This document shows positions 1 through 61,606 of a DNA stretch of 61,606 bases, piece by piece. The notes under the pieces are model-generated. The model had not been told where the DNA came from. It did no database searches and saw only the letters and a list, made by a program, of their open reading frames with translations. Position numbers and translations under genes: made by a program. This stretch comes from Frankia torreyi (GTDB taxonomy: Bacteria > Actinomycetota > Actinomycetes > Frankiales > Frankiaceae): the NCBI RefSeq assembly GCF_000948395.1, contig NZ_JYFN01000029.1, positions 1 through 61,606 on the forward strand. Direction: 5' to 3'. The first letter of the stretch is position 1. Each line of letters begins with the position of its first letter.

Positions 1-2
1 AC

Positions 3-77
3 CAGCGCCAAGTCCACTGGCACTTCACCACCGCCGACGCCCGCACCAAACTCCGCCACCTATACCCCAAACATTAG
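3..77 (+). mobile_element. IS630-like transposase, 3' end only
   Basis: The first bases read as an open frame entering from outside the window and ending at TAG (75-77). The 24 visible residues include VHWHFTTADARTKLRHLYP. This resembles the extreme C-terminus of IS630-family DDE transposases, where a W-x-FTT-x-DAR-x-KL-x-x-LYP pattern is common. Only the tail is visible, so the state of the element cannot be judged. The assignment rests on recalled family similarity over a short stretch. Confidence 0.45.
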
Positions 78-90
78 TGGCGACGGTCTA

Positions 91-1326
91 CTAGAGCCAG
101 CCGTTGCGTTTGAATGACCGGTACAGAAACAGGCATGCCGTCGCCATCACGGCAAGGACCGCCGGGTAACCCCAGGTCTGGCGCAGTTCGGGCATGTGCT
201 CGAAGTTCATTCCGTAGATCCCGGCCAGGGCCGTGGGAACGGCGGCGATCGCGACCCAGGCGCTGATCCGCCGCATGTCCTCGTTCTGGGCGATCGTCAC
301 CTGGGTCAGGGTGGCCTGCAGCACCGACGACAGCAGCTCGTCGAAGTGTTCGATGCGCTCGCTGACCTGCTCGAGATGGTCGGCGACGTCCCGGAAGTAC
401 CGCCGCATCGCCGCATCGACCAGCCGCGGGCCGTCCGTCGTGAGCGTGCGCAGCGGGCCAGCCAGCGGCTGGACGGCGTGCTTGAGCTCCAGCAGCTCGC
501 GCTTCAACTGGTAGGCGCTTTCCGTGGACGGGATCTGGTCGCGCCGGAACACGCCGGCCTCGATCTGGTCGACGTCGACCTGGATCTTCTCCACGGTGTC
601 GACGTAGTTGTCGACGACGCTGTCGCAGATGGCATGCAGCACCGAGGTCGGCCCGTGCCGGAGCATCTCCGGGGCGGCCTCGAGTCGGCCCCGCAGCCTG
701 GTCATCTCCCCGTGCTGGCCGTGCCGCACCGTCACCACGAAGTCCTCGCCGAGGAAGATCATGATCTCGCCGGTGGTGACCACCTCGGAGGTATCCGTCA
801 CCTCGGTGTGCGCCACATAGCTGGCGGTCTTGAGCACCACGAACAGGTGGTTCTCGTACTGCTCGAGCTTGGGCCGCTGGCCGCCGGTGACCGCGTCCTC
901 CACGGCGAGCTTGTCCAGGCCGTACTCCTGCGCGATGGCGGCGAGCTGGTCGTAACTGGGCTCGAACAGGCCCAGCCAGGCGAAGCCGTCGCGTTCGGTC
1001 CGCGCCACCCGCAGCGCGTCGGAATGATCGACGTCCATCGTCACGCACTGCCCCTGGCTGTAGACCCCGCACGCCATCACCCGGCCGTCGGGCGTCGCCG
1101 GCAGCTCGACCCGCGGCGCCCGGCGGCGCTTGCGGCCGACCCGGACCAGCGACACCGGCCGGCTTAGCGCGCCGGCAAGCCGGTGCGCGTTCGCCGACGC
1201 CTGCCCCAGAGCGTCCTCCAGGGCGCCGAGCACCGGATGCTCGCCACCCACCTGGCCGGGCACGCCCGGGTGACCGCCCGGTCCCGCGCGCATCGGCTCC
1301 GCGCTTGCCGCGTCGTCTCGCACCAT
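91..1326 (-). CDS. corA: CorA-family divalent metal (Mg2+/Co2+) transporter
   Basis: This is a CorA-type channel for Mg2+ and related divalent cations, acting as a pentamer in the cytoplasmic membrane. The protein is 411 aa from this start. It has a long soluble N-terminal domain and two C-terminal membrane helices. The signature YGMN lies about 40 residues from the C-terminus, followed by a second helix and a basic tail (RSFKRNGWL). The acidic/hydrophobic helix preceding TM1 (QVTIAQNEDMRRISAWVAI) is typical of the family. The start is uncertain: ATG at 1326 has GAGGG and AGAGG upstream, while an in-frame GTG at 1362 would add 12 residues but sits inside a 16-bp tandem repeat and lacks a clear ribosome binding site. 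It is monocistronic and divergent from the MuiA-like gene. Confidence 0.9.
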   Translation of the reverse strand: MVRDDAASAEPMRAGPGGHPGVPGQVGGEHPVLGALEDALGQASANAHRLAGALSRPVSLVRVGRKRRRAPRVELPATPDGRVMACGVYSQGQCVTMDVDHSDALRVARTERDGFAWLGLFEPSYDQLAAIAQEYGLDKLAVEDAVTGGQRPKLEQYENHLFVVLKTASYVAHTEVTDTSEVVTTGEIMIFLGEDFVVTVRHGQHGEMTRLRGRLEAAPEMLRHGPTSVLHAICDSVVDNYVDTVEKIQVDVDQIEAGVFRRDQIPSTESAYQLKRELLELKHAVQPLAGPLRTLTTDGPRLVDAAMRRYFRDVADHLEQVSERIEHFDELLSSVLQATLTQVTIAQNEDMRRISAWVAIAAVPTALAGIYGMNFEHMPELRQTWGYPAVLAVMATACLFLYRSFKRNGWL

Positions 1327-1360
1327 CGCCTCTTTTCCCTCGCCCGCTTTCCCGCCGCTC

Positions 1361-1446
1361 ACGTTGCCAGTTACCCACGTTCCCGAGTTGCCACGTTCCC
1401 GGGTGCCTACGTTCCCGGGTGCCTACGTTCCGGGGTGCCTACGTCC
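1361..1446. repeat. 16-bp tandem repeat upstream of corA
   Basis: Five consecutive 16-bp units begin at 1361, 1377, 1393, 1409 and 1425, with a partial sixth from 1441. The best units read ACGTTCCCGGGTGCCT; outer copies diverge by several bases. The array lies in the leader region of the minus-strand corA gene. It may be a slippage-prone microsatellite or a multi-site binding region, and the sequence alone does not decide. The remaining bases up to 1716 show no further gene that I can support. Confidence 0.8.
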
Positions 1447-1716
1447 TCGCGCTCGGGTGACCCGTCGCCCGGGGCTCCGGCCGCTCGAGCACCCGGCCGC
1501 CCACAGTCGATGGTCGCCGCGCGTTGCCGCGATGCGCCGGGCGGCCCGCGCGCCGTGGGATCCCGTTCGCCGACGTGGGCGGCCTCGTGGTCGAGGACGA
1601 GACGCGCGTCGTGTCCGATCCTGACGAGTTCCTCGCCGTACCAGGCTGATCCGCGACGCGGCGGGGGTGGACGGGCGGTCCGCAGGCTGATCATCCGCGC
1701 ACTAGGCTGATCGGCC

Positions 1717-3378
1717 ATGGTGAGCGATGACCTGCCGCAGCCCGTGCGACTCGACGCGCCGATCGCCTCGGTCGTCATCCACCCCCGGGGCGCCCGGATC
1801 ATCCGGCGGGGCCGGGTCCGACTGCCCGTTCCCGTGGGTGACGGGTCCGCGGGGGCGGGCGTCCGGGTCGAGCTGGACGGCCTGCCCTGGGAGCTCGCGC
1901 CCGACTCGGTCCGCGTCGGCGGCCGGGGACCGGGCCGGGTGCTCGGGGTCGACGTGGTCGCCCGTACGCACCCGGAGCCCGCCGACACCGCCGGCGCGGA
2001 TCTCGCCACGCGCCGGCTCGCGCTGGCCGCCGAGCTGTCCACCATCGCCGACGAGGATGACGCCGAGCAGGCACGGCGGGGCTTCCTCGACATCGCGACG
2101 CGCACCGCGGCCGCCGCCCTGGCACGGTCCTGGGCCTCGACCCCCGCTGCCGCCGAGGGGTTGGCCACCGCCGAGGACCTGCTCGCGGCCCGGATCGGCG
2201 AGGTCCACACCCGCCGCCGCGCCCTCGCCGAGCGCCGGGCCGACCTCGAACGGCGGCTCGCGGCGCTCGACCGGACGATCGAGGCCCGGCAGGCCCCCCG
2301 CGTCCCGGACACCCGCACCGTCGTCGTGAACCTCGACCTCGATGCTGGCGACAAGGCCGGCCGGAAGGCCGCCGACGAGGGAGTCGAGGTCGAGCTGGAG
2401 GTGACGTATCTGGTCCCGACCGCGGGCTGGCGGGCCGGCTACGACGCTCGCCTCGAGGGGGAGCGGGTCACGTTGACCTGGTTCGCGTTGATTGCCCAGC
2501 GCAGCGGCGAGGACTGGCCGGACACGGCCGATCTCGTGCTCTCGACGGCCCGCCCGGCCGCGCACGCGGAACTGCCCGAGCTCACCCCCCAGTTCGTGGA
2601 CCTGAGCCAACCGCCGCCGCCCCCGCCGCCGGCTGCGGCCCCGACGCCGGCGATGTTCGCCGCCGGTGGGCCGCCGCAGGGCCTGTCCCGAGGTCGGTCG
2701 AAGGCGAAGCAGGTGAAGGTCCTGAGGACGGCGGTGGCCGACGAACCGGAGATCGACTTCGCCGGGTCGGCGACGTACCGGCCGCCCCGACAGGTCGCGA
2801 TCCCGGCCGACGGCGACCGGCACCGCCTCACCGTCGCGGTAATCGAGTTCGGCGCCACTCTCGATCATCTGACCGTTCCCAGGATCTCTCCCGACGCCTA
2901 CCTGCGGGCCACCATCACCAACACCTCGCCGCACACCCTGCTGCCCGGCAAGGTCTCGATCTTCCACGGCGGGGACTTCGCCGGCAGCGGCACCATCGGC
3001 ACGGTGCCGCCGGGGGCCGAGGTCGAGCTGCATCTCGGCGTCGACGACCGGGTGCGGGTCGAGCGCGAGCTGGTCCACCGCGCCACGGGACGCCGCGTGG
3101 TCGGCGGCAACCGGCGGATCGAGGCCGGCTACCGCATCGAGGTGACCAACCACACCCCCCGGCCGGTCCGGACGGTGGTGCGCGACCAGATCCCGGTCTC
3201 CCGGCACGAGAGCGTCACCGTCCGGGACTTCCAGGCACGGCCCGAACCGGACGAGCGGACCGACGTCGGCCTGCTTTCGTGGACGCTTGCGCTCGATCCG
3301 GGCGCGACCGGGCGGGTGGAGTTCTCGTTCCGGCTGGAGCATCCTCGCGGGATGGAGCTGACCGGCTGGCGCGACTGA
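1717..3378 (+). CDS. Mucoidy-inhibitor MuiA-like protein (DUF4140/DUF4139)
   Basis: This 553-aa protein has the architecture of the MuiA family. An N-terminal DUF4140-type segment (IASVVIHPRGARIIRRGRV) is followed by a charged, probably coiled-coil arginine-rich region (about residues 130-200). A C-terminal DUF4139 domain contains PTAGWRAGYDARL and RSGEDWPDTADLVLSTARP, which match the family's GW-x3-YD and GEDW motifs. A proline-rich linker lies around residues 300-315. The biochemical function of the family is unknown; the name comes from an effect on capsule production in enterobacteria. It starts at ATG 1717 and stands alone, convergent with the following minus-strand gene. Confidence 0.85.
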   Translation: MVSDDLPQPVRLDAPIASVVIHPRGARIIRRGRVRLPVPVGDGSAGAGVRVELDGLPWELAPDSVRVGGRGPGRVLGVDVVARTHPEPADTAGADLATRRLALAAELSTIADEDDAEQARRGFLDIATRTAAAALARSWASTPAAAEGLATAEDLLAARIGEVHTRRRALAERRADLERRLAALDRTIEARQAPRVPDTRTVVVNLDLDAGDKAGRKAADEGVEVELEVTYLVPTAGWRAGYDARLEGERVTLTWFALIAQRSGEDWPDTADLVLSTARPAAHAELPELTPQFVDLSQPPPPPPPAAAPTPAMFAAGGPPQGLSRGRSKAKQVKVLRTAVADEPEIDFAGSATYRPPRQVAIPADGDRHRLTVAVIEFGATLDHLTVPRISPDAYLRATITNTSPHTLLPGKVSIFHGGDFAGSGTIGTVPPGAEVELHLGVDDRVRVERELVHRATGRRVVGGNRRIEAGYRIEVTNHTPRPVRTVVRDQIPVSRHESVTVRDFQARPEPDERTDVGLLSWTLALDPGATGRVEFSFRLEHPRGMELTGWRD

Positions 3379-3435
3379 GCCGTCCGGAGAGGCAGTGCTG
3401 CCCGGAGAGGCAGTGCCGTCCGGAGCGGATGCCGC

Positions 3436-3813
3436 TCAGGTGGTCGTGTCCGCCGGGGCGCGCAGCCGGCGGGTCCACGCGCCCTCGACGATCTCGCCGC
3501 GGGCGTCGATGATCGCCCAGTCGACGACGTCGGCGCTGCGGATGCGCAGGGGTCGGCCCATCCGGATGTGCGCCACCGACGGGTGCGCGCCGTCGTTCAG
3601 GCTGCGCCCGCCCAGCAGGGTCGCGTGCTGCCAGTTGGACACCAGGGCCCAGGGCCATTCAGCCCCGTCCGGGACCGCCACCTGATGGCGGATGATCAGG
3701 GCCCCCAGGGGCGGAAGGTCATGGCCGAGAAACCGACGCCGGACGTCGACGAGGCGCGAGCGGGCGGCGAAGACGGCCTGGTCCCGGGCCATGGGGACAT
3801 TACTGCCAATCAT
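3436..3813 (-). CDS. DUF2314-like protein
   Basis: This small protein of about 125 aa contains EWPWALVSNWQHATLLGGRSL and, near its C-terminus, VVDWAIIDARGEIVEGAWTRRL. The second segment resembles the end of DUF2314 proteins, where a D-W-x-(Y/I)-x5-G-x-(I/L)-x-G-x-(Y/W)-T pattern is conserved. No function is established for that family. The start is unclear: ATG 3813, ATG 3792 and ATG 3852 are in frame, and the nearest purine-rich stretch (AGGAAGG) is about 20 bases before 3813. It is convergent with the MuiA-like gene and divergent from the hemerythrin-like gene. Confidence 0.6.
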   Translation of the reverse strand: MIGSNVPMARDQAVFAARSRLVDVRRRFLGHDLPPLGALIIRHQVAVPDGAEWPWALVSNWQHATLLGGRSLNDGAHPSVAHIRMGRPLRIRSADVVDWAIIDARGEIVEGAWTRRLRAPADTTT

Positions 3814-3995
3814 GTCCGCAATAGTAGTGGAATCCTTCCTTACGGTAGGCATCGATGTGGGCGACCGGCACCTTTTGTGATGCTCTCGGTCCCCTTGCGT
3901 GAGGACCGTCGGGATGCGGCCCCGGTCGCGAAGGCGTAGCTTCACTGTGCCAGTAACTCTCCGCTACGTTTCGACCCATCACGGGTGAGGTGATC

Positions 3996-4778
3996 ATGGC
4001 TGAGACGTTGACGACCCTGGTGGACGCGGCGCACGAGGATGCTGTCCATCTCCTTGAACTGTCCCGCGACGGCCGCGACGCGGCCTCCCCCCCGGACGCG
4101 TCCCCCACCGATCCGCGCCAGGCGCTGCACGCCAGCGACGCGGCGGTGGCGGCCGTCTCGGCCCACCTCAGTGCGATGGAGGCAGTCGTCTACCCGGAGA
4201 TGGCCCGCCGGGTGCCGGGCGGCCGGGCGCGGGTCGCGGAGCTGGGCCGGCTGGCCCGCCGGTGCTCGTCGGTGATGCGCGGCATCGAGCAGTACGTGCA
4301 GGGGGATCTCAATCGCCCGGCGGGCAGCGTCGCCAGCCTGCGGCGAGACCTCGCGGCGCTGCTCGCCGAGCACGCGAAGGCAGAGGACGAGCTGCTGCGT
4401 GAGCTCACCGAACGGCTCTCCGAGGCGGACCGCCGGCACCTGCTCGACCGCTTCGCCGACGCCATGCGCCACGCCCCGACCCGACCCCACCCGCATCTCG
4501 GGCACGGTGGGATCTTCGGCGGCAGCCTGGCGGTCCGGCTGCTCGGCAGCTTCGACCATCTGCTCGACGTGATGGATTCGCGCGAGGTGGCCGGCGCCCC
4601 GGTGCGGGCCCCCGCGCCTGCCGGGCTGTGGGGCTGGTACCTGCTCGGCCGGCCCACCTCGCCCGCCCCGGAGTGGCCGGCGGCGGATGAGCTCGCGCCG
4701 CCAGCCGACCAGTCCCAGTCCGGGTCCCAGTCCGGGTCCGAGAGCGGGTCCGAGAGCGGGTCCGGCCTGCGGCGCTGA
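3996..4778 (+). CDS. Hemerythrin-like (HHE) domain protein
   Basis: The 260-aa protein is mainly helical. Its histidines and glutamates are spaced as in HHE cation-binding domains: an early H-E-D segment (DAAHEDAVHLLELS), HLSAMEAVVYPEMARRV, and later LAEHAKAEDELLRELTERL. Such domains bind a di-iron or other metal centre and often sense oxygen or oxidants; that role is inferred here. The second half carries a His-rich stretch (PTRPHPHLGHGG). The C-terminus is low complexity with QSGS/ESGS repeats encoded by a short DNA tandem repeat at about 4716-4765. ATG 3996 is preferred over GTG 3990 because GGGTGAGG ends five bases before it. Confidence 0.65.
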   Translation: MAETLTTLVDAAHEDAVHLLELSRDGRDAASPPDASPTDPRQALHASDAAVAAVSAHLSAMEAVVYPEMARRVPGGRARVAELGRLARRCSSVMRGIEQYVQGDLNRPAGSVASLRRDLAALLAEHAKAEDELLRELTERLSEADRRHLLDRFADAMRHAPTRPHPHLGHGGIFGGSLAVRLLGSFDHLLDVMDSREVAGAPVRAPAPAGLWGWYLLGRPTSPAPEWPAADELAPPADQSQSGSQSGSESGSESGSGLRR

Positions 4779-5011
4779 GCCCACCGGCGCTCGCCCATCA
4801 CGGGCCCGGTGTGGTCGTCCCCACGGAACTCCGGCGGATCGAGCACCGCCTGGCCTGACCCGATGGTGAAATAGTCCTAACCTCGCTCTGGTAGCGGCCG
4901 TGGCGCGTAGCGCGTTCGGCGTTCCGTTGCGCGCGGTCACCCCTGGGCATGCCATGCTTCGGGTCCAGGATGGGCCTAAATGGCCCGCGTGTCGTGCACT
5001 GCCGAGGAGAT

Positions 5012-6208
5012 GTGTCAGGAACCGAGAGCACCGCGGTCCGGGTGCCAGGAACGGAACCGGCGGATGTGGTTTGGCCGATACTCCTCGTCGAGGACGATGA
5101 CGCGGACGCCTTCCTGGTGTCCGAGCTGTTCGACGAGGTTGCGGCGCCGGTTGAACTAACCCGGGTGCGCACGGTGGCCGAGGCGGTCCGCCGTAGCGAG
5201 CAGGTCGCCTGCGTGCTGTTGGACCTCGGGTTGCCCGACAGCGAGGGCCTCTCGGCGCTGCGCCGGCTGCTGGCGGTGGAGGCGGGCGCGCCGGTGGTCG
5301 TGCTCACCGGTCTGGTCGACGAGTACCGGGGCGCCCAGGCGGTCGCCGCCGGAGCCCAGGACTACCTCGTCAAGGGCCAGGTCGATGGGCGGGATCTGGT
5401 GCGTGCCGTGCGCTACGCGATCGAGCGCAAGCGCGCCGACACGGCGGCCCAGGCGCTGCGCGAGTCGGAGCTGCAAGCGGACGAGCGGGCCCGGCTCGAA
5501 CGGGGGCTGCTGCCCCGTCCGCTCTATGACGACCGCCGGCTGCGCCACGCCGCCCGCTACCGGCCTGGTCGGCAGCAGTCGCTGCTCGGCGGCGACTTCT
5601 ACGACATGGTGTCCACCCCCGACGGGACGGTCCACGTGCTGCTCGGCGACGTCTGCGGGCACGGCCCGGACGAGGCCGCCCTCGGGGTCAGCCTGCGCAT
5701 CGCCTGGCGCACCCTCGTCCTGGCCGGGGTGGCGGAGGCCGACCGGCTCGGGTATCTCCAGCGGGTGCTGGTCAGCGAACGCGAACACGAGGAGATCTTC
5801 GCCACCGTCTGTGCCCTCTCGATCGCGCCCGACCGGGATTCGATGCGGATGCGGCTGGCCGGCCACCCACCGCCCGCGCTGCTGCACCCCCGGCTTGCCG
5901 CGCTGCCCGGTGACGTCGTCGGGCCGGCGCTGGGCATCCTCGACGAGGACCTCACCGAGGATGTGCTGGTCGAACTCGGCCCGCGGTGGGTGCTGCTGCT
6001 GGCGACCGACGGCCTGCTGGAAGGTCGGGAGGGGCCGGGCGGGGAGCCCCTCGGCTGGGAGGGCGTGCTGCCCGAGATCGCCCGGCTCTGGCCCCCGGAC
6101 GGGCCGGACGGCCTGCTCGACAGCCTCATCGACCGGGTCGAGGCCCGCAACGGCGGCCCACTCACCGACGACGTCGCCCTGCTGCTGCTGATGTGGGGGG
6201 CCGACTGA
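5012..6208 (+). CDS. Receiver-PP2C (SpoIIE/RsbU-type) phosphatase
   Basis: This is a response regulator whose output is a PP2C-type serine phosphatase. The receiver begins WPILLVEDDDADAFLV, with the phosphoacceptor D71 in LLDLGLPD and the conserved lysine in DYLVKGQ. A helical connector leads to the SpoIIE/RsbU domain (LLGGDFYDM, LLGDVCGHG, LAGHPPPALL, LLATDGLLEGR, LTDDVALLLL), with the metal-binding aspartates present. Family members dephosphorylate anti-anti-sigma factors in partner-switching cascades, but no such partner is encoded in this window. GTG 5012 follows GAGGAG closely; an in-frame ATG at 4949 would add 21 residues without a clear ribosome binding site. The stop overlaps the next start (ATGA). 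Confidence 0.88.
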   Translation: MSGTESTAVRVPGTEPADVVWPILLVEDDDADAFLVSELFDEVAAPVELTRVRTVAEAVRRSEQVACVLLDLGLPDSEGLSALRRLLAVEAGAPVVVLTGLVDEYRGAQAVAAGAQDYLVKGQVDGRDLVRAVRYAIERKRADTAAQALRESELQADERARLERGLLPRPLYDDRRLRHAARYRPGRQQSLLGGDFYDMVSTPDGTVHVLLGDVCGHGPDEAALGVSLRIAWRTLVLAGVAEADRLGYLQRVLVSEREHEEIFATVCALSIAPDRDSMRMRLAGHPPPALLHPRLAALPGDVVGPALGILDEDLTEDVLVELGPRWVLLLATDGLLEGREGPGGEPLGWEGVLPEIARLWPPDGPDGLLDSLIDRVEARNGGPLTDDVALLLLMWGAD

Positions 6209-7956
6209 TGGCAAAGCCCCGTGGATCTTCCGGCCCGGACGGCCCGTCCGGGCGGTTCGGGCGGTTCGGGTTGGCGTTCGCTCGAAGCTGGCGGTTGCGG
6301 CGCCGGCTTGGGGTGACCTACACGGCCGCGGCGGCGGCCCTGCTCATCATCGTCGGGCTGGTCGTGTCGTCGCTGGTGCGGCTCGACAACGCCATCCACA
6401 CCCGCAGCGACATCATGGCCCCGGCCCTGCTGGGCTCCGCGCAACTCGTCAGCAGCCTGGTCGACCAGGAGACCGGCATGCGGGGCTACCTGCTCCAGGC
6501 CCGCGAGGAGTTCCTCGAGCCCTACGACAACGGCCGCCGCGAAGAGAGCGCCCAGCTTGCGGACCTGCAACGCCGCCTTGCCGAGCGGCCTGACCTGCTC
6601 GGGAAGCTCACCACCCTCCAGGACCGGATCCGGGCCTGGCACCGCGACTACGCCGACCCGGCCATCACCGCTGTCCGCGACCGGGGACCGAAGGCGGCGA
6701 CGCTGCTGTCGCCAGAGCTCGGCAAGCGGCGCTTCGACGCGGTCCGCGCCGCGTCCGACGACCTGGAGTCGGCGCTGCGGACGAAGGCGATCACGGCCCG
6801 GGACAACGTCGGCGACGCGCTGCGCTTCCTCGTCCTCGCCCTGGCGATCGGCGCGCTGGTCCTGGTCGTCCTGCTGGCGGCGATCGCGCGGGCGTTGCGG
6901 GTCTGGGTCACCCGGCCGATCGAGCAGGTGGCCGGCGACGCGCGCACCGTGGCCTCCGGCCGGCTGGACCACGTGGTCAAACCCGCGGGGCCGCCCGACA
7001 TGATCGCGCTGGCCAGCGACGTGGAGTCGATGCGCCAGCAGCTCCTGGGTGAACTGGGGGTCGCGCGGGCGGCGCGCATCGCGGTGGAGACGCAGGCCGA
7101 GGTCCTGCAGCGGTCCAACCGTGACCTGGAACAGTTCGCCTACGTCGCCTCGCACGACCTGCAGGAGCCGCTGCGGAAGGTGGCCAGCTTCTGCCAGCTG
7201 CTGGAGCGGCGCTACGGCGACAAGCTCGACGAGCGGGGCACGCAGTACATCGCCTTCGCCGTCGACGGCGCCAAGCGGATGCAGCAGCTCATCAACGACC
7301 TGCTCGCCTTCTCCCGGGTCGGGCGGACCACCGAGGGCTTCGTCGACATCCCGCTCGGCGACATCCTCGGCCGGGCCACGACCACCCTCTCCCTGACGAT
7401 CGAGAGCCTGCAGGCCGAGGTCACCGCCGACGAGCTGCCCGTCGTGCGGGGGGATCCGGTGCTGCTCGCCCAGTTGCTGACGAACCTGATCGGCAACGCG
7501 CTGAAGTTCCGCGGCGACGAGGTCCCGCGCGTGCATGTCAGCGCCGTCGAGCGGGCAGAGGAGTGGGAGTTCGCCTGCGCGGACAACGGCATCGGCATCG
7601 ACCCGGAGTACGCCGAGAAGATCTTTGTGATCTTCCAGCGCCTGCACGGCCGGGACGTGTACGAGGGCACGGGCATCGGGCTGGCCCTGTGCCGCAAGAT
7701 CGTCGAGTTCCACGGCGGCAGGATCTGGCTGGACGCGACCGTGGATCACGGCACGACCTTCCGGTTCACCCTGCCGAAGAGGTCCCTGCCGGCCTCGATG
7801 TCCGAGCCGGCCGCGCTGGTCGACGCCGTCGGCCTGCTGTCCCCGCCGTCGGCGGCGTCGGCGGCACCGGCGTCCGCGGATGAACCGCCCGCACCCGCAC
7901 CGTCCACCCCTGCCCCCGCCCCCAGCAGCGCACGGCCATCCGGAGGATCATCGTGA
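6208..7956 (+). CDS. CHASE3-HAMP sensor histidine kinase
   Basis: This 582-aa membrane kinase has TM1 at about 39-58 and a CHASE3-like extracytoplasmic helical domain ([22 protein letters not shown]). TM2 lies at about 206-226, followed by HAMP and a HisKA domain with H316 in [16 protein letters not shown]. The ATPase domain has an N box ([10 protein letters not shown]), a G1 box ([15 protein letters not shown]) and a G2 region ([20 protein letters not shown]). The [10 protein letters not shown]-box and IFQRLHGR segment are typical of phytochrome/CHASE3-type kinases. A Pro/Ala-rich tail of about 50 residues follows. Both gene junctions overlap by 1-4 bp, so the kinase is translationally coupled to the receiver-phosphatase and to the single-domain receiver. 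Confidence 0.93.
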
Positions 7957-8393
7957 GCGAATCGCTCGTTCCTGTCGAGGTGCTTCTCGTCGAGGATGAT
8001 CCCGGGGACGTGCTGATGACCCGGGAGGCGTTCGAGGATCACAAGCTGCGCAACCATCTCAACGTGGTCAGCGACGGTGTCGAGGCGCTGGCCTACCTGC
8101 GCGGCGAGGGGGAGTACGCGGGCGCGCCCCGCCCCGACCTGATCCTGCTCGACCTGAATCTGCCGCGCCGCGACGGGCGGGAAGTGCTGCGCGAGGTCAA
8201 GGCCGACGAGCGGCTACGGCGGATCCCGGTGGTGGTGCTCACCACCTCCGAAGCCGAAGAGGACGTGCTGCGCAGCTACGACCTGCACGCCAATGCCTAC
8301 ATCACCAAGCCCGTCGACTTCGAGCGGTTCGTGGCGGTGGTGCGCCACATCGACGACTTCTTCGTGACGGTCGCCCGCCTGCCCGGCCAGTAG
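7953..8393 (+). CDS. Single-domain response regulator (Rcp1/CheY-like)
   Basis: This 146-aa stand-alone receiver contains [20 protein letters not shown], phosphoacceptor D67 in [13 protein letters not shown], the threonine-serine pair in [13 protein letters not shown] and the lysine in [12 protein letters not shown]. The E/F-rich C-terminal helix resembles cyanobacterial Rcp1-type regulators that partner with phytochrome-like kinases. The GTG start overlaps the kinase stop (GTGA), with GGAGG about seven bases upstream. It has no output domain, so it probably relays phosphate or acts by protein contact. It completes the three-gene signalling module. Confidence 0.93.
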
Positions 8394-8632
8394 ACCCACC
8401 TGGCCCGCCGCCCGCCGCCCGCACCGCCGGGTGGCACGGCGCCGGTGGGACATCTCACCGGTGGCGACGGTGGCATCGCCGATGCTGGCCGACTGCGGGG
8501 TGGATGACCTGCCGGGCGGCGCTCCTCCCGCCGGTGCCGGGCGGTCCCGGGCGGGGCAAAGGTCGGGGAATCGGTGCGCGGCGCCCGTCGCGGTGCGCCC
8601 CGTCACGGCCGGCGTCGCCTAGAGTGCGGCTC

Positions 8633-9292
8633 ATGGCGACCGGACCGGAACCCGCCCAGCGCCGCGCCCGCGCACAGCGGCAGGCGCTCGCGGATCTGCT
8701 CACCGACCTCGGCCCGGGTCATCCCACCCTCTGCACCGGGTGGACCAACCACGATCTGGTCGCGCACCTCGTCACCCGGGAGCGGGTGCCCTGGGCCGCG
8801 CCCGGCCTGGTCATCAGCAGCCTGCACGGCATCACCGAGCGGGCCGAGCGGGCCACCATGCGGGCCCATCCCTATCCCGAGCTGGTCGAGACCTTCCGGG
8901 CCGGACCGCCGTGGTGGCAACCGACCCGCGTCGGGCTGATCGACGATGCGGCGAACTTCGTCGAGTTCTTCGTCCACGCCGAGGACATCCGCCGCGCGGA
9001 CGCCGGCTGGGAGCCGCGCCCGCTGGACGACACGGGCCGCGACGCGATGTGGATGGCCCTGTGGCTGATCGGATTCGCCGGGTTCCGCCGGGCCGGCGTC
9101 GGTGTCGTCGCCGAGCGCACGGATCGGCCAGGCCGGCGCACCCTGCACGCCGGCGAGCCGACCGTGGAGATCATGGGGCCGCCGGAGGAACTCGTCCTCT
9201 ACGCGTTCGGGCGGGTCGAGGCCGCACGGGTCGAGTTGCGCGGCGCCGACGACGACGTCGAGCTCCTGCGCGCCACCCCCGTAGGTCTTTAG
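8633..9292 (+). CDS. TIGR03085-family protein (mycothiol-dependent isomerase-like fold)
   Basis: The 219-aa protein begins with PAQRRARAQRQALADLLTDLG and contains PTLCTGWTNHDLVAHLVTRERVPWAAPG, then VEFFVHAEDIRRADAGWEPRPLD. These match the TIGR03085 group of actinobacterial proteins related to the maleylpyruvate isomerase/DinB superfamily. The conserved histidines (HDLVAHL and FVHAEDIRR) would form the metal site. The specific reaction is unknown. It stands alone, 239 bp after the receiver gene and convergent with the oxidoreductase. ATG 8633 fits the usual family N-terminus. Confidence 0.85.
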   Translation: MATGPEPAQRRARAQRQALADLLTDLGPGHPTLCTGWTNHDLVAHLVTRERVPWAAPGLVISSLHGITERAERATMRAHPYPELVETFRAGPPWWQPTRVGLIDDAANFVEFFVHAEDIRRADAGWEPRPLDDTGRDAMWMALWLIGFAGFRRAGVGVVAERTDRPGRRTLHAGEPTVEIMGPPEELVLYAFGRVEAARVELRGADDDVELLRATPVGL

Positions 9293-9374
9293 CGCGCCGT
9301 CCATGAACGTTGTACCGGGTTGGTGACACGCCGAGCGGCGTCCGCCCGGACGAGGCGGTCGGTGCGGGACGAGG

Positions 9375-10385
9375 TCACGCGACCGTGAGTACGATCTTGC
9401 CTTGGATGTGCCCACGGGCGGCTCGTTCGTGCGCCCCTCGAGCATCCGCAAGCGGAAACGTGCTGTCCAGGGCGACGCGCAGCGTGCCCGCATCGAGCAA
9501 GGATCCGAGTTCCGCGAGCTGCGAGCCGTTCGAGCGCACTTGGGTGCCCGAGATCGTGACGCCCAGCTTCGCGGTTTCCGCGGGGTTGTAGCCACCGAAG
9601 AACACCGGGTACAGTGCGCCGCCGCGCCTGAGCGTGCGCAGGAAACGACTGCTGTCGGGACCGCCGACGGTATCGAGAACGAGATCAACGTTGTGCGCGA
9701 CTTCCTCGGGACGGCTCTTGGTGTAGTCGATGAACTGGTCGGCGCCGAGCTCGCGCAGGAACGACTCATGCGCACTCGACGCCACCGCGATGATGCGTGC
9801 ACGCTTCCATTTTGCTAGCTGCACCGCGAAGTGCCCCACGCCGCCCGCGGCGCCGTTGATGAGCACCGTCGTGTCGGCGCCGAGTGCCATCGGGCGATGC
9901 TGCGTCGCTTGAAACGGCGACAGCTGATCGTGCCCGAGCTCGATCAGGAACTGCCAGGCGGTGAGCCCTGCCATGGGCACCCCTGCCGCCTGCACGTGAT
10001 CGATGCGAGCCGGCTTGCGTGCGAAGTTCGACGCGGGCGCAGCCACATACTCGGCGTAGGCGCTGGCCTCGAGGCTGGGAAAGCGAAGGAGGCCGAAGAC
10101 CTCATCGCCGCGGGAGAGGCCATCCACATCCGCGGCGACGGCCTCGACGACGCCCGACACGTCCGTCCCCGGAATGATGGGCAAGTGCAAAGGCGGCCTT
10201 ATCTCAGGAGGCACGTTGGGCATTCCTTCGCGCACGTACCAGTCGGGGGGGTTGACGCCGACCGCGTGCACGCGAACGAGCACCTCGCCCGGCTTCGGCG
10301 CGGGAATCGGCACCTCGTCGTAACGCAGCACCTCGGGACCACCGTGCTCGTGCAGCCGAATCGCCTTCATCGTGCTCGTCGGCAT
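9375..10385 (-). CDS. NADP-dependent zinc-free quinone oxidoreductase (MDR family)
   Basis: This 336-aa medium-chain dehydrogenase/reductase has the quinone oxidoreductase pattern: MKAIRLHEHGGPEVLRYDEVPIPAPKPGEVLVRVHAVGVNPPDWYVR, the loop IPGTDVSGVVEAV, the NADP-binding INGAAGGVGHFAVQLAKW, and a C-terminal AARGHIQGKIVLTV. The zinc-ligand cysteines of alcohol dehydrogenases are absent. It diverges from a TetR gene across two palindromic operators, so it is the likely regulated target. Its DNA is visibly less GC-rich at third codon positions than its neighbours, suggesting that the pair arrived together by transfer. Confidence 0.92.
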   Translation of the reverse strand: MPTSTMKAIRLHEHGGPEVLRYDEVPIPAPKPGEVLVRVHAVGVNPPDWYVREGMPNVPPEIRPPLHLPIIPGTDVSGVVEAVAADVDGLSRGDEVFGLLRFPSLEASAYAEYVAAPASNFARKPARIDHVQAAGVPMAGLTAWQFLIELGHDQLSPFQATQHRPMALGADTTVLINGAAGGVGHFAVQLAKWKRARIIAVASSAHESFLRELGADQFIDYTKSRPEEVAHNVDLVLDTVGGPDSSRFLRTLRRGGALYPVFFGGYNPAETAKLGVTISGTQVRSNGSQLAELGSLLDAGTLRVALDSTFPLADARGAHERAARGHIQGKIVLTVA

Positions 10386-10420
10386 CGCTTCCCCTGTTCA
10401 GCGCAGCTGGGTACACTTAT

Positions 10421-10456
10421 CGGAGCACTGCTCCGAATATATGGAGCACTGCTCCG
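10421..10456. promoter_or_regulatory. Twin TetR-type operators between oxidoreductase and tetR
   Basis: A perfect 15-bp palindrome-like site, CGGAGCACTGCTCCG, lies at 10421-10435. A second copy differing only at its first base lies at 10442-10456. Their centres are 21 bp apart, two helical turns, in the 89-bp gap between divergent start codons. Such pairs are typical of TetR autoregulators that bind as two dimers. The assignment to the adjacent TetR protein is inferred from position. Confidence 0.85.
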
Positions 10457-10474
10457 ATTGTCAAGGTGGGCACT

Positions 10475-11092
10475 ATGCGAGCCGACGCCAGGAAGAACTA
10501 CGACCACCTACTCGCCGTCGCGCGCGCCGTCGTGACCGAGCAAGGCGCCGACGCATCGCTGCGCGACATCGCCCGCAAGGCTGGCGTCGGGCTCGGCACG
10601 CTGTACCGTCACTTCCCGACGCGAGAGGCGTTGCTCGAGGCCTTGCTCCGCACCGGCTTCGACGAGCTGACGGCAAGGGCGGGCGACCTCGAGACGTCGG
10701 GCTCGCCCGAGGATGCTCTCGTGTCGTGGCTACGCGACTTCGTCGCGTGCGCGCACACCTATCGCGGCGTTGTGGCGTCGATGATGGCCGCCATCGCGGA
10801 CGCGCAGTCCGCACTCCATGCTTCGTGCGTCACGATGCGCGCGGCAGGCACGCGGCTGCTCATCCGAGCTCAGGCCGAGGGCATGGCGCGGACCGACATC
10901 GATGGCACTGACCTGTTTGCGCTGGCCGGGGCGCTCGCCTGGCTCGGCGACCAACCCTCGCTCGCGCCACGCGCCGATCATCTCGTCGGTGTTGTCGCGA
11001 GCGCGATCCTGACGGATCGAGCGAGCAGCGATGTCGGGGGGAATGCCGCCCGCGGGCCCGCCGCTGACGTTGTCGAGCACGCGGACAGGTGA
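10475..11092 (+). CDS. TetR-family transcriptional regulator
   Basis: This 205-aa repressor has the canonical N-terminal helix-turn-helix: YDHLLAVARAVVTEQGADASLRDIARKAGVGLGTLYRHFPTREALLEALL. A ligand-binding domain follows, with FVACAHTYRGVVASMMAAI and a C-terminal dimerisation helix pair. ATG 10475 is preferred over GTG 10466 because AAGGTGG precedes it at good spacing. It probably represses itself and the divergent quinone oxidoreductase through the two palindromes in the intergenic gap. The ligand is unknown; the target suggests a quinone or other electrophile. Confidence 0.93.
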   Translation: MRADARKNYDHLLAVARAVVTEQGADASLRDIARKAGVGLGTLYRHFPTREALLEALLRTGFDELTARAGDLETSGSPEDALVSWLRDFVACAHTYRGVVASMMAAIADAQSALHASCVTMRAAGTRLLIRAQAEGMARTDIDGTDLFALAGALAWLGDQPSLAPRADHLVGVVASAILTDRASSDVGGNAARGPAADVVEHADR

Positions 11093-11177
11093 ACCTGGCC
11101 GTGGGACGGCCGCGATTCCCGCCACATCGCGACGGTTGGGTGCCGGTGGGGACGACCCGGGCTGCGAGGCTGGTGGG

Positions 11178-11657
11178 ATGGCCCTGCAGATTCGCCTGGC
11201 CGCGCGGGTCGTGCTTGTCGACCCTTCCGACGCGGTGCTCCTGCTCAGGTCGCACGATCCGACCCTCGACGACGCCCCGCAGTGGTGGCATGTGCCCGGC
11301 GGCGGCCTTGACGAGGGGGAGAGCACCGAGCAGGCCGCGGTCCGGGAGGTGTTCGAGGAGGTCGGTTACCGCCTGGCCGACCCGGGCCCGGCGGTCGCCA
11401 CCCGCCGGGCGTCGTTCACCTTCCTGGGCCGCACGTTCCAGCAGTTCGACACGTTCTACGTCGCGCGGGTCCCACACCGCCTCGAACTCGACCCGTCGTC
11501 CTGGACGGAGACCGAACGCGGGTCGCTCCTCGGCTGGGCCTGGTGGACCGTGCCCGAGCTGCGGGCGACGGAGCAGACCGTGTATCCGACGCGCCTGGTC
11601 GGCCTCGTCGAGGGTTGGCTGCGCTCGGGACCGCCGGCGGCGCCGATCCGACTGTGA
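11178..11657 (+). CDS. NUDIX hydrolase
   Basis: The 159-aa protein carries a complete Nudix box, GGGLDEGESTEQAAVREVFEEVG, at about residues 42-64. It starts with the typical first strand IRLAARVVLVDPSDAVLLLRSHD. The REVFEEVG core supplies the metal-binding glutamates, so it should be an active pyrophosphohydrolase. The substrate cannot be read from the sequence. WWHVPGGGLDEGES resembles generic MutT-like members that follow larger regulatory genes in actinobacteria. It lies 85 bp after tetR and is convergent with the GH26-like gene. Confidence 0.92.
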   Translation: MALQIRLAARVVLVDPSDAVLLLRSHDPTLDDAPQWWHVPGGGLDEGESTEQAAVREVFEEVGYRLADPGPAVATRRASFTFLGRTFQQFDTFYVARVPHRLELDPSSWTETERGSLLGWAWWTVPELRATEQTVYPTRLVGLVEGWLRSGPPAAPIRL

Positions 11658-11673
11658 CGCCCCGCCACGCGGT

Positions 11674-13014
11674 TCACCACAGCGAGGCGTAGGTGGCGGC
11701 GGCGCTCGGGTTCTCGTTCGGGCCGACCAGGGACGAGTGCACGTTGCCGGCCTCGGAGTTGTTGAAGTACGTCTCGTAGGCGAGCACGTCCCGGTTCGCG
11801 GCGAACGTCTGGTACATGTTGCGGATGTAGACGGGGTTGTCCCCGCCGGCCTGCCCGGCCCGGCCCGCGCCCGTGTCGGACTTGGAGACCAGCCCCCACT
11901 CGGGGACCGAGAACTGCTTGCCGTGCACCCGCGCGAACGCGATCACCGAGCACAGGCCGGTCGGGTCGGCGCACTGCTGGGCGAAGGCCGCGTCGGTGGT
12001 GCTCGCCGGCCACTGGTCGTAGCTGTCGATGCCGATGATGTCGACGTACTGGTCACCCGGGTACACCGACCAGGCACCGCCGCTGTGGGCGTTGAGCGCC
12101 CAGTCGATCCGGGCCTGCGGGTCCGTCGAGCGGATCGCGCCGACGACCTGCCGGAAGCAGTTCACCCACGTGGTGGCGCTCGTCTTGGACACCGACCAGG
12201 GGAACCAGTTGCCGTTGAACTCCCAGGCGAGCCGGATGATGCTCGCCGGGCGGCCCTTGCCGACCAGCCAGCGGCCGAAGTCGGCCCAGTGGCCGGAGTA
12301 GGCGCCGCTCGCGCACGAGTTCATGTCGCCGCCGCCGGTCGGGAAGAAGGGCTGCGAGATGACCCAGGTGCCGTTGAACGTCGAGAACTTCTCCGGCCCG
12401 CTGCCGACCCAGGGGTTGGTGATGGTCTGCCAGCTCGACCGGTCGGCGAAGGTGAGCACGGCGTTGACGGACGAGCCGCGGAAGCTCTCCCACGCTCGCA
12501 CCTGGGTCATCGAGCCGGCGGAGACGCCGCTCATGCCGCCGGGCACGGAGCCGCCCCCGCCGCCGACGGGCACGACGGGTACCTGGGCGGCCGGTGGCTT
12601 CGTCGTTGGCTGCGTGGTCGGGATCGTCGGCTTGGTGAGGGCCGGTACCGCCGGCTTCGCGGCGGTCGTGCCGGTCGGCGCGCCCGCGGCCGATTGGCTG
12701 GGAGACGACGGCGATGCGGCCGTGACGTGACTGCGGCCCGTGCCGCTCGGCCGCGCCGACGCGCTGGGCGTCGCCTTCGGGTCGCCGCCGCGATGGCGCG
12801 AGTTCACGTGGACGGCGGCGGCCTCGACGGTGGTGGAGCCGTTCTCGCCGGCCGAGTCGTGTGCGGGGGCGATGTTCCAGCCGAGGGCGGCCGCCAGCAG
12901 GGCCAGGACGCCGAGTGAGGCGATCCAGGCGGGATGGTGTGGGCGGCGGCGTCGACGTCGGGAGCCGGCTCGGGCTCTGGGCGGGCTGGGGTTGCCCTCC
13001 GATCGGTGTTTCAC
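11674..13014 (-). CDS. Secreted/anchored GH26-like glycoside hydrolase
   Basis: The 446-aa protein has a basic N-terminus (RRRRRRPHHP) and one membrane segment (ASLGVLALLAAALGW). A long Ser/Thr/Pro-rich linker runs to about residue 165, followed by a C-terminal TIM-barrel domain. The motifs SIIRLAWEFNGNWFPW and FSVPEWGLVS place an acid/base glutamate and a nucleophile glutamate as in GH26-type mannanases and related endo-glycanases. IIGIDSYDQW also fits the barrel. The substrate is unknown: beta-mannan or a cell-surface glucan are both possible. It is probably exported and anchored by its N-terminal helix. It diverges from the CD225 genes across an empty interval of nearly 600 bp. Confidence 0.75.
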   Translation of the reverse strand: MKHRSEGNPSPPRARAGSRRRRRRPHHPAWIASLGVLALLAAALGWNIAPAHDSAGENGSTTVEAAAVHVNSRHRGGDPKATPSASARPSGTGRSHVTAASPSSPSQSAAGAPTGTTAAKPAVPALTKPTIPTTQPTTKPPAAQVPVVPVGGGGGSVPGGMSGVSAGSMTQVRAWESFRGSSVNAVLTFADRSSWQTITNPWVGSGPEKFSTFNGTWVISQPFFPTGGGDMNSCASGAYSGHWADFGRWLVGKGRPASIIRLAWEFNGNWFPWSVSKTSATTWVNCFRQVVGAIRSTDPQARIDWALNAHSGGAWSVYPGDQYVDIIGIDSYDQWPASTTDAAFAQQCADPTGLCSVIAFARVHGKQFSVPEWGLVSKSDTGAGRAGQAGGDNPVYIRNMYQTFAANRDVLAYETYFNNSEAGNVHSSLVGPNENPSAAATYASLW

Positions 13015-13604
13015 CGCGGGTATCCCTCCGTGCGTGGCGGTGGCGTCGTCAGAACCCCCCCGGGTCCCTGCTTCGGCGTCGAAGCTGATGACCTCCGTGT
13101 CGCGCAGCGGCCTGAGATGTATGGATCGGCTGCCGGGTTACCCCCTCGGTGCCCCGACTGGCTGCCTAGTTAGATACGACGAGACCCTACACGGACGGAA
13201 TTCGAGGCGTTGTCCCAGCTCGGGCGCTATGGGTGATTCGTCCGCACTGGTGGCTCTCGAGCCATGTGTGTGCCTTGTGTGAGCCGTGGGTTTGATGGGT
13301 CCGGTGGCCGCTCGGGGACCCCCGGCTGTCCGCTGGTCCGGCGGTCCGGTGCCCGGGTCGTTCCGATCGCGCCGCGTGGTGTGGAACGTATGGTGGGCAG
13401 AGGTTCCGGTTGTGTCACAATGTGCGCGCGGACTGGGGCGCCGTGGTGGTTCACGTCGGTGACCCACGGATTCCGCAGGGATCGGGAGTCATGGCCGGCG
13501 CGCGTCGGCGGCTCCTGGTTTGGTGCCCCGGTGGTCATGCCAGCCAGGCGCGGCGGCGGCCGGGCTTCGGCCTGGACGCCCCGCCGACATCAGGAGCGCA
13601 CCGT
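13015..13604. other. 590-bp gene-free interval between divergent genes
   Basis: I see no convincing coding sequence here; open frames in this stretch lack sustained codon bias. It must hold promoters for the GH26-like gene (minus strand) and the CD225 pair (plus strand). CAGGAG at 13591-13596 is the ribosome binding site for the first CD225 gene. A TG-rich direct repeat (TGTGTGTGCCT then TGTGTGAGCCG, 13265-13286) is reminiscent of the 11-bp repeats near 39.7-45.9 kb. I do not count it as the same element because of its low complexity and different position. Confidence 0.6.
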
Positions 13605-14303
13605 ATGTCCCAGCCACCCGAGTACCCGCCGGGCGGGTACCCGCAGGGCGGTCACGACCAGGGTGGCCACCCCCAGGGCCAAGGCGGCTACGGCCAGGGT
13701 GGCCAGGGCCAGGGCGGCTACGGCCAGGGTCCGGGTCCGGGTGGCTACGGCCAGGGCCAGGGCGGCTACGAGCAGGGCGGCTACGAGCAGGGCGGCTACG
13801 GCCAGGGTGGCCAGGGTCCGGGTGGCTACGGTCAGGGCCAGGGCGGCTACGAGCAGGGCGGCTACGGGGCTCCGGCGCCTGGCTACGGACCGCCGCCCGG
13901 TGGGTACGGGGCGCCGCAGGGCTTCGGCGGCCCGGAGGGCTACGGAGCGCCGCCCGGCTATGGGGCTCCCGGGGGTTACGGCGGCCCCGGCGGATTCGGC
14001 CCGCCGCCGCCGTATGGCCGGCCGATCTCGAACTACCTCTGGCAGTCGATCGCCGTGACCATTCTGTGCTGCCTGCCTGCAGGGGTCGTGGCGATCGTCT
14101 ATGCGACCAAGGTCGACGGTCGCCGGCAGATGGGCGACGTCAACGGGGCGCTCGACGCCTCGAAGAAGGCGCGGATGTGGTGCATCATCTCGGTGCTCGC
14201 CGGTGTGGCGTCGTTCGTCATCTTTCTCATCGTGGCCCTGGTCGGCGGTTTCGACAGCAGCTCGAGCACGTCGTACTCGACGCTCGGGCCGGCCGCGGTC
14301 TGA
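13605..14303 (+). CDS. CD225/dispanin-family membrane protein with Gly-Tyr-Gln repeats
   Basis: This 232-aa protein starts at ATG 13605 behind CAGGAG. Residues 1-140 are almost entirely Gly/Gln/Tyr/Pro repeats (GGYGQGGQGQGGYGQG and variants), encoded by DNA direct repeats at about 13645-13870. The C-terminal about 75 residues form a CD225 domain: LWQSIAVTILCCLPAGVVAIVYATKV, the GD-x2-GA motif (MGDVNGALDASKKARMWC) and a second helix. CD225 proteins (named for eukaryotic IFITM proteins) lie in membranes with a short re-entrant and a full helix. The bacterial function is unknown. The aromatic, glutamine-rich N-terminus could be prone to phase separation; that is inference. The next gene encodes a paralogue. 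Confidence 0.88.
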   Translation: MSQPPEYPPGGYPQGGHDQGGHPQGQGGYGQGGQGQGGYGQGPGPGGYGQGQGGYEQGGYEQGGYGQGGQGPGGYGQGQGGYEQGGYGAPAPGYGPPPGGYGAPQGFGGPEGYGAPPGYGAPGGYGGPGGFGPPPPYGRPISNYLWQSIAVTILCCLPAGVVAIVYATKVDGRRQMGDVNGALDASKKARMWCIISVLAGVASFVIFLIVALVGGFDSSSSTSYSTLGPAAV

Positions 14304-14315
14304 GGGCACTTCGCG

Positions 14316-14798
14316 GTGTCCAGTCCGCCCGGTGGTGAACGTCCGGATCCCTCCGGCGTCGGCCCGTCCTCGGCGTGGAACCAGCCCGTCGGCGACCCCG
14401 GCGATCCCGGCGACTCCGGCGATCCCGGACACCCCCGCTACGCCGACAGTCCCGGGACCACCGGCTGGCCGGACGGGTCCGGTCAGCCAGGCGGCTGGCC
14501 GCAGCCGGAGCCGGGCGGCGCCGTCGCGACGCCCGCCGCGGACCGGCCCATCCGGACCTACCTGTGGCAGTCGCTCGTCGCGACGCTGCTGTGCTGCCTG
14601 CCCACGGGGATCGTGGCGATCGTCTACGCCACCCAGACCCAGACCCGGCTGCAGACCGGCAATCTCGCGGGTGCCCGGGAGGCGTCGGGCCGGGCCAGGC
14701 GCTGGTGCATCATCTCGCTCATCGCCTTTGTGGTGGTCCTGCTGGTGTACGTCGTCGCCATCGTGATCACCGTGGCGATCGTGTCGCGCAACAACTGA
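14316..14798 (+). CDS. CD225/dispanin-family membrane protein (second copy)
   Basis: This 160-aa paralogue of the preceding protein starts at GTG 14316, 12 bp after its stop, so the two are probably cotranscribed. The N-terminal half is Pro/Gly/Asp-rich, including a GDPGDPGDSGDPGHP repeat. The CD225 domain reads RTYLWQSLVATLLCCLPTGIVAIVYATQT, then TGNLAGAREASGRARRWC, then a hydrophobic C-terminal helix. The cysteine pair CCLP that flanks the first helix is conserved with the first copy. No enzymatic motif is present. Its function is unknown, probably at the cell membrane. Confidence 0.85.
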   Translation: MSSPPGGERPDPSGVGPSSAWNQPVGDPGDPGDSGDPGHPRYADSPGTTGWPDGSGQPGGWPQPEPGGAVATPAADRPIRTYLWQSLVATLLCCLPTGIVAIVYATQTQTRLQTGNLAGAREASGRARRWCIISLIAFVVVLLVYVVAIVITVAIVSRNN

Positions 14799-14828
14799 TC
14801 TTGCCGCCGTCCCGGTCCGTGGTCTCGC

Positions 14829-15536
14829 TCACCGGGGCGGGCGGGGCGGGACGGCCGCCCCCGGCGACCAGGCGGGATGCTCCCGGGCGGCCCACCAGAC
14901 GGGCACCGTGCCGGTGCGCATCCCGACCAGTGCCACCGGGTCGTGGGCCGCCATCCACAGGTGCCCGACGACTCCGAAGAACAGGCCGTAGGCGAGCAGA
15001 TCGTGCACGAACGTGGCGCCGGTGCGGTAGCCGACCGGAATCGGGCCCAGCGGCCCGGCCCCCCACTTCATGATCACGCCGGTGCCCAGCATCACGAGGG
15101 CGCCCCCCGCGACGAAGGCGGCGAACAGCTTCTGCCCGGCGTTGAACTTCCCGACGCCGGCCGCGATCCGGGCCCGGGCGGCGGCCCGCCGCCAGGAGCC
15201 GAACCGCAGGCTGGCACGCAGCCAGGCGCGGTCGGCCGCGGTGAACCGGTTGAGCGCCCGCAGGTCGCGGCGGTAGCCGGCCGAGGCGGCGGCGGCGAGC
15301 ATGGGCACCGGCAGGGCGAGCCCGGCGTAGAGGTGAACGGTCTCGACGAGCGGGCGGCGACCGACCAGGCGGGCCAGCGGCGGTAGGTAGAGCGTGGCGC
15401 CGGTGAGCAGGCAGCAGCCCATCAGGGCCGCCGTCCACCAGTGCACCCACCGGGGCACCCGGCCGAACCGGCGGACCAGGCCCGCCGCGGGCGCGGGCAG
15501 GTCGGCGGGCGCCGGCGGCGGGTCAGACGGCTTCAT
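14829..15536 (-). CDS. Cytochrome b/b6-type membrane subunit
   Basis: The 235-aa protein has four predicted membrane helices and histidines placed as haem ligands: VPRWVHWWTAALMGCCLLTG, LVETVHLYAGLALPVPML, TFVHDLLAYGLFFGVVGHLW. This resembles b-type cytochromes that anchor and take electrons to or from a partner dehydrogenase (formate dehydrogenase gamma or YedZ-like). It overlaps by 14 bp the molybdopterin oxidoreductase gene just upstream, so the two products very probably form a membrane redox pair. The proline-rich N- and C-termini are unremarkable. Confidence 0.85.
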   Translation of the reverse strand: MKPSDPPPAPADLPAPAAGLVRRFGRVPRWVHWWTAALMGCCLLTGATLYLPPLARLVGRRPLVETVHLYAGLALPVPMLAAAASAGYRRDLRALNRFTAADRAWLRASLRFGSWRRAAARARIAAGVGKFNAGQKLFAAFVAGGALVMLGTGVIMKWGAGPLGPIPVGYRTGATFVHDLLAYGLFFGVVGHLWMAAHDPVALVGMRTGTVPVWWAAREHPAWSPGAAVPPRPPR

Positions 15537-16227
15537 CGGCCCGACCGTTCGACCGGCCGACCCAGCCGTCGACGTCGTACCCCTGGCGTTCCCAGTAGCC
15601 CGGAGTGACCGCGTCGACCACCTCGATCTCGCCCAGCCATTTGATCGACTTGTAGCCGTACATCGGCGCCACGTACAGCCGGACGGGCCCGCCGTGGTCG
15701 TGTGTCACCGGCGCGCCGAGCATGGTCAGGGCGACCAGGACGTCCGGTCGGGTGGCCTGGTCGAGGGTGAGGCTCTCGGTGTAGAGGCCGTCGAAGGACC
15801 GGAAGGTCAGCGCGGTGGCGGCGGGCTGGGCGCCGGCCGCCGCGAGCAGGTCGCGCAGCAGCACGCCCGACCAGTGCACCGCCCCGACCCGCCAGCCCGT
15901 CACGCACTGGAAATCGCGCACGAGGGTCGTCTGCCGCATCCGGCCGAGGTCGGCCAGCGTCAGCGTCAGCGGCCGATCGACCAGGCCGTGCACGCGCAGC
16001 CGGTAGTCGTCCGGGCCGAGCCTGGGGACGCTGGAGGTCACTGTGTAGTAGCGGAAGCCCCCGATGGGCACGAAGTCGGACAGCCCCGTCGGGTCCTTCT
16101 CCCGGATCGGGGTGACCACCCGCTCGACGGCACGCTCCACCGGCGCTCCGAACACGACCCCCGCGGCACCGAGGGTGATCATGCTGAGGACGACCCGTCG
16201 TCCCACCGGCGAGCCATCGGATGCCAC
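15523..16227 (-). CDS. Molybdopterin-dependent oxidoreductase (sulfite-oxidase/MsrP-like)
   Basis: This is a single-domain molybdenum enzyme of the sulfite oxidase fold, 234 aa from GTG 16227. The N-terminus carries a twin-arginine-like pair and hydrophobic stretch (GRRVVLSMITLGAAGVVFGAPV), suggesting Tat export or membrane anchoring. The molybdenum-coordinating cysteine is C108 in RDFQCVTGW. The later motifs HWSGVLLRDLLAAAG, DHGGPVRLYVAPMYGYKSIKWL and YWERQGYDVDGW are diagnostic of the YedY/MsrP-like group. Such enzymes reduce oxidised methionines or act on S/N-oxides; the substrate here is unknown. The next gene encodes a cytochrome b partner. The start is inferred from domain extent, with only a weak ribosome binding site (GGATGG). 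Confidence 0.88.
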   Translation of the reverse strand: MASDGSPVGRRVVLSMITLGAAGVVFGAPVERAVERVVTPIREKDPTGLSDFVPIGGFRYYTVTSSVPRLGPDDYRLRVHGLVDRPLTLTLADLGRMRQTTLVRDFQCVTGWRVGAVHWSGVLLRDLLAAAGAQPAATALTFRSFDGLYTESLTLDQATRPDVLVALTMLGAPVTHDHGGPVRLYVAPMYGYKSIKWLGEIEVVDAVTPGYWERQGYDVDGWVGRSNGRADEAV

Positions 16228-16307
16228 ACCATCCAGTGAACACCGCCACCGGCCCGGCCGGCCGCCGCGCCCGAGATCGACAGCGTTCCGTAAGCCCCGG
16301 GCCGCCG

Positions 16308-17525
16308 TCAGCCCGGGCCGTTGCGACCCCCGACGGCGGCCAGGACGCTCAGCAGGACGACGCCGGCGGCGGTCGCGGCCAGGCACCAGGCACGGCAGCG
16401 CCGGGAGGCCAGCCGCGCCCCGGCCACGTCGCCCCGGGCGAGCCGGTCGCTGGTCCGCAGCGAGTACACCAGCCCGAACGCCCCGACCGGCGCGCACAGG
16501 ATGGTCGCCACGATGGACAGTCCGAGGTGGTTGCGGACCCGCACGGCCCGGTGGCTGGGCGCCCGCCGCTGCGGCAGCCGATCCCCGCCGCTCGCCCGCG
16601 TGCGGGCCGGCGGCCAGACCCGGGGATCCCGCGGATCGGGTCGCGGATCCGGCCCGCCCCGGGGCCCGCCCTCGGACTGGACGCCGTTCCCGCCTCGGGT
16701 ACTGCTCGCGCCTCGGGTACCGCTCGTGCCTCGGGCACTGCTCTCGGTGCGGAGGCCGAAGCCGATGCGGAGGTCGAAGTCGGTGCCGGGGCCGGAGGCG
16801 GAGGCGGTGCCGGAATCGGAGCGGATGCCGGAACCGGTGCGGAGAACGGAGCCCGTGGGGGTGGCGGCTGCGCTGGCCGGCCGAACCGGCGGATACGCCG
16901 ACCAGGCTGCCCGGCGGTGGGGATGGGTGCCCGGCCCCTGGGACCGGCTCGTCGGGTAGCCGGTCGAATAGTGGTGGCCGCTGGAGAAGAAATGGTGGCC
17001 GGTGGTGTCCCCGCCGCCCGCGACCCGGTGGGTGGAGCGCCGGGCCCGGACGTCCGCGGCTGGCGAGGTCGATGCGGCTGGTGGGTCCGATGCGGCTGGT
17101 CGGGTGGATGCGGGCCGCGGGGTGGCGCGTGCGTCCCGGTGCGGGCGGCCGGGGCGGCCGGTGCGGGCGTCGTAGTCGCCTCGCCACTTCTCGAGCAGCT
17201 CGTGCGATGCGACGATGAGCTGCATCGCGCGGATCGAACCGGGATGCCGGCTGCTCGGGTTGTCCGGGTGATGGGCGCGCACCCGGGCCCGGTAGGCGCG
17301 GCGGATCTCGGCGCGATCGGCGGAGCGGCTCACACCGAGGACGGCGTAGGCGTCGGTCCCGTCGAGTTCGCGCAGGAGCCGGTCGAAGGGGCTCACCGGG
17401 CAGGGCGATCGCAGCCGGCGGAGCGCCGCTGCCGTGTCGGAGGCGCCATCCGATCCCCTGTCGTCGTCGGCCGGGCACGTTAGGTGGTTATTATAGGCTT
17501 TGTCTGGCCCGCCGTCTGCTCTCAT
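16308..17525 (-). CDS. J-domain/CD225 fusion protein
   Basis: This 405-aa protein joins two domains not usually found together. A J-domain lies at about residues 45-115: DAYAVLGVSRSADRAEIRRAYRARVRAHHPDNPSS, with the catalytic HPD at 86-88 intact. A low-complexity Arg/Ser/Gly linker (about 120-325) includes 6-residue repeats encoded by three 18-bp DNA units at 16692-16745. A C-terminal CD225 domain of about 75 residues (HLGLSIVATILCAPVGAFGLVYSL, RGDVAGARLASRRCRAWC, final helix) would anchor the J-domain to the membrane. An intact HPD implies stimulation of an Hsp70 ATPase. It starts at ATG 17525, 13 bp after the ABC permease stop, so it is probably the last gene of the two-component/ABC operon. 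GTG 17396 is an alternative start. Confidence 0.82.
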   Translation of the reverse strand: MRADGGPDKAYNNHLTCPADDDRGSDGASDTAAALRRLRSPCPVSPFDRLLRELDGTDAYAVLGVSRSADRAEIRRAYRARVRAHHPDNPSSRHPGSIRAMQLIVASHELLEKWRGDYDARTGRPGRPHRDARATPRPASTRPAASDPPAASTSPAADVRARRSTHRVAGGGDTTGHHFFSSGHHYSTGYPTSRSQGPGTHPHRRAAWSAYPPVRPASAAATPTGSVLRTGSGIRSDSGTASASGPGTDFDLRIGFGLRTESSARGTSGTRGASSTRGGNGVQSEGGPRGGPDPRPDPRDPRVWPPARTRASGGDRLPQRRAPSHRAVRVRNHLGLSIVATILCAPVGAFGLVYSLRTSDRLARGDVAGARLASRRCRAWCLAATAAGVVLLSVLAAVGGRNGPG

Positions 17526-17538
17526 TGCATATGTGTGA

Positions 17539-18360
17539 TCAGGCGGTGACATCCCGGCGCGACAGGGTGATCGCGCCCAGCAGGGCAGCCCCGAGCGCGT
17601 AGGCCGTCCCGACGAGCAGCGCCGTCCCGTAGCCGGCTTCGCTGACGCCGCCCTGGCCGATCGCGTCGAACACGAGGCCGGGCAACACCCGATTCGATGC
17701 GCCCCACGACTCCTGGATGATGTGCTCGATCGGGAACGTCCAGGCGACCCCGACCGCCAGGGTGAGCGCGGTCGAGCGCAGCACGAGCCCGAGCGCCGTG
17801 CCGGCCACCCCGAAGAAGGCGGCGGCGACCAGCGCGTTGAGGTAACCCGAGGCGAGATGCCGGACACCGTCGGCGCTCCACCAGGCGGACGTGTCGATCC
17901 CGCGCAGCGTCGCGACGACGTACCCGACGCCCACGCTCAGGACGACCGCGCAGATCAACGCCACCGCGGTCAGGGCCAGCGTCAGCGACATCCGACCGGC
18001 CAGCCAGCCCAGCCGGCGGGGTTCGCGCAGGAACAGCGTCCGCAGTGTTCCCTGGCTGTACTCGAGGGTGATGGTGATCGCGAAGACGAGGAAGACCAGC
18101 AGCCCGGTGAAGGTGCTGCTGCTGGTGAGGCCGAGAGCCATTCCGCCCGCCGTCGACACCTGTCCGGTGGTGACGTCGAAGCCTCCCGAGCCGCCGGCGC
18201 CGGCGGCACCGGGTTCGCCGGCATCGGCCAGGCCGAAAAGCAGAGCGGTGGACAGCACGCTGAGGACGGCGAGAATCGCCATCGCGACGGCGGTGCTCGG
18301 CCGCCACAGCTTGATGAGCTCGGCGTGGAAGGAACGTCGGGCTGCCAGGACGAGGTTCAT
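17539..18360 (-). CDS. ABC-2-type transporter permease
   Basis: This 273-aa membrane protein begins FHAELIKLWRPSTAVAMAILAVLSVLSTALLFG and continues with about six hydrophobic helices, including FTGLLVFLVFAITITLEYSQGTLRTLFLREPRR, the usual ABC-2 permease pattern. The start overlaps the ATPase stop by 4 bp (ATGA), so the two subunits are coupled. With the NarL-type two-component system upstream, this resembles drug or antimicrobial-peptide export and resistance modules. The substrate is not readable. The ALLLG-TYALGAALLGAITLSRRDV end is complete. Confidence 0.92.
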   Translation of the reverse strand: MNLVLAARRSFHAELIKLWRPSTAVAMAILAVLSVLSTALLFGLADAGEPGAAGAGGSGGFDVTTGQVSTAGGMALGLTSSSTFTGLLVFLVFAITITLEYSQGTLRTLFLREPRRLGWLAGRMSLTLALTAVALICAVVLSVGVGYVVATLRGIDTSAWWSADGVRHLASGYLNALVAAAFFGVAGTALGLVLRSTALTLAVGVAWTFPIEHIIQESWGASNRVLPGLVFDAIGQGGVSEAGYGTALLVGTAYALGAALLGAITLSRRDVTA

Positions 18361-19487
18361 CGCGAGATCTCCGGGTCGGTCGTGACGGGCGTGGGCGGCA
18401 GGACGGCGGCGTCGGCGCGGGACTGCGCGACCAGGCTCTGGTAGCGGTCCTCCAGGCTGGGTCGGCGCGGCGAGATCTCGATGAGGGTGATGCCACGGTC
18501 CGCGGCGGCCCGGTTGATGCCGGCGAGCAGGCGAGCGTGCTCCCGGGAGTCCGGCGCCATGCTCAGGCTGGCGACGACGTCGTGGACCCGGCGGACCGCC
18601 GGCACGGACAGGCCGGCGAGCAGGTCCGCGACCAGCGCGACGTCCTCGTCGTGTTCGGGGCGCAGCACGACGTCGTGCGCGCGGGTGGCCATCAGGCTCT
18701 CGGTCGGGCCCTGGTACGCCAGCCGGCCGCCCTCGACGACGATCAGCCAGTCGCAGATCTGCTCCACCTCGGCGAGCAGGTGCGAGGAGATCAGTACCGT
18801 GCGGGTGCGTCTCGGGCCGCCGGACGCGGCGGGCGCACCGGACGGGGCCTCCGCCAGCGTGCGGATGAGCTCGCGCATCTGGCGGATGCCGGTGGGGTCC
18901 AGGCCGTTCGTCGGCTCGTCGAGGATCAGCAGGTCCGGGTCGGCGAGCAGGGCGGCGCCGATGGCGAGCCGTTGCTTCATGCCCAGCGAGTAGGACCGGA
19001 CCCGGTCGCCGCCGCGGCCGGCCAGGCCCACCTCGTCGAGGATGCCGTTCACCCGGGCGGGATCCTGGCCGCCGAGTACGGCGAGCGCGGTGAGGTTGCG
19101 AGCCCCGGACAGCGCCGGGTACAGCGCTGGACTCTCGATCAGCGCGCCCACCCGGGGCAGGTAGGCGGCGGGCGTGTGCAGCGGCCGCCCGAGCACGGTG
19201 CCCCGCCCGCCGCTGGGGCGGACCAGGCCGAGCAGCATCCGCAGCGTCGTGGTCTTGCCGGCGCCGTTGGGCCCGACGAAGCCGGCGACGACCCCTTCGG
19301 GAACGGCGATGTCCAGTCCGCTGACCACGGTGCGCCGGCCGTACCGTTTCGTCAGGCCGCGGACGTCGATGGCGAGACGGCGATCCGGGTTCGCTTCGCC
19401 CAGGGCCCCGCCGGGCCGGTGGACGGGGACCTCGATCGGAACGTGCGGGTCGGCCGCCGCGGTGCGCCGGCCTGTGGTTGTCGTCAT
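18357..19487 (-). CDS. ABC transporter ATP-binding protein
   Basis: The 376-aa ATPase has Walker A GPNGAGKTT in FVGPNGAGKTTTLRMLLGLVRPSGG, the ABC signature YSLGMKQRLAIGAAL, Walker B LLILDEPTNGLDP and the H-loop ISSHLLAEVEQ. The C-terminal about 90 residues form the extra domain seen in DrrA/BcrA-type exporters. It pairs with the adjacent ABC-2 permease. The N-terminal about 40 residues are an unusual polar extension before the first strand (LAIDVRGLTKRYGRRTV). It lies 144 bp downstream of the response regulator on the same strand, so it is the probable target of that system. Confidence 0.94.
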   Translation of the reverse strand: MTTTTGRRTAAADPHVPIEVPVHRPGGALGEANPDRRLAIDVRGLTKRYGRRTVVSGLDIAVPEGVVAGFVGPNGAGKTTTLRMLLGLVRPSGGRGTVLGRPLHTPAAYLPRVGALIESPALYPALSGARNLTALAVLGGQDPARVNGILDEVGLAGRGGDRVRSYSLGMKQRLAIGAALLADPDLLILDEPTNGLDPTGIRQMRELIRTLAEAPSGAPAASGGPRRTRTVLISSHLLAEVEQICDWLIVVEGGRLAYQGPTESLMATRAHDVVLRPEHDEDVALVADLLAGLSVPAVRRVHDVVASLSMAPDSREHARLLAGINRAAADRGITLIEISPRRPSLEDRYQSLVAQSRADAAVLPPTPVTTDPEISR

Positions 19488-19631
19488 GCCGATCAGAGTG
19501 CCGGCGCGACCGGGGGACGTCGTCCGTCGACGGACGACACCGGCGTACGCAAATGAGCGTGGCCCAGCGGTGTTCTCGGTACGCGCAGACGCGGGCCCGG
19601 TCCAGGCCGGGTCGGCTCAGACCAGGCCGGC

Positions 19632-20273
19632 TCAGACCAGGCCGGCCTGGTTGGCCAGGACGGCGAGCTGGGCCCGGTCGCGGGCGGCCAGCTTCACCAT
19701 CACCCGGCTGACGTGGGTGCGGGCCGTCGCGGGGCTGATCACCAGCCGGGCGGCGATCTCGTCGTTGGACATCCCATGACCGACGAGGCTCATCACCTCA
19801 CGCTCACGTACGGTGAGCCCACTCAGATCCGGGGCCGTCACGGCCGGTCGGCGGGCGAACGTCTCGATGACGAGCCTGGTCACCGTGGGCGACAGCAGCG
19901 ACTCGCCCGCCGCCACGACCCGGATCGCCCGCAGCAGGTCCGCGGGCTCGGTGTCCTTGAGGACGAAGCCCGAGGCACCGGCGCGCAGGGCCTCGAAGAC
20001 GTACTCGTCTACCTCGAAGGTGGTGACGATGACGATCCTGGTCGCGGCCAGTCGCGGGTCCGCCACGATCGTCCGCAGCGCCGCCAGGCCGTCGACCACC
20101 GGCATCCGGATGTCGAGCAGCACCACGTCCGGCCGGGTGGCCCGGACGATTTCGACGGCAGCCCGGCCGTCCTCGGCCTCGCCGACGAGGTCGAGATCGT
20201 CCTCGGTCTCGATGAGGACCCGCAACCCGAGCCGGACCAGCGGCTGGTCGTCGGCGATCACGACCCGAATCAC
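19632..20273 (-). CDS. NarL/LuxR-family response regulator
   Basis: This 213-aa regulator has a receiver with D54 in VVLLDIRMPVVDG and lysine in GFVLKDTEP. The C-terminal LuxR helix-turn-helix is LTVREREVMSLVGHGMSNDEIAARLVISPATARTHVSRVMVKLAARDRAQLAVLANQAGLV. Its ATG overlaps the kinase stop by 4 bp. The stop codon lies in a 15-bp tandem duplication (CGGCTCAGACCAGGC at 19613-19627 and 19628-19642), so the GLV-stop end is repeated in the DNA. The likely targets are the ABC genes directly downstream. Confidence 0.95.
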   Translation of the reverse strand: MIRVVIADDQPLVRLGLRVLIETEDDLDLVGEAEDGRAAVEIVRATRPDVVLLDIRMPVVDGLAALRTIVADPRLAATRIVIVTTFEVDEYVFEALRAGASGFVLKDTEPADLLRAIRVVAAGESLLSPTVTRLVIETFARRPAVTAPDLSGLTVREREVMSLVGHGMSNDEIAARLVISPATARTHVSRVMVKLAARDRAQLAVLANQAGLV

Positions 20274-21883
20274 GCGCGGACCTCCGCCTGCTCGCGGCGC
20301 AGCAGCGGCAGCTCGGCCCGGACCTGCCAGCCGCCGTCGGATCCCGGGCCGGCCGACAGGACCCCGCCCAGTTCCGCGGCGCGTTCACGTAACCCTGTCA
20401 GTCCCTGGCCACCCGGCCGCTGGCTGTCGGGGAGTGCGTTGTCCGCCCGCGCTGATCCGCCCGCGCCGAACGGTCCGGACAGGTCCGAACGTTCGGCGGG
20501 CGAGGGCCGGTCGGACGGCTGTGACGGCTCGGGCCGCTCGGGCCGGTCGGACGGCTGTGACGGCTCGGACGGCTCGGGCCGGTCGGTGACGTCGAGGGCG
20601 AGCCGGCCTCCCGCAGTGGCCAGGGCCACCCGGACCCGGGTGCGGCCCGGCGGCGCGTGGCGCAGGACGTTCGTCAGCGACTCCTGGATGATCCGGTAGG
20701 CGGCCAGGTCGAGGTCGGCGGGCAGCCCGGTCAGTAGGTCGCCGTCATCCTCGGTGACGAGCTCGATGGGAACACCGCAGAGTCGCACCTCGTGCAGCAG
20801 GGTCGGCAGTCGGCCCAGCCCGGTCAGCGGCGGCTCGGGCAGCGGGCTCGCACGGGCCGTGACGAGGGAACCGACCGAGCCGGCCCGAGTGGCCGCGTGC
20901 GGGCGGTCGTCGGCCGCGCCGGTGCTGCCTGCGACGGTCCCGCCGCCGATGGTCCCGCCGCCGACGGTCCCGCTGGCGGCGGTGCTGTTGGCGGTGGTGC
21001 TGTTGGCGGTGGTGCTGACGCCGTCGCGCTGGCCGTCGCCGACGACGGTTGCGCCGCCCTGCTGGCCGGCGCGGGTGAGGGCGAGGGTGGAGCGCAGCTC
21101 GTCGAGCGCGTCGACGCTCGTGCGGCGGATCGCTTCCAGGGCTACCTGGGCCTGCTCGGGCCGCCGGTCCAGCACGTGCAGGGCCACCGCGGACTGCAAC
21201 GAGATGACCGACAGGCTGTGCCCGACCACGTCGTGCACCTCGCGCGCCATCCGCAGTCGTTCCTGCTCGATCCGGCGTCCGGTCGCCTCCTGGGCGGCCT
21301 GGGCCGCGGCGAAGCGGTTCAGCCGGATCAGCGCGCCGACCAGCGCCGGCGCGCTGCACAGCGTAACCCCGCCGACCATCTCGAACACAAACCCCCAGCC
21401 GCCGGTGGCGTAGCCGCGGGCATCGCCCACGGCCGACCCGGCCAGCAGGGCGACGTTCGCGACCAGCACCGCCCGCCAGGACGTGCGCCGATCATGGTGC
21501 AGGCCGACGGACAGTGCCGCCACGACCAGTGGAGTGACCGCCGGGCCGTGCGGGTAGCCGGCGGCGAAGTACGCACCGAGCAGCAGGCTCGTCGAGAGCA
21601 GCATCACCAGCGGGACGCGGCGGCGTAGCAGGACGGTCCCGGTGAGCAGGATGAGCAGCACGAAGGCCGGCGCGTCGAGGGCCCGGGCGGGTGGGACCTG
21701 GTCCTGGGCGGCACCGTTCGACCCGCCGATGACCACGGCGGCAGTAGCGACCAGAGCCGTGACGTCACACACGGCACGCGGGGGCCCCCAGCGTCGCGCC
21801 CCTGGGCGACCGGGCGGCGGCGAAGGGCGTGCGAGCGCCAGCGCCCGTCCGGCCGCCGACCTGTCCGTGCTCGTCATTGACAT
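20270..21883 (-). CDS. NarL-partner sensor histidine kinase (HisKA_3)
   Basis: The 537-aa kinase has about five N-terminal membrane helices. A HisKA_3 box follows, RIEQERLRMAREVHDVVGHSLSVISLQSAVAL, then an ATPase domain with YRIIQESLTNVLRHAPPGRTRVRV. Two low-complexity inserts stand out. One (about residues 285-330) is Thr/Ala/Gly-rich and encoded by short GGTGGTGCT-type repeats near 20940-21030. The other (PSEPSQPSDRPERPEPSQPS) separates the N box from the G box (GGQGLTGLRERAAELGG) and comes from DNA repeats near 20480-20590. The conserved boxes are intact, so activity is expected. It is coupled to the regulator and heads the operon. Confidence 0.93.
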   Translation of the reverse strand: MSMTSTDRSAAGRALALARPSPPPGRPGARRWGPPRAVCDVTALVATAAVVIGGSNGAAQDQVPPARALDAPAFVLLILLTGTVLLRRRVPLVMLLSTSLLLGAYFAAGYPHGPAVTPLVVAALSVGLHHDRRTSWRAVLVANVALLAGSAVGDARGYATGGWGFVFEMVGGVTLCSAPALVGALIRLNRFAAAQAAQEATGRRIEQERLRMAREVHDVVGHSLSVISLQSAVALHVLDRRPEQAQVALEAIRRTSVDALDELRSTLALTRAGQQGGATVVGDGQRDGVSTTANSTTANSTAASGTVGGGTIGGGTVAGSTGAADDRPHAATRAGSVGSLVTARASPLPEPPLTGLGRLPTLLHEVRLCGVPIELVTEDDGDLLTGLPADLDLAAYRIIQESLTNVLRHAPPGRTRVRVALATAGGRLALDVTDRPEPSEPSQPSDRPERPEPSQPSDRPSPAERSDLSGPFGAGGSARADNALPDSQRPGGQGLTGLRERAAELGGVLSAGPGSDGGWQVRAELPLLRREQAEVRA

Positions 21884-22042
21884 TGACGGTAGCGAGCCGG
21901 TGGCGTCGGGACATCCGTCGGTGGACGTACTCGACGTACCTGTCCCGACGTACCTGCCGTGACCGACCTGTCCCGACGTACCTGCCCCGACCTACCTGCC
22001 GCGGCGTGCCGACCGCGAGGCGCCCGGCTTGTTACGCTCCCG

Positions 22043-22104
22043 ACCGGATCCGGTCGCCGCCGGGCCGGCCGTAGACTGCGCCCACGGCGGCGACCGGATC
22101 CGGT
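22043..22104. repeat. 19-bp inverted repeat with nested ACCGGATCCGGT palindromes
   Basis: ACCGGATCCGGTCGCCGCC at 22043-22061 is mirrored exactly by its reverse complement at 22086-22104, with a 24-base spacer. Each arm contains the 12-bp palindrome ACCGGATCCGGT, so the region could form a large hairpin or present two operator dimers. It lies 24 bp upstream of the ATG at 22129. Degenerate CGACGTACCTG repeats occupy about 21925-22000 in the same 245-bp gap. Confidence 0.85.
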
Positions 22105-22128
22105 GGATGCCGTCGGCGGGGAGGCCGC

Positions 22129-22572
22129 ATGCTCGTGTCGGGAACGCCGCCGACGTTGCTGTCGCTGTGGTATCTGGCGGCCTGCCTGGCCGAGCGGGGC
22201 GATCGGCTGGAGTACCGCCACCCCCTGGTCGCGGTCCGCAACGCGAACAACCTGGTCGTCGGCGGCCTGGACGTGGTGCGAGGCGAGCCGGTGGCGTCGG
22301 CGGTCATCCGCGGGGATGGCTGGTGGTCGCGCGCGGTGCTCGGCACCGCCGCCGCGGCCCTTCCGCCGATCGACGGCCAGGTGCTCACCGGGCTGTGGGC
22401 GACTTTCCAGGGCAAGGCGGGCGCGGTCGCGCTGCTGCCGTCCGAGCTGCGCTATGCCCGGATCGAGGCGGCGGCGGCTCGGGCGGGTATCCCCGCCACC
22501 CTCGCCGGCCGGCTGTTGAGCTGGTCCGACGCGGTCGTGGAGCACTTCCGCCGGCAGCCGGTGGCCGGATGA
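22129..22572 (+). CDS. Hypothetical protein translationally coupled to dTMP kinase
   Basis: I do not recognise this 147-aa protein. It contains LWYLAACLAERGDRLEYRHPLVAVRNANNLVVGGLDVVRGEPVASAVIRGDGWWSRAVLG in its first half and a helical second half. It has no signal peptide or long membrane segment. Its stop overlaps the dTMP kinase start (ATGA), so the two are cotranslated. A large inverted repeat lies immediately upstream. Codon usage is high-GC3 in this frame, supporting a real gene. A role in nucleotide metabolism is only suggested by linkage. Confidence 0.7.
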   Translation: MLVSGTPPTLLSLWYLAACLAERGDRLEYRHPLVAVRNANNLVVGGLDVVRGEPVASAVIRGDGWWSRAVLGTAAAALPPIDGQVLTGLWATFQGKAGAVALLPSELRYARIEAAAARAGIPATLAGRLLSWSDAVVEHFRRQPVAG

Positions 22573-23213
22573 TCATCGCCATCGAAGGCGTCGACGGAGC
22601 CGGCAAGAACACGCTGACCGGCAGGCTCGTCGCCCGGCTCACCGACTCCGGGCGCAGCGTGGCGACCCTCGCCTACCCGCGATACGCCGCCGAGCCCCTC
22701 GGCCCGGCCATGCGCGGGCTGCTCGGGGGCGACGCGCGGCTCGCCCCGCTGGCCGCCCTCCCCCGCGCCACGGCGATGATGTTCGCGCTCGACCGGGCGG
22801 CGTCGCGGCCCGAGCTCGACGCCCTGACCGACGCCAACGACGTGGTCATCCTCGACCGGTACATCGCGTCGAACGCCGCCTACGGCGCGGCGCGGCTCCC
22901 GGCGGCCGAGCGGGCCGGCTTCCCGGCCTGGGTCGCCGATCTCGAACTTGGCTCGCTGGCCCTGCCGGCCCCCGACCTGCAGGTGCTGTTGCGGGTGCCG
23001 GTCGCCAAGGCGCGGGCGGGCGCGGCGGCGCGGGCCGGCGACGACCCTGCCCGGCCGCTGGACGCCTTCGAGGCCGACGGCGGCCTGCAGGAGCGGTGCG
23101 CGCGGATGTACGAGGACCTGGCGGCCCGGAACTGGATCTCACCCTGGTTGATCGTCGACCGGGACAGCGCTGTCGGCATCATCGAGGGGTGGCTCGGCGC
23201 GCTGCTGCGCTGA
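22569..23213 (+). CDS. tmk: dTMP kinase (thymidylate kinase)
   Basis: This enzyme phosphorylates dTMP to dTDP in DNA precursor synthesis. The 214-aa protein has a P-loop GVDGAGKNTLTGRL, the Asp-Arg motif VVILDRYIASNAAYGAARL, and PRYAAEPLGPAMRGLLGG in the substrate region. The GAGKNT loop and the ALPRATAMMFALDRA segment are typical of actinobacterial (mycobacterial-type) Tmk. The start is ATG 22569, overlapping the upstream gene by 4 bp. Genomes of this group normally carry one tmk, so this is probably essential. Confidence 0.92.
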   Translation: MIIAIEGVDGAGKNTLTGRLVARLTDSGRSVATLAYPRYAAEPLGPAMRGLLGGDARLAPLAALPRATAMMFALDRAASRPELDALTDANDVVILDRYIASNAAYGAARLPAAERAGFPAWVADLELGSLALPAPDLQVLLRVPVAKARAGAAARAGDDPARPLDAFEADGGLQERCARMYEDLAARNWISPWLIVDRDSAVGIIEGWLGALLR

Positions 23214-23250
23214 TCGCGTCGGCGGGCCGGCGGGCCGGCGGGTCGGCGGG

Positions 23251-23766
23251 TCAGCAGTCGACGAGGCAGCTCGGCAGGACGATCGGCGGCACCTGCACGA
23301 CGACGCCGGAATCGGCGCGCGAGCCGTGGCCGCGCGGCGCGGGTGTCGGGGCGTGGTTCGACCCGGACGGGGCCACCGCGGTCAGGGCCGGCCGGCCGGT
23401 GCCCGCGGTGCTGCCGGCACTCGGGCCGGCGGAGACCGGGTTCGGCGCCGACGGGTGCCGGACGGTGGCGGGCCGAGGCGGGGACACCGAGTCCTTGCGC
23501 CCGCCCGACGGCGAGGTGGTGCCTCCGCCGGCCGCGACCGAAGCGGCGGCGGAGGGGCGGCCCGGGAGAGGCCGGCCGGGAAGGGGCGCGGCGGTGGTGC
23601 CGCCGGTGGCGGAGGGGGTCGGCTGTCTGGCGCCGACCGCGTCGTCTGGCGCGGCGGCGCCGCGCTGCCCGATCAGCACCGCGACGGCCACGGTGGCGAT
23701 GGCCACGATCCCCAGCGCGAGTTGCGGAAAGGTGATCCGGTGGAGGCTCCCTCGGTGCACGCTCAC
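23251..23766 (-). CDS. Membrane-anchored Pro/Ser/Ala-rich protein, unknown
   Basis: The 171-aa protein has one N-terminal membrane helix (FPQLALGIVAIATVAVAVLIG) and a long disordered Pro/Ser/Thr/Gly-rich extracytoplasmic region (PLPGRPLPGRPS, TGTGRPALTAV). The C-terminus is short and more ordered, VVVQVPPIVLPSCLVDC, with two cysteines four residues apart. The pair could form a disulfide. No domain is recognised. It is convergent with tmk and separated from the desaturase by 121 bp. Short GGCGGGCC repeats flank its 3' end (about 23220-23250). Confidence 0.6.
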   Translation of the reverse strand: MSVHRGSLHRITFPQLALGIVAIATVAVAVLIGQRGAAAPDDAVGARQPTPSATGGTTAAPLPGRPLPGRPSAAASVAAGGGTTSPSGGRKDSVSPPRPATVRHPSAPNPVSAGPSAGSTAGTGRPALTAVAPSGSNHAPTPAPRGHGSRADSGVVVQVPPIVLPSCLVDC

Positions 23767-23887
23767 GCGGGCTCCATCCGTCGACGGCGGCGACGGCCGG
23801 ACCGTAGCACGTGCCTCCCAGATCGGGACACTATCGCCTGATCAGGGCACTACGGACACTCGGTGAAGCCCGCCCGGACGGCTCCGG

Positions 23888-24826
23888 TCAGACGGCGGTC
23901 AACGCCTCCGCGCGCCGTGCCAACCGGGCCTGGGTCTGTTCGAACTTCGCCTGCTGCTGCGTGGCGGCCGCATCGAGGCCGGCGAGGAAGGTGGCGACCT
24001 CCTCGCGGGCCCGTTCGCCCTCGGCGTCCAGTCCCGTCAGGTCGAAGAAACGCCACTGGCGCAGGATCGGCGTCACCACGTCGTCATGGTGGATGCGCAG
24101 GTTGTAGATGCCGGCCCGGGCGATCTGGATGGCCTTGCGGCCGAAGTCGCGGATGCCGACGCCGGGCATCTCGAAACCGAGGATCTCGTCCCGGATGGCC
24201 TCCACCGTCCGGGAGGGGGCGATCTCCAGCGCGGCGGCCACGAGGTTGCGGTAGAAGATCATGTGCAGGTTCTCGTCGGCGGCGACGCGGGCCAGCAGCT
24301 TCTCGGCGACCGGCTCCGCGCAGAAACGACCCGTGTTGCGGTGGCTGACCCGGGTCGCCAGCTCCTGGAAGGACACGTACGCCATCGACTGCAGCGGCGT
24401 GATGCCGGGCCGGTCGAAGCCCCGGCTCATCTGGTACATGCGGTCACGTTCGAGGGCGACCGGGTCGACCCCCCGGGTGACCATCAGGTAGTCGCGCATC
24501 GCGATCGCGTGGCGGCCCTCCTCGGCCGTCCACCGGTGCACCCAGGTGCCCCAGGCGCCGTCCCGGCCGAAACCCTCCGCGATGACCCGGTGATAGCTCG
24601 GGAGGTTGTCCTCCGTGAGCAGATTGACCTCGAAGGCGATCTGCGCCGCCTTCGCCAGGGATGACTGGCCGGGCTCCCAGGGAACGGTGTCGAAATCCCG
24701 GCCCAGGCTCCAGGGGACGTAGTCGTGCGGCATCCACTCGGTGGCGATGCCGAGATGCCGGTTCACGTTCGCCTCGGCGACGGGCTCCAGCTCGCGAATC
24801 AGCTCGGTGTCCGTGAGTGATCTCAT
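23888..24826 (-). CDS. Acyl-ACP desaturase (type 2 fatty acid desaturase, DesA-like)
   Basis: This soluble di-iron desaturase of 312 aa introduces a double bond into acyl-ACP, as in plant stearoyl-ACP desaturase and mycobacterial DesA. The iron ligands are visible: E in NLLTEDNLPSYH, E-x2-H in EEGRHAIAMRDYL, E in YVSFQELATRVSHRNTG and E-x2-H in ADENLHMIFYRNLV. It starts at ATG 24826. It diverges from an OmpR-type two-component system across 276 bp holding two copies of GAGACTGTTCC. Regulation by that system is plausible but only inferred. Confidence 0.93.
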   Translation of the reverse strand: MRSLTDTELIRELEPVAEANVNRHLGIATEWMPHDYVPWSLGRDFDTVPWEPGQSSLAKAAQIAFEVNLLTEDNLPSYHRVIAEGFGRDGAWGTWVHRWTAEEGRHAIAMRDYLMVTRGVDPVALERDRMYQMSRGFDRPGITPLQSMAYVSFQELATRVSHRNTGRFCAEPVAEKLLARVAADENLHMIFYRNLVAAALEIAPSRTVEAIRDEILGFEMPGVGIRDFGRKAIQIARAGIYNLRIHHDDVVTPILRQWRFFDLTGLDAEGERAREEVATFLAGLDAAATQQQAKFEQTQARLARRAEALTAV

Positions 24827-24829
24827 TGG

Positions 24830-24900
24830 GAGACTGTTCCAGACTGGACGCCCGTCAACCATGTCCCACGGGTGTGGATTCCCGCTCGCGAGACTGTTCC
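24830..24900. promoter_or_regulatory. Two GAGACTGTTCC repeats exactly 60 bp apart
   Basis: GAGACTGTTCC occurs at 24830-24840 and again at 24890-24900 in the same orientation. Both lie in the divergent region between the desaturase and the two-component regulator. The 60-bp separation is close to six helical turns. They may be binding sites for a regulator of the desaturase. No other copy was noticed nearby. Confidence 0.45.
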
Positions 24901-25102
24901 GGCCGGCCAGTTCGCCTGCGCGACCAGGACTTTCACCACCGGGCCGAGGGCGGGCCGGCCGACGTGCGTTTCCGGTCCCTTCACATGGAACTCTCACGAT
25001 GCTCCGATGAACTCGACATCCGGACCGGACCCGGACCAACCCGGACCCGGGCCGGCCGGTGGGCCGCCGGGCCCCGGCCACGGGACATCGAGGGAGCCGG
25101 AC

Positions 25103-25825
25103 ATGGTGGCAGCAGCTCCGCGGGTGCTGGTCGTCGACGACGAGCCCAACATCGTCGACCTGCTCCGGATGGCCCTGCGCTTCCACGGCTTCGACGTCCT
25201 GACCGCGGCGACCGGGCGGGCCGCGCTGGAGCTCGCGGTCCAGGCCCGGCCGGACCTGATGATCCTCGACGTGATGCTGCCCGACGTCGACGGCTTCGAG
25301 GTCTGCCGGACCCTGCGGGCCGGCGGTCAGAGTGTGCCCGTCGTCTATCTCACCGCCCGGGACGCCCACCGAGACAAGATCGCCGGCCTGACCTACGGCG
25401 GGGACGACTACGTCACCAAGCCGTTCGCGGTGGACGAGCTGGTCGCCCGGGTGCGGGCCGTGCTGCGCCGAACGTCCCCGCCGCGGCCCGAGCCCGCGCC
25501 CGACCCGCCGGCCATCCTTCGCTTCGCCGATGTCGAACTCGACCCGGACACCCACGTCGTCCGCCGGGCCGGCGAGCCGATCGAGCTGTCGCCGACCGAG
25601 TTCACCCTGCTGCGATACTTCCTGACCAACCCCAACCGGGTGCTGTCGCGGGCGCAGATCCTCGACGCGGTGTGGAGCTACGACTTCGCGGGCGAACCGA
25701 CCGTGGTCGACCAGTACGTCAGCTACCTGCGGCGCAAGCTGGGCCGGCACGGGCCGTCGCTCATCCACACGCAGCGCGGCTTCGGCTACGCGCTGCGCCT
25801 GCCCGCGGCGGGGACCGACCGGTGA
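25103..25825 (+). CDS. OmpR-family response regulator
   Basis: The 240-aa regulator has a receiver with D56 in LMILDVMLPDVDGFEV and lysine in DYVTKPFAVDEL. A winged-helix DNA-binding domain follows, with VELDPDTHVVRRAGEPIELSPTEFTLLRYFLTNPNRVLSRAQILDAVW and the recognition region TVVDQYVSYLRRKLG. It is close in pattern to mycobacterial MprA/TrcR. ATG 25103 has GGGAG six bases upstream; an earlier in-frame ATG at 25007 would add a Pro/Gly-rich stretch and seems less likely. It overlaps the kinase gene by 4 bp. Confidence 0.94.
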   Translation: MVAAAPRVLVVDDEPNIVDLLRMALRFHGFDVLTAATGRAALELAVQARPDLMILDVMLPDVDGFEVCRTLRAGGQSVPVVYLTARDAHRDKIAGLTYGGDDYVTKPFAVDELVARVRAVLRRTSPPRPEPAPDPPAILRFADVELDPDTHVVRRAGEPIELSPTEFTLLRYFLTNPNRVLSRAQILDAVWSYDFAGEPTVVDQYVSYLRRKLGRHGPSLIHTQRGFGYALRLPAAGTDR

Positions 25826-27432
25826 CCCTGCGACTGAAGCTGATGGCCGGGCTGGTGGCGCTGTGCGCTCTCGGCCTGACCATCGCCGGCACGGCGAGCG
25901 CGTTCGCGCTGCGCTCCTACCTCTACGACCGCGTCGACCAGCAGCTCGGCCGCGCCGAGGTGCTCGGCCGGCTGCCGGTCGGGACCCTGCTGACCCGCCC
26001 GTCGATGCTGGACCGGGCCGGGGTGCAGCGAGCCCTGGGCCCCACCGACTACCTGGTGGAGATCCGTCGGCCCAACGGCACGGTGCTGCGGGTGGCCGGC
26101 TCCGCGAGCCCCCCGCCGCCGGCCACCCCGCTGCTGGACGTCGTCGGACGGTCCGGCGTCGGACCATCCGACGTCGGACGGTCCGGCGCCGGCGGTGCGG
26201 GCGGTGTTGCCGGGACCGGGCCGGGCTCGTCGCGGCGCCCGGTCCCCTTCACCGTCGTCTCCGATCACGAGCGCTACCGGGCGGTGCAGCGCACCTTCTC
26301 GGGTGGCACCCGGGTGCTCGTCGCGCTGCCGCTGCGGCCGGTCGCGGACACGGTGCGCCGGCTGGTGCGCATCGAGCTGGCGGTCGGGGCGGCCGTGCTC
26401 GCCGCGGTGGCCGCCCTGGCCTGGCTGTGGCTCACCCGTGGCCTGCGCCCGCTGCGGCAGATGGTCGACACCGCGGCGGCGATCGCCGGCGGCGACCTCG
26501 ACCGGCGCGTGCCGGCCGGGCCGCCCAGCTCCGAGACCGGGCAGCTCGCCGCGGCGCTCAACGCGATGCTCGGCCAGATCCAGGCCGCGTTCGCCGCGCG
26601 GGTGGCCTCCCAGGAGCAGGTGCGCCGGTTCGCCGCGGACGCCTCGCACGAGCTGCGCACGCCGCTGACGTCCATCCGCGGCTACGCCGACCTGCTGCGC
26701 GCCGGGATGGTGCCGCCGGACGAGGCCGACCAGGCGCTGCGCCGCATCCAGCAGGAGGCGGCGCGGATGGGCGACCTCGTCGACGACCTGCTCTATCTCG
26801 CCCACCTCGACGAGCAGCGGCCGATGCGGCGGGCCGCGCTCGACCTCGCCGACCTCGTCCGCGACGCCGTCGCCGACCTGCGCGCCGTCGCCCCCGACCG
26901 CCCGGTGCGCGCCGAGCTCCCGGCGAGCTGCCCCGTCCTCGGCGACCCGGACGCACTGCGCCAGCTCGTCGGCAACCTGCTCACCAACGCCCGCGTCCAC
27001 ACCCCGCCCGACGCGGCCATCGAGGTGCGCCTGCGCGACGTGCCCCCACCGGCCGCCGGGTCCGCAGGATCACCCCACCCGGCCGGGCCGGGTGGATCGG
27101 GGGGCCGTCCTGAACCTCCGCCAGGTTCCGGCGGGCCGATGCCGCCCGGCGGCGCCGTGCTCGACGTGATCGACCACGGGCCGGGCCTGCCGCCCGAGGT
27201 CGCCGACCACGTCTTCGACCGTTTCTACCGGGCCGCGGACAGCCGGGCCCAGGGCCGGGGCGGCAGCGGGCTGGGCCTGTCGATCGTCGCGGCGACGGCG
27301 CAGGCCCACGGCGGCCGGGTCGAGGTCACCAGCGCCGTCGGCGCCGGCAGCACCTTCCGCCTGATACTGCCCCCGCAACCGGTCGCAGAGAGGCACGAGA
27401 TCAGCAGCTTCCGGGTGGCACCGTCGGCCTGA
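25822..27432 (+). CDS. OmpR-partner sensor histidine kinase
   Basis: This 536-aa kinase has TM1 at about 7-30, an extracytoplasmic sensor of about 150 aa, TM2 and HAMP. HisKA has FAADASHELRTPLTSIRGYADLL, followed by an ATPase domain. The N box LVGNLLTNARVHTPPD is separated from the G1 box VIDHGPGLPPEVADHVFDRFY by a Gly/Pro-rich insert of about 40 residues. The G2 box is GGSGLGLSIV. The sensor region also carries a VGRSGVGPSDVGRSG repeat. GTG 25822 overlaps the regulator stop. The 3' end runs 32 bp into the convergent WYL regulator gene. Confidence 0.94.
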   Translation: MTLRLKLMAGLVALCALGLTIAGTASAFALRSYLYDRVDQQLGRAEVLGRLPVGTLLTRPSMLDRAGVQRALGPTDYLVEIRRPNGTVLRVAGSASPPPPATPLLDVVGRSGVGPSDVGRSGAGGAGGVAGTGPGSSRRPVPFTVVSDHERYRAVQRTFSGGTRVLVALPLRPVADTVRRLVRIELAVGAAVLAAVAALAWLWLTRGLRPLRQMVDTAAAIAGGDLDRRVPAGPPSSETGQLAAALNAMLGQIQAAFAARVASQEQVRRFAADASHELRTPLTSIRGYADLLRAGMVPPDEADQALRRIQQEAARMGDLVDDLLYLAHLDEQRPMRRAALDLADLVRDAVADLRAVAPDRPVRAELPASCPVLGDPDALRQLVGNLLTNARVHTPPDAAIEVRLRDVPPPAAGSAGSPHPAGPGGSGGRPEPPPGSGGPMPPGGAVLDVIDHGPGLPPEVADHVFDRFYRAADSRAQGRGGSGLGLSIVAATAQAHGGRVEVTSAVGAGSTFRLILPPQPVAERHEISSFRVAPSA

Positions 27433-28504
27433 CCGCGCCGGATGGCGCCGGGGCCGCGACGTCGTAGAGGCGGGCGAGGGCGGCCGCGGCGCGAGCCAGG
27501 GCGGCGCGTAGCTCGGGGGGATCGAGTACCTCCAGCTCGGGGCCGAGTGCCAACAGCTCGCCCTGCGCGTGGCGGACCGACTCGATCGGCAGCCGCGCGC
27601 GGACCCATCCGTCCGCCTCCGGCGGCCCCGCGCTGTCCCGGATGCTCCGGCTGACGGCCGGTGGCAACCGGTGCGGCGCCAGCGCGAACCCGGCCGGCGA
27701 CAGGCGCACCGTCGCCGTCGCCCGATAGACCTCCGCCTCGTAGCGGGCTGTCCAGGCGGCCCAGTAGGCGGCGAGGTCGAAGTCGGGCGGCCGGTCGAAG
27801 CCCTCCCCTGTCGGCGTCAACGACAGGATCTTCCCGACCCGGTACACCCGCGGCCCGGTGGGCACGCCGTCCACTCCGATCTCCTCGCCGTCGCGGCTGC
27901 CGTCCGCGTCCAGGGGCACGGCGGCGACCAGGTACCAGATGCCGCTCTTGAGCACGACGCCGAGCGGGTCGAGGACGCGATCGACCTCCCGGGGGGCCCG
28001 CCAGCGCCGGTAGGTGACCCGGAGGCGGCGCTGCGCCCAGACCGCGTCGGCCACCTCGGCGAGCAGGGGCGTCTCCTCGGTCGCCCGGAACCAGCCGGGC
28101 GCGTCGAGGTGGAAGCGCTCGCGCACCCGGCCGGCCCGCTCGCGCAGCGGCTCCGGCAGCGCCGCCAGCAGCTTCAGCTCGGCCGCCGCGAGCATCGCGC
28201 CGAGGCCCAGCTCGGCGGCGGCCCCCGGCATCCCGGCGAGGAAGAGCGAGTCGGCCTCGTTCGCGGTCAGTCCCGTCAGCCGGGTCCGGTAGCCGGCGAG
28301 CAGCCGGTAGCCGCCGGTGACCCCGCGGTCGGCCAGCACCGGGACGCCGGCCTGCGCGAGGGAGTCCAGATCCCGATGGACGGTCCGGACGGACACCTCC
28401 AGCTCGTCGGCGATCTGGCGCGCCGTCAGCTTGCCGCGCGTCTGCAACAGCATCAGGACGGACAGCAGGCGGCTGGCACGCACGCCCGCATTCTCGCGCG
28501 CCAA
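27401..28504 (-). CDS. WYL-domain transcriptional regulator (YafY-like)
   Basis: The 367-aa protein has an N-terminal winged helix, ASRLLSVLMLLQTRGKLTARQIADELEVSVRTVHRDLDSLAQAGVPVLADRG. A WYL domain (about residues 140-230) includes RLRVTYRRWRAPREVDRVLDPLGVVLKSGIWYLVAAV, and a C-terminal WCX-type domain follows. Such regulators sense small ligands or nucleic acids. A GTG a few codons in (at VRASRLL) is an alternative start. It diverges from the VOC protein gene across about 77 bp, so that gene is the probable target. The 3' end overlaps the kinase gene. Confidence 0.92.
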   Translation of the reverse strand: MARENAGVRASRLLSVLMLLQTRGKLTARQIADELEVSVRTVHRDLDSLAQAGVPVLADRGVTGGYRLLAGYRTRLTGLTANEADSLFLAGMPGAAAELGLGAMLAAAELKLLAALPEPLRERAGRVRERFHLDAPGWFRATEETPLLAEVADAVWAQRRLRVTYRRWRAPREVDRVLDPLGVVLKSGIWYLVAAVPLDADGSRDGEEIGVDGVPTGPRVYRVGKILSLTPTGEGFDRPPDFDLAAYWAAWTARYEAEVYRATATVRLSPAGFALAPHRLPPAVSRSIRDSAGPPEADGWVRARLPIESVRHAQGELLALGPELEVLDPPELRAALARAAAALARLYDVAAPAPSGAVRPTVPPGSC

Positions 28505-28581
28505 TCCTGACAGAGGAAGTCAGGTATCCCGCCCAGGATGGGTGGCGCAGGCAACACCAGCAGGTCCGAGAGGAGATGACC

Positions 28582-29076
28582 ATGACGGGAACGGAGACGG
28601 TCGCCGGCACTGTGGCTGAGGAGCCGGCCGCTGAGGAGTCGGCCGCCGAGGAGTCGGCTGCCGAGGAGACGGTGGTCGAGGCGGGCGTGACGCCGACGGT
28701 GTGGGCCGGGCTGATGCTCGACTGTCCGGATGCCCGGGAGCTCGCCACCTTCTACGGCGAACTGACGGGCTGGGGCGTCGGCGGCGCCGACGACGAGGGC
28801 GCCTGGGCCTACCTGACTCCGCCGGGCACCACGCTCACGTTCGGATTCCAGCGGGTGGCGGACTACCGGCCGCCGCGCTGGCCGGACCAGGAGGTGCCGC
28901 AGCAGTTCCACCTCGACTTCCGGGTCGCGGACCTGCCCGCCGCGATCCGCCGGGCCGAGGAGCTCGGCGCCACCCAGGCGGAGTTCCAGCCCGGCGGCGA
29001 GCGCTGGCGGGTACTGCTCGACCCCGCCGGGCACCCCTTCTGCCTGTGCCCGCCGGCCCCCCACCGACAGGGCTGA
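28582..29076 (+). CDS. VOC-family (glyoxalase-like) protein
   Basis: The protein is about 164 aa, with an acidic N-terminal repeat (EEPAAEESAAEESAAEE, from a short DNA repeat) and then a vicinal-oxygen-chelate fold. Key segments are VWAGLMLDCPDARELATFYGELTGW, FHLDFRVADLPAAIRRAEELGA and WRVLLDPAGHPFCLC. These match glyoxalase-like actinobacterial proteins of unknown substrate. ATG 28582 has AGGAG at six bases; ATG 28576 is an alternative. It is divergent from the WYL regulator. Confidence 0.9.
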   Translation: MTGTETVAGTVAEEPAAEESAAEESAAEETVVEAGVTPTVWAGLMLDCPDARELATFYGELTGWGVGGADDEGAWAYLTPPGTTLTFGFQRVADYRPPRWPDQEVPQQFHLDFRVADLPAAIRRAEELGATQAEFQPGGERWRVLLDPAGHPFCLCPPAPHRQG

Positions 29077-29127
29077 CGCCGAGTCCGGGGTGATTCCCCC
29101 GCGCGCCGACGCCGTTGCGCGGGGGAG

Positions 29128-29787
29128 TCAGCCCATGGTGCGGGCGCCGTCGAGGGACTCGCGCAGGATGTCGGCGTGCCCGCAGTGGTGGGCGGTCTCG
29201 GCGATGAGATGCAGCAGGACCTGCCGCACCGACCAGCTCGCGCCGGGCTCGAACCAGGGCGCCACGGGCAGCGGGTGGGCGTCGTCGAGGTCCGCGACCT
29301 CGGCGACGATCCGTTCGGTGCGGCGGGCAACCTCGTCGAAGCGGTCGAGCATGCCGGCCAGCGTCTCCCCGGGCAGCAGCCGGAAGCCGTCGCGGAACTC
29401 CTCCTCGCGGGCCGTCATGTCGCCGTCGAACGCCGCGGCGCCGACGAGGACGAAGTTCAGCCACCGCTGTTCCACGACGGCGACGTGCTTGACCAGGCCG
29501 GCGAGGGTCAGCTCGCTGACCGTGGTGCGCCGCGAGGCCTGCTCGTCGTCGAGGTTCTGGACGGTGAACCGGAGGAAGGCGCGGCGCCGGGCCAGGTTCG
29601 CCAGCAGGTCCGCGCGCTCGCCGGTGAGCGCGGGCGGGGCGGGGTCCGCCGCCTGCTCGTCGGTCCCCGTGCTCGCAGTGGCTCTGGTCGCGCTCTCCAT
29701 GGCGGGGCCCGCGCTGGTCGGGCTTGCTGTGGTCGAGATGGCTGTGGTCGAGATCGCCGTGGTCGCACCGGTTTGCGTGGTGGTCAT
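29128..29787 (-). CDS. DinB-superfamily protein (DUF664, mycothiol transferase-like)
   Basis: The 219-aa protein has a Thr/Ala-rich N-terminal extension with imperfect repeats (TTAISTTAISTT). A four-helix DinB domain follows: ERADLLANLARRRAFLRFTVQNLDDEQASRRTTVSELTLAGLVKHVAVVEQRWL. The C-terminal metal motif is VLLHLIAETAHHCGHADILRESLDG. The histidines in LVKHVAVVE and HHCGHADI are the expected metal ligands. DUF664 proteins are often annotated as mycothiol-dependent transferases; the actual reaction is unknown. The gene is convergent with the VOC gene. Confidence 0.9.
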   Translation of the reverse strand: MTTTQTGATTAISTTAISTTASPTSAGPAMESATRATASTGTDEQAADPAPPALTGERADLLANLARRRAFLRFTVQNLDDEQASRRTTVSELTLAGLVKHVAVVEQRWLNFVLVGAAAFDGDMTAREEEFRDGFRLLPGETLAGMLDRFDEVARRTERIVAEVADLDDAHPLPVAPWFEPGASWSVRQVLLHLIAETAHHCGHADILRESLDGARTMG

Positions 29788-30165
29788 CGCCTGTCGCCCT
29801 TCGTTGTCTGTCTGATGAGGTCACGCTAGGGGTCATTGCGGTCAAGTCCTGACCTCAATCGGATGGCAGGCCTTGGCTGGATGGGTCGCACAGCTCGTGG
29901 CGGGCGGGGGCCGGCTGGACGGCGTGGCCCGGTTCCGCAGGGAACGCCATGATCACCGAGGGTGGGTGCGGAGGCGTGGTCCGGTTCCGCACCATGATCG
30001 GTGGAACCGGAATCGGGGCCCGGCTGTGGGGTGCGGTTCCGCGGAACACCGGAATCGCTGGGGTCTAGGCCGGGGCTGCTGGGCCGGGGCTGCTGGGCCG
30101 CGGAGGCGAGTCCGCGTTCACCATGCTGACGCCCTACTGAGCGTAGGGGACTTACTCGTCTGGGT
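29788..30165. other. Gene-free interval with diverged repeats
   Basis: I find no supported gene in these 378 bases, which separate two minus-strand genes. They hold the repeat cluster at 29921-30057 and a short GGCCGGGGCTGCT duplication near 30067-30092. GGTCA-containing half sites occur just upstream of the DinB gene (about 29831-29852, GGTCATTGCGGTCAAG). These could be an operator, but this is not established. Confidence 0.5.
29921..30057. repeat. Diverged repeat cluster with GGTTCC/GGAACC hairpins
   Basis: GGCGTGG-C/T-CCGGTTCCGCA followed by CCATGATC occurs at 29921-29954 and again at 29973-29999. The first copy has seven extra bases (GGGAACG) between the two blocks. A third partial copy (GGTTCCGCGGAACACCGG) lies at 30035-30052. 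The second copy forms a hairpin with CCGGTTCC at 29981-29988 and GGAACCGG at 30003-30010. The pattern looks like a short palindromic element that has been copied and decayed. Confidence 0.6.
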
Positions 30166-31416
30166 CTAGGACAGGGCGTAGACGCGGCGGGCGTTGTCGG
30201 CGCAGACGAGCCGGGCGATCCGGGCGGCGTCGGCGGCGGTCCAGGCATCGTCGTCGACGCCGTCGGCGAGGAAGGCGGCCAGGCCGCGGCGGAACAGGGT
30301 CGCGCCGAGCAGGAACAGCTCGCCGAGGGCGTAGGCGTCGGTGGAGAACAGGAACTTGCCGAACGGGGCGAGTTCGAGGGCCTGCGCGATCAGGCCGATG
30401 GAGCCGCGACCCGTGTTGTTGATCGCGAGCCCCAGGTCGAGGTGGACGTTGGCGAACACCTGGGCGAGGTAGGCGGCCTCGCGGTGGAACGGATAGCAGT
30501 GCAGCAGCAGGACGGCGACCTCGGTCGGCGCGATCGCCCGCAGCAGGCCGGTGAGCAGCAGCGGGTTGCCGCGGGCGAGGTCCAGATCGGCGTCGCCGTA
30601 ACCGACGTGGATCTGTACCGGCAGCCGCGCCTCGACCCCGCACCAGATCAGGAACGAATGCAGGACGGGGTCGTGCAGCCGGATCGCGGCGCCGCCCCGG
30701 ATCTCGTTGATCCAGGTACGGGTGGCGGCGGCGACCTCCCGATCGGTGGGTCGCCGCGCCGGCAGGGCCAGTCCGGCCCGGTAGGCGGCGACCGACTTCA
30801 CCGCGACCGTCGACGGGGTGCGTTCCGCCAGCCGGGCGCGCACCGTGTCGGCGAGGTGGGTGACCCCGATCTGTCCGGTGAGCACGTCCACGGCCGCCCG
30901 TTCCGCGATCCGTTCGAGGCGCACGACGTCGAGACCCCGCCCGCCGGCGAACCCGGCGAGGTCCTCGGCGCCGGTCAGCGGCTCGGGCTGGAAGCCGGCG
31001 TCGACGCAGAAGGTGCTGATGCCGGACGCGCCGAGCAGCCGCCGGTGCACCTCGGCGTGGCCGAGCTCGGCCCGCCGCTCCAGGTAGGTCTCGGGGTCGG
31101 CGTGCGGCGGAAGGTCGAGCGCCGGGGCGCACCAGCGCCGCAGGGCGAGGCCGATCTGGCTGTCGAACAGCGTCGTTCCGGGTGGACCGGGCCGATCGGC
31201 CTCGGTGAGCATGCTCTCGAACTCCGGGCGGGTGAGGTCACGCCGGACGAGGCCGTGGCAGTGATGGTCGACGAGCTCGAGGTCGACGAGTCCGTGGTCG
31301 ACGAGCTTGAGGTCGACGGGCCCGTGGTCGACGGGCCCGTGATCGACGAGGTCGGGTCCGCCGACACCTCCGGAGCGCCCCATCCCTGACTGATCCCCAC
31401 GGGACGGCGCGGTCAT
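30166..31416 (-). CDS. FluG-type amidohydrolase
   Basis: This protein of about 416 aa belongs to the amidohydrolase superfamily. It has a metal-binding VDHHCHGLV near the start, catalytic lysine/histidine regions (PVQIHVGYGDADLDL, VLLLHCYPFHREAAYLAQVF) and an aspartate in FLFSTDAYALGELF. The order is that of the N-terminal half of fungal FluG and plant nodulin/GS fusions. A repeated VDHGPVDHGPVDL segment precedes the first motif and is encoded by a short DNA repeat (about 31265-31350). The start is uncertain (ATG 31416 or 31383, TTG 31431). It diverges from a glutamine-synthetase-like gene, the other half of FluG. Confidence 0.85.
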   Translation of the reverse strand: MTAPSRGDQSGMGRSGGVGGPDLVDHGPVDHGPVDLKLVDHGLVDLELVDHHCHGLVRRDLTRPEFESMLTEADRPGPPGTTLFDSQIGLALRRWCAPALDLPPHADPETYLERRAELGHAEVHRRLLGASGISTFCVDAGFQPEPLTGAEDLAGFAGGRGLDVVRLERIAERAAVDVLTGQIGVTHLADTVRARLAERTPSTVAVKSVAAYRAGLALPARRPTDREVAAATRTWINEIRGGAAIRLHDPVLHSFLIWCGVEARLPVQIHVGYGDADLDLARGNPLLLTGLLRAIAPTEVAVLLLHCYPFHREAAYLAQVFANVHLDLGLAINNTGRGSIGLIAQALELAPFGKFLFSTDAYALGELFLLGATLFRRGLAAFLADGVDDDAWTAADAARIARLVCADNARRVYALS

Positions 31417-31431
31417 GCCTGGCCACGGCAA

Positions 31432-31816
31432 TCACCTTGAGTAACCATTCTCTGTGCGCGGCGCCTGTGGATAACATGTGGATTACTTTGGCCTGCCTGG
31501 GGACAGTCGAGCCGAACATCAGTGATGTTGGCGTATTTTCAGATCTTCTTGCCGAGGCGAAAGCTGTGGACAACTCCTCGGACGGTCGCCCGATGCACAG
31601 TGGGCATCTCCGGTGGGATCGCAACTCAATCTTACTGTCAGTGACAGTCGGACCGGTGTGGGCGGGGTCTCGTCCGGCGTCTCGCCCGACATGGAGTCCG
31701 CTGACGCGCGAGCATGGTGCCAGGCGAGAGCCACCCGTGGTCGGATCCGTGGGGAAGGCGACATCCGTGGGACAGCGATATCCGTGCCGCACGCGGCCTC
31801 CGCGGGAAGGCCGATC
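31432..31816. other. AT-richer divergent promoter region
   Basis: These 385 bases separate the amidohydrolase and glutamine-synthetase-like genes and are clearly less GC-rich than their surroundings, especially 31432-31580. I see no convincing coding sequence. Two related GTGGA words (TGTGGATAACATGTGGATTAC at about 31469-31489, and CTGTGGACAACTCC near 31564) may be regulatory. The GGGAAGG ribosome binding site of the plus-strand gene lies at 31804-31810. Confidence 0.55.
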
Positions 31817-33295
31817 ATGAACGACCCTGCGTGGGACCGCGCCGCGCCGCGGATCAGCGCCACCGGCGGCCGCGAGCGCGACCGGCTCGCCGCGGCGGCC
31901 CGGCATGCGGCGACGAACCTGGAGGTCCGCGGCGTCGTCTGCGTCGCCTGCACCTTCGTCGACAACAGCGGCATCACCCGGATGAAGGGCGTGCCGGTGG
32001 GCCGGCTGGACGCGGCGGTGGTGTGGGGCGTCGGCGCGTCCCCGGTGTTCGACGCGTTCGGCGCCGACGACGGGATCACCGCCGGCCGCGTCGCCGGTGG
32101 TCCGGTCGGCGACCTGCGGCTGCATCCGGACCTGGACCGGCTGACCGCGCTCGCCGCCCAACCCGGGTGGGCGTGGGCGCCGGCGGACCGCCGTGATCAG
32201 AGCGGTGTGCCCCATCCCCAGGACGCCCGGGAGCTCGTCCGGGTCGAGACGGCGCGCCTGGCCGCACGCGGGCTACGGGTGGCGATGGCCTTCGAGATCG
32301 AATGGGCTGTCGCGCCGGCCGGTGCCGACGGGTTCACCCCCGCCGCCGGCGGCCCCGCCTACGGGATGACCCGCGTCGCCGAGCTCGGCGACTATCTCCG
32401 CGACGTGGTCGCGGCGCTGACCGACGAGGGGCTCGTCGTCGAGCAGATCCATCCCGAATACGCGGCCGGCCAGTTCGAGGTCTCGGTCGCCGCGCAGGAC
32501 CCGCTCGCCGCCGCCGATACCTGCGTGCTGGTGAAGGAGACTGTGCGCGCGGTCAGCGGGCGCCACGGCCTGCGCGCCTCGTTCGCGCCGAAGGTCCTCG
32601 CCGACGGCGTCGGCAACGGCGGGCACGTCCATCTGAGCCTGTGGGGCGAGGATGACGGCGAGGACGGGGGCGGCGCGGCGCCGGGCGCCGGGTGGAACGG
32701 CGGTAGTCGGGTCAACCTGATGGGGGGCGGGGACGGCCCGGGCGGACTGACCGCGGCCGGCGAGGCGTTCACCGCCGGGATCCTCGCCCGGCTGCCCGCG
32801 TTGATGGCGCTCGGCGCGCCGAGCGTGGCCTCCTATCTGCGGCTGGTGCCGTCCCAGTGGGCGAGTGCCTATGCCTGCTGGGGGTTGGAGAACCGGGAGG
32901 CTGCGCTGCGGATGATCCCCGGCCCGCCGGCGGCTGCGGGCCGGGCGGCGAACCTGGAGATCAAGTGCTTCGATCTCGCCGCCAACCCCTACCTCGTGGC
33001 GGCCGGGCTGCTCGCCGCCGGGCACGCCGGCCTGGACGGCGAGGCGCGGCTGCCCCCGCCCGTCGACGTCGACCCGGCCTCGCTCGACCCCGCCGAGCGG
33101 ACCCGGCGCGGGATCGTCCGGCTGCCGACCGACCTCGGCCTGGCCGTCGCCGCCTTCGCGGCCGACGACGTCCTGCGCCGCGCCTGCGGTCCGGCGCTGC
33201 ACGACACCGTCGCCACCGTCCGGCGCGCGGAGATCGACCGGTTCGCCGATGCCGACGCGGCTACCGTCGTGGCCGCCACCCGCTGGCGCTACTGA
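31817..33295 (+). CDS. Glutamine-synthetase-family ligase (FluG C-terminal-like)
   Basis: The 492-aa protein has glutamine synthetase landmarks: FVDNSGITRMKGVPV, FEIEWAV (metal-binding glutamates), GNGGHVHLSLW and NREAALRMIPG. A Gly/Asp-rich insert follows HLSLW. It is closer in style to gamma-glutamyl-amine ligases and FluG-like proteins than to nitrogen-assimilating GlnA. The adenylylation-site tyrosine region of GlnA is not evident. ATG 31817 follows GGGAAGG. With the divergent amidohydrolase it could form or hydrolyse a gamma-glutamyl conjugate; the substrate is unknown. Confidence 0.87.
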   Translation: MNDPAWDRAAPRISATGGRERDRLAAAARHAATNLEVRGVVCVACTFVDNSGITRMKGVPVGRLDAAVVWGVGASPVFDAFGADDGITAGRVAGGPVGDLRLHPDLDRLTALAAQPGWAWAPADRRDQSGVPHPQDARELVRVETARLAARGLRVAMAFEIEWAVAPAGADGFTPAAGGPAYGMTRVAELGDYLRDVVAALTDEGLVVEQIHPEYAAGQFEVSVAAQDPLAAADTCVLVKETVRAVSGRHGLRASFAPKVLADGVGNGGHVHLSLWGEDDGEDGGGAAPGAGWNGGSRVNLMGGGDGPGGLTAAGEAFTAGILARLPALMALGAPSVASYLRLVPSQWASAYACWGLENREAALRMIPGPPAAAGRAANLEIKCFDLAANPYLVAAGLLAAGHAGLDGEARLPPPVDVDPASLDPAERTRRGIVRLPTDLGLAVAAFAADDVLRRACGPALHDTVATVRRAEIDRFADADAATVVAATRWRY

Positions 33296-33308
33296 TCCCG
33301 CCGGGGCT

Positions 33309-34550
33309 TCAGGTGAGGCGGTGCAGCCCGGCGGTCTGGAGGGCCCGCTCCAGGTCGTCCACGCCGAACGCCTCGACCGGGCCGAGTGCGCCGACGTGAC
33401 GAACCGTGCCCGCGGCGAGGTGCCCCGCCATCCAGGCCATGATCCGCCCGGTGAACGTGTACGGGTCGTGGCCGGCCAGCGCGACGGTGGCGAGCTCCCG
33501 GCCGGCGCCGTCGCGGGCGCAGGCGATCACCCGAACCCCGGCGCGCGCCCGGCTCGGGGCGTCCGGGCCTCGCCCGCTGGTCGACCGGGCGGCGCGGGCC
33601 AGCGCGCCGAGCGCCGCCCGCGTCGGCGGCAGGCGCCGCAGCCCGGCCAGCGGGAACGACAGCGCCTGCGCCGCCCGGGCGCCGCCACCGCCGCCGAAGT
33701 AGGTGGCGACGTCGGTCAGCGCCGGCGCCAGGCGGGGCAGCGTGATCGCCTCCCCGCCGGACCACAACACGGCCCGCCGGGCGCGCCGTGCCGCCCGGCC
33801 GGCGTCCACGGCCCGGTCGGCGGGGGTCGAGAAGGTGCGCGCCTCCCGGGCGAGGGGACGCTGCACGAGCCGGCCGCCGCGCAGGGCGAGGACGCCGTCG
33901 CCGAGCGCGGCCAGCAGCGTCGCCCGCGTTCCGCTGCTCATCCCCGTCGGGCCGGTGACGAGGTAGCCGACGTCGAGCCGGCGGGCCGCGCCGCCGGCCT
34001 GGTGCAGGGCCAGCGCGCCGGCCAGGTTGCCCGGCACGAACTCGAAGCCGGCGCCGGGCAGCAGCGCGCACCCGGCCGCCGCCGCCTGCGGCCCGACGTC
34101 GGCGAAGACGTGGCGCAGGAACGCCCCTTCGCCGGAGCAGTCGACGTAGTGCGCCCCCGCCGCGGCGGCGGCCGCCACCGCCGGGCGGCCGAGCTGGTCG
34201 AACGGGCCGACCGTGGAGACGAGCACGTCGCCCGCGTGCAGCAGCCGGCGCAGCGCCGCGGCGTCCCCGGCGTCGGCGACGGCGGTCGGCAGCCCGTCAT
34301 GGCCGGCGGCGAGCGCGGCGACCCGCGGGCCGGCGCGGCCGGCCAGCACCGGCCGGTGCCCGGCCGCGACGAGCGCGGCGGTGACCAGCCGGCCCGTGTA
34401 ACCGGTCGCCCCGAACACCACGATGGTCCCCGGCGGCGCGGAGTTCGGCGGCGCGGAGTCCGGTGGCGCGGAGTTCGGCGATTGCATGAAGTTCTCCGGC
34501 CGCGTGGGGGCACCGCCCGCTGCGGCCGCCGCCGTGCCGTGGTCCTTCAT
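33309..34550 (-). CDS. Saccharopine-dehydrogenase-like NAD(P)-binding reductase
   Basis: The 413-aa protein contains a Rossmann motif, IVVFGATGYTGRLVTAALVAAGHRPVLAGR. It continues with DVLVSTVGPFDQLGRPAVAAAAAAGAHYVDCSGE and GFEFVPGNLAGALAL. This is the pattern of the saccharopine dehydrogenase/trans-acting enoyl reductase family of actinobacteria. A SAPPDSAPPNSAPP repeat precedes the domain. ATG 34550 has AAGGACGG at good spacing. The product is probably a soluble or membrane-associated reductase of lipid or amino-acid intermediates; the substrate is unknown. It diverges from pyruvate carboxylase and is convergent with the GS-like gene, with 13 bp between stops. Confidence 0.85.
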   Translation of the reverse strand: MKDHGTAAAAAGGAPTRPENFMQSPNSAPPDSAPPNSAPPGTIVVFGATGYTGRLVTAALVAAGHRPVLAGRAGPRVAALAAGHDGLPTAVADAGDAAALRRLLHAGDVLVSTVGPFDQLGRPAVAAAAAAGAHYVDCSGEGAFLRHVFADVGPQAAAAGCALLPGAGFEFVPGNLAGALALHQAGGAARRLDVGYLVTGPTGMSSGTRATLLAALGDGVLALRGGRLVQRPLAREARTFSTPADRAVDAGRAARRARRAVLWSGGEAITLPRLAPALTDVATYFGGGGGARAAQALSFPLAGLRRLPPTRAALGALARAARSTSGRGPDAPSRARAGVRVIACARDGAGRELATVALAGHDPYTFTGRIMAWMAGHLAAGTVRHVGALGPVEAFGVDDLERALQTAGLHRLT

Positions 34551-34669
34551 AGCGCCGTCCTTGTGGTGACGTTTGTCTGAACAGTCGAACGTGACCCCCG
34601 ACACGTTGCTTTGGCGCGTGGGAGCGTCGGCCCCTCACAATGATGCGCACCCCGTCCGAGGAGGCGCGC

Positions 34670-37600
34670 GTGCGTAAGGTTCTGGTCGCAAATCGCAGTG
34701 AGATAGCCGTCCGCGTCTTCCGAGCCGCACAGGAACTAGGGCTGCGCACCGTCGCGGTCTACACGCCGGAGGACGTCTCCGCGCTGCACCGGACGAAGGC
34801 GTCCGAAGCCTACGAGCTCGGCGGGCCGGGCCATCCGGTGCGGGGCTACCTCGACATCGACGCGCTGCTCACGGTGGCCAAGCAGGCGGAGGCGGACGCG
34901 CTGCACCCCGGCTACGGCTTCCTGTCGGAATCGGCGGTGCTGGCCGAGGCGTGCGCGGCGGCGGGCGTGACCTTCGTCGGCCCGCCGCCGGCGGTGCTGC
35001 GGCTGACGGGAGACAAGGTCGCCGCGCGCGACGCGGCGATGGCGGCCGGGCTGCCGGTGCTGCGCGCGTCGGCGCCGCTGCCGGACGGGCAGGGCGCGGC
35101 GCAGGCGGCCGAGGAGGTCGGGTTCCCGCTGTTCGTGAAGGCCTCGGCGGGCGGCGGCGGGCGGGGCCTGCGCCGGGTGGAGCGGGCGGCGGACCTCGCC
35201 GACGCGGTGGCCAGCGCCTCCCGGGAGGCCGCGGCGGCGTTCGGCGACGGGACCGTGTTCCTGGAGCAGGCGGTGGATCGCCCCCGCCACATCGAGGTGC
35301 AGGTCTTCGCCGACTCCTACGGCAACATCATCCACCTGTTCGAGCGGGACTGCTCGGTGCAGCGCCGCCATCAGAAGGTCGTCGAGATCGCCCCGGCCCC
35401 GATGCTGGACGAGGCGATCCGGGCGAGCATCTGCGCGGACGCGGTTCGCTTCGCCCGGCACGTCGGCTACGTCAACGCCGGCACCGTCGAGTTCCTCCTC
35501 GGCGCCGACGGCCGGTACACGTTCATGGAGATGAACCCGCGCATCCAGGTCGAGCACACGGTCACCGAGGAGGTCACCGGCGTCGACCTTGTCGCGGCCC
35601 AGCTCCGCATCGCCGACGGGGAGAGCCTCGCCGACCTCAATCTCGGCCAGGAGCAGATCACGCTGCGTGGCACCGCGATCCAGTGCCGGGTCACCACGGA
35701 GGACCCGGCGGACGGCTTCCGGCCCGACACCGGGACGATCAGCTTCTACCAGTCCCCGGGTGGCCCCGGCGTCCGCCTCGACGGCGCGACCTACGCCGGC
35801 GCGGAGATCAGCCCCTACTTCGACTCGTTGCTGGTGAAGCTGACCGCGCGGGGCAGCACGCTGGAGAAGGCGGCTCGGCGGGCGCGCCGGGCGCTCAACG
35901 AGTTCCGGGTCCGCGGTGTCCGGACCAACATCGACTTCCTGGGGCGGGTGCTGACCGACCCCGACTTCCTCGCCGGCGGGGTGACGACGTCGTTCATCGA
36001 CGAGCGCCCGGAGCTGCTCCTGCCCGGCCGGGGCACCGACCAGACCAGCCGGACGCTCGCCCGCCTCGCCGAGAGCACCGTCAACGGGTTCCGGCGACCG
36101 GCGACCGCCCTGGTCGACCCGCGCTCCCGGCTGCCCGAGCTGCCGCTGCTGCCCGACGGTCAGGGGGTGCCGATCGGCCCCGGCTCGCCCGCCTGCCTCG
36201 GGGCCGGGGCCGGGGCCGCCGGCGTCCAGGGGTTGCCCGGCGCGGGCGTCGCCGGCGTCGGGGTGCCCGCCGGCTCGCGGCAGCTGCTCACCGAGCTCGG
36301 CCCCGCCGGCTGGGCGGCGCGGCTGCGAGCCCAGGAGGCGCTGGCCGTCACCGACACCACCCTGCGTGACGCCCACCAGTCGTTGCTGGCCACCCGGCTG
36401 CGCAGCTTCGACATCCTCGCGGCGGCGCCGTCGTTCGCCGCCCTGACGCCGAACCTGCTCAGCCTGGAGGCGTGGGGCGGGGCGACGTACGACGTGGCGC
36501 TGCGGTTCCTGGCCGAGGACCCGTGGGAGCGGCTCGCGGCGCTGCGGTCCACCGCGCCGAACCAGTGCCTGCAGATGCTGCTGCGCGGCCGCAACGCGGT
36601 CGGCTACACGCCGTACCCGGACGACGTGGTGCGGGCGTTCGTCGCCGAGGCCGCCGCGACCGGCGTCGACATCTTCCGGATCTTCGACGCGCTTAACGAC
36701 ATGGAACAGATGCGCCCGGCGATCGAGGCGGTCCTGGAGACCGGCACGGCGATCGCCGAGGGCACCCTGTGCTACACCGGCGACCTGTCCGACCCCGGCG
36801 AGCAGATCTACACCCTCGACTACTACCTGCGTCTCGCCGAGCGGCTCGTCGCCGCCGGCGTGCACGTGCTGGCGATCAAGGACATGGCCGGGCTGCTGCG
36901 TCCCGCCGCGGCGGCGACGCTGGTCACCGCTCTGCGTGAGCGGTTCGACCTGCCCGTCCATCTGCACACCCACGACACCGCCGGCGGCCAGCTCGCCACC
37001 CTGCTCGCCGCGTCCGCGGCCGGGGTGGACGCCGTCGACGCCGCCGCCGCGCCGATGTCCGGGGGCACCAGCCAGGTGAACATGTCGGCGCTGGTCGCCG
37101 CGACCGACCACACCCCGCGGGCGACGGGGATCGCGCTGTCGGCGCTGTCGTCGATGGAGGCCTACTGGGAGGCGGTGCGCGACCTGTACGCGCCGTTCGA
37201 GGCGGGCCTGCGGGCGCCGACCGGGGCGGTGTACCGGCACGAGATCCCCGGCGGGCAGCTCACCAACCTGCGCCAGCAGGCGATCGCGCTGGGGCTCGGG
37301 GAGCGCTGGCCGGCCGTGCAGGAGGCGTACGCGGTCGCCAACGAGCTGCTCGGCAAGCCGATCAAGGTGACGCCGACCAGCAAGGTCGTCGGCGATCTGG
37401 CGCTGTTCCTCGTCGGTGGCGGGGTGGACGTCGCCACACTGCGGGAGCATCCGGAGCGCTTCGACCTGCCCGCGAGCGTGCTGGGCTACCTCGCCGGGGA
37501 GCTCGGCACGCCGCCGGCCGGGTTCGCCGAGCCGTTCCGGGAGCGGGCGCTGGCCGGCCGCCACCCGGCGCCCCCGTCCGCCGACCTCGACCCCGCCGAC

Positions 37601-38158
37601 GCCGCCGAGCTCGCCGTCCCCGGCGCCCGGCGCCGCGCGGCGCTGTCCCGACTGCTGTTCCCCGGCCCGTGGAAGGACTACCTGGCCGCCGCCGACAGCT
37701 ACGGCGACTCCTCGCTGGTCCCGACGGAGGCCTACCTGTACGGGCTGCGGCCGGGCGCGCCGGTGGCCGTCACGCTGGAGCCCGGCGTCGAGATCATCAT
37801 CGAGCTGGAGACGCTGTCCGAGCCGGACGACGCCGCCATGCGAACCCTCTACCTGCGGGTCAACGGCCAGCCCCGCCCGGTCCGGGTCCGCGACAACTCC
37901 ATCACGGCGACGACGGCCTCGGCGCGGCGCGCCGACCCGGCGGACGCGAACCAGATCGGTGCCGGGCTGCCCGGCATCGTCACCTTCACCGTCGCCGCCG
38001 GGGACGCCATCACCCAGGGCCAGAAGCTCGCGGTGGTCGAGGCGATGAAGATGGAGGCCGCCGTGACCAGCCCCGTCGCCGGCACCGTCGGCGAGCTCGT
38101 CCGCGCCAGCGGCGACTCCGTCGAGGTCGGCGACCTCCTGCTCGTCGTCCGCCCCTGA
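34670..38158 (+). CDS. pyc: Pyruvate carboxylase
   Basis: This anaplerotic biotin enzyme makes oxaloacetate from pyruvate, bicarbonate and ATP. The 1162-aa chain carries all domains. Biotin carboxylase is at about 1-450 (VRKVLVANRSEIAVRVFRAAQE, ASAGGGGRGLR, FMEMNPRIQVEHTVTEEV). The carboxyltransferase is at about 560-850 (DTTLRDAHQSLLATRLR, FDALNDMEQM, HTHDTAGGQ). A PYC/OADA domain follows, then a C-terminal biotinyl domain with the lysine in VVEAMKMEAAV. A Gly/Ala-rich linker at about 510-550 joins the first two parts. GTG 34670 is preferred because GAGGAG precedes it. The gene is monocistronic and ends before a strong hairpin. Confidence 0.96.
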   Translation: MRKVLVANRSEIAVRVFRAAQELGLRTVAVYTPEDVSALHRTKASEAYELGGPGHPVRGYLDIDALLTVAKQAEADALHPGYGFLSESAVLAEACAAAGVTFVGPPPAVLRLTGDKVAARDAAMAAGLPVLRASAPLPDGQGAAQAAEEVGFPLFVKASAGGGGRGLRRVERAADLADAVASASREAAAAFGDGTVFLEQAVDRPRHIEVQVFADSYGNIIHLFERDCSVQRRHQKVVEIAPAPMLDEAIRASICADAVRFARHVGYVNAGTVEFLLGADGRYTFMEMNPRIQVEHTVTEEVTGVDLVAAQLRIADGESLADLNLGQEQITLRGTAIQCRVTTEDPADGFRPDTGTISFYQSPGGPGVRLDGATYAGAEISPYFDSLLVKLTARGSTLEKAARRARRALNEFRVRGVRTNIDFLGRVLTDPDFLAGGVTTSFIDERPELLLPGRGTDQTSRTLARLAESTVNGFRRPATALVDPRSRLPELPLLPDGQGVPIGPGSPACLGAGAGAAGVQGLPGAGVAGVGVPAGSRQLLTELGPAGWAARLRAQEALAVTDTTLRDAHQSLLATRLRSFDILAAAPSFAALTPNLLSLEAWGGATYDVALRFLAEDPWERLAALRSTAPNQCLQMLLRGRNAVGYTPYPDDVVRAFVAEAAATGVDIFRIFDALNDMEQMRPAIEAVLETGTAIAEGTLCYTGDLSDPGEQIYTLDYYLRLAERLVAAGVHVLAIKDMAGLLRPAAAATLVTALRERFDLPVHLHTHDTAGGQLATLLAASAAGVDAVDAAAAPMSGGTSQVNMSALVAATDHTPRATGIALSALSSMEAYWEAVRDLYAPFEAGLRAPTGAVYRHEIPGGQLTNLRQQAIALGLGERWPAVQEAYAVANELLGKPIKVTPTSKVVGDLALFLVGGGVDVATLREHPERFDLPASVLGYLAGELGTPPAGFAEPFRERALAGRHPAPPSADLDPADAAELAVPGARRRAALSRLLFPGPWKDYLAAADSYGDSSLVPTEAYLYGLRPGAPVAVTLEPGVEIIIELETLSEPDDAAMRTLYLRVNGQPRPVRVRDNSITATTASARRADPADANQIGAGLPGIVTFTVAAGDAITQGQKLAVVEAMKMEAAVTSPVAGTVGELVRASGDSVEVGDLLLVVRP

Positions 38159-38180
38159 TCAGAGGGCTCTCGACTTCGCA

Positions 38181-38223
38181 CCCGCAGGGCCCGCCGCGCG
38201 ATCCCGGCGGCGGGCCCTGCGGG
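38181..38223. terminator. Bidirectional hairpin terminator after pyc
   Basis: CCCGCAGGGCCCGCCG (38181-38196) pairs perfectly with 38208-38223, leaving an 11-base loop. It lies between the convergent ends of pyc and the GT2-GtrA gene. It has no T-tract, as is common in high-GC actinobacteria. Confidence 0.8.
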
Positions 38224-38235
38224 TCGGGTCCGGCC

Positions 38236-39639
38236 TCACCGGGCCCCGGGCGTCGCCGGGCGCGGGCGGAACACCCAGGCCCGCAGCAGCAGGAACCGGA
38301 TGACGGTGGACAGCAGGTTCGCCAGCACGAGGACCGTGACCTCCAGGCCGCGGCCGGGATGGTCGCTCGCCGCGTGCAGCGTCGCGAGCGAGCCGCTGGT
38401 CAGCCCCAGCCCGATGGCGAACACCACCAGACCCTGCAGGTGGTGGCGGCCGGCCTGGGCCGCACCGGAGAGCCCGAAGGTGAGCCGCCGGTTCGCCGCC
38501 GTGTTCGCCACCGCGGTGATGAGCAGCGCCAACAGGTTCGCCGCCTGCGCGCCGGTGGCCGTCCGCAGCAGGACGAACAGCACCAGGTAGGCCAGGGTGC
38601 TGGCCACGCCGATGACGGCGAAGCGGACGAGCTGACCCGGCAGCCCCCGCGGCACTCCCGGCACCTGCACCCCTCCCGCCGCCCCGCCGCTACCGTCCAT
38701 GCCGCCGCCGTTCACGCCGCTACCGTCCCCGCCGTTACCGTCCCCGCCGCCGCCGGCGAGGCCGGCCGCGGCGGTCAGCGGGCCGCGGCCGAACTCCCGG
38801 CGCAGCTCGGCCAGCGGCAGCGCCCCGGTACCCAGCGCCCGTAGCAGCCGGACGACCCCCTTGAGGTCCGCGATCGCCGTGTTGAGCACGTCGACGCGGC
38901 TGTCCGGATCGTCGATCCAGTCGACGGGCACCTCGTGGATGCGCATCCCGGCCCGCTCGGCGAGGACGAGCAGCTCGGTGTCGAAGAACCAGCCGGTGTC
39001 CTCCACCAGGGGCAGCAGCGCCGCGGCGGCGTCGGCCCGGATCGCCTTGAAGCCGCACTGCGCGTCGGAGAACCGGGCGGCGAGCGTCCCGCGCAGGATC
39101 AGGTTGTAGCAGCGGGAGATCACCTCCCGGCGTGGCCCGCGCACGACCCGGGAGGTGCGGGCGAGCCGGGTGCCGATCGCGAGGTCCGAATGCCCGCTGA
39201 TCAACGGCGCGACCAGCGGCAGCAGCGCGGCGAGGTCGGTCGACAGATCGACGTCCATGTAGGCGAGCACCGGCGCGGGCGACATCGCCCAGGCCGCGCG
39301 CAGCGCCCGGCCGCGGCCCTTCGCGTCGAGATGCACCGTGCGCACCCCGGGCAGCTCCTCCGCCAGCGCCAGCGCGATCCCGAGAGTGCCGTCGGTGCTG
39401 GCGTTGTCGGCGATCGTGAGCTGGAACGGGTAGGGGAACGTGTCGCGCAGGTGCGCGTGCAGCCGCCGCACGCAGGGGGCGAGGTCGTCCTCCTCGTTGT
39501 AGACCGGGATGACGACATCGAGCACCGGGCGGGGTCGGCCATCGTCCTCCACCGCCGTGCTGGCGTGCGTCTGCTCCACGGGAACGCGCTGCGTGGGGGC
39601 ACCGGTTCCGGTCGCCGAGGAAGGCATCCACGTCGTCAT
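38236..39639 (-). CDS. GT2 glycosyltransferase fused to GtrA-like membrane domain
   Basis: The 467-aa protein joins two domains. A DPM1-type GT2 domain has LDVVIPVYNEEDDLAPCVRRL, DNASTDGTLGIA, LAYMDVDLSTDLAALLPLV and CGFKAIRADAAAALLP. The C-terminal GtrA domain has four membrane helices (LVRFAVIGVASTLAYLVLFVLL through TVIRFLLLRAWVFRP). A Gly/Asp/Asn-rich linker separates them. Such proteins transfer a sugar from a nucleotide donor to polyprenyl phosphate and help flip it for envelope glycosylation. ATG 39639 follows GAGGAG closely. Four 11-bp TGTG repeats lie 25-68 bp upstream. Confidence 0.93.
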   Translation of the reverse strand: MTTWMPSSATGTGAPTQRVPVEQTHASTAVEDDGRPRPVLDVVIPVYNEEDDLAPCVRRLHAHLRDTFPYPFQLTIADNASTDGTLGIALALAEELPGVRTVHLDAKGRGRALRAAWAMSPAPVLAYMDVDLSTDLAALLPLVAPLISGHSDLAIGTRLARTSRVVRGPRREVISRCYNLILRGTLAARFSDAQCGFKAIRADAAAALLPLVEDTGWFFDTELLVLAERAGMRIHEVPVDWIDDPDSRVDVLNTAIADLKGVVRLLRALGTGALPLAELRREFGRGPLTAAAGLAGGGGDGNGGDGSGVNGGGMDGSGGAAGGVQVPGVPRGLPGQLVRFAVIGVASTLAYLVLFVLLRTATGAQAANLLALLITAVANTAANRRLTFGLSGAAQAGRHHLQGLVVFAIGLGLTSGSLATLHAASDHPGRGLEVTVLVLANLLSTVIRFLLLRAWVFRPRPATPGAR

Positions 39640-39663
39640 GCTCCTCACTCTCGGTCGGCGAGC

Positions 39664-39707
39664 TGTGTCACCCGTGTGCCCATGCTGTGTGCCGCCTGTG
39701 AGACTCC
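39664..39707. promoter_or_regulatory. Four 11-bp TGTG direct repeats upstream of GT2-GtrA gene
   Basis: Units begin at 39664, 39675, 39686 and 39697, each exactly 11 bp apart: TGTGTCACCCG, TGTGCCCATGC, TGTGTGCCGCC and TGTGAGACTCC. An 11-bp direct-repeat period is the usual footprint of OmpR/PhoP-type regulators. The same repeat with the same period lies upstream of the GT39 gene and of the OmpR-type regulator gene, always in the same orientation relative to the gene it precedes. Confidence 0.7.
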
Positions 39708-39772
39708 AGCCTTCGCCCTGAGCAGAGCCGTCGGCACCCCCACCAGAGTGGCGCACCACGCCCGGACACCGC

Positions 39773-40045
39773 GTGCCGCGGCCGGAGCCACTTCCGTCGA
39801 CCTATAGTGATCGTGTAGCCTTCGAACGCATCACCGTCGATCCCGAGCGTATGGGCGGCCTTCCCTGCATTCGTGGCCTGCGAGTGACGGTAGGTGCGGT
39901 CATCGGGCAGCTGGCGGCCGGTAGATCCATCGGCGAGGTCCTTGTGGACTATCCCTACCTTGAGCACGCCGATGTTCTGGCCGCGCTGGCCTATGCGGCG
40001 GCGGCGGTCAGCGAACGAGAGCTACCACTGGCCACTTCGGCGTGA
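39773..40045 (+). CDS. DUF433 antitoxin-like protein
   Basis: This protein of about 90 aa matches DUF433: RITVDPERMGGLPCIRGLRVTVGAVIGQLAAGRSIGEVLVDYPYLEHADVLAALAYAAAAVSERELPL. DUF433 proteins usually precede a DUF5615 PIN-like toxin and act as its antitoxin. The start is probably GTG 39773, or a later codon near VAFERITVD. The stop overlaps the start of a toxin remnant by 4 bp, the normal arrangement for such pairs. The antitoxin frame itself looks intact. Confidence 0.85.
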   Translation: MPRPEPLPSTYSDRVAFERITVDPERMGGLPCIRGLRVTVGAVIGQLAAGRSIGEVLVDYPYLEHADVLAALAYAAAAVSERELPLATSA

Positions 40046-40261
40046 AGTTCCTCATCGACGCGAATCTGTCTCCTCGCGTCGCGGTGAGGCTTCGCGAGGG
40101 TGGTTACCCGGTCAGTCACGTCATCGATTCTTCTTCTTGCGAACCTTCCGCTTCTTGCGAACCTTCCGCGGGTTGCCGATGATCTGTGGGCCGGCGCGAT
40201 TGTGACGATCGTCCGCGATCGGATGCGCGTGCGCCCGCTGCCCTTCCGCCCGGTGGATTGA
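40042..40261 (+). pseudogene. Decayed DUF5615 PIN-like toxin
   Basis: GTG 40042 opens a frame reading VKFLIDANLSPRVAVRLREGGYPVSHVID, the classic N-terminus of DUF5615 PIN-like toxins with its catalytic aspartate. The frame then enters two tandem 18-bp units, CTTCTTGCGAACCTTCCG (40133-40150 and 40151-40168), and stops at 40180-40182. A second frame from 40181 reads LWAGAIVTIVRDRMRVRPLPF and stops at 40259-40261, resembling the family's C-terminus. About half of a normal toxin of 110 aa or so is missing and the two ends are out of frame. The toxin is therefore most likely dead. Confidence 0.75.
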
Positions 40262-40330
40262 ATCTTCGTGCTCCGAATGTGGGCGCCTTGTCGGGTATCT
40301 GCCGCGACGCGGCGAAAGCCTGACCGGCGA

Positions 40331-40376
40331 CGGCCGTGTGCTCCGGGCCTGGGGGAGGGCCCGGAGCGCACGGCCG
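40331..40376. terminator. Hairpin terminator after GT39 operon
   Basis: A 19-bp arm at 40331-40349 (CGGCCGTGTGCTCCGGGCC) pairs with 40358-40376 with one mismatch and an 8-base loop. It lies just downstream of the minus-strand GT39 stop and separates it from the toxin remnant. No T-tract is present. Confidence 0.75.
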
Positions 40377-40395
40377 GTCTGGTGATGACGACGGA

Positions 40396-42840
40396 TCAGG
40401 TGGTGCGGGTGGTGGTGGTGGCGGCGGAGGTGCCGGTGCTCGCCTTGGGGGCGGTCAGGTCGTAGAGGGTGACCCCGCCGACCGTCTTCTCGGTGAAGGT
40501 CTCCGTCACCCAGGTGGCGATCGCCTGCGAGGAGTTGCTGCCGCCGTTGGCCTGGCCGAAGCCGCCGCCACCGATGAAGTAGTGAATCTTTCCTTCGGTC
40601 ACGTACTTCTTGAACTGCGCCAGGGTCGGCGACGGGTCGCTGCCGTTGAAGCCACCGATCGGCATGACCGGTTCGCGGGTCGCGAGCTGGTAGCCGGCGG
40701 CGCTGTTCGAGCCCACCGCGGCCGCGACCCAGGTGTAGGAGTCGGCGTCCTGCTTGAACAGCTTCACGATGGCGTCGCTCGGCTTCGCGGCGTCGAGCAG
40801 GCCGCCCATGCCGCCGCGCATGCCGCCCCGGCCCTGGGTGGTGCCCGGGCTGCCCGTCGCGCCGTTGCCGGTGCCGCCGCCGGTCGTGCCGCCGGGGAAT
40901 CCGGGGAATCCGCCGGTCTGGCCGCCGCCGGGGAAGCCGCCCTGGCCGCCGCCTGGGAAGGTGCCGGTCTGGCCGCCGCCCGGGAAGGCGCCGCCTGCCT
41001 GGTTGCGGCCTGTGCCGCCCGGCTGGCCGTTCAGGCGGCGCATGAAGCCGCCCGGGCCGCCCGGGCCGCCGAAGCCGGCGCCGGCCGGGCCGGCCGAGGG
41101 GATCGAGCCGGTGTGCGGCGTTCCGGCGGTGGCCACCGCGTACGCGCCCGGACCGAGCAGGCCGGCGACGAGGGCCACCGCGGCGACCCCGATGGAGGCC
41201 CGGCGGGGCAGCCGGACGGTGGCGAGGAAGCCGAGCGTGGCGATGATGCCCGCGACCAGCACGGCGTAGCGAATCCACGGGTGCCAGTCGGCGGTGCGGT
41301 GCAGCAGCGTCCACGACCACGCGGTGGTCGCCGCGATCGTCGCCGCGCCGGCCAGCGCGGCGGCGGGGTGACGCCGGTGCCGCCACAGCAGGACGGCTCC
41401 CATGCCCACCAGGGCGCCGACCGCCGGGGCCAGGGCCACCGTGTAGTAGGCGTGGAAGATGCCCTTCATCTGGCTGAAGATGATCCCGGTGACGAGCAGC
41501 CAGCCACCCCAGAGTGCGAACGCGGCCCGCAGCCGGTCGGTGCGCGGTGCCCGTCGGGTGATCCACAGCCCGGCGACCAGCAGAATCAGCGCGGCCGGAA
41601 GCAGCCAGGAGATCTGACCGCCGACCTCCGAGCCGAACATCCGGGTCCAGCCGGTCGAGCCCCACATGCCGCCGCGCCCGCCGCCGGGGCCACCGCCGCC
41701 CGGGAACGGCATCCCGCCGGCGGCGCCGTTCGCCAGCCCGGCCGCACCGCCCGTGCCCGTGCCGCCGCCCGGCAGCGCCGCGGCCGCGCCGTTCTGGAGT
41801 AGGCCGAAGCCGCGGCGGCCGCCGGCTCCACCGCCGCCGACGCTGCCGGTCTCGTTGCCGGTGAGCCGGCCGAGCCCGTTGTAACCGAGGGTGAGCTCCA
41901 GCAGGCTGTTGTGCTGGGAGCCGCCGATGTACGGCCGCGACGAGTCGGGGACCAGTTCCACGATCGCGATGAACAGCCCGGCGGGGATCAGCAGGCCGAG
42001 GCCGCCGGCCAGCGTCTGGCGGACCCGGCGCCAGAACGACGTCGGCGCGCAGGCCAGGTAGACCAGCGCGAAGATCGGCACCACGACCAGCGCCTGCAGC
42101 AGCTTCGTCAGGAACGCGAAGCTGACGAACACGCCGGCCAGCACCATCCAGCGGGTGCTGGCCTGCTCCACCGCGCGCAGCGTCGCGTACGCGCCGGCGA
42201 CGAGCAGGAGAACCAGCAGCGCGTCCGGGTTGTTGAACCGGAACATCAGCGCCGCCACCGGGGTGAGCGCGAGCACCGCGCCGGCGAGCAGCCCCGCCCC
42301 GGCGGAAACCTGGCGGCGCACCGTCGCGTAGAGCAGCCCGACGGTGCCCACGCCCATCAACGCCTGCGGGACGAGCAGGCTCCACGAGTTCAACCCGAAG
42401 ATGCGGGCCGACAGCGCCATCACCCACAGGGAGGCCGGCGGCTTGTCGACGGTGATCGAGTTGCCGGCGTCCGAGGAGCCGTAGAAGAACGCCTTCCAGC
42501 TCACCGAGCCCGCCTGGACCGCAGCCGAATAGAAGGCGTTGGCCCAGCCCGAGGCGCTCAGGTCCCACAGATACAGCACGCCGGTGCCGACCAGCAGGAC
42601 GATCAGCGCCGGGCGGACCCAACGCGGGTCCGGCTCTGCGGCGGCGGGCGGTGCGGTGTCCTCGGTGGCGGGCCCGAGAACGGTGGGCGCGTCGTGGTCC
42701 GTCGGCGCGTCGTGGTCCGTCGGTGCAGCGGGGTCCGTCGGTGCAGCGGGGTCCGTCCTGCTCCACGGCAGCCGGCGACGGTGTCCCTGAGCGCGCCGAC
42801 CCCCGGCGTGCGGAATCGGGTCGGTGAGAGTGGGCGACAT
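40396..42840 (-). CDS. GT39/ArnT-like polyprenyl-phosphate glycosyltransferase
   Basis: The protein is about 814 aa, with 10-12 membrane helices and the GT39-family pattern. The first periplasmic loop has SITVDKPPASLWVMALSARIFG with the conserved aspartate and lysine, and the next region has FRFNNPDALLVLLLVAGAYA. Two long Gly/Pro-rich stretches interrupt it (GGGGAGGRRGFG and FPGGGQTGTFPGGGQGGFPGGGQ repeats). A C-terminal soluble domain (PVMPIGGFNGSDPSPTLAQFKKYVTEGKIHYFIGGGG) is typical of actinobacterial members. It transfers a lipid-linked sugar to an extracytoplasmic acceptor; the acceptor is unknown. It is the last gene of a regulator-kinase-glycosyltransferase run, but 11-bp repeats give it its own putative promoter. 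The N-terminus has TDPAAP/TDHDAP repeats. Confidence 0.92.
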   Translation of the reverse strand: MSPTLTDPIPHAGGRRAQGHRRRLPWSRTDPAAPTDPAAPTDHDAPTDHDAPTVLGPATEDTAPPAAAEPDPRWVRPALIVLLVGTGVLYLWDLSASGWANAFYSAAVQAGSVSWKAFFYGSSDAGNSITVDKPPASLWVMALSARIFGLNSWSLLVPQALMGVGTVGLLYATVRRQVSAGAGLLAGAVLALTPVAALMFRFNNPDALLVLLLVAGAYATLRAVEQASTRWMVLAGVFVSFAFLTKLLQALVVVPIFALVYLACAPTSFWRRVRQTLAGGLGLLIPAGLFIAIVELVPDSSRPYIGGSQHNSLLELTLGYNGLGRLTGNETGSVGGGGAGGRRGFGLLQNGAAAALPGGGTGTGGAAGLANGAAGGMPFPGGGGPGGGRGGMWGSTGWTRMFGSEVGGQISWLLPAALILLVAGLWITRRAPRTDRLRAAFALWGGWLLVTGIIFSQMKGIFHAYYTVALAPAVGALVGMGAVLLWRHRRHPAAALAGAATIAATTAWSWTLLHRTADWHPWIRYAVLVAGIIATLGFLATVRLPRRASIGVAAVALVAGLLGPGAYAVATAGTPHTGSIPSAGPAGAGFGGPGGPGGFMRRLNGQPGGTGRNQAGGAFPGGGQTGTFPGGGQGGFPGGGQTGGFPGFPGGTTGGGTGNGATGSPGTTQGRGGMRGGMGGLLDAAKPSDAIVKLFKQDADSYTWVAAAVGSNSAAGYQLATREPVMPIGGFNGSDPSPTLAQFKKYVTEGKIHYFIGGGGFGQANGGSNSSQAIATWVTETFTEKTVGGVTLYDLTAPKASTGTSAATTTTRTT

Positions 42841-42875
42841 AAGGGTCACCCTGGGCCATCGACCTTTCGAGTCCT

Positions 42876-42908
42876 TGTGCTCTGCCTGTGCGCAACCTGT
42901 GAAGCTCG
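42876..42908. promoter_or_regulatory. Three 11-bp TGTG direct repeats upstream of GT39 gene
   Basis: Units start at 42876, 42887 and 42898: TGTGCTCTGCC, TGTGCGCAACC and TGTGAAGCTCG. They lie 36-68 bp upstream of the GT39 start, in the 87-bp gap after the kinase stop. Spacing and orientation equal those of the repeats before the GT2-GtrA and regulator genes. Confidence 0.7.
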
Positions 42909-42927
42909 GCCTGGGGCCGTCTCCACC

Positions 42928-44865
42928 TCACATCGCCGACGGTCCTGGCAGCGCGGTCAGGACCGGGGTCATGGTCGCCGGGGTCGCCGGCTCGCCCTGT
43001 GCCGAGACCGCGGCCGACCAGCGCGGCAGCGCGACGACGAAGGCCGTGCGCCCGGGTCGGCTGGTCGCCTCCACCCGGCCATGGTGGGCCTCGACGACGG
43101 CGGCGACGATGGCGAGACCGAGCCCGGTGCTGCCCGCGGCCCGGGATCGGGAGCTGTCCCCGCGGGCGAAGCGCTCGAAGACCTCGGGCAGCAGGTCGGG
43201 AGGGATGCCGGGGCCGTCGTCCACGATGGCGACGGTGACCTCGTCGTCGGTGACCGCCAGGCTGGCCGTCACCCGGGTACCCGGCGGGGTGTGGGCGCGG
43301 GCGTTGGCCAGCAGGTTCGCGAGCACCTGGTGCAGCCGGGCCGAGTCGCCGGTGACGGTGACCGGCTCCTCGGGCAGGTCGAGCGCGAAGCGGTGGTCGG
43401 GGGCGGCGACGTGCGCGTCGCTGACGGCGTCGACGACCATCCGGGAGATGTCGACCGGCTCGTGCTCCAACGGGCGCCCGGAGTCGAGCCGCGCGAGCAG
43501 CAGCAGGTCCGAGACCAGGGCCGTCATCCGCGCGCTTTCCGACTCGACCCGGCTCATCGCGTAGGTGACGTCGGGGGGGACGGGCTCGCGGGTGCGCCGG
43601 GTGAGCTCCGCGTAGCCGCTGATCGCGGCGAGCGGGGTGCGCAGCTCGTGGCTGACGTCTGCGAGGAACTGCCGCATCCGCGTCTCGCTGGCATGCCGGG
43701 CCGCCAGCGCCGCCCCGATGTGACCGAGCATCCTGTTGAGCGCCGAACCCACCTGGCCGACCTCGGTCCTCGGGTCGGTGTCGACGTCCGGCACGCGGAT
43801 CGACAGCGCCACCTCGCCCCGGTCGAGCGGGATCTCCGCGACGCGGGACGCGGTCGCCGCGACCCGGCGCAGCGGTCGCAGGGTCACCCGGACGATCACC
43901 GTGCCGGCGAGCGCCGCCGCGGCCACCCCCGCCAGCGCGACCGCGCCGGCGATGGCGGCCATCTTGGTCAGCGTCGCGTTGACCTGCTTCATCGGCAGGC
44001 CGGTGACGACGGTGGTGCCGTCCGCCTGGGTGCGGCTGAGCAGCCGGTAGTCGCCGGCGTCCGCGAGACCGCGAGTATGCGTTCCGTTGTCGCGCGGGAC
44101 GGCCGCGACGGCGGCGGCCTGACTGGCGGAGAGCACCTGCGCGGAGTCGGCCGAACCGATGTAGGCGCCGTAGATGCCGGAGTCGTCGATGACCGCGGCC
44201 AGCATGCCGGGCTCGACCGGCCCGGCGAAGAAGCGGCTGAGCAGGGTGCGGCCGCTCACGCCGTACAGCGTCTGCACCGCGGCCGTCGTCGTCCCGGCTG
44301 TCGTCGTGCCGGCCGCCGTGGCGCCGGCCGCTGTTGTCTTCGAGACCGCGGGGGAGATCACGCGCACGGATCCCCCTTGAGCCGTGACTGCGCGTGCCGA
44401 GGTGGTGCCGGTCGTGCTGCTCCCGCTGGCCGTGGTGGCCGTGGTGGCGGCAGGCTGCCAGGAGGTTGTCGTGCCCGAGCCCGTGCCCGAGCCCGATCCG
44501 TAGCCGTAGCCCGGCGCGGGGATCGTGCCTGATCCGGAGCCCGATCCGTCGCCGGGGAGCTGCTGCGGCAGGGGCGTGTCGAAGAACCGCGACGGCGGGG
44601 GGCGGTCCCACCGCTTGCTTGCCTCGTACAGCCGGTGGTCGAGTTGGTCGAGCAGGACGCCGCGCAACGCCACCGCGGTGACGAACACGATCGCCAGCGA
44701 CACGGTGGCGAGCAACACCATGAGCAGCGCGAGCAGCCGTGTCCGCAGTGACCAGCGGGACGGGGCTACCGACCAGCCGTGCCGGTCGCGGTGCGCGCGC
44801 CGACGACCAGCGCGCGCCGAGGGCCCGACCTCGATCGTCGGGTCGGCGGGCTGCACGGAGGCCAT
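42928..44865 (-). CDS. Sensor histidine kinase of envelope glycosyltransferase operon
   Basis: This 645-aa kinase has TM1 at about 45-65. Its large extracytoplasmic region includes a Gly/Ser/Thr-rich segment (GSGSGSGTIPAPGYGYGSGSG, TTTAGTTTA). TM2, HAMP, and HisKA with FLADVSHELRTPLAAISGYAELTRR follow. The ATPase has LANLLANARAHTPPG, VDDGPGIPPDLLPEVFERF and GSTGLGLAIVAAVVEAHHG. The kinase starts seven bases after the regulator stop and is followed by the GT39 gene. The signal is unknown; the operon suggests sensing of the cell envelope. Confidence 0.94.
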   Translation of the reverse strand: MASVQPADPTIEVGPSARAGRRRAHRDRHGWSVAPSRWSLRTRLLALLMVLLATVSLAIVFVTAVALRGVLLDQLDHRLYEASKRWDRPPPSRFFDTPLPQQLPGDGSGSGSGTIPAPGYGYGSGSGTGSGTTTSWQPAATTATTASGSSTTGTTSARAVTAQGGSVRVISPAVSKTTAAGATAAGTTTAGTTTAAVQTLYGVSGRTLLSRFFAGPVEPGMLAAVIDDSGIYGAYIGSADSAQVLSASQAAAVAAVPRDNGTHTRGLADAGDYRLLSRTQADGTTVVTGLPMKQVNATLTKMAAIAGAVALAGVAAAALAGTVIVRVTLRPLRRVAATASRVAEIPLDRGEVALSIRVPDVDTDPRTEVGQVGSALNRMLGHIGAALAARHASETRMRQFLADVSHELRTPLAAISGYAELTRRTREPVPPDVTYAMSRVESESARMTALVSDLLLLARLDSGRPLEHEPVDISRMVVDAVSDAHVAAPDHRFALDLPEEPVTVTGDSARLHQVLANLLANARAHTPPGTRVTASLAVTDDEVTVAIVDDGPGIPPDLLPEVFERFARGDSSRSRAAGSTGLGLAIVAAVVEAHHGRVEATSRPGRTAFVVALPRWSAAVSAQGEPATPATMTPVLTALPGPSAM

Positions 44866-44872
44866 CGTCGCG

Positions 44873-45823
44873 TCAGCTCCGGCGGGTGCGCCAATGGCCC
44901 CCGCCCGGTCCGCCGGACCGGTTGGGCCGGCCGGTCTCGGTGGCTTCCGGCGCGAGCTGCGCCGCCCGTCCGAGGTCCGCGCGGCTCTGCATCACGCCGG
45001 CTGCGCCCGCACCGGGGACGGCCGTGGCCGACCCGGCGCCCGCGCCCGCGGCGGTGCCGAACGCGCCGGCGCGGGCCGTCGCGGAGCGAGGCATGGCGGA
45101 GGGGCCGTCCGCCCGAGCCGCCGGATGGTCGGCCTCGGCCGGTCGCAGCACGTAGCCGGCGCCGCGCATCGTGTGAATCATCGGCGGGCGGCCGGCGTCG
45201 ATCTTCTTGCGCAGGTAGGAGACGTAGAGCTCGACGACGTTCGCCTGCCCACCGAAGTCGTAGTTCCAGACGCGGTCGAGGATCTGCGCCTTGCTGAGCA
45301 CCCGGCGCGGGTTGCGCATGAAGAAGCGCAGCAGCTCGAACTCGGTCGCGGTCAGGTGCACCGGGACGCCGCCGCGCGCCACCTCGCGGCTCTCCTCGTC
45401 CATGGTCAGATCGCCGACGACGAGCCGCGCGCCCTGCAGCGCCTCGGTCGTCCGCGCCGCGCGGCGCATCAGCCCGCGCAGCCGGGCGACGAGCTCCTCC
45501 AGACTGAACGGCTTCGTCACGTAGTCGTCGCCGCCGGCGGTGAGCCCGGCCACCCGGTCCTCGACGGCGTCGCGCGCGGTCAGGAACAGCACGGGGACGT
45601 CCGGGCTCTCCGCCCGCAGCCGGCGCAGCACCTCCAGCCCGTCCATGTCGGGCAGCATGATGTCGAGCACCACGGCGTCCGGCCGGAACTCGCGCGCGAG
45701 CCGCAGCGCGCCGCGCCCGTCCCCGGCGCTGCGCACCTCCCACCCCTCGTAGCGCAGCGCCATCGACAGCAGCTCCGCCAGCGTCGTCTCGTCGTCCACC
45801 ACGAGTACCCGCACCGGTTGCAT
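44873..45823 (-). CDS. OmpR-family response regulator with long C-terminal tail
   Basis: The regulator has a receiver with D54 in AVVLDIMLPDMDGLEV and lysine in DYVTKPFSLEEL. A winged helix (VPVHLTATEFELLRFFMRNPRRVLSKAQILDRVWNYDFGGQANVVELYVSYLRKKID) ends at about residue 230. About 85 further residues of Ala/Gly/Ser/Pro-rich sequence follow, much longer than normal OmpR proteins of about 230 aa. The start is ATG 45823. Direct 11-bp repeats 36-68 bp upstream suggest autoregulation. It heads the regulator-kinase-GT39 operon. Confidence 0.94.
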   Translation of the reverse strand: MQPVRVLVVDDETTLAELLSMALRYEGWEVRSAGDGRGALRLAREFRPDAVVLDIMLPDMDGLEVLRRLRAESPDVPVLFLTARDAVEDRVAGLTAGGDDYVTKPFSLEELVARLRGLMRRAARTTEALQGARLVVGDLTMDEESREVARGGVPVHLTATEFELLRFFMRNPRRVLSKAQILDRVWNYDFGGQANVVELYVSYLRKKIDAGRPPMIHTMRGAGYVLRPAEADHPAARADGPSAMPRSATARAGAFGTAAGAGAGSATAVPGAGAAGVMQSRADLGRAAQLAPEATETGRPNRSGGPGGGHWRTRRS

Positions 45824-45858
45824 AGGGGACAGCTTCTCCCGAATGCCTAGCCGTTACC

Positions 45859-45891
45859 TGAGTCCCACCTGTGAACTTCCTGTGAGCGGCC
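45859..45891. promoter_or_regulatory. 11-bp TGTG direct repeats upstream of the OmpR-type regulator gene
   Basis: TGTGAACTTCC (45870-45880) and TGTGAGCGGCC (45881-45891) are adjacent with an 11-bp period. A weaker unit, TGAGTCCCACC, precedes them in register at 45859-45869. The location and orientation relative to the start codon match the repeats before the GT39 and GT2-GtrA genes. Confidence 0.65.
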
Positions 45892-46055
45892 GAGGCGAGG
45901 CGGCCGGATCGGTAGGCGCAGCACCTCGGTCCAGACCCGGCGGGCGGCGAGAGCGTCGACCTGACCCCGGTGGCCGCAGCTACTAGCCGTTTGGCCGCGA
46001 CGAGCTTTCCGTGAGATCTCGTGCAAATCGGACAGAGTGACCGTATCGTTGCCTA

Positions 46056-47405
46056 GTGCATCTAGATGACGCTTTAAGCGGTTTGACGATGCTTCGGAGG
46101 GCATCGGCTCGGGGCGTCCCGCTACCGCACCAGTCGTTGACGCTGCTGTGGGCGGTGGAGCGCATCGGGGATGGAGTGCGGCTCCGTCGCTGGTCGGAAG
46201 TCCGCGACGAGCTGGCGGCTGCGCTGGTCGCGGGCGGGGTCGAGAACCGTGGACGAGTAGCACCTGAGTATCCCGTGGTGGCGCTGAGGCATTCCCCGCT
46301 CTGGGAGATCCGCGCCAGCTCAGCAGCGCCTGCGGCACACAGCTCGCAGCCACGCCGGTGGCTGGATCGGGAGGATCCCGAGTTTGGACTCTCTGCGCCC
46401 GCCTTTGAACTGCTACGAGACGAGCGCAACCGTGAACAGTTCGCGGCGGCGCTGCATCGTCTCCTTGACCGGGCGGCAGGTCCCGCCGGCCCAGACGCTG
46501 GCTTCTGGGAGATTCAGCCGGGGGTTGTGGTGGTCCGTCGCGACGTCCACGCGCAGTATGGCGGTCGACGGCAGGGCGGAATCGGCCCGTCCCGCTCCAC
46601 TCCCAATGTGCTGCTCTTCACGGACCCGATACGGGGGAGGTCACACGGCTACTTCGACGGGTGGGGCGACGATGGATGTTTCCACTACACCGGGGAAGGG
46701 CAGCTCGGTGATCAGCGGATGGTACAGGGGAATCAGGCCATCCTGGGGCACCGGAGGGACGGCCGCACGCTTCGTCTTTTTCGCGTCGTGCGGGATGGCG
46801 TTGAGTATCTCGGGGCGTTCGAGATCGATCCCGATCGCCCGTGGTACACGAGCGAAGCGCCAGAAACCAACGGGGGGCCGCTGCGGACGGTCATCATGTT
46901 TCGGCTACGTCCGCAGGGGCCGGTGCAGTCGATCGATGCAGACCTCCCTGAGACTCCCACGACGATCAGCAGGGTCACCTCCGTCCCGGTGGAGGCGTCG
47001 AACGCTGAACAGTACGCAATGACCTCTCCGGCTGAGCCAACCACCGCCTTCCGGCGCGAAGCCGCGCTCGTCGGTGCCTACAGCGAGCATCTTCGATCCC
47101 TCGGCCATGAGGTGTGTCGAAAGCGGATTCTTCCTCCCAATGAACCTAGCCCCCTGTTCACAGATCTCTTCGACGAGACGACCGGCGAACTCATTGAAGC
47201 CAAAGGCACCGTCACGCGAGAAGCCGTTCGCATGGCCATCGGTCAGCTCATCGACTACCGCCGTTTTTTTGAACCACCGCCCCGCTTGGTCCTCCTGGTG
47301 CCCAGGAAGCCGCGTCCCGACCTCCTAGATCTGTGCTCCGCTGCAGGTGTTTCGGTGGTGTGGGGATCCGACGCCTCCTCGACGCCGACCTGGACGATCA
47401 ACTAA
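46056..47405 (+). CDS. Putative type IV restriction nuclease: SBD, SRA-like, PD-(D/E)XK
   Basis: This 449-aa protein appears to recognise modified DNA. Residues 8-110 resemble the sulfur-binding head domain of ScoMcrA-type enzymes (PHQSLTLLWAVERIGDGVRLRRWSEV, EYPVVALRHSPLWEI). Residues 165-285 resemble a ScoMcrA-like SRA domain (YGGRRQGGIGPSRSTPNVLLFTDP, HGYFDGWGDDGCFHYTGEGQLGDQRMVQGNQAI). The C-terminus is not the HNH domain of ScoMcrA but a PD-(D/E)XK nuclease: D370 in TDLFDE, E381-A-K383, and a Q-x3-Y motif at Q397-Y401. The expected role is restriction of phosphorothioated or methylated foreign DNA. It stands alone with no modification genes nearby, and its DNA is less GC-rich than its flanks, consistent with transfer. 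GTG 46056 has a weak ribosome binding site. Confidence 0.78.
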   Translation: MHLDDALSGLTMLRRASARGVPLPHQSLTLLWAVERIGDGVRLRRWSEVRDELAAALVAGGVENRGRVAPEYPVVALRHSPLWEIRASSAAPAAHSSQPRRWLDREDPEFGLSAPAFELLRDERNREQFAAALHRLLDRAAGPAGPDAGFWEIQPGVVVVRRDVHAQYGGRRQGGIGPSRSTPNVLLFTDPIRGRSHGYFDGWGDDGCFHYTGEGQLGDQRMVQGNQAILGHRRDGRTLRLFRVVRDGVEYLGAFEIDPDRPWYTSEAPETNGGPLRTVIMFRLRPQGPVQSIDADLPETPTTISRVTSVPVEASNAEQYAMTSPAEPTTAFRREAALVGAYSEHLRSLGHEVCRKRILPPNEPSPLFTDLFDETTGELIEAKGTVTREAVRMAIGQLIDYRRFFEPPPRLVLLVPRKPRPDLLDLCSAAGVSVVWGSDASSTPTWTIN

Positions 47406-47706
47406 CCGCTACCCCCGGGCGTCACCGCCGGCGAGGGTACGCGCGCGCGCCCCGAACGTCCTAGGCCAGCCCGACCTGTCCGGTGGCGCTGTTCGGTAGG
47501 TCGTGGGGCCCGACCGGGCTACCAGTCGGCGGACCGGTCCACGACGGTGTCGGCGGCGTCCCGCGGTGACGATGCCGACGTCACACGGCTGTCACCCAGG
47601 TGACAGTGGGTACCCCTGGAGAGCACGCTGTGGTCTGTCGGGAGGACGACCTGGGAACTGCACCCCAAGGGGGGGTTCACCCGCGCAAACTGGGTAGGTG
47701 CTCCGC
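47406..47706. other. 300-bp upstream region of exported protein gene
   Basis: No gene is supported here. The interval holds an 18-bp palindrome at 47589-47606 and a G/C-run motif (GGGAACTGCACCCCAAGG, 47649-47666) close to the next gene. The bases near 47407-47460 have CGCG-rich low complexity. It probably contains the promoter and operator of the exported protein. Confidence 0.5.
47589..47606. promoter_or_regulatory. Perfect 18-bp palindrome, candidate operator
   Basis: CTGTCACCCAGGTGACAG is an 8-bp inverted repeat with a 2-base centre, about 100 bp upstream of the exported-protein start. GTCACC/GGTGAC half sites are used by several dimeric regulators. No matching regulator is encoded next to it. 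Confidence 0.5.
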
Positions 47707-48252
47707 ATGGCTCGACACCGTCGTCCTCAGTCCGCCCGCCATGGCGTGCGCCCTCGCGTGGCGCGTCGGGTGGTACTGCCCACAGCCACTCTGGTCACCG
47801 CGGGAGTCGTCACGGTGGGAACTGCCTTCGCCTGTACCGGGTCCTCATCCGCCACCGCGAGCACCGGGGTGATCGTGGCGCCCGTCCGCGACGTCGCCGC
47901 CGAGACCGTCGCCCCCTCCGCGCGCGATGCCGACGCCATCGACAAGGCGGTGCGCACCAGCCCGTACACGGCGCAGGTTCCGACCAGGAACTACGAGGTC
48001 GCCGGCACCCGCCTCGCGAGCAGCGATCCGAGCTGGGCGTACACGGAGCTGCACCCGACGGTCGCGGACCTCGATCGGGCGGAGGGCGTGCTGCACCGCA
48101 CCGACGGCGGCTGGAAGCTCGTCCAGCTCGGCACCTACGAGGTGGGCTGCGGTGTCGCGCCGACCGCCGTGCTCGACGACTTCGGCCTGCAGTGCCCGCC
48201 CGCGGACGCGACGGACGACCTCGCCGCCGCGGACTCCGCGCGTCCCGCCTGA
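47707..48252 (+). CDS. Exported protein of unknown function
   Basis: The protein is about 181 aa. It has an Arg-rich N-terminus (ARHRRPQSARHGVRPRVARR), one hydrophobic segment (VVLPTATLVTAGVVTVGTAFAC) and a possible signal peptidase or lipobox-like site at AFAC. The mature part contains NYEVAGTRLASSDPSWAYTELHPTVADLDRAEGVLHRTDGGWKLVQLGTYEVGCGVAP. The wording YTELHP and GGWKLVQLGTYEVGC resembles small secreted actinobacterial proteins of unknown role, with two cysteines that could pair. ATG 47707 is preferred over the in-frame GTG at 47698. No neighbour explains its function. Confidence 0.7.
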   Translation: MARHRRPQSARHGVRPRVARRVVLPTATLVTAGVVTVGTAFACTGSSSATASTGVIVAPVRDVAAETVAPSARDADAIDKAVRTSPYTAQVPTRNYEVAGTRLASSDPSWAYTELHPTVADLDRAEGVLHRTDGGWKLVQLGTYEVGCGVAPTAVLDDFGLQCPPADATDDLAAADSARPA

Positions 48253-48410
48253 GCCTTCTCGCCGGGCCGGTCGCCTGACGTGGTGGTGCGGGCGCTCACC
48301 GCATCCGCGCAGGCCGTCTGTGCCGTCTCGGCGCGGCATGGAGGATGCTGCTTGCCGTCATGGCTGCGCCCGGCACCAGGCCGGGGCCGTACCAGCGGGA
48401 GGCGAACCGA

Positions 48411-49157
48411 GTGCCCGTTACCGAACTTGATGTACGCACGGCCGACGGTGTGATGGACGTGTACCTGCACACCCCCGACGACGGCGGGGGCACGACGCCG
48501 CCGGTCGTGATCTTCTACCCGGACGCCGGCGGCGTCCGGCCGGTCATGCACGACATGGCCGCCCAGTTCGCCTCGCGCGGCTACGCGGTGGCGCTGGTGA
48601 ACTTCTTCTACCGATCCGGCAAGATCTCGTTCGACGTGGGCAAGGTGTGGTCCGATCCCGATCTACGCGCCGAGTTGATGGCCGTGATGGGCAAGGCGGC
48701 CCCGGCGCTGGTCGTGCAGGACACCGCGGCGCTGCTCGAGGTGCTGGCCGCGCGGTCCGACGTGCGGGCCGACAAGGTCGGCGTCGTCGGCTACTGCCGG
48801 GGCGGGCTGATGGCCTTCACCGTGGCCGGCGCCATCCCGGACCGGGTCGCGGCCGCCGCGTCCATCCACGGCGGTGGCATCGCCACCGAGGAGCCGACCA
48901 GCCCGCACCTGCGGGCGGACGACCTCCGCGCGGCGCTCTACTTCGGCGTCGCGGCGAACGACCAGTCCTGCACGCCGGAGCAGCAGGAGCTGCTCACCGC
49001 GGCGCTGGACAAGGCCGGCGCCCGCTACGAGCTGGAGCACTACACCGCCGCCCACGGCTTCGCCGTCGCGGACAACCCCAGCTACGACGCCGCGGCCGCG
49101 CAGCGGCACTGGGAGCAGGTCACGGCGCTGTTCGCGCGGGAACTGCCCACCGGCTGA
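48411..49157 (+). CDS. Dienelactone hydrolase family protein
   Basis: This 248-aa alpha/beta hydrolase has the dienelactone hydrolase triad. The nucleophile is cysteine in VGVVGYCRGGLMAF, followed by an aspartate in FGVAANDQSCTPEQ and a histidine in YTAAHGFAVADNPSYDAAAA. The N-terminal part has VVIFYPDAGGVRPVMHDMAAQFASRGYAVALVNFFYRSG. Family members open lactone or ester bonds in aromatic degradation or detoxification; the substrate is unknown. GTG 48411 has GGGAGG eight bases upstream. It is convergent with the Hsp70-WD40 gene across a hairpin-rich gap. Confidence 0.92.
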   Translation: MPVTELDVRTADGVMDVYLHTPDDGGGTTPPVVIFYPDAGGVRPVMHDMAAQFASRGYAVALVNFFYRSGKISFDVGKVWSDPDLRAELMAVMGKAAPALVVQDTAALLEVLAARSDVRADKVGVVGYCRGGLMAFTVAGAIPDRVAAAASIHGGGIATEEPTSPHLRADDLRAALYFGVAANDQSCTPEQQELLTAALDKAGARYELEHYTAAHGFAVADNPSYDAAAAQRHWEQVTALFARELPTG

Positions 49158-49190
49158 CGCGCCGGCCCGAGGTTCCTGGCTGAGGCGGGG

Positions 49191-49247
49191 TTCCTTGCCC
49201 CTCTGGAGGGTTCTGCGCCTGATTCGTCCCTCTGGAAGGGCAAGGAA
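49191..49247. terminator. Nested hairpin terminator between convergent genes
   Basis: TTCCTTGCCC (49191-49200) pairs with GGGCAAGGAA (49238-49247). Two smaller inverted repeats (CCCTCTGGAGGG at about 49199-49210, TCCCTCTGGAAGGG at about 49227-49240) nest in or overlap it. It sits between the convergent dienelactone hydrolase and Hsp70-WD40 genes and would terminate both. Confidence 0.65.
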
Positions 49248-49264
49248 ACGGCCGGCGCGCGGCG

Positions 49265-51595
49265 TTACGGCGTGTAGATGATGTCCCAGAGGCGGGCGGT
49301 CATGTCCGTGCTGGTCGTCGCGAGCAGCAGGCCGAAGGGGGCGAAGGCACAGCTCATCACGGTGCTGCTGTGGCCGGTGAGGGTGGCGATCGCCGCGCCG
49401 GTCGAGACGTCCCACAGCAGGGCCGTGTCGTCGGTGCTCGCCGTCGCCAGCAGCCGTCCGTCGGGGGAGAACGCGCAGCTCTGCGCCGAGCCGGGCAGGG
49501 TCGCGACGGTGCTGCCGCTGCCCGCGTCGGTCAGCCGGGTGCCCTCGTTGCCGGCGGTCGCCAGCAGGCTGCCGTCGGGGGAGAAGGCACAGCCGCCGGC
49601 GAAGTTCGTGTGCCCCGGCAGGTTCATGATGGCCTCCCCGACGGAGACGTCCCACAGCAGCGTGGACTCGGCGCCCGCGGAGACCAGCAGCCGGCCGTCC
49701 GGGGAGAACGCACAGCCGTAGACCGTGCCGCGGTGCCCGTTGAAGGTGGCGATGTTCTTGCCGGTCGACGAGCCCCACAGCCGCACGGTGCGGTCGGTGC
49801 CGGTGGTCGCGAGCAGGGCCCCGTCGGGGGAGAAGGCGCAGCCGTAGACCGGGCCGCGGTGACCGGTCAGCGTCACCGTCTGCCGGCCGGAGGCGACGTC
49901 CCAGATCCGGGCGGTCTTGTCGCTGCCGGTGGTGGCCAGCAGCTTGCCGTCGGGGGAGAACGCGCAGCCGTGCACGACCAGGCTCTTGCGCCCGCTCAGC
50001 GTCAGCGCCACGCGGCCGGTCGCCACGTCCCACAGCCGGGTGCCGTCCTTGCTGGTGGTGGCGAGCAGCGCGCCGTCGGGGGAGAAGGCGGCGGAGGTGA
50101 CGTCGCGTTCGTGGCCCTTGAGCGTGGCCCGCGCGGTGACCTCCACGCGCAGCGACGGGCGGCTGCTGCGTTCGAAGCCGCGCAGGTCCGCGGCGCCCGC
50201 CGACCCCAGCGGCGCCGGTCCCGAGGGCAGGGTGGTCGCGAGCCAGTCGGCGTCGCGGACCGGCGTGCCCGGCTCGGCGTGGGTGTGGATGAGGCTGCCC
50301 GGCGCCTCGACGGCCAGGTCGAACAGGGAGCCGTCGGTCAGCCGGACGCGAGCCAGCACGGCGCCCGGGTCGAAACGTTCGCCCGGTTCGACCAGCCAGC
50401 GCACCATCGTCGCCCGCCCGCCGGGGATGTCCCAGCGGGCCGGCTGCTCCACCGGGTTCGGCCGCGCGGCGGTGGTCCGCCGGGTCGACACCGACGACGC
50501 CCAGGCCGCCGCGCCGAGCACGACGGCGAGCTCCGGGTCGACCGGGGAGAACAACTGCTGGCCGGGCCAGTCGGTGCCGACCCCGAGCCGGCCCTCCAGG
50601 ACGTCGGTCACCACCGGGATGCGTGAGCTGCCGCCGACGAGGAGCACCCCGCCGAGCTTGTCCGGCCCGTACCCCGCACTCTCCACCAGATGCTGGCAGC
50701 AGGCCATCGTGCGCGCCAGGGTCGGCGAGGCGAGCTGGGCGAACCGGTCGCGCTGCATGCTGACCAGCAGGCCGGCCGGGCTGAACACGTCCTCGACGAC
50801 GGCGATGTCGGTGAGCTGGTGCTTGACCGCGCGGGCGAAGTCGAGCAGCTCGTGGCGGGTGCGGCTGGCCGTGGTCTGGTACATGTCGCCGATGCCCGGC
50901 GGGTTGAGCAGCGGCTCCAGCCCCGGGCCGTAGAGGCCGAGGATCTCGTCGAAGAGGATCTGGTCGAGGTCGCGCCCGCCGCAGTCGTGCAGCGCCGCGT
51001 GCGCGATCATCTCGTGCCGGCCGTTCTCGCCGACCGAGACCAGCGCCCCCTCGAACGTCCCGCCGCCGAGGTCGTAGACGAGCATCAGCGAACCGGGCTC
51101 CGGCTCGGCGCCGACCAGCGGCGACCAGGCCGCGGCGACCGGCTCGGCGAGTAGGTCCACGTCGACGAAGCCGGCGGCCTCCGCCGCCGCGATCATGAGC
51201 CTGCGCAGCGGGCCGGCCGGGTCGTAGCTCGCCGGCACGGTGACGACGGCCCGGGTCAGCGACTGCCCGCCGAGCTGCTGCTCCGCCTCCGCCTTCAGGG
51301 CGCCGAGCACGGCGGTGACCAGCACGTGCGCGGGGTAGCCACGGCCATCCAGGGGGACGGCGCCGTCGCGGGCCAGGTCGCGCTTGATCTCGCCGCGGTA
51401 GGCGGCGGGCCAGATCCGCTTGCGGCGTTCGGCGAGGGTACCGACGATCAGGTTGCCCCCGTCGGCGAACACCGACGCCGGCCAGCTCACCGAGCCGCTG
51501 GCGGGTTCCCGAACCGGTTCGATGCGGCCTTCGACGGCAAGAGCCGCCCGGGCACTGCAGGTACCGTAGTCGATCGCGAGGATCGGCTCGCCCAC
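49265..51595 (-). CDS. Hsp70-like ATPase fused to a seven-blade WD40 propeller
   Basis: This 776-aa protein has an Hsp70/actin ATPase at about 1-420: phosphate-1 LAIDYGTCSARAAL, connect-1 LLAEPVAAAW, phosphate-2 LVYDLGGGTFEGALV and adenosine motif GGVLLVGGSSRIPVV. Instead of the Hsp70 peptide-binding domain there is a short beta-rich segment (about 430-500) and then seven WD40 repeats to the C-terminus (CAFSPDGKLLATTGSDKTARIWDVASG and variants, about 41 aa each). Seven repeats can close a propeller. The ATPase motifs look functional, so it may be a chaperone-like switch with a protein-binding platform. GTG 51595 is chosen because the Hsp70 N-terminus begins there and GGGGGT lies just upstream. 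A J-domain protein is encoded elsewhere in the window (16.3 kb). Confidence 0.9.
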   Translation of the reverse strand: MGEPILAIDYGTCSARAALAVEGRIEPVREPASGSVSWPASVFADGGNLIVGTLAERRKRIWPAAYRGEIKRDLARDGAVPLDGRGYPAHVLVTAVLGALKAEAEQQLGGQSLTRAVVTVPASYDPAGPLRRLMIAAAEAAGFVDVDLLAEPVAAAWSPLVGAEPEPGSLMLVYDLGGGTFEGALVSVGENGRHEMIAHAALHDCGGRDLDQILFDEILGLYGPGLEPLLNPPGIGDMYQTTASRTRHELLDFARAVKHQLTDIAVVEDVFSPAGLLVSMQRDRFAQLASPTLARTMACCQHLVESAGYGPDKLGGVLLVGGSSRIPVVTDVLEGRLGVGTDWPGQQLFSPVDPELAVVLGAAAWASSVSTRRTTAARPNPVEQPARWDIPGGRATMVRWLVEPGERFDPGAVLARVRLTDGSLFDLAVEAPGSLIHTHAEPGTPVRDADWLATTLPSGPAPLGSAGAADLRGFERSSRPSLRVEVTARATLKGHERDVTSAAFSPDGALLATTSKDGTRLWDVATGRVALTLSGRKSLVVHGCAFSPDGKLLATTGSDKTARIWDVASGRQTVTLTGHRGPVYGCAFSPDGALLATTGTDRTVRLWGSSTGKNIATFNGHRGTVYGCAFSPDGRLLVSAGAESTLLWDVSVGEAIMNLPGHTNFAGGCAFSPDGSLLATAGNEGTRLTDAGSGSTVATLPGSAQSCAFSPDGRLLATASTDDTALLWDVSTGAAIATLTGHSSTVMSCAFAPFGLLLATTSTDMTARLWDIIYTP

Positions 51596-51784
51596 GGCAC
51601 CCCCTGTCCACGTTTCTGGTGGGCAGATCGTAGCGGCGCCGATCGGGGCAGGCGTCGACACCCTCGTCAAACGGCAGGATAACGGGACCGTCCGTCCGTA
51701 TCTGGTCGCGGCCCGTGGTTGCGCTCCGCCGTGGGCCGTCGTGCGCAGGGTGGCCCGGCCGTGGCCGGTCGGGTGCCGGCGGGT

Positions 51785-51826
51785 GCGCGGTGACCAGGGC
51801 GCGGTGACCAGGGCGCGGTGGCTGGG
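51785..51826. repeat. 14-bp tandem repeat
   Basis: Three units begin at 51785, 51799 and 51813. The first two read GCGCGGTGACCAGG and the third has two changes. It lies in non-coding DNA upstream of the hairpin. Confidence 0.7.
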
Positions 51827-51846
51827 GCGCAGCGCGGAACGAGCGG

Positions 51847-51883
51847 CGGACTGCCGGCCTCCCCCGAAAAGGCCGGCAGTCCG
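51847..51883. terminator. Perfect 14-bp stem hairpin
   Basis: CGGACTGCCGGCCT (51847-51860) and its exact reverse complement (51870-51883) flank a 9-base loop CCCCCGAAA. It lies downstream of the minus-strand gene at 52112 and upstream of the Hsp70-WD40 gene, so it probably terminates the former. Attenuation of the latter is another possibility. Confidence 0.65.
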
Positions 51884-52111
51884 CGGAACCACGCCGGTGC
51901 GCCCCCGACGCGGCACCTGGCCGTCTCGTCCCCCCGACGAACTGGCCTGACCCGTCGCACCGGCGTGGTCCCAGGACTCATCCTGCGGGATGCCGACGGC
52001 GCAGACCATCCCCGATTCATCGGGGGAAAAGCGCCGGCGCAAGCCGTCGAAGTCCGGTTTCCCGCTGGTTTTCCCCCGTCGTCCTGTCTGTCGTCGTCCT
52101 GTCCGTCGTCG

Positions 52112-52753
52112 TCACCGGTCCGGTCGGGACCTCCACCGGGCGGGGTGCCAGGCAGGCCGGCGCAGGTCCACAGCCGCGCCGTCCAGCGCCGAGATCTGCC
52201 GCGCGACCAGCCGGCCGAGGTCGGCGGCGAGGCCGTCCGGCAGCGCCGAACCCTCACCAGGGACGGCCTGTAGCCGCGCCACCACGGGCCCGACCTGGAG
52301 AATGCTCACGTGCCCGGCGCTCGGGGTGTCGCGGACGACGTGCAGCCGGACCTGCCCCGAGCCCCTCCCGCCGGTACTCGGCCCAGCGCCGCCCGCCCCG
52401 GCCATCGCCGGGTCGTCGCCCCCGCGTGCACAGCGTGGGTCGTCTGTCGCACCTGCGAGCGGCGGGGTGATCGGTGGTCCGAGCAGCTCCCGGGCGAGCT
52501 TGCCGGCCCGGCGCCGGCTCGGTAGCAGCCAGCGCGTGTCGTCGAGCCGGTAGAGCTCCGCGTCGGGCGCACCCAGCCAGACGGCCTTGCCCTGGTGCAC
52601 CGTCCGGCCGCCGGACGGCGGGGCCGCGGCGTCGGGCGCCCTGATCCGGCACATTCCGGGTGGCAGCGCCGCCGCGTCGAGGAAGGAGGCGAGGAACACG
52701 GCACGCAGTCGGTCCGCCCGCGTCCGGTCCCCCTCCTCGCCGCCGCCACCCAT
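52112..52753 (-). CDS. Hypothetical protein
   Basis: I do not recognise this protein of about 213 aa. It begins MGGGGEEGDRTRADRLRAVFLASFLDAAALPPGMCRIR and includes GKAVWLGAPDAELYRLDDTRWLLPSRRRAGKLARELLGPP. Its second half has VRLHVVRDTPSAGHVSILQVGPVVARLQAVPGEGSALPDGLAADLGRLVARQISAL. It has no membrane segment. High-GC3 codon use in this frame supports it. It lies upstream of the Hsp70-WD40 gene on the same strand but is separated from it by a hairpin and about 500 bp. The start could also be the upstream codon at 52795. Confidence 0.6.
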   Translation of the reverse strand: MGGGGEEGDRTRADRLRAVFLASFLDAAALPPGMCRIRAPDAAAPPSGGRTVHQGKAVWLGAPDAELYRLDDTRWLLPSRRRAGKLARELLGPPITPPLAGATDDPRCARGGDDPAMAGAGGAGPSTGGRGSGQVRLHVVRDTPSAGHVSILQVGPVVARLQAVPGEGSALPDGLAADLGRLVARQISALDGAAVDLRRPAWHPARWRSRPDR

Positions 52754-52864
52754 CCTGACGAGGGTGTGGGCGCAGGAGACGTCGGGCAATCCCACGAAAA
52801 CCGGGGGACGGGGCAGAGAAACTCTCGGCGCCGCCGGGACGCCGACCCAGGCGTGGCGCGCTCA

Positions 52865-52924
52865 GGACGGTTCGGGCGGCGATCGGACGGTTCGGGTGGG
52901 GATCGGACGGTTCGGGCGGGGATC
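52865..52924. repeat. Three tandem 20-bp repeats
   Basis: Three consecutive units at 52865, 52885 and 52905 follow GGACGGTTCGGGCGGGGATC with one or two changes. They lie just downstream of the minus-strand LuxR-type regulator stop, in a 179-bp gap, and may be a slippage repeat. Confidence 0.8.
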
Positions 52925-52932
52925 GGTCGGGC

Positions 52933-53739
52933 TCAGTCGAAGCCGAGCTCGCGGGCCCAGATCGCGGCGGCGGCGCTCGGGGGGATCGTCGGCGGGGCGT
53001 CGGGATGGCTCGCGAGGTACTTGGCCCGTGCCGTGCGCAGGTAGTCGGCGACGACGCTGGTCTTGACGTTCATCGCCCGGGCCGCTTCCTTGTGGGACAG
53101 CCCCCGGCACCCGACGAGGACCATCACCTCGGCCTCCCGCGGCGAGGGCCGGTGCAGGCGGCGCCGGCGGCGGGCGGCGTCGAAGATCCGGGCGAGCAGG
53201 CCGTGTGCGTCGGGCGCCGCGAGCCCCCACTCGGCGCACAGCTCGTCGAGGTGATCCCCCTGGGCGAGGCCGCGCAGCAGGTTGCGTTCGTCGGCGCCGA
53301 TCTCGCCGCGCGACAGCGGCCGCCGCTGCGCGTCCTCCAGCAGGAAGCCGGCGAGGCGGGCGGAGACGTGGTAGCCGCCCGCGGCGACGGCGGTCACCGC
53401 GGCCACGAACTGCTGCGCCGGCGCCGTCTTGTCGACGAACCCGCGGGCCTGCGCGGCGATCGCGTCGAGCACCTCGTCGGGCGTCGCCACCCCGGACGTC
53501 GCCAGGACGGGCAGGCCGCGGGCGTGCAGGTCGGCCACGGCCGCGGCGCCGGAGATCCCGGGCAGATGCAGGTCGCAGACGACCACGTCGGCCGTGGCGC
53601 CGCGGTCGAACGCCTCCAGGCTCGGGGCCGGCGCGAGGACCGAGAACCCGGCGCCGGCGAAGCGGGCGGCCAGCGACTCGGTGGCGATCGGATGGTCGTC
53701 GATGATCGCCACCGAGATCGGTCGGCGTTCGGCGCTCAC
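52933..53739 (-). CDS. LuxR-family response regulator
   Basis: This 268-aa regulator has a receiver with D56 in DVVVCDLHLPGISG and lysine in GFVDKTAPAQQF. A middle segment (LSRGEIGADERNLLRGLAQGDHLDELCAEWGL) is longer than in typical NarL proteins. The LuxR-type helix-turn-helix is LHRPSPREAEVMVLVGCRGLSHKEAARAMNVKTSVVADYLRTARAKYL. The GTG start overlaps the kinase stop by 3 bp. The middle region itself looks like a second, degenerate helix-turn-helix. Targets are not evident. Confidence 0.9.
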   Translation of the reverse strand: MSAERRPISVAIIDDHPIATESLAARFAGAGFSVLAPAPSLEAFDRGATADVVVCDLHLPGISGAAAVADLHARGLPVLATSGVATPDEVLDAIAAQARGFVDKTAPAQQFVAAVTAVAAGGYHVSARLAGFLLEDAQRRPLSRGEIGADERNLLRGLAQGDHLDELCAEWGLAAPDAHGLLARIFDAARRRRRLHRPSPREAEVMVLVGCRGLSHKEAARAMNVKTSVVADYLRTARAKYLASHPDAPPTIPPSAAAAIWARELGFD

Positions 53740-55064
53740 CGCGGGCCCGCCCGCCCGGGCCCCGGGGACGGCGCGCCGTCGTCGGACGGGGACGAGGGCG
53801 TCCCACCACCGGGCGGCGTGGGCGGGGCCGGCCAGCGCAGCGTCACCTTGACGCCGTCGCCCGGTCGGGCGGTGACGAGCGCCTGCCCGCCGTGCCGGCG
53901 CAGAGCCTGATAGCTGCCGCTCATCCCGCCGCCCGGACGGACCGTCGCCGGGTCGAACCCGACGCCCCGGTCGCGGACGACGACGAGAACCGCGTCGGCG
54001 CCGCCCTCGACGAACAGGCTGACCTCGTCCACCTCGCCGGCGTGCCGCACGATGTTGCGCAGCGCCTCCCGGGTCGCGGCGACCAGCGCCTCGCGCACCG
54101 GCACGGGCGGCTCGCCCTGGATCGCCACGAAGGGGACGAGCGCGAGGCCCTCGTCGGCGAACGTGTCGACGACCGCCGACATCATCGCCTCGAACCCGGT
54201 CTCGCCCGGCTCGGGCGTCCCGCCGTCGCCGTTGCCGTTGCCGTCGCTGCCGCTGCCGTCGCCGTTGAGGACCCGTGGGTCCAGCCCGCGCGGGTCCATG
54301 ATGATCCGCCGGGCCCGCTGCGCCCCGCGGCGGGCCTCCCGGACCAGTGCGGAGGAGGGCAGGCCGCCGCCGGCGACGTGGTCGACGATGGGCAGCAGAT
54401 AGTCGTGGATCTCCCGGTGGGTGATCTCGCGCTGGCGCAGGCTCTCGGCCTCCCGTTCCTGCTCCACGGCGAGCCGGCCGGCGGTCCTGGCGGCGTCCTG
54501 GGCGGCCGCGGTCGCCGCGGACAGCGTCCGCAGCTCCCGGGCGATGAGCATCGCGACGACGTACCACAGCGCGAAGCCCAGCAGGTCCGAGCCGAGCTTG
54601 AGGGAGACGTCCGGCAGCACCGCCAGGCTCCACGCCGTCATCAGGGTCACCACCGCGGCCACGGCGAGCAGCCCGAGCCCCAGGCCGAACCCGACGCCGG
54701 CCGAGGCCACCAGGCTGAACGGCACCAGCTCGGTCATCAGCTTGTTGCGCTCGTGCGGCTGCGCCGCGCGGGAGCCGACCAGCATCAGCGCCACGCAGAA
54801 GGTGACGTCGGTGAGCACCAGCCGCCGGGACAGCCGGTCCGGCCCGTGCCACGCCTGCCAGGCGAACCAGCTTGCCTCGCCGGCGGCGGCGACCACGATC
54901 AGCACGGCGAGCCAGGGGTGACGCAGCCGGTCCCACCCGAACAGCGGGATGACCACGAACGTCGCGCAGGCGGCCCGCGCATACCCGACCATCCGCGACA
55001 TGCGCTGCTCGGTGCGGTGGACGACGGCCCAGGGCGGATTCGCGGATCCGTCCAGCCCGGTCAT
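53736..55064 (-). CDS. Sensor histidine kinase partner of the LuxR-type regulator
   Basis: This 442-aa kinase has about five membrane helices (residues 30-175) and a helical segment with an unusual H-box, QREITHREIHDYLLPIVDHVAGG (H220, or H216). The ATPase domain has REALRNIVRHAGEVDEVSLFVEG, VRDRGVGFDPATVRPGGGMSGSYQALRRHGG and VKVTLRWP. A Gly/Asn/Asp-rich insert (DGSGSDGNGNGDGG) lies between the H-box and ATPase regions. The start is ATG 55064. It overlaps the downstream regulator gene, forming a two-gene system. The signal is unknown. Confidence 0.88.
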   Translation of the reverse strand: MTGLDGSANPPWAVVHRTEQRMSRMVGYARAACATFVVIPLFGWDRLRHPWLAVLIVVAAAGEASWFAWQAWHGPDRLSRRLVLTDVTFCVALMLVGSRAAQPHERNKLMTELVPFSLVASAGVGFGLGLGLLAVAAVVTLMTAWSLAVLPDVSLKLGSDLLGFALWYVVAMLIARELRTLSAATAAAQDAARTAGRLAVEQEREAESLRQREITHREIHDYLLPIVDHVAGGGLPSSALVREARRGAQRARRIIMDPRGLDPRVLNGDGSGSDGNGNGDGGTPEPGETGFEAMMSAVVDTFADEGLALVPFVAIQGEPPVPVREALVAATREALRNIVRHAGEVDEVSLFVEGGADAVLVVVRDRGVGFDPATVRPGGGMSGSYQALRRHGGQALVTARPGDGVKVTLRWPAPPTPPGGGTPSSPSDDGAPSPGPGRAGPR

Positions 55065-55164
55065 AGGTCGCAACGGTAGTGACCGAGCGGTGGCGCGGCC
55101 ACCCCCCGCGTCTGATCCGGTCGTGTGCGGTGTGCGCCGGGCGTCGCGTGGGCACCGCCACGAG

Positions 55165-55491
55165 ATGGACACCATCTGCCTCATCCCTGCTCCGGAGCCG
55201 GGCCAGCGCGCGGCAGGGGGCACGGCGGTCCTGCCGCCGCCCGGCCCGGGCCCGTTTCCGACGCCTCCGGACCCCGTCCCGCCGACGCCCGTCCCCGATC
55301 CGGTGCCGCCGGGCCCGGGACCCGATCCGGTACCGCCCGGTCCGGGGCCCGACCCGGTGCCGCCCGGTCCCGGCCCGGATCCTGTCCCACCCGGCCCGGG
55401 CCCCGATCCCGTTCCGCCGGGCCCCGAACCGGACCCCGTCCCGCAGCTCGTCCCGCAGCTCGGCCCCCCGCCGGTTCCGCCTCCGATGTGA
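55165..55491 (+). CDS. Proline-rich decapeptide-repeat small protein
   Basis: This reading frame gives 108 aa, of which more than half is PGPGPDPVPP in about five copies, ending PQLVPQLGPPPVPPPM. The underlying 30-bp DNA units differ mostly at third positions of this frame (for example GAT/GAC, CCG/CCC, GTG/GTA/GTT/GTC), which suggests that the peptide is maintained by selection. It has no signal peptide, no clear ribosome binding site and no recognised domain. It may be a short structural or linker-like protein. ATG 55165 is the best start. Confidence 0.45.
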   Translation: MDTICLIPAPEPGQRAAGGTAVLPPPGPGPFPTPPDPVPPTPVPDPVPPGPGPDPVPPGPGPDPVPPGPGPDPVPPGPGPDPVPPGPEPDPVPQLVPQLGPPPVPPPM

Positions 55492-55596
55492 CCACGGGCG
55501 GGCTGTCACCGTGGGTCGGCTGTCACCGTGGGTCGGCTGGGCCCACGGACCGGGGATCGGCGCGAAGGCTGGTGGCGGAGCGGGTACACCCAGGTC

Positions 55597-55845
55597 ATGA
55601 CGCACCGACCCGAGGGCATCCCCGCCCCCAACCTGGCCGACGACGACCTCGTCCGCGAGCTGCGGCACCTGCATCGGACCCGGCACGACGCCTTCATCGC
55701 CGGCAGCGAGGACGCGTTCGAGACTCATACGGCGCGCATGCTGGAGCTCGAACGCGAGTACCTGCGCCGCTTCCCGCAGGCCGCCAGCCCCGATCCGCGG
55801 CGCACCCGGGCCGGCCGGCGCCGCGCGGCCGGCGTCGCGGGCTGA
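55597..55845 (+). CDS. DUF6158 family protein
   Basis: The 82-aa protein reads GIPAPNLADDDLVRELRHLHRTRHDAFIAGSEDAFETHTARMLELEREYLRRFPQ and then a basic tail. This matches the small DUF6158 family of actinobacteria, which has no known function. The conserved ELRHLHRTRHDAF and ALETH-like motifs are complete. It is probably a soluble helical protein. It is monocistronic, starting at ATG 55597. Confidence 0.85.
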   Translation: MTHRPEGIPAPNLADDDLVRELRHLHRTRHDAFIAGSEDAFETHTARMLELEREYLRRFPQAASPDPRRTRAGRRRAAGVAG

Positions 55846-55893
55846 CCGGCGGGCGTCGCGGGCTGACCGGCGGGTGTCGCGGGCCGGCTCGGG

Positions 55894-57936
55894 CTAGGCG
55901 CCGGTCAGCGTGTCGACGTAGATGTCGAACAGGCCGTCCGCGTCCGGGGCGAGGTACGCGTGGCCGCCCGTGGCCCCGGCCAGGCGCTGCAGGCTGGCGA
56001 GATCCGCGCCGGGATCGCAGGCGATGACGATGAGCTGGACGGGCCGGTGCGGATCGGCGGCGGCCCGCAGCGCGGAGACGGCCTGGTCGAGCGTCGGCTC
56101 GCGGCTCGTCGCCGCGCGCCGCCCCGGCTGCTTGCCGTCGGCGTGATCGTCGCCGCCCGTGTCCGCGTCGCCGTCGGTGAACAGGACGACCTGGTTGAGC
56201 CGGCCGGGGGCGAACCTGGCGGTCAGCTCGCGCACGGCCGCGACGGCGGTCGAGTACAGGTCGGTGCTGCCGGCGGGTTGCAGGTCCGCCGGCGCCGCGG
56301 TCAGGTCGTCGCGCTGGGTGCCGGCGTGGCCCGCGGCGTCCAGCCGGGCGAGCGGGGCCAGTTCCCGGTGGCCGCCGGGCAGTTCGGCGGAGGACTGCCA
56401 GAGGCCGACCTCGCTGTCGTGCGCGAACAGCCGCAGGCCGGTCAGCGCCGTGTCCGTGGCCGCCTGCAGGCGCGTGCGACCGGCGTCGCCGGTCAGCGGC
56501 AGCGCCATCGAGCCGGACGTGTCGAGCACGGCGAGGGTGGCCCCGCGTTCACGGCTGTGCCGGAAGAAACGGCGGGCGGTTCCGAGCACGCTGTCCGAGG
56601 CGTCCGTACTGGCGAGTCTCGGCGGGGTGGAGCGCACGCCGTCGGTCGCGTTGAGGGTCGCCGACAGCCCGCCCGGGTCGTCGCGGCCCGCCAGTTCCGT
56701 CGGGGTGCGGAAGCCGGCCGCGGTCAGGGCCCGCCGCCCGGCGTCGCCGCGCAGGTAGGCCGCGAAGGCGTCCGCCGCGGCGCGCCTGGGCGCCGAATCC
56801 GTCGTCCGCTTCAGGACGATGTAGGGAACCGTCGCCGTGAACGCGCCGTCGGCGGGATAGGAGGCGACCAGGGTCGTCGCGGACCTGGGCCCCGTCCGGG
56901 CCGCCAGCGCCCGGTTGTAGGCGATGACGTCGGACTCCAGGGCGGGGAAGGCGGACGGCGCACTGCCGGCGGCGCCGTTCTCCGTGCCGCCGTCGCGGAC
57001 CGAGTCGAACAGCTGGTGGTCGTACTGCGGCAGCCAGTCGATCGCGCGTTCCAGGTGCAGCACCGTGGCCTGGGCCGCGCGGTCCTGGTCGAAGGTGCCC
57101 GGCGTCATGTCCGCGGGAGCCAGCCGCCGCGCCGCGCCGACCGTGCCGATGACCGCCCGCAGCGCCGCCGCCGAGTTCTCGGGGTTGGCCATGGCGAGCC
57201 GGAACTCGCCCCAGCGGGGCTCCCCGCGGCCCGGCCAGAAGGCGGTCCCGTCCGCGTCAGCCGCGAGATCGGCCCAGGTCAGGTGATGTTCGGGCCAGCC
57301 GAGCCGCTGTGCCATCAGCCGGGGCATCGCGATGACGACGGGAGAGCCGGCGATCGTCGTCGCCCGTGCCGGCAACTGCTGCGCCGCGGTGTTCGACTCC
57401 TGCCCCAGCTCCAGCCAGTCCGCCGACTCGGGGATCCACACGTCCGGAACGGTCGAACCGGGCGCGTTCGGCCGCGACAACGCGTCGAGCGCCCGGTCGG
57501 ACGGTGTGGCGGACACGTCGAAGGCCACACAGGGCCCGTCCTGGTCGGAGTGCGCTCGGCTGAACTCGGCGGCCAGCCGGCTGATCGGCGCGGTGAGGGT
57601 CGGGGCGGTGGTGATCGTCAGCGTGGTCCGGGCGGTGCCGTCGGCGCACTCGTCCGGCGGGCCGCCATGCCAGACGGACGCCGCCGCGAACCCGACGCCG
57701 GTGACCGTGAGGCCGCCGAGGACGAGCAGGGCGGCACTGCTGACCGCGCCGAGACCGACCCCGCGGGCCCGCCAGCCCCGCCGCCGCCGCCCGTCGGGGC
57801 CGACCCGTCCGGGCTGCGCGGGCCGCCCGGGCCGTGCGAACCGCCCGCGCGGTGACCTGCGGACACGCCCATCAGGCCGGCGCGGCCCGGCGCCGCGACT
57901 GCCTCCACCTGGGGACCGATGACGGGCGCCGGACAC
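55894..57936 (-). CDS. Membrane-anchored solute-binding/VWA domain protein
   Basis: The 680-aa protein has an Arg/Pro/Gly-rich cytoplasmic start and one membrane helix (VSSAALLVLGGLTVTGVGFAAASVW). A periplasmic binding-protein-like domain lies at about 105-440 (TLTITTAPTLTAPISRLAAEFSRAH, VPDVWIPESADWLEL, GSPVVIAMPRLMAQRLGW). A C-terminal VWA domain has a MIDAS motif, LAVLDTSGSMALP, with later TDLYSTAVAAV and LFTDGDAD. This solute-binding plus VWA layout recurs in actinobacteria. It probably binds an extracellular ligand or metal-dependent partner. The function is unknown and no operon partner is present. Confidence 0.88.
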   Translation of the reverse strand: MSGARHRSPGGGSRGAGPRRPDGRVRRSPRGRFARPGRPAQPGRVGPDGRRRRGWRARGVGLGAVSSAALLVLGGLTVTGVGFAAASVWHGGPPDECADGTARTTLTITTAPTLTAPISRLAAEFSRAHSDQDGPCVAFDVSATPSDRALDALSRPNAPGSTVPDVWIPESADWLELGQESNTAAQQLPARATTIAGSPVVIAMPRLMAQRLGWPEHHLTWADLAADADGTAFWPGRGEPRWGEFRLAMANPENSAAALRAVIGTVGAARRLAPADMTPGTFDQDRAAQATVLHLERAIDWLPQYDHQLFDSVRDGGTENGAAGSAPSAFPALESDVIAYNRALAARTGPRSATTLVASYPADGAFTATVPYIVLKRTTDSAPRRAAADAFAAYLRGDAGRRALTAAGFRTPTELAGRDDPGGLSATLNATDGVRSTPPRLASTDASDSVLGTARRFFRHSRERGATLAVLDTSGSMALPLTGDAGRTRLQAATDTALTGLRLFAHDSEVGLWQSSAELPGGHRELAPLARLDAAGHAGTQRDDLTAAPADLQPAGSTDLYSTAVAAVRELTARFAPGRLNQVVLFTDGDADTGGDDHADGKQPGRRAATSREPTLDQAVSALRAAADPHRPVQLIVIACDPGADLASLQRLAGATGGHAYLAPDADGLFDIYVDTLTGA

Positions 57937-58242
57937 ACAGACGTCCTTTCACGGGAGGCGCCGCGCCTGTTCCGAACCCGCCGCCACCACGATGATGTGA
58001 CTACTTCTCCCGCCGAGCCCACCGCGCAACGGTCGACCGCGCTCCCCGTCGTCCCCCGCCGATTCGGGAATCGGGAGCGTTGTGCCTCGTATCGGTTTTC
58101 GTGCCGCCGATACTGCCCAGCCGCGGGCCGGTCGTCAGCTCATCTTGGAATGCCGGGGCTCGGCGTTGTTCCTCCGTTTCTTGCGTCGTCGGCATGGTGT
58201 CCTACCAGCCCGGATGTTCGCTCCGCAGCGGACGGCCGCGGC
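57937..58242. other. 306-bp interval, possibly with one small gene
   Basis: This gap between two minus-strand genes has no strongly supported gene. It contains a 64-codon frame (58001-58195, minus strand) listed separately at low confidence. Local GC content is somewhat lower around 58060-58210. Confidence 0.5.
58001..58195 (-). CDS. Possible small protein, unsupported by family
   Basis: A 64-aa frame starts at ATG 58195 with GTAGGA five bases upstream. It reads MPTTQETEEQRRAPAF, then a Gly/Arg-rich C-terminus. Codon bias is weak and I recognise no family. The acidic N-terminus and basic end could fit a small regulatory peptide, but spurious translation is about as likely. Confidence 0.25.
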   Translation of the reverse strand: MPTTQETEEQRRAPAFQDELTTGPRLGSIGGTKTDTRHNAPDSRIGGGRRGARSTVARWARREK

Positions 58243-59193
58243 TCACGCGTCGGCAGCGACGAGATCGGCGTAGGCCGGATGGCGTTCGATGAACGCGCGG
58301 ATGTAGGGGCACTGCGGGACCACGGCGAGGCCCTGCCGGCGAACATCGTCCAGCGCCGCGGTGGCGAGGGCGGAACCCACTCCCTGACCGGAGAACTCCG
58401 GACTCACCTCGGTGTGGATGAAGATGATCCGATCCGGCCGCTTCTGGTACTGCACGAAACCGGCGACCTCGCCGGTGGGCGTGAGTGCCTCGTAGCGGAA
58501 GCGTTCGGGATTATCGGTGACAGACAGGTCCATGGGGGCATCCTCCCCGATGCCGGCGAGGTCGGCAGGGGTGTCGACGTCCGCGGGGGTGCCGAGGCCG
58601 TCGCAGGCGACCCGGCCGACGGCGTCGGGATGGGCGCGCAGCCAGGCCCGCGCGCCGACCTCCCCGCGGGCGAGGCCGGCGACGTCGGCCCAGACCGCCC
58701 GGCGCAGCAGGACGGGATGGCCCGGCCGCCCGCGGTAGGTGGCGGTCAGCGCCGCGTACCGCCGGTACGCGCCGGCCGGGGCGGCGGCGTCGATCAGGCG
58801 GCGGACCGCGGCCGCGGTCAGGCCGGGCTGGTCGACCAGCGTCACGACGGCGGCGTGCGCGCCGGTGCCGGCGAGGGCTTCGAGCCCGGCCCGCAGGGAG
58901 CCACCGATCCCCTCGGCCCAGCCCTCCGCCCGCACCAGGCGCGGACCCGCGGCGGCGAGAGCGGCCAGGGCGGCGCCGGCCTCGTCCGCGGCGGCGCCGA
59001 CGACGACCACGACCGGCGCACACCCGCCGTCGGCGAGTAGGCGGACGCCCCGCGCGGCGAGGGTCTCACCGCCGAGCTCCACCAGCGCCTTGGCGCGCCC
59101 CATCCGCCGCCCCGCCCCAGCCGCCAGCAGCAGGCCGGCGACCGTGGGCGGGCCAGCATCCTCGGGTGGGATCGCGTCCGGTGCGGCGTCCAT
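58243..59193 (-). CDS. MocA-like nucleotidyltransferase fused to GNAT acetyltransferase
   Basis: Residues 17-215 form a MobA/MocA-like NTP transferase: VAGLLLAAGAGRRMGRAKALVELGG, VVTLVDQPGLTAAAVRRL, GRPGHPVLLRR and DVDTPADLAG, the usual family end. MocA members cytidylylate molybdopterin cofactor. Residues 221-316 form a complete short YjdJ-type GNAT: NPERFRYEALTPTGEVAGFVQYQ, IIFIHTEVSPEFSGQGVGSALATAAL, VVPQCPYIRAFIERHPAYADLV. The junction is only five residues. An internal ATG (M221, 58533) has GGGGAGG eight bases upstream, so the GNAT may also be made separately. The gene precedes no molybdoenzyme; the nearest in this window is at 15.5 kb. Confidence 0.85.
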   Translation of the reverse strand: MDAAPDAIPPEDAGPPTVAGLLLAAGAGRRMGRAKALVELGGETLAARGVRLLADGGCAPVVVVVGAAADEAGAALAALAAAGPRLVRAEGWAEGIGGSLRAGLEALAGTGAHAAVVTLVDQPGLTAAAVRRLIDAAAPAGAYRRYAALTATYRGRPGHPVLLRRAVWADVAGLARGEVGARAWLRAHPDAVGRVACDGLGTPADVDTPADLAGIGEDAPMDLSVTDNPERFRYEALTPTGEVAGFVQYQKRPDRIIFIHTEVSPEFSGQGVGSALATAALDDVRRQGLAVVPQCPYIRAFIERHPAYADLVAADA

Positions 59194-59231
59194 CGAGGTC
59201 AGGACTATCCCAGCGGGTGGGGGGACGCCGG

Positions 59232-60167
59232 TCAGCCGGCGGGGCCCAGCACCAGGCGGGGCCGGATCCGGCGCTGGAGGAAGTCGAGGATCCGCACGTC
59301 GAAGACGGCGTTGTCGTCGCCGGCCACCATGTGGTGAGCCCCGGCGACGTCGCAGTACTCCGCGTGCGGGGCGAGGTCGAGGAACCGGCGGGCGTCGTCC
59401 TCGCCGAGCACGTCGGACTGGCCGCCCCGCACGAGCATGGTCGGGATCCGCAGCCTCGTCACGATGGCGGACAGCTCCTCCAGCGGCGTACGTAGCCGCA
59501 GCCGCGGGTCGTGGCCCTCCGGCGGGAAGACGAACGCCGGATCCCAGTGCCAGTACCAGCGTCCGTCGGCGAAGCGGAGGTTCTTGCGCAGCCCGGCCGG
59601 GTCACGCGGGCGCTCCCGGTGCGGCAGGTAGGCGGCCACCGCGTCGGCGGCGTCCGCCACGGAGGCGAAGCCGTCCGGCGCGGCCCGCATGAATTCCATG
59701 ATCCGTCCGGTGCCCCGGGGCTGCAGGAACGGCGACACGTCGACGAGGACGAGACCGCGCGCGACGTCGGGGTCGCGGCCGACGGCGGCGAGGGAGGCGA
59801 TCCCGCCCAGCGAGGCGCCGATGAGCACCGGCGGCCGGCCGAGGGCGCGGCGCAGGGCGAGCACGTCGTCGGCAAAGGCGTCGAGGGCGTAGTCACCCTC
59901 GGGGGACCAGTCGGAGTCGCCGTGGCCGCGCAGATCCACCGTGAGGGTGTACCAGCCGTCCGCACCGAGCCGGCGGGCGGTGCGCCGCCAGGAGTGACGG
60001 GTCTGGCCGCCACCGTGGAGTAAGACCACCGGAGGATCGGTGTCGTCGCCGTAGGCGTCCGCGGCGAGGGTCAGCCCGCCGCTGGGGATGCGCAGGGACG
60101 GGCCGGACGTCGCCGAGGCCAGCCGTCCACTGTCGGAGTTCGTAGGCACGTAGGTCAGTATGAGCAC
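59232..60167 (-). CDS. Alpha/beta hydrolase
   Basis: The 311-aa hydrolase has PPVVLLHGGGQTRHSWRRTARRLGADGWYTLTVDLRGHGDSDW, the nucleophile serine in PVLIGASLGGIASLA, and a histidine in VAGAHHMVAGDDN. The acid is probably in LVRGGQSDVLGEDDARRF. The substrate is unknown; the cap region (about 160-215) is Arg/Trp-rich (FADGRWYWHWDPAF). It lies 38 bp upstream of the MocA-GNAT gene on the same strand and may be cotranscribed with it. Confidence 0.92.
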   Translation of the reverse strand: MLILTYVPTNSDSGRLASATSGPSLRIPSGGLTLAADAYGDDTDPPVVLLHGGGQTRHSWRRTARRLGADGWYTLTVDLRGHGDSDWSPEGDYALDAFADDVLALRRALGRPPVLIGASLGGIASLAAVGRDPDVARGLVLVDVSPFLQPRGTGRIMEFMRAAPDGFASVADAADAVAAYLPHRERPRDPAGLRKNLRFADGRWYWHWDPAFVFPPEGHDPRLRLRTPLEELSAIVTRLRIPTMLVRGGQSDVLGEDDARRFLDLAPHAEYCDVAGAHHMVAGDDNAVFDVRILDFLQRRIRPRLVLGPAG

Positions 60168-60237
60168 ACTGTTCGCCCGGGCGCCCCCGTGCCGCGCCCG
60201 GCGACGGGTGCTGGGCGGTGTGCGGTGTGCGGTGTGC

Positions 60238-60759
60238 TCAGACCTTGGTCGGCGCTGCCGGCTTGCGCTCCGGCCGCCAGGCGGTCACCAGCAGCAGCGC
60301 GGCCCCGCCGACGCCGAGCAGGATCGCGATCAGGCCGCCGGCCCAGCCGTCGAGCTCGATACCGATCGCGTGGTCCAGGGACGCCTTGCCGGGGCCGAGA
60401 ATGCCGATTGCCGCGCAGACAACCGCGATCATCAGGACGTACTCGTAACCCTGGCCCGGCTTGAAGATGAAGAAGCCGTTGTTGCGGTGCGCCGTGATGC
60501 CCGCGACGACCATCGTGCCGATGATGCCGCCGGCGCTGAACGGGGTGAGGAAGCCGAAGACCAGCCCGAATCCCGCGGCGAGCTCGACGAGCCCGGAGGC
60601 CCAGGCGTGCACGATGCCCGGACGCAGCCCCATGCTCTGGAACCAGCCGGCCGTGCCCTTGATCCCACCCGGCCCCCAGACGTGGTTGTAGCCATGGGCG
60701 ACCAGAGTGAGACCCACGATGACCCGGAGCACCAGGGCCGCGGTGTCAGGCGATGTCAC
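60238..60759 (-). CDS. DoxX family membrane protein
   Basis: The 173-aa protein has four membrane helices with the DoxX pattern: LVLRVIVGLTLVAHGYNHVWGPGGIKGTAGWFQSMGLRPG, SGLVELAAGFGLVFGFLTP, GGIIGTMVVAGITAHRNNGFFIFKPGQGYEYVLMIAVV. Mycobacterial DoxX proteins act in redox homeostasis with superoxide dismutase and a thiol partner, but no such partner is adjacent here. It is a single gene. Confidence 0.9.
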   Translation of the reverse strand: MTSPDTAALVLRVIVGLTLVAHGYNHVWGPGGIKGTAGWFQSMGLRPGIVHAWASGLVELAAGFGLVFGFLTPFSAGGIIGTMVVAGITAHRNNGFFIFKPGQGYEYVLMIAVVCAAIGILGPGKASLDHAIGIELDGWAGGLIAILLGVGGAALLLVTAWRPERKPAAPTKV

Positions 60760-60873
60760 GTGTCTCCTCCTCGGGACGGGCTACCTGGGTGGACGGCGTG
60801 GCGTCGCACCGCTGCCGCAGCGCAGACAGTATCGGGTTGCCGGCGAAGACACGCTAATTGCACTAGGTTCGAT

Positions 60874-61606
60874 CTATTGCCTCTTGTTCGGCCAGGGCGG
60901 ATGGGATCCGTGCTGGTTCCCGATGGGCGAGCTCTGCGGATGGCCGGCCGGGCTCCGGGGGCTGGCAGGCCCGCCTGGACGGTCCGGGGGTGGATCGTGG
61001 GGAACCCGGTCGACCCGGACCCCGTCGGTCGAGCCGAGTGCCCCGACGGCCGCGATCGTGCGCTGCCAGGAGGCAGTCAGCAGGGCCTGATCCTGCGCGG
61101 GCGCGCTGCGGTCGTCCAGCCTGTCCGCGATCGGCCAGGCCGCGGCGCCGGCGGGATCCGCCCAGGTCGGCGTGTAGGTGAGGCCGGCCACCGTCCAGCC
61201 CAGGGCCGTGCGCCGAACCTGGATGGACAGCAGCACGCCGTCGCGGCCCGGCGCGGGCGACCCGCCGACCGCCGGCCTGTCCGCCGGCCTGTCCGCCGTG
61301 GCGCCCGCGCGGTCGCCGGACGCCTGCGTGCCGATCAGGGTGCCCAGGTCGTAGGCGACGTAGCGGCCGGCGATCCGCTCGATCGCCAGCGGGCTCCCGC
61401 CGCCGGCGCCGAGGATCAGGTCCACGTCGGACGAGGTGAGCAGCGCGTGGGCCAGGTCGCGCTGGTGCGGCGTCACAGCCCGCTGGCCGGGCCGGCCCCA
61501 GGCGAGCTGCGCGACGACGAGATCCGCGCCGTCGGAGCGGGCGCGGGCGGCGTCCTGGCCGATCCGCTCGGCGGTGAGCGCGGTCCGGGCGGTCGTGCCG
61601 GCGGGG
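60874..61606 (-). CDS. CapA-family protein (capsule biosynthesis-like), 5' end cut off
   Basis: The frame enters from the right edge and ends at 60874, giving about 243 residues. Visible motifs, GADLVVAQLAWGRPGQRAVTPHQRDLAHALLTSSDVDLILGAGGGSPLAIERIAGRYVAYDLGTLIG, match the second half of CapA/PgsA-like metallophosphatase-fold proteins. In that family a histidine-rich GHHPHV usually occupies the place of GAGGGSP here, so a metal ligand may be lost. A Pro/Arg-rich tail follows. The N-terminal catalytic half is outside the window. Confidence 0.7.
   Translation of the reverse strand, partial: PAGTTARTALTAERIGQDAARARSDGADLVVAQLAWGRPGQRAVTPHQRDLAHALLTSSDVDLILGAGGGSPLAIERIAGRYVAYDLGTLIGTQASGDRAGATADRPADRPAVGGSPAPGRDGVLLSIQVRRTALGWTVAGLTYTPTWADPAGAAAWPIADRLDDRSAPAQDQALLTASWQRTIAAVGALGSTDGVRVDRVPHDPPPDRPGGPASPRSPAGHPQSSPIGNQHGSHPPWPNKRQ

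Follow-up and report, generated by a model that had tools for sequence, protein, structure and literature searches.

The gene at 46056..47405 (+ strand) of the window, which is the whole 61,606-nucleotide stretch of Frankia torreyi DNA analyzed here, raises the question of which DNA modifications would be read, and how DNA would be cut, by a predicted restriction enzyme that has the domain order of ScoMcrA and a different type of nuclease. The protein consists of 449 residues translated from a GTG start, and the start residue is common to the orthologues in the alignment. The closest match to the window genome is Frankia sp. QA3, whose orthologue has 91% protein identity. Comparison with this orthologue shows purifying selection on the whole gene (dN/dS of 0.13), with values of 0.08 for the sulfur-binding domain (SBD), 0.12 for the SRA domain and 0.12 for the nuclease domain, such that the SBD is the most constrained part. 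The initial annotation described the gene as less GC-rich than its flanks, in agreement with a G+C content of 65.1% (GC3 of 0.72) for the enzyme gene and of 72-75% (GC3 of 0.88-0.95) for its neighbors.

Domain structure of the predicted enzyme

The order of an SBD-like, an SRA-like and a nuclease region, previously proposed to follow ScoMcrA, is found both by phmmer and in the predicted structures. A Pfam search of the window protein gives no match, the SAD_SRA family included, and NCBIfam and PADLOC recognize only its SBD or its SBD-SRA part. The NCBIfam model NF045808 (PT-DNA restriction enzyme) scores 23.7 bits over the SBD part only, which is below the curated cut-off of 180 bits.

The sulfur-binding domain

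The SBD (residues 3-130; 46062..46445, + strand) is related to the SBD of SprMcrA (7cc9; phmmer E value of 4e-11, residues 7-123), and residues 20-243 are aligned with the SBD and SRA domains of ScoMcrA (5zmn; E value of 3e-10). In the first full-length model the pLDDT of the SBD is 33-57, and it rises to 87 when the SBD (residues 1-145) is remodeled alone from 30 aligned SBDs. In the latter model, residues 1-142 match solved SBDs: the top seven structural matches are all SBDs (of SprMcrA, ScoMcrA and Hga), with Z scores of 13.6-16.9 (16.9 for 7cc9, 15.0 for 5zmo and 13.6 for 8h0l), and the next, unrelated match has a Z score of 9.9. The SBD-like head noted in the initial annotation thus has the SBD fold, but its nearest solved relative is SprMcrA and not ScoMcrA, the residue at the position of ScoMcrA Arg117 being a glutamine.

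The sulfur pocket is formed by Tyr31, Gln32, Tyr78, Pro79 and Ala82 in SprMcrA (PMC7470945) and by His116, Arg117, Tyr164, Pro165 and Ala168 in ScoMcrA (PMC6224610). In the alignments, these residues correspond to His25 and Gln26 (46128..46133, + strand) and to Tyr72, Pro73 and Ala76 (46269..46283, + strand) of the window protein, in which the five-residue pocket (H/Y, R/K/Q, Y, P, A) is complete; Pro73 is invariant across the 30 SBDs. The change of Arg117 into glutamine was considered as a sign of a dead pocket and was rejected, because SprMcrA, with a glutamine at this position, binds phosphorothioate DNA, and the glutamine is therefore compatible with sulfur binding. Judged from the intact pocket alone, sulfur sensing by the window protein is plausible.

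The pocket is not preserved in all relatives. In F. gtarii and F. tisae it reads S, E, F, P, A (His to Ser, Gln to Glu, Tyr to Phe) and is lost, and the SBD of these species evolves faster (dN/dS of 0.46 versus 0.17-0.19, from few changes), which suggests that phosphorothioate sensing is dispensable in some members. In G413 (L035 1462-2439, - strand) nearly the whole SBD is lost in frame and the SRA-nuclease frame is open, providing a natural SBD deletion. Both observations would fit an enzyme that depends only on cytosine modification, in which the decision lies with the SRA domain, and the SBD serves as a DNA-binding extension of winged-helix type whose sulfur recognition is lost or fading. 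For the window protein this is rather unlikely, as its lineage keeps all five pocket residues and its SBD is the domain with the lowest dN/dS.

The SRA domain

The SRA domain (residues 150-292; 46503..46931, + strand) is identified by profile alignment to ScoMcrA and, weakly, to SUVH5, and by structural comparison of the modeled residues 144-301, with a Z score of 13.4 for the SRA domain of ScoMcrA and of 13.2 for the SRA domain of SUVH5 complexed with 5mC DNA. The candidate motifs of the base-flipping pocket, G-Y199-x-D201 and Y211-T212-G213 (46650..46694, + strand), correspond to the GYND and YTG motifs of SUVH5 in a weak profile alignment (E value of 0.25). In the SRA alignment, Tyr199, Tyr211 and Gly213 are invariant and Asp201 is more than 90% conserved.

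The conservation of the SRA domain throughout the family, with the GYxD and YTG motifs kept, bears on the possibility of an enzyme resembling SprMcrA that responds to phosphorothioate only and to which the SRA domain merely adds DNA affinity. Such an enzyme would agree with SprMcrA having the closest solved SBD and with dndC being found in no carrier of the family, but it is made quite improbable by this conservation, as well as by the avoidance of C5-methyltransferases discussed below.

The nuclease domain

The C-terminal domain (residues 311-449; 46986..47402, + strand) is assigned to the PD-(D/E)XK fold from the alignment, the model and the structural matches. The modeled residues 304-449 match PD-(D/E)XK enzymes with Z scores of 9-11, these being the CRISPR ancillary nucleases Can2/Card1/Cdn1, XisH, AF1548 and EndoMS. 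The earlier assignment to this fold rather than to HNH is borne out by these matches (Z of about 10), and an HNH nuclease is ruled out, no HNH family match being found. The catalytic and conserved residues listed in the initial annotation occur exactly at the positions given there, and they are conserved in 21 diverse aligned nuclease domains: the predicted catalytic residues are Asp370 (47163..47165, + strand), which is more than 90% conserved, and Glu381 and Lys383 of the E381-A-K383 motif (47196..47204, + strand), which are invariant, as are Gln397 and Tyr401 of the Q397-x3-Y401 helix that follows the active site (47244..47258, + strand). Also invariant in these domains are Glu335 of the first helix (47058..47060, + strand), Arg388, Arg392 and Asp400. 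No Pfam family covers this nuclease module, the best match being Tox-REase-9 (0.005, in four of the 21 members).

It is conceivable, though very unlikely, that the protein reads modified DNA but is catalytically inactive or only nicks it, and that its role lies outside defense, for example in regulation or repair. Some of the structural neighbors are repair nucleases (EndoMS, Z of about 9), but the catalytic residues are all kept.

Comparison with known modification-dependent enzymes

ScoMcrA (SBD-SRA-HNH; 5zmm/5zmn) shares with the Frankia enzyme the order of SBD, SRA and nuclease and sequence similarity over the SBD and SRA domains. The Frankia enzyme differs in having a PD-(D/E)XK domain in place of HNH, a glutamine for arginine at the Arg117 pocket position and a different base-contact loop of the SBD, and it has no N-terminal head domain. 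SprMcrA (SBD-HNH; 7cc9), whose Gln, Tyr, Pro and Ala pocket residues are identical, is without an SRA domain and has an HNH nuclease. TagI (SRA-HNH) is likewise an NTP-independent fusion of SRA and nuclease, but its nuclease is HNH and there is no SBD. The MspJI family (SRA-PD-QxK; MspJI, AspBHI and LpnPI), whose known members are cytosine-modification dependent, has the SRA domain N-terminal to a PD-(D/E)XK domain; however, the catalytic motif of MspJI is Q-x-K (PMC12707154), and the E381-A-K383 motif of the Frankia enzyme rules out membership of this family. The Frankia enzyme also has the additional SBD, and its SRA domain is structurally nearer to those of ScoMcrA and SUVH5 than to those of AspBHI and LpnPI (Z of 13 versus 10).

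The combinations described in the literature surveyed are SBD-HNH, SBD-SRA-HNH, SRA-HNH, SRA-PD-QxK and PD-(D/E)XK-SRA. In a literature search that covered mainly non-subscription papers, neither an SBD-SRA-PD-(D/E)XK nor an SRA-SBD-PD-(D/E)XK enzyme was found, and within this literature the joining of an SBD and SRA pair to PD-(D/E)XK appears to be new. HNH is the nuclease of the phosphorothioate-dependent enzymes that have been studied, several of which cut weakly, need manganese or lack specificity (PMC7461809). With a PD-(D/E)XK domain instead, cleavage could use Mg2+ and occur at a fixed distance, and such an enzyme could be used for mapping phosphorothioate and 5mC sites.

Proposed mode of action

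We put at about 0.7 the probability that the gene product is a type IV restriction enzyme working as a single-gene system, with 5mC or 5hmC read by the SRA domain, phosphorothioate read by the SBD, and cleavage close by carried out by the PD-(D/E)XK domain. The analysis establishes the domain order, the predicted folds, the conserved catalytic and pocket residues, the purifying selection, the independent additions of SBDs and the avoidance of C5-methyltransferases within Frankia. From MspJI, TagI, ScoMcrA and SprMcrA (PMC12707154, PMC7897488, PMC7461809) we infer binding, cutting, dimerization and cut position, and the metal is also put forward by inference. In the proposed mechanism, the SRA domain would flip the modified cytosine (5mC or 5hmC) out of the DNA and bind the flipped base, the N-terminal SBD would bind the Rp phosphorothioate in the backbone, and the C-terminal domain, probably dimeric and with Mg2+ as the metal, would cut the DNA near the recognized site. 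The host would require no partner modification enzyme, and its own DNA would have to stay free of the target marks.

Type IV restriction has been implicated in limiting the transformation of the soil bacterium Frankia, in a study in which REBASE-annotated enzymes, mainly Mrr, were considered (PMC6769113); the enzyme described here would be an unlisted barrier to this transformation.

Independent additions of the SBD to an SRA-nuclease core

The open reading frames of all loci were sorted by three profiles into SRA-nuclease, nuclease-only and SBD-SRA-nuclease groups. The form without an SBD is the commoner one, with 32 distinct SRA-nuclease proteins, and this again favors a dependence on cytosine modification only; the Frankiaceae proteins are SBD-SRA-nuclease. 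The 14 nuclease-only entries, some of them partial, have other or unmodeled N-terminal regions. In L010, L018 and L021 the nuclease module is preceded by different N-terminal regions, those of L021 and L018 being EVE-like by eye, for which Pfam gave no confirmation. Plasmid records contain HNH or AAA ATPase proteins with SRA domains similar to that of the enzyme. SRA-nuclease proteins are found on IMG/VR contigs, on plasmids and in Gordonia phage Sidious (gene 63), and the SRA-PD-(D/E)XK arrangement is a widespread core of actinobacteria and viral contigs. In the phage, gene 63 (L152 2992-3888) adjoins two annotated methyltransferases, and its product possibly serves in the exclusion of other phages or in the degradation of host DNA.

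When the SRA-nuclease part is analyzed in a maximum-likelihood tree, the Frankiaceae proteins group as a single clade (100/100), and its neighbors are SRA-nuclease proteins of Streptomyces and of viral origin (90/88). A different place in the tree, together with L063 (98/93), is taken by L069, which has the order SRA-SBD-nuclease. In L069 (1492-2925, - strand) the SBD lies between the SRA and nuclease domains, and a relative with the same order, L154, is 49% identical. From these separate places in the tree it follows that SBDs joined the core at least twice; the sequences indicate N-terminal addition in Frankiaceae and, in another family, insertion at the junction of the SRA and nuclease domains. 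The nuclease swap inside ScoMcrA envisaged in the initial annotation is ruled out by this tree, in which an existing SRA-nuclease core gained SBDs.

The second, independent gain of an SBD in another order (L069, L154) argues that the pairing is useful, and it counts against an SBD that has only a supporting role next to a deciding SRA domain. It is possible, and we propose it tentatively, that SBD and SRA act jointly, with cutting dependent on, or widened by, two marks that have no chemical relation, backbone sulfur and cytosine methylation, and that this logic arose independently two or more times, each time around the same PD-(D/E)XK core and in a different domain order.

The SBDs of L038 (1495-2934) and L039 (493-1932, - strand) are 62-66% identical to the window SBD. 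In L038 the SBD is joined to an HNH_2 nuclease via a Zn-ribbon-like segment, which means that closely related SBDs are paired with different nuclease types in the family. In Protofrankia coriariae (L004, L008) the gene is split within the SRA domain across two contig ends, by a repeated element or an assembly break.

Distribution of C5-methyltransferases and dnd genes

The initial annotation mentioned that the window has no dnd or methyltransferase genes, and for C5-cytosine methyltransferases (PF00145) and dndC this absence extends to the whole host genome, which rules out dnd-linked restriction. Among 35 Frankiaceae genomes, dndC is present in two (G416 and G417), neither of which has the enzyme.

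The enzyme is intact in five Frankia genomes (G000, G399, G400, G403 and G406), none of which has a C5-methyltransferase, and a C5-methyltransferase is present in seven of the eight other Frankia genomes (Fisher p = 0.0047, uncorrected, with shared ancestry ignored and the hypothesis having arisen from these data). These seven include G402, a draft assembly in which the enzyme is frame-broken, and G396, which has a remnant. Family-wide, the fractions are 1/6 and 22/29 (p = 0.012, shared ancestry ignored); an intact enzyme occurs together with a C5-methyltransferase in G412. In the class sample, C5-methyltransferases are found in 7/21 SRA-nuclease carriers and in 205/373 others (two-sided p = 0.07, ancestry ignored), and when Frankiaceae are set aside, the avoidance is weak and not significant (5/14 versus 184/345, p = 0.28). 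The avoidance within Frankia is new genetic evidence for the sensing of cytosine methylation, and it bears indirectly on a possible binding of 5mC or 5hmC by the SRA domain. As it relates to 5mC, it would also fit an enzyme that reads cytosine modification only.

The genomic site in Frankia

At the six Frankia loci examined that contain the enzyme gene, it is flanked on one side by a two-component system (HK, RR) and on the other by the genes of a small secreted-like protein and a dienelactone hydrolase. The latter pair is separated from the enzyme gene in QA3 by about 8 kb that contain an ABC transporter and a regulator. At the orthologous site of the closed genome G396 (L113 5183-10656), the enzyme gene is reduced to a broken remnant of the SBD, and behind it lie genes for a C5-methyltransferase and a Vsr-like endonuclease and a UvrD-like gene, such that a modification-dependent system is replaced by a modification-making one. 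In G405, the orthologous site (L114 7088 to L120 13320) is occupied by about 19 kb of sequence that encodes UvrD, AIPR, a protein with an MZB domain, a GHKL ATPase and two C5-methyltransferases, and with this content it looks like a defense hotspot. The exchange of defense genes at this Frankia site, together with the presence of the SRA-nuclease family on viral contigs, plasmids and phage, is a further argument against a non-defense reader of modified DNA. With an SBD fusion that was made twice and a C5-methyltransferase that is exchanged at one site, the hypothesis of two marks is directly testable.

Elsewhere in the window, the gene at 49265-52042 (- strand) encodes a protein with an Hsp70-like N terminus fused to C-terminal WD40 repeats.
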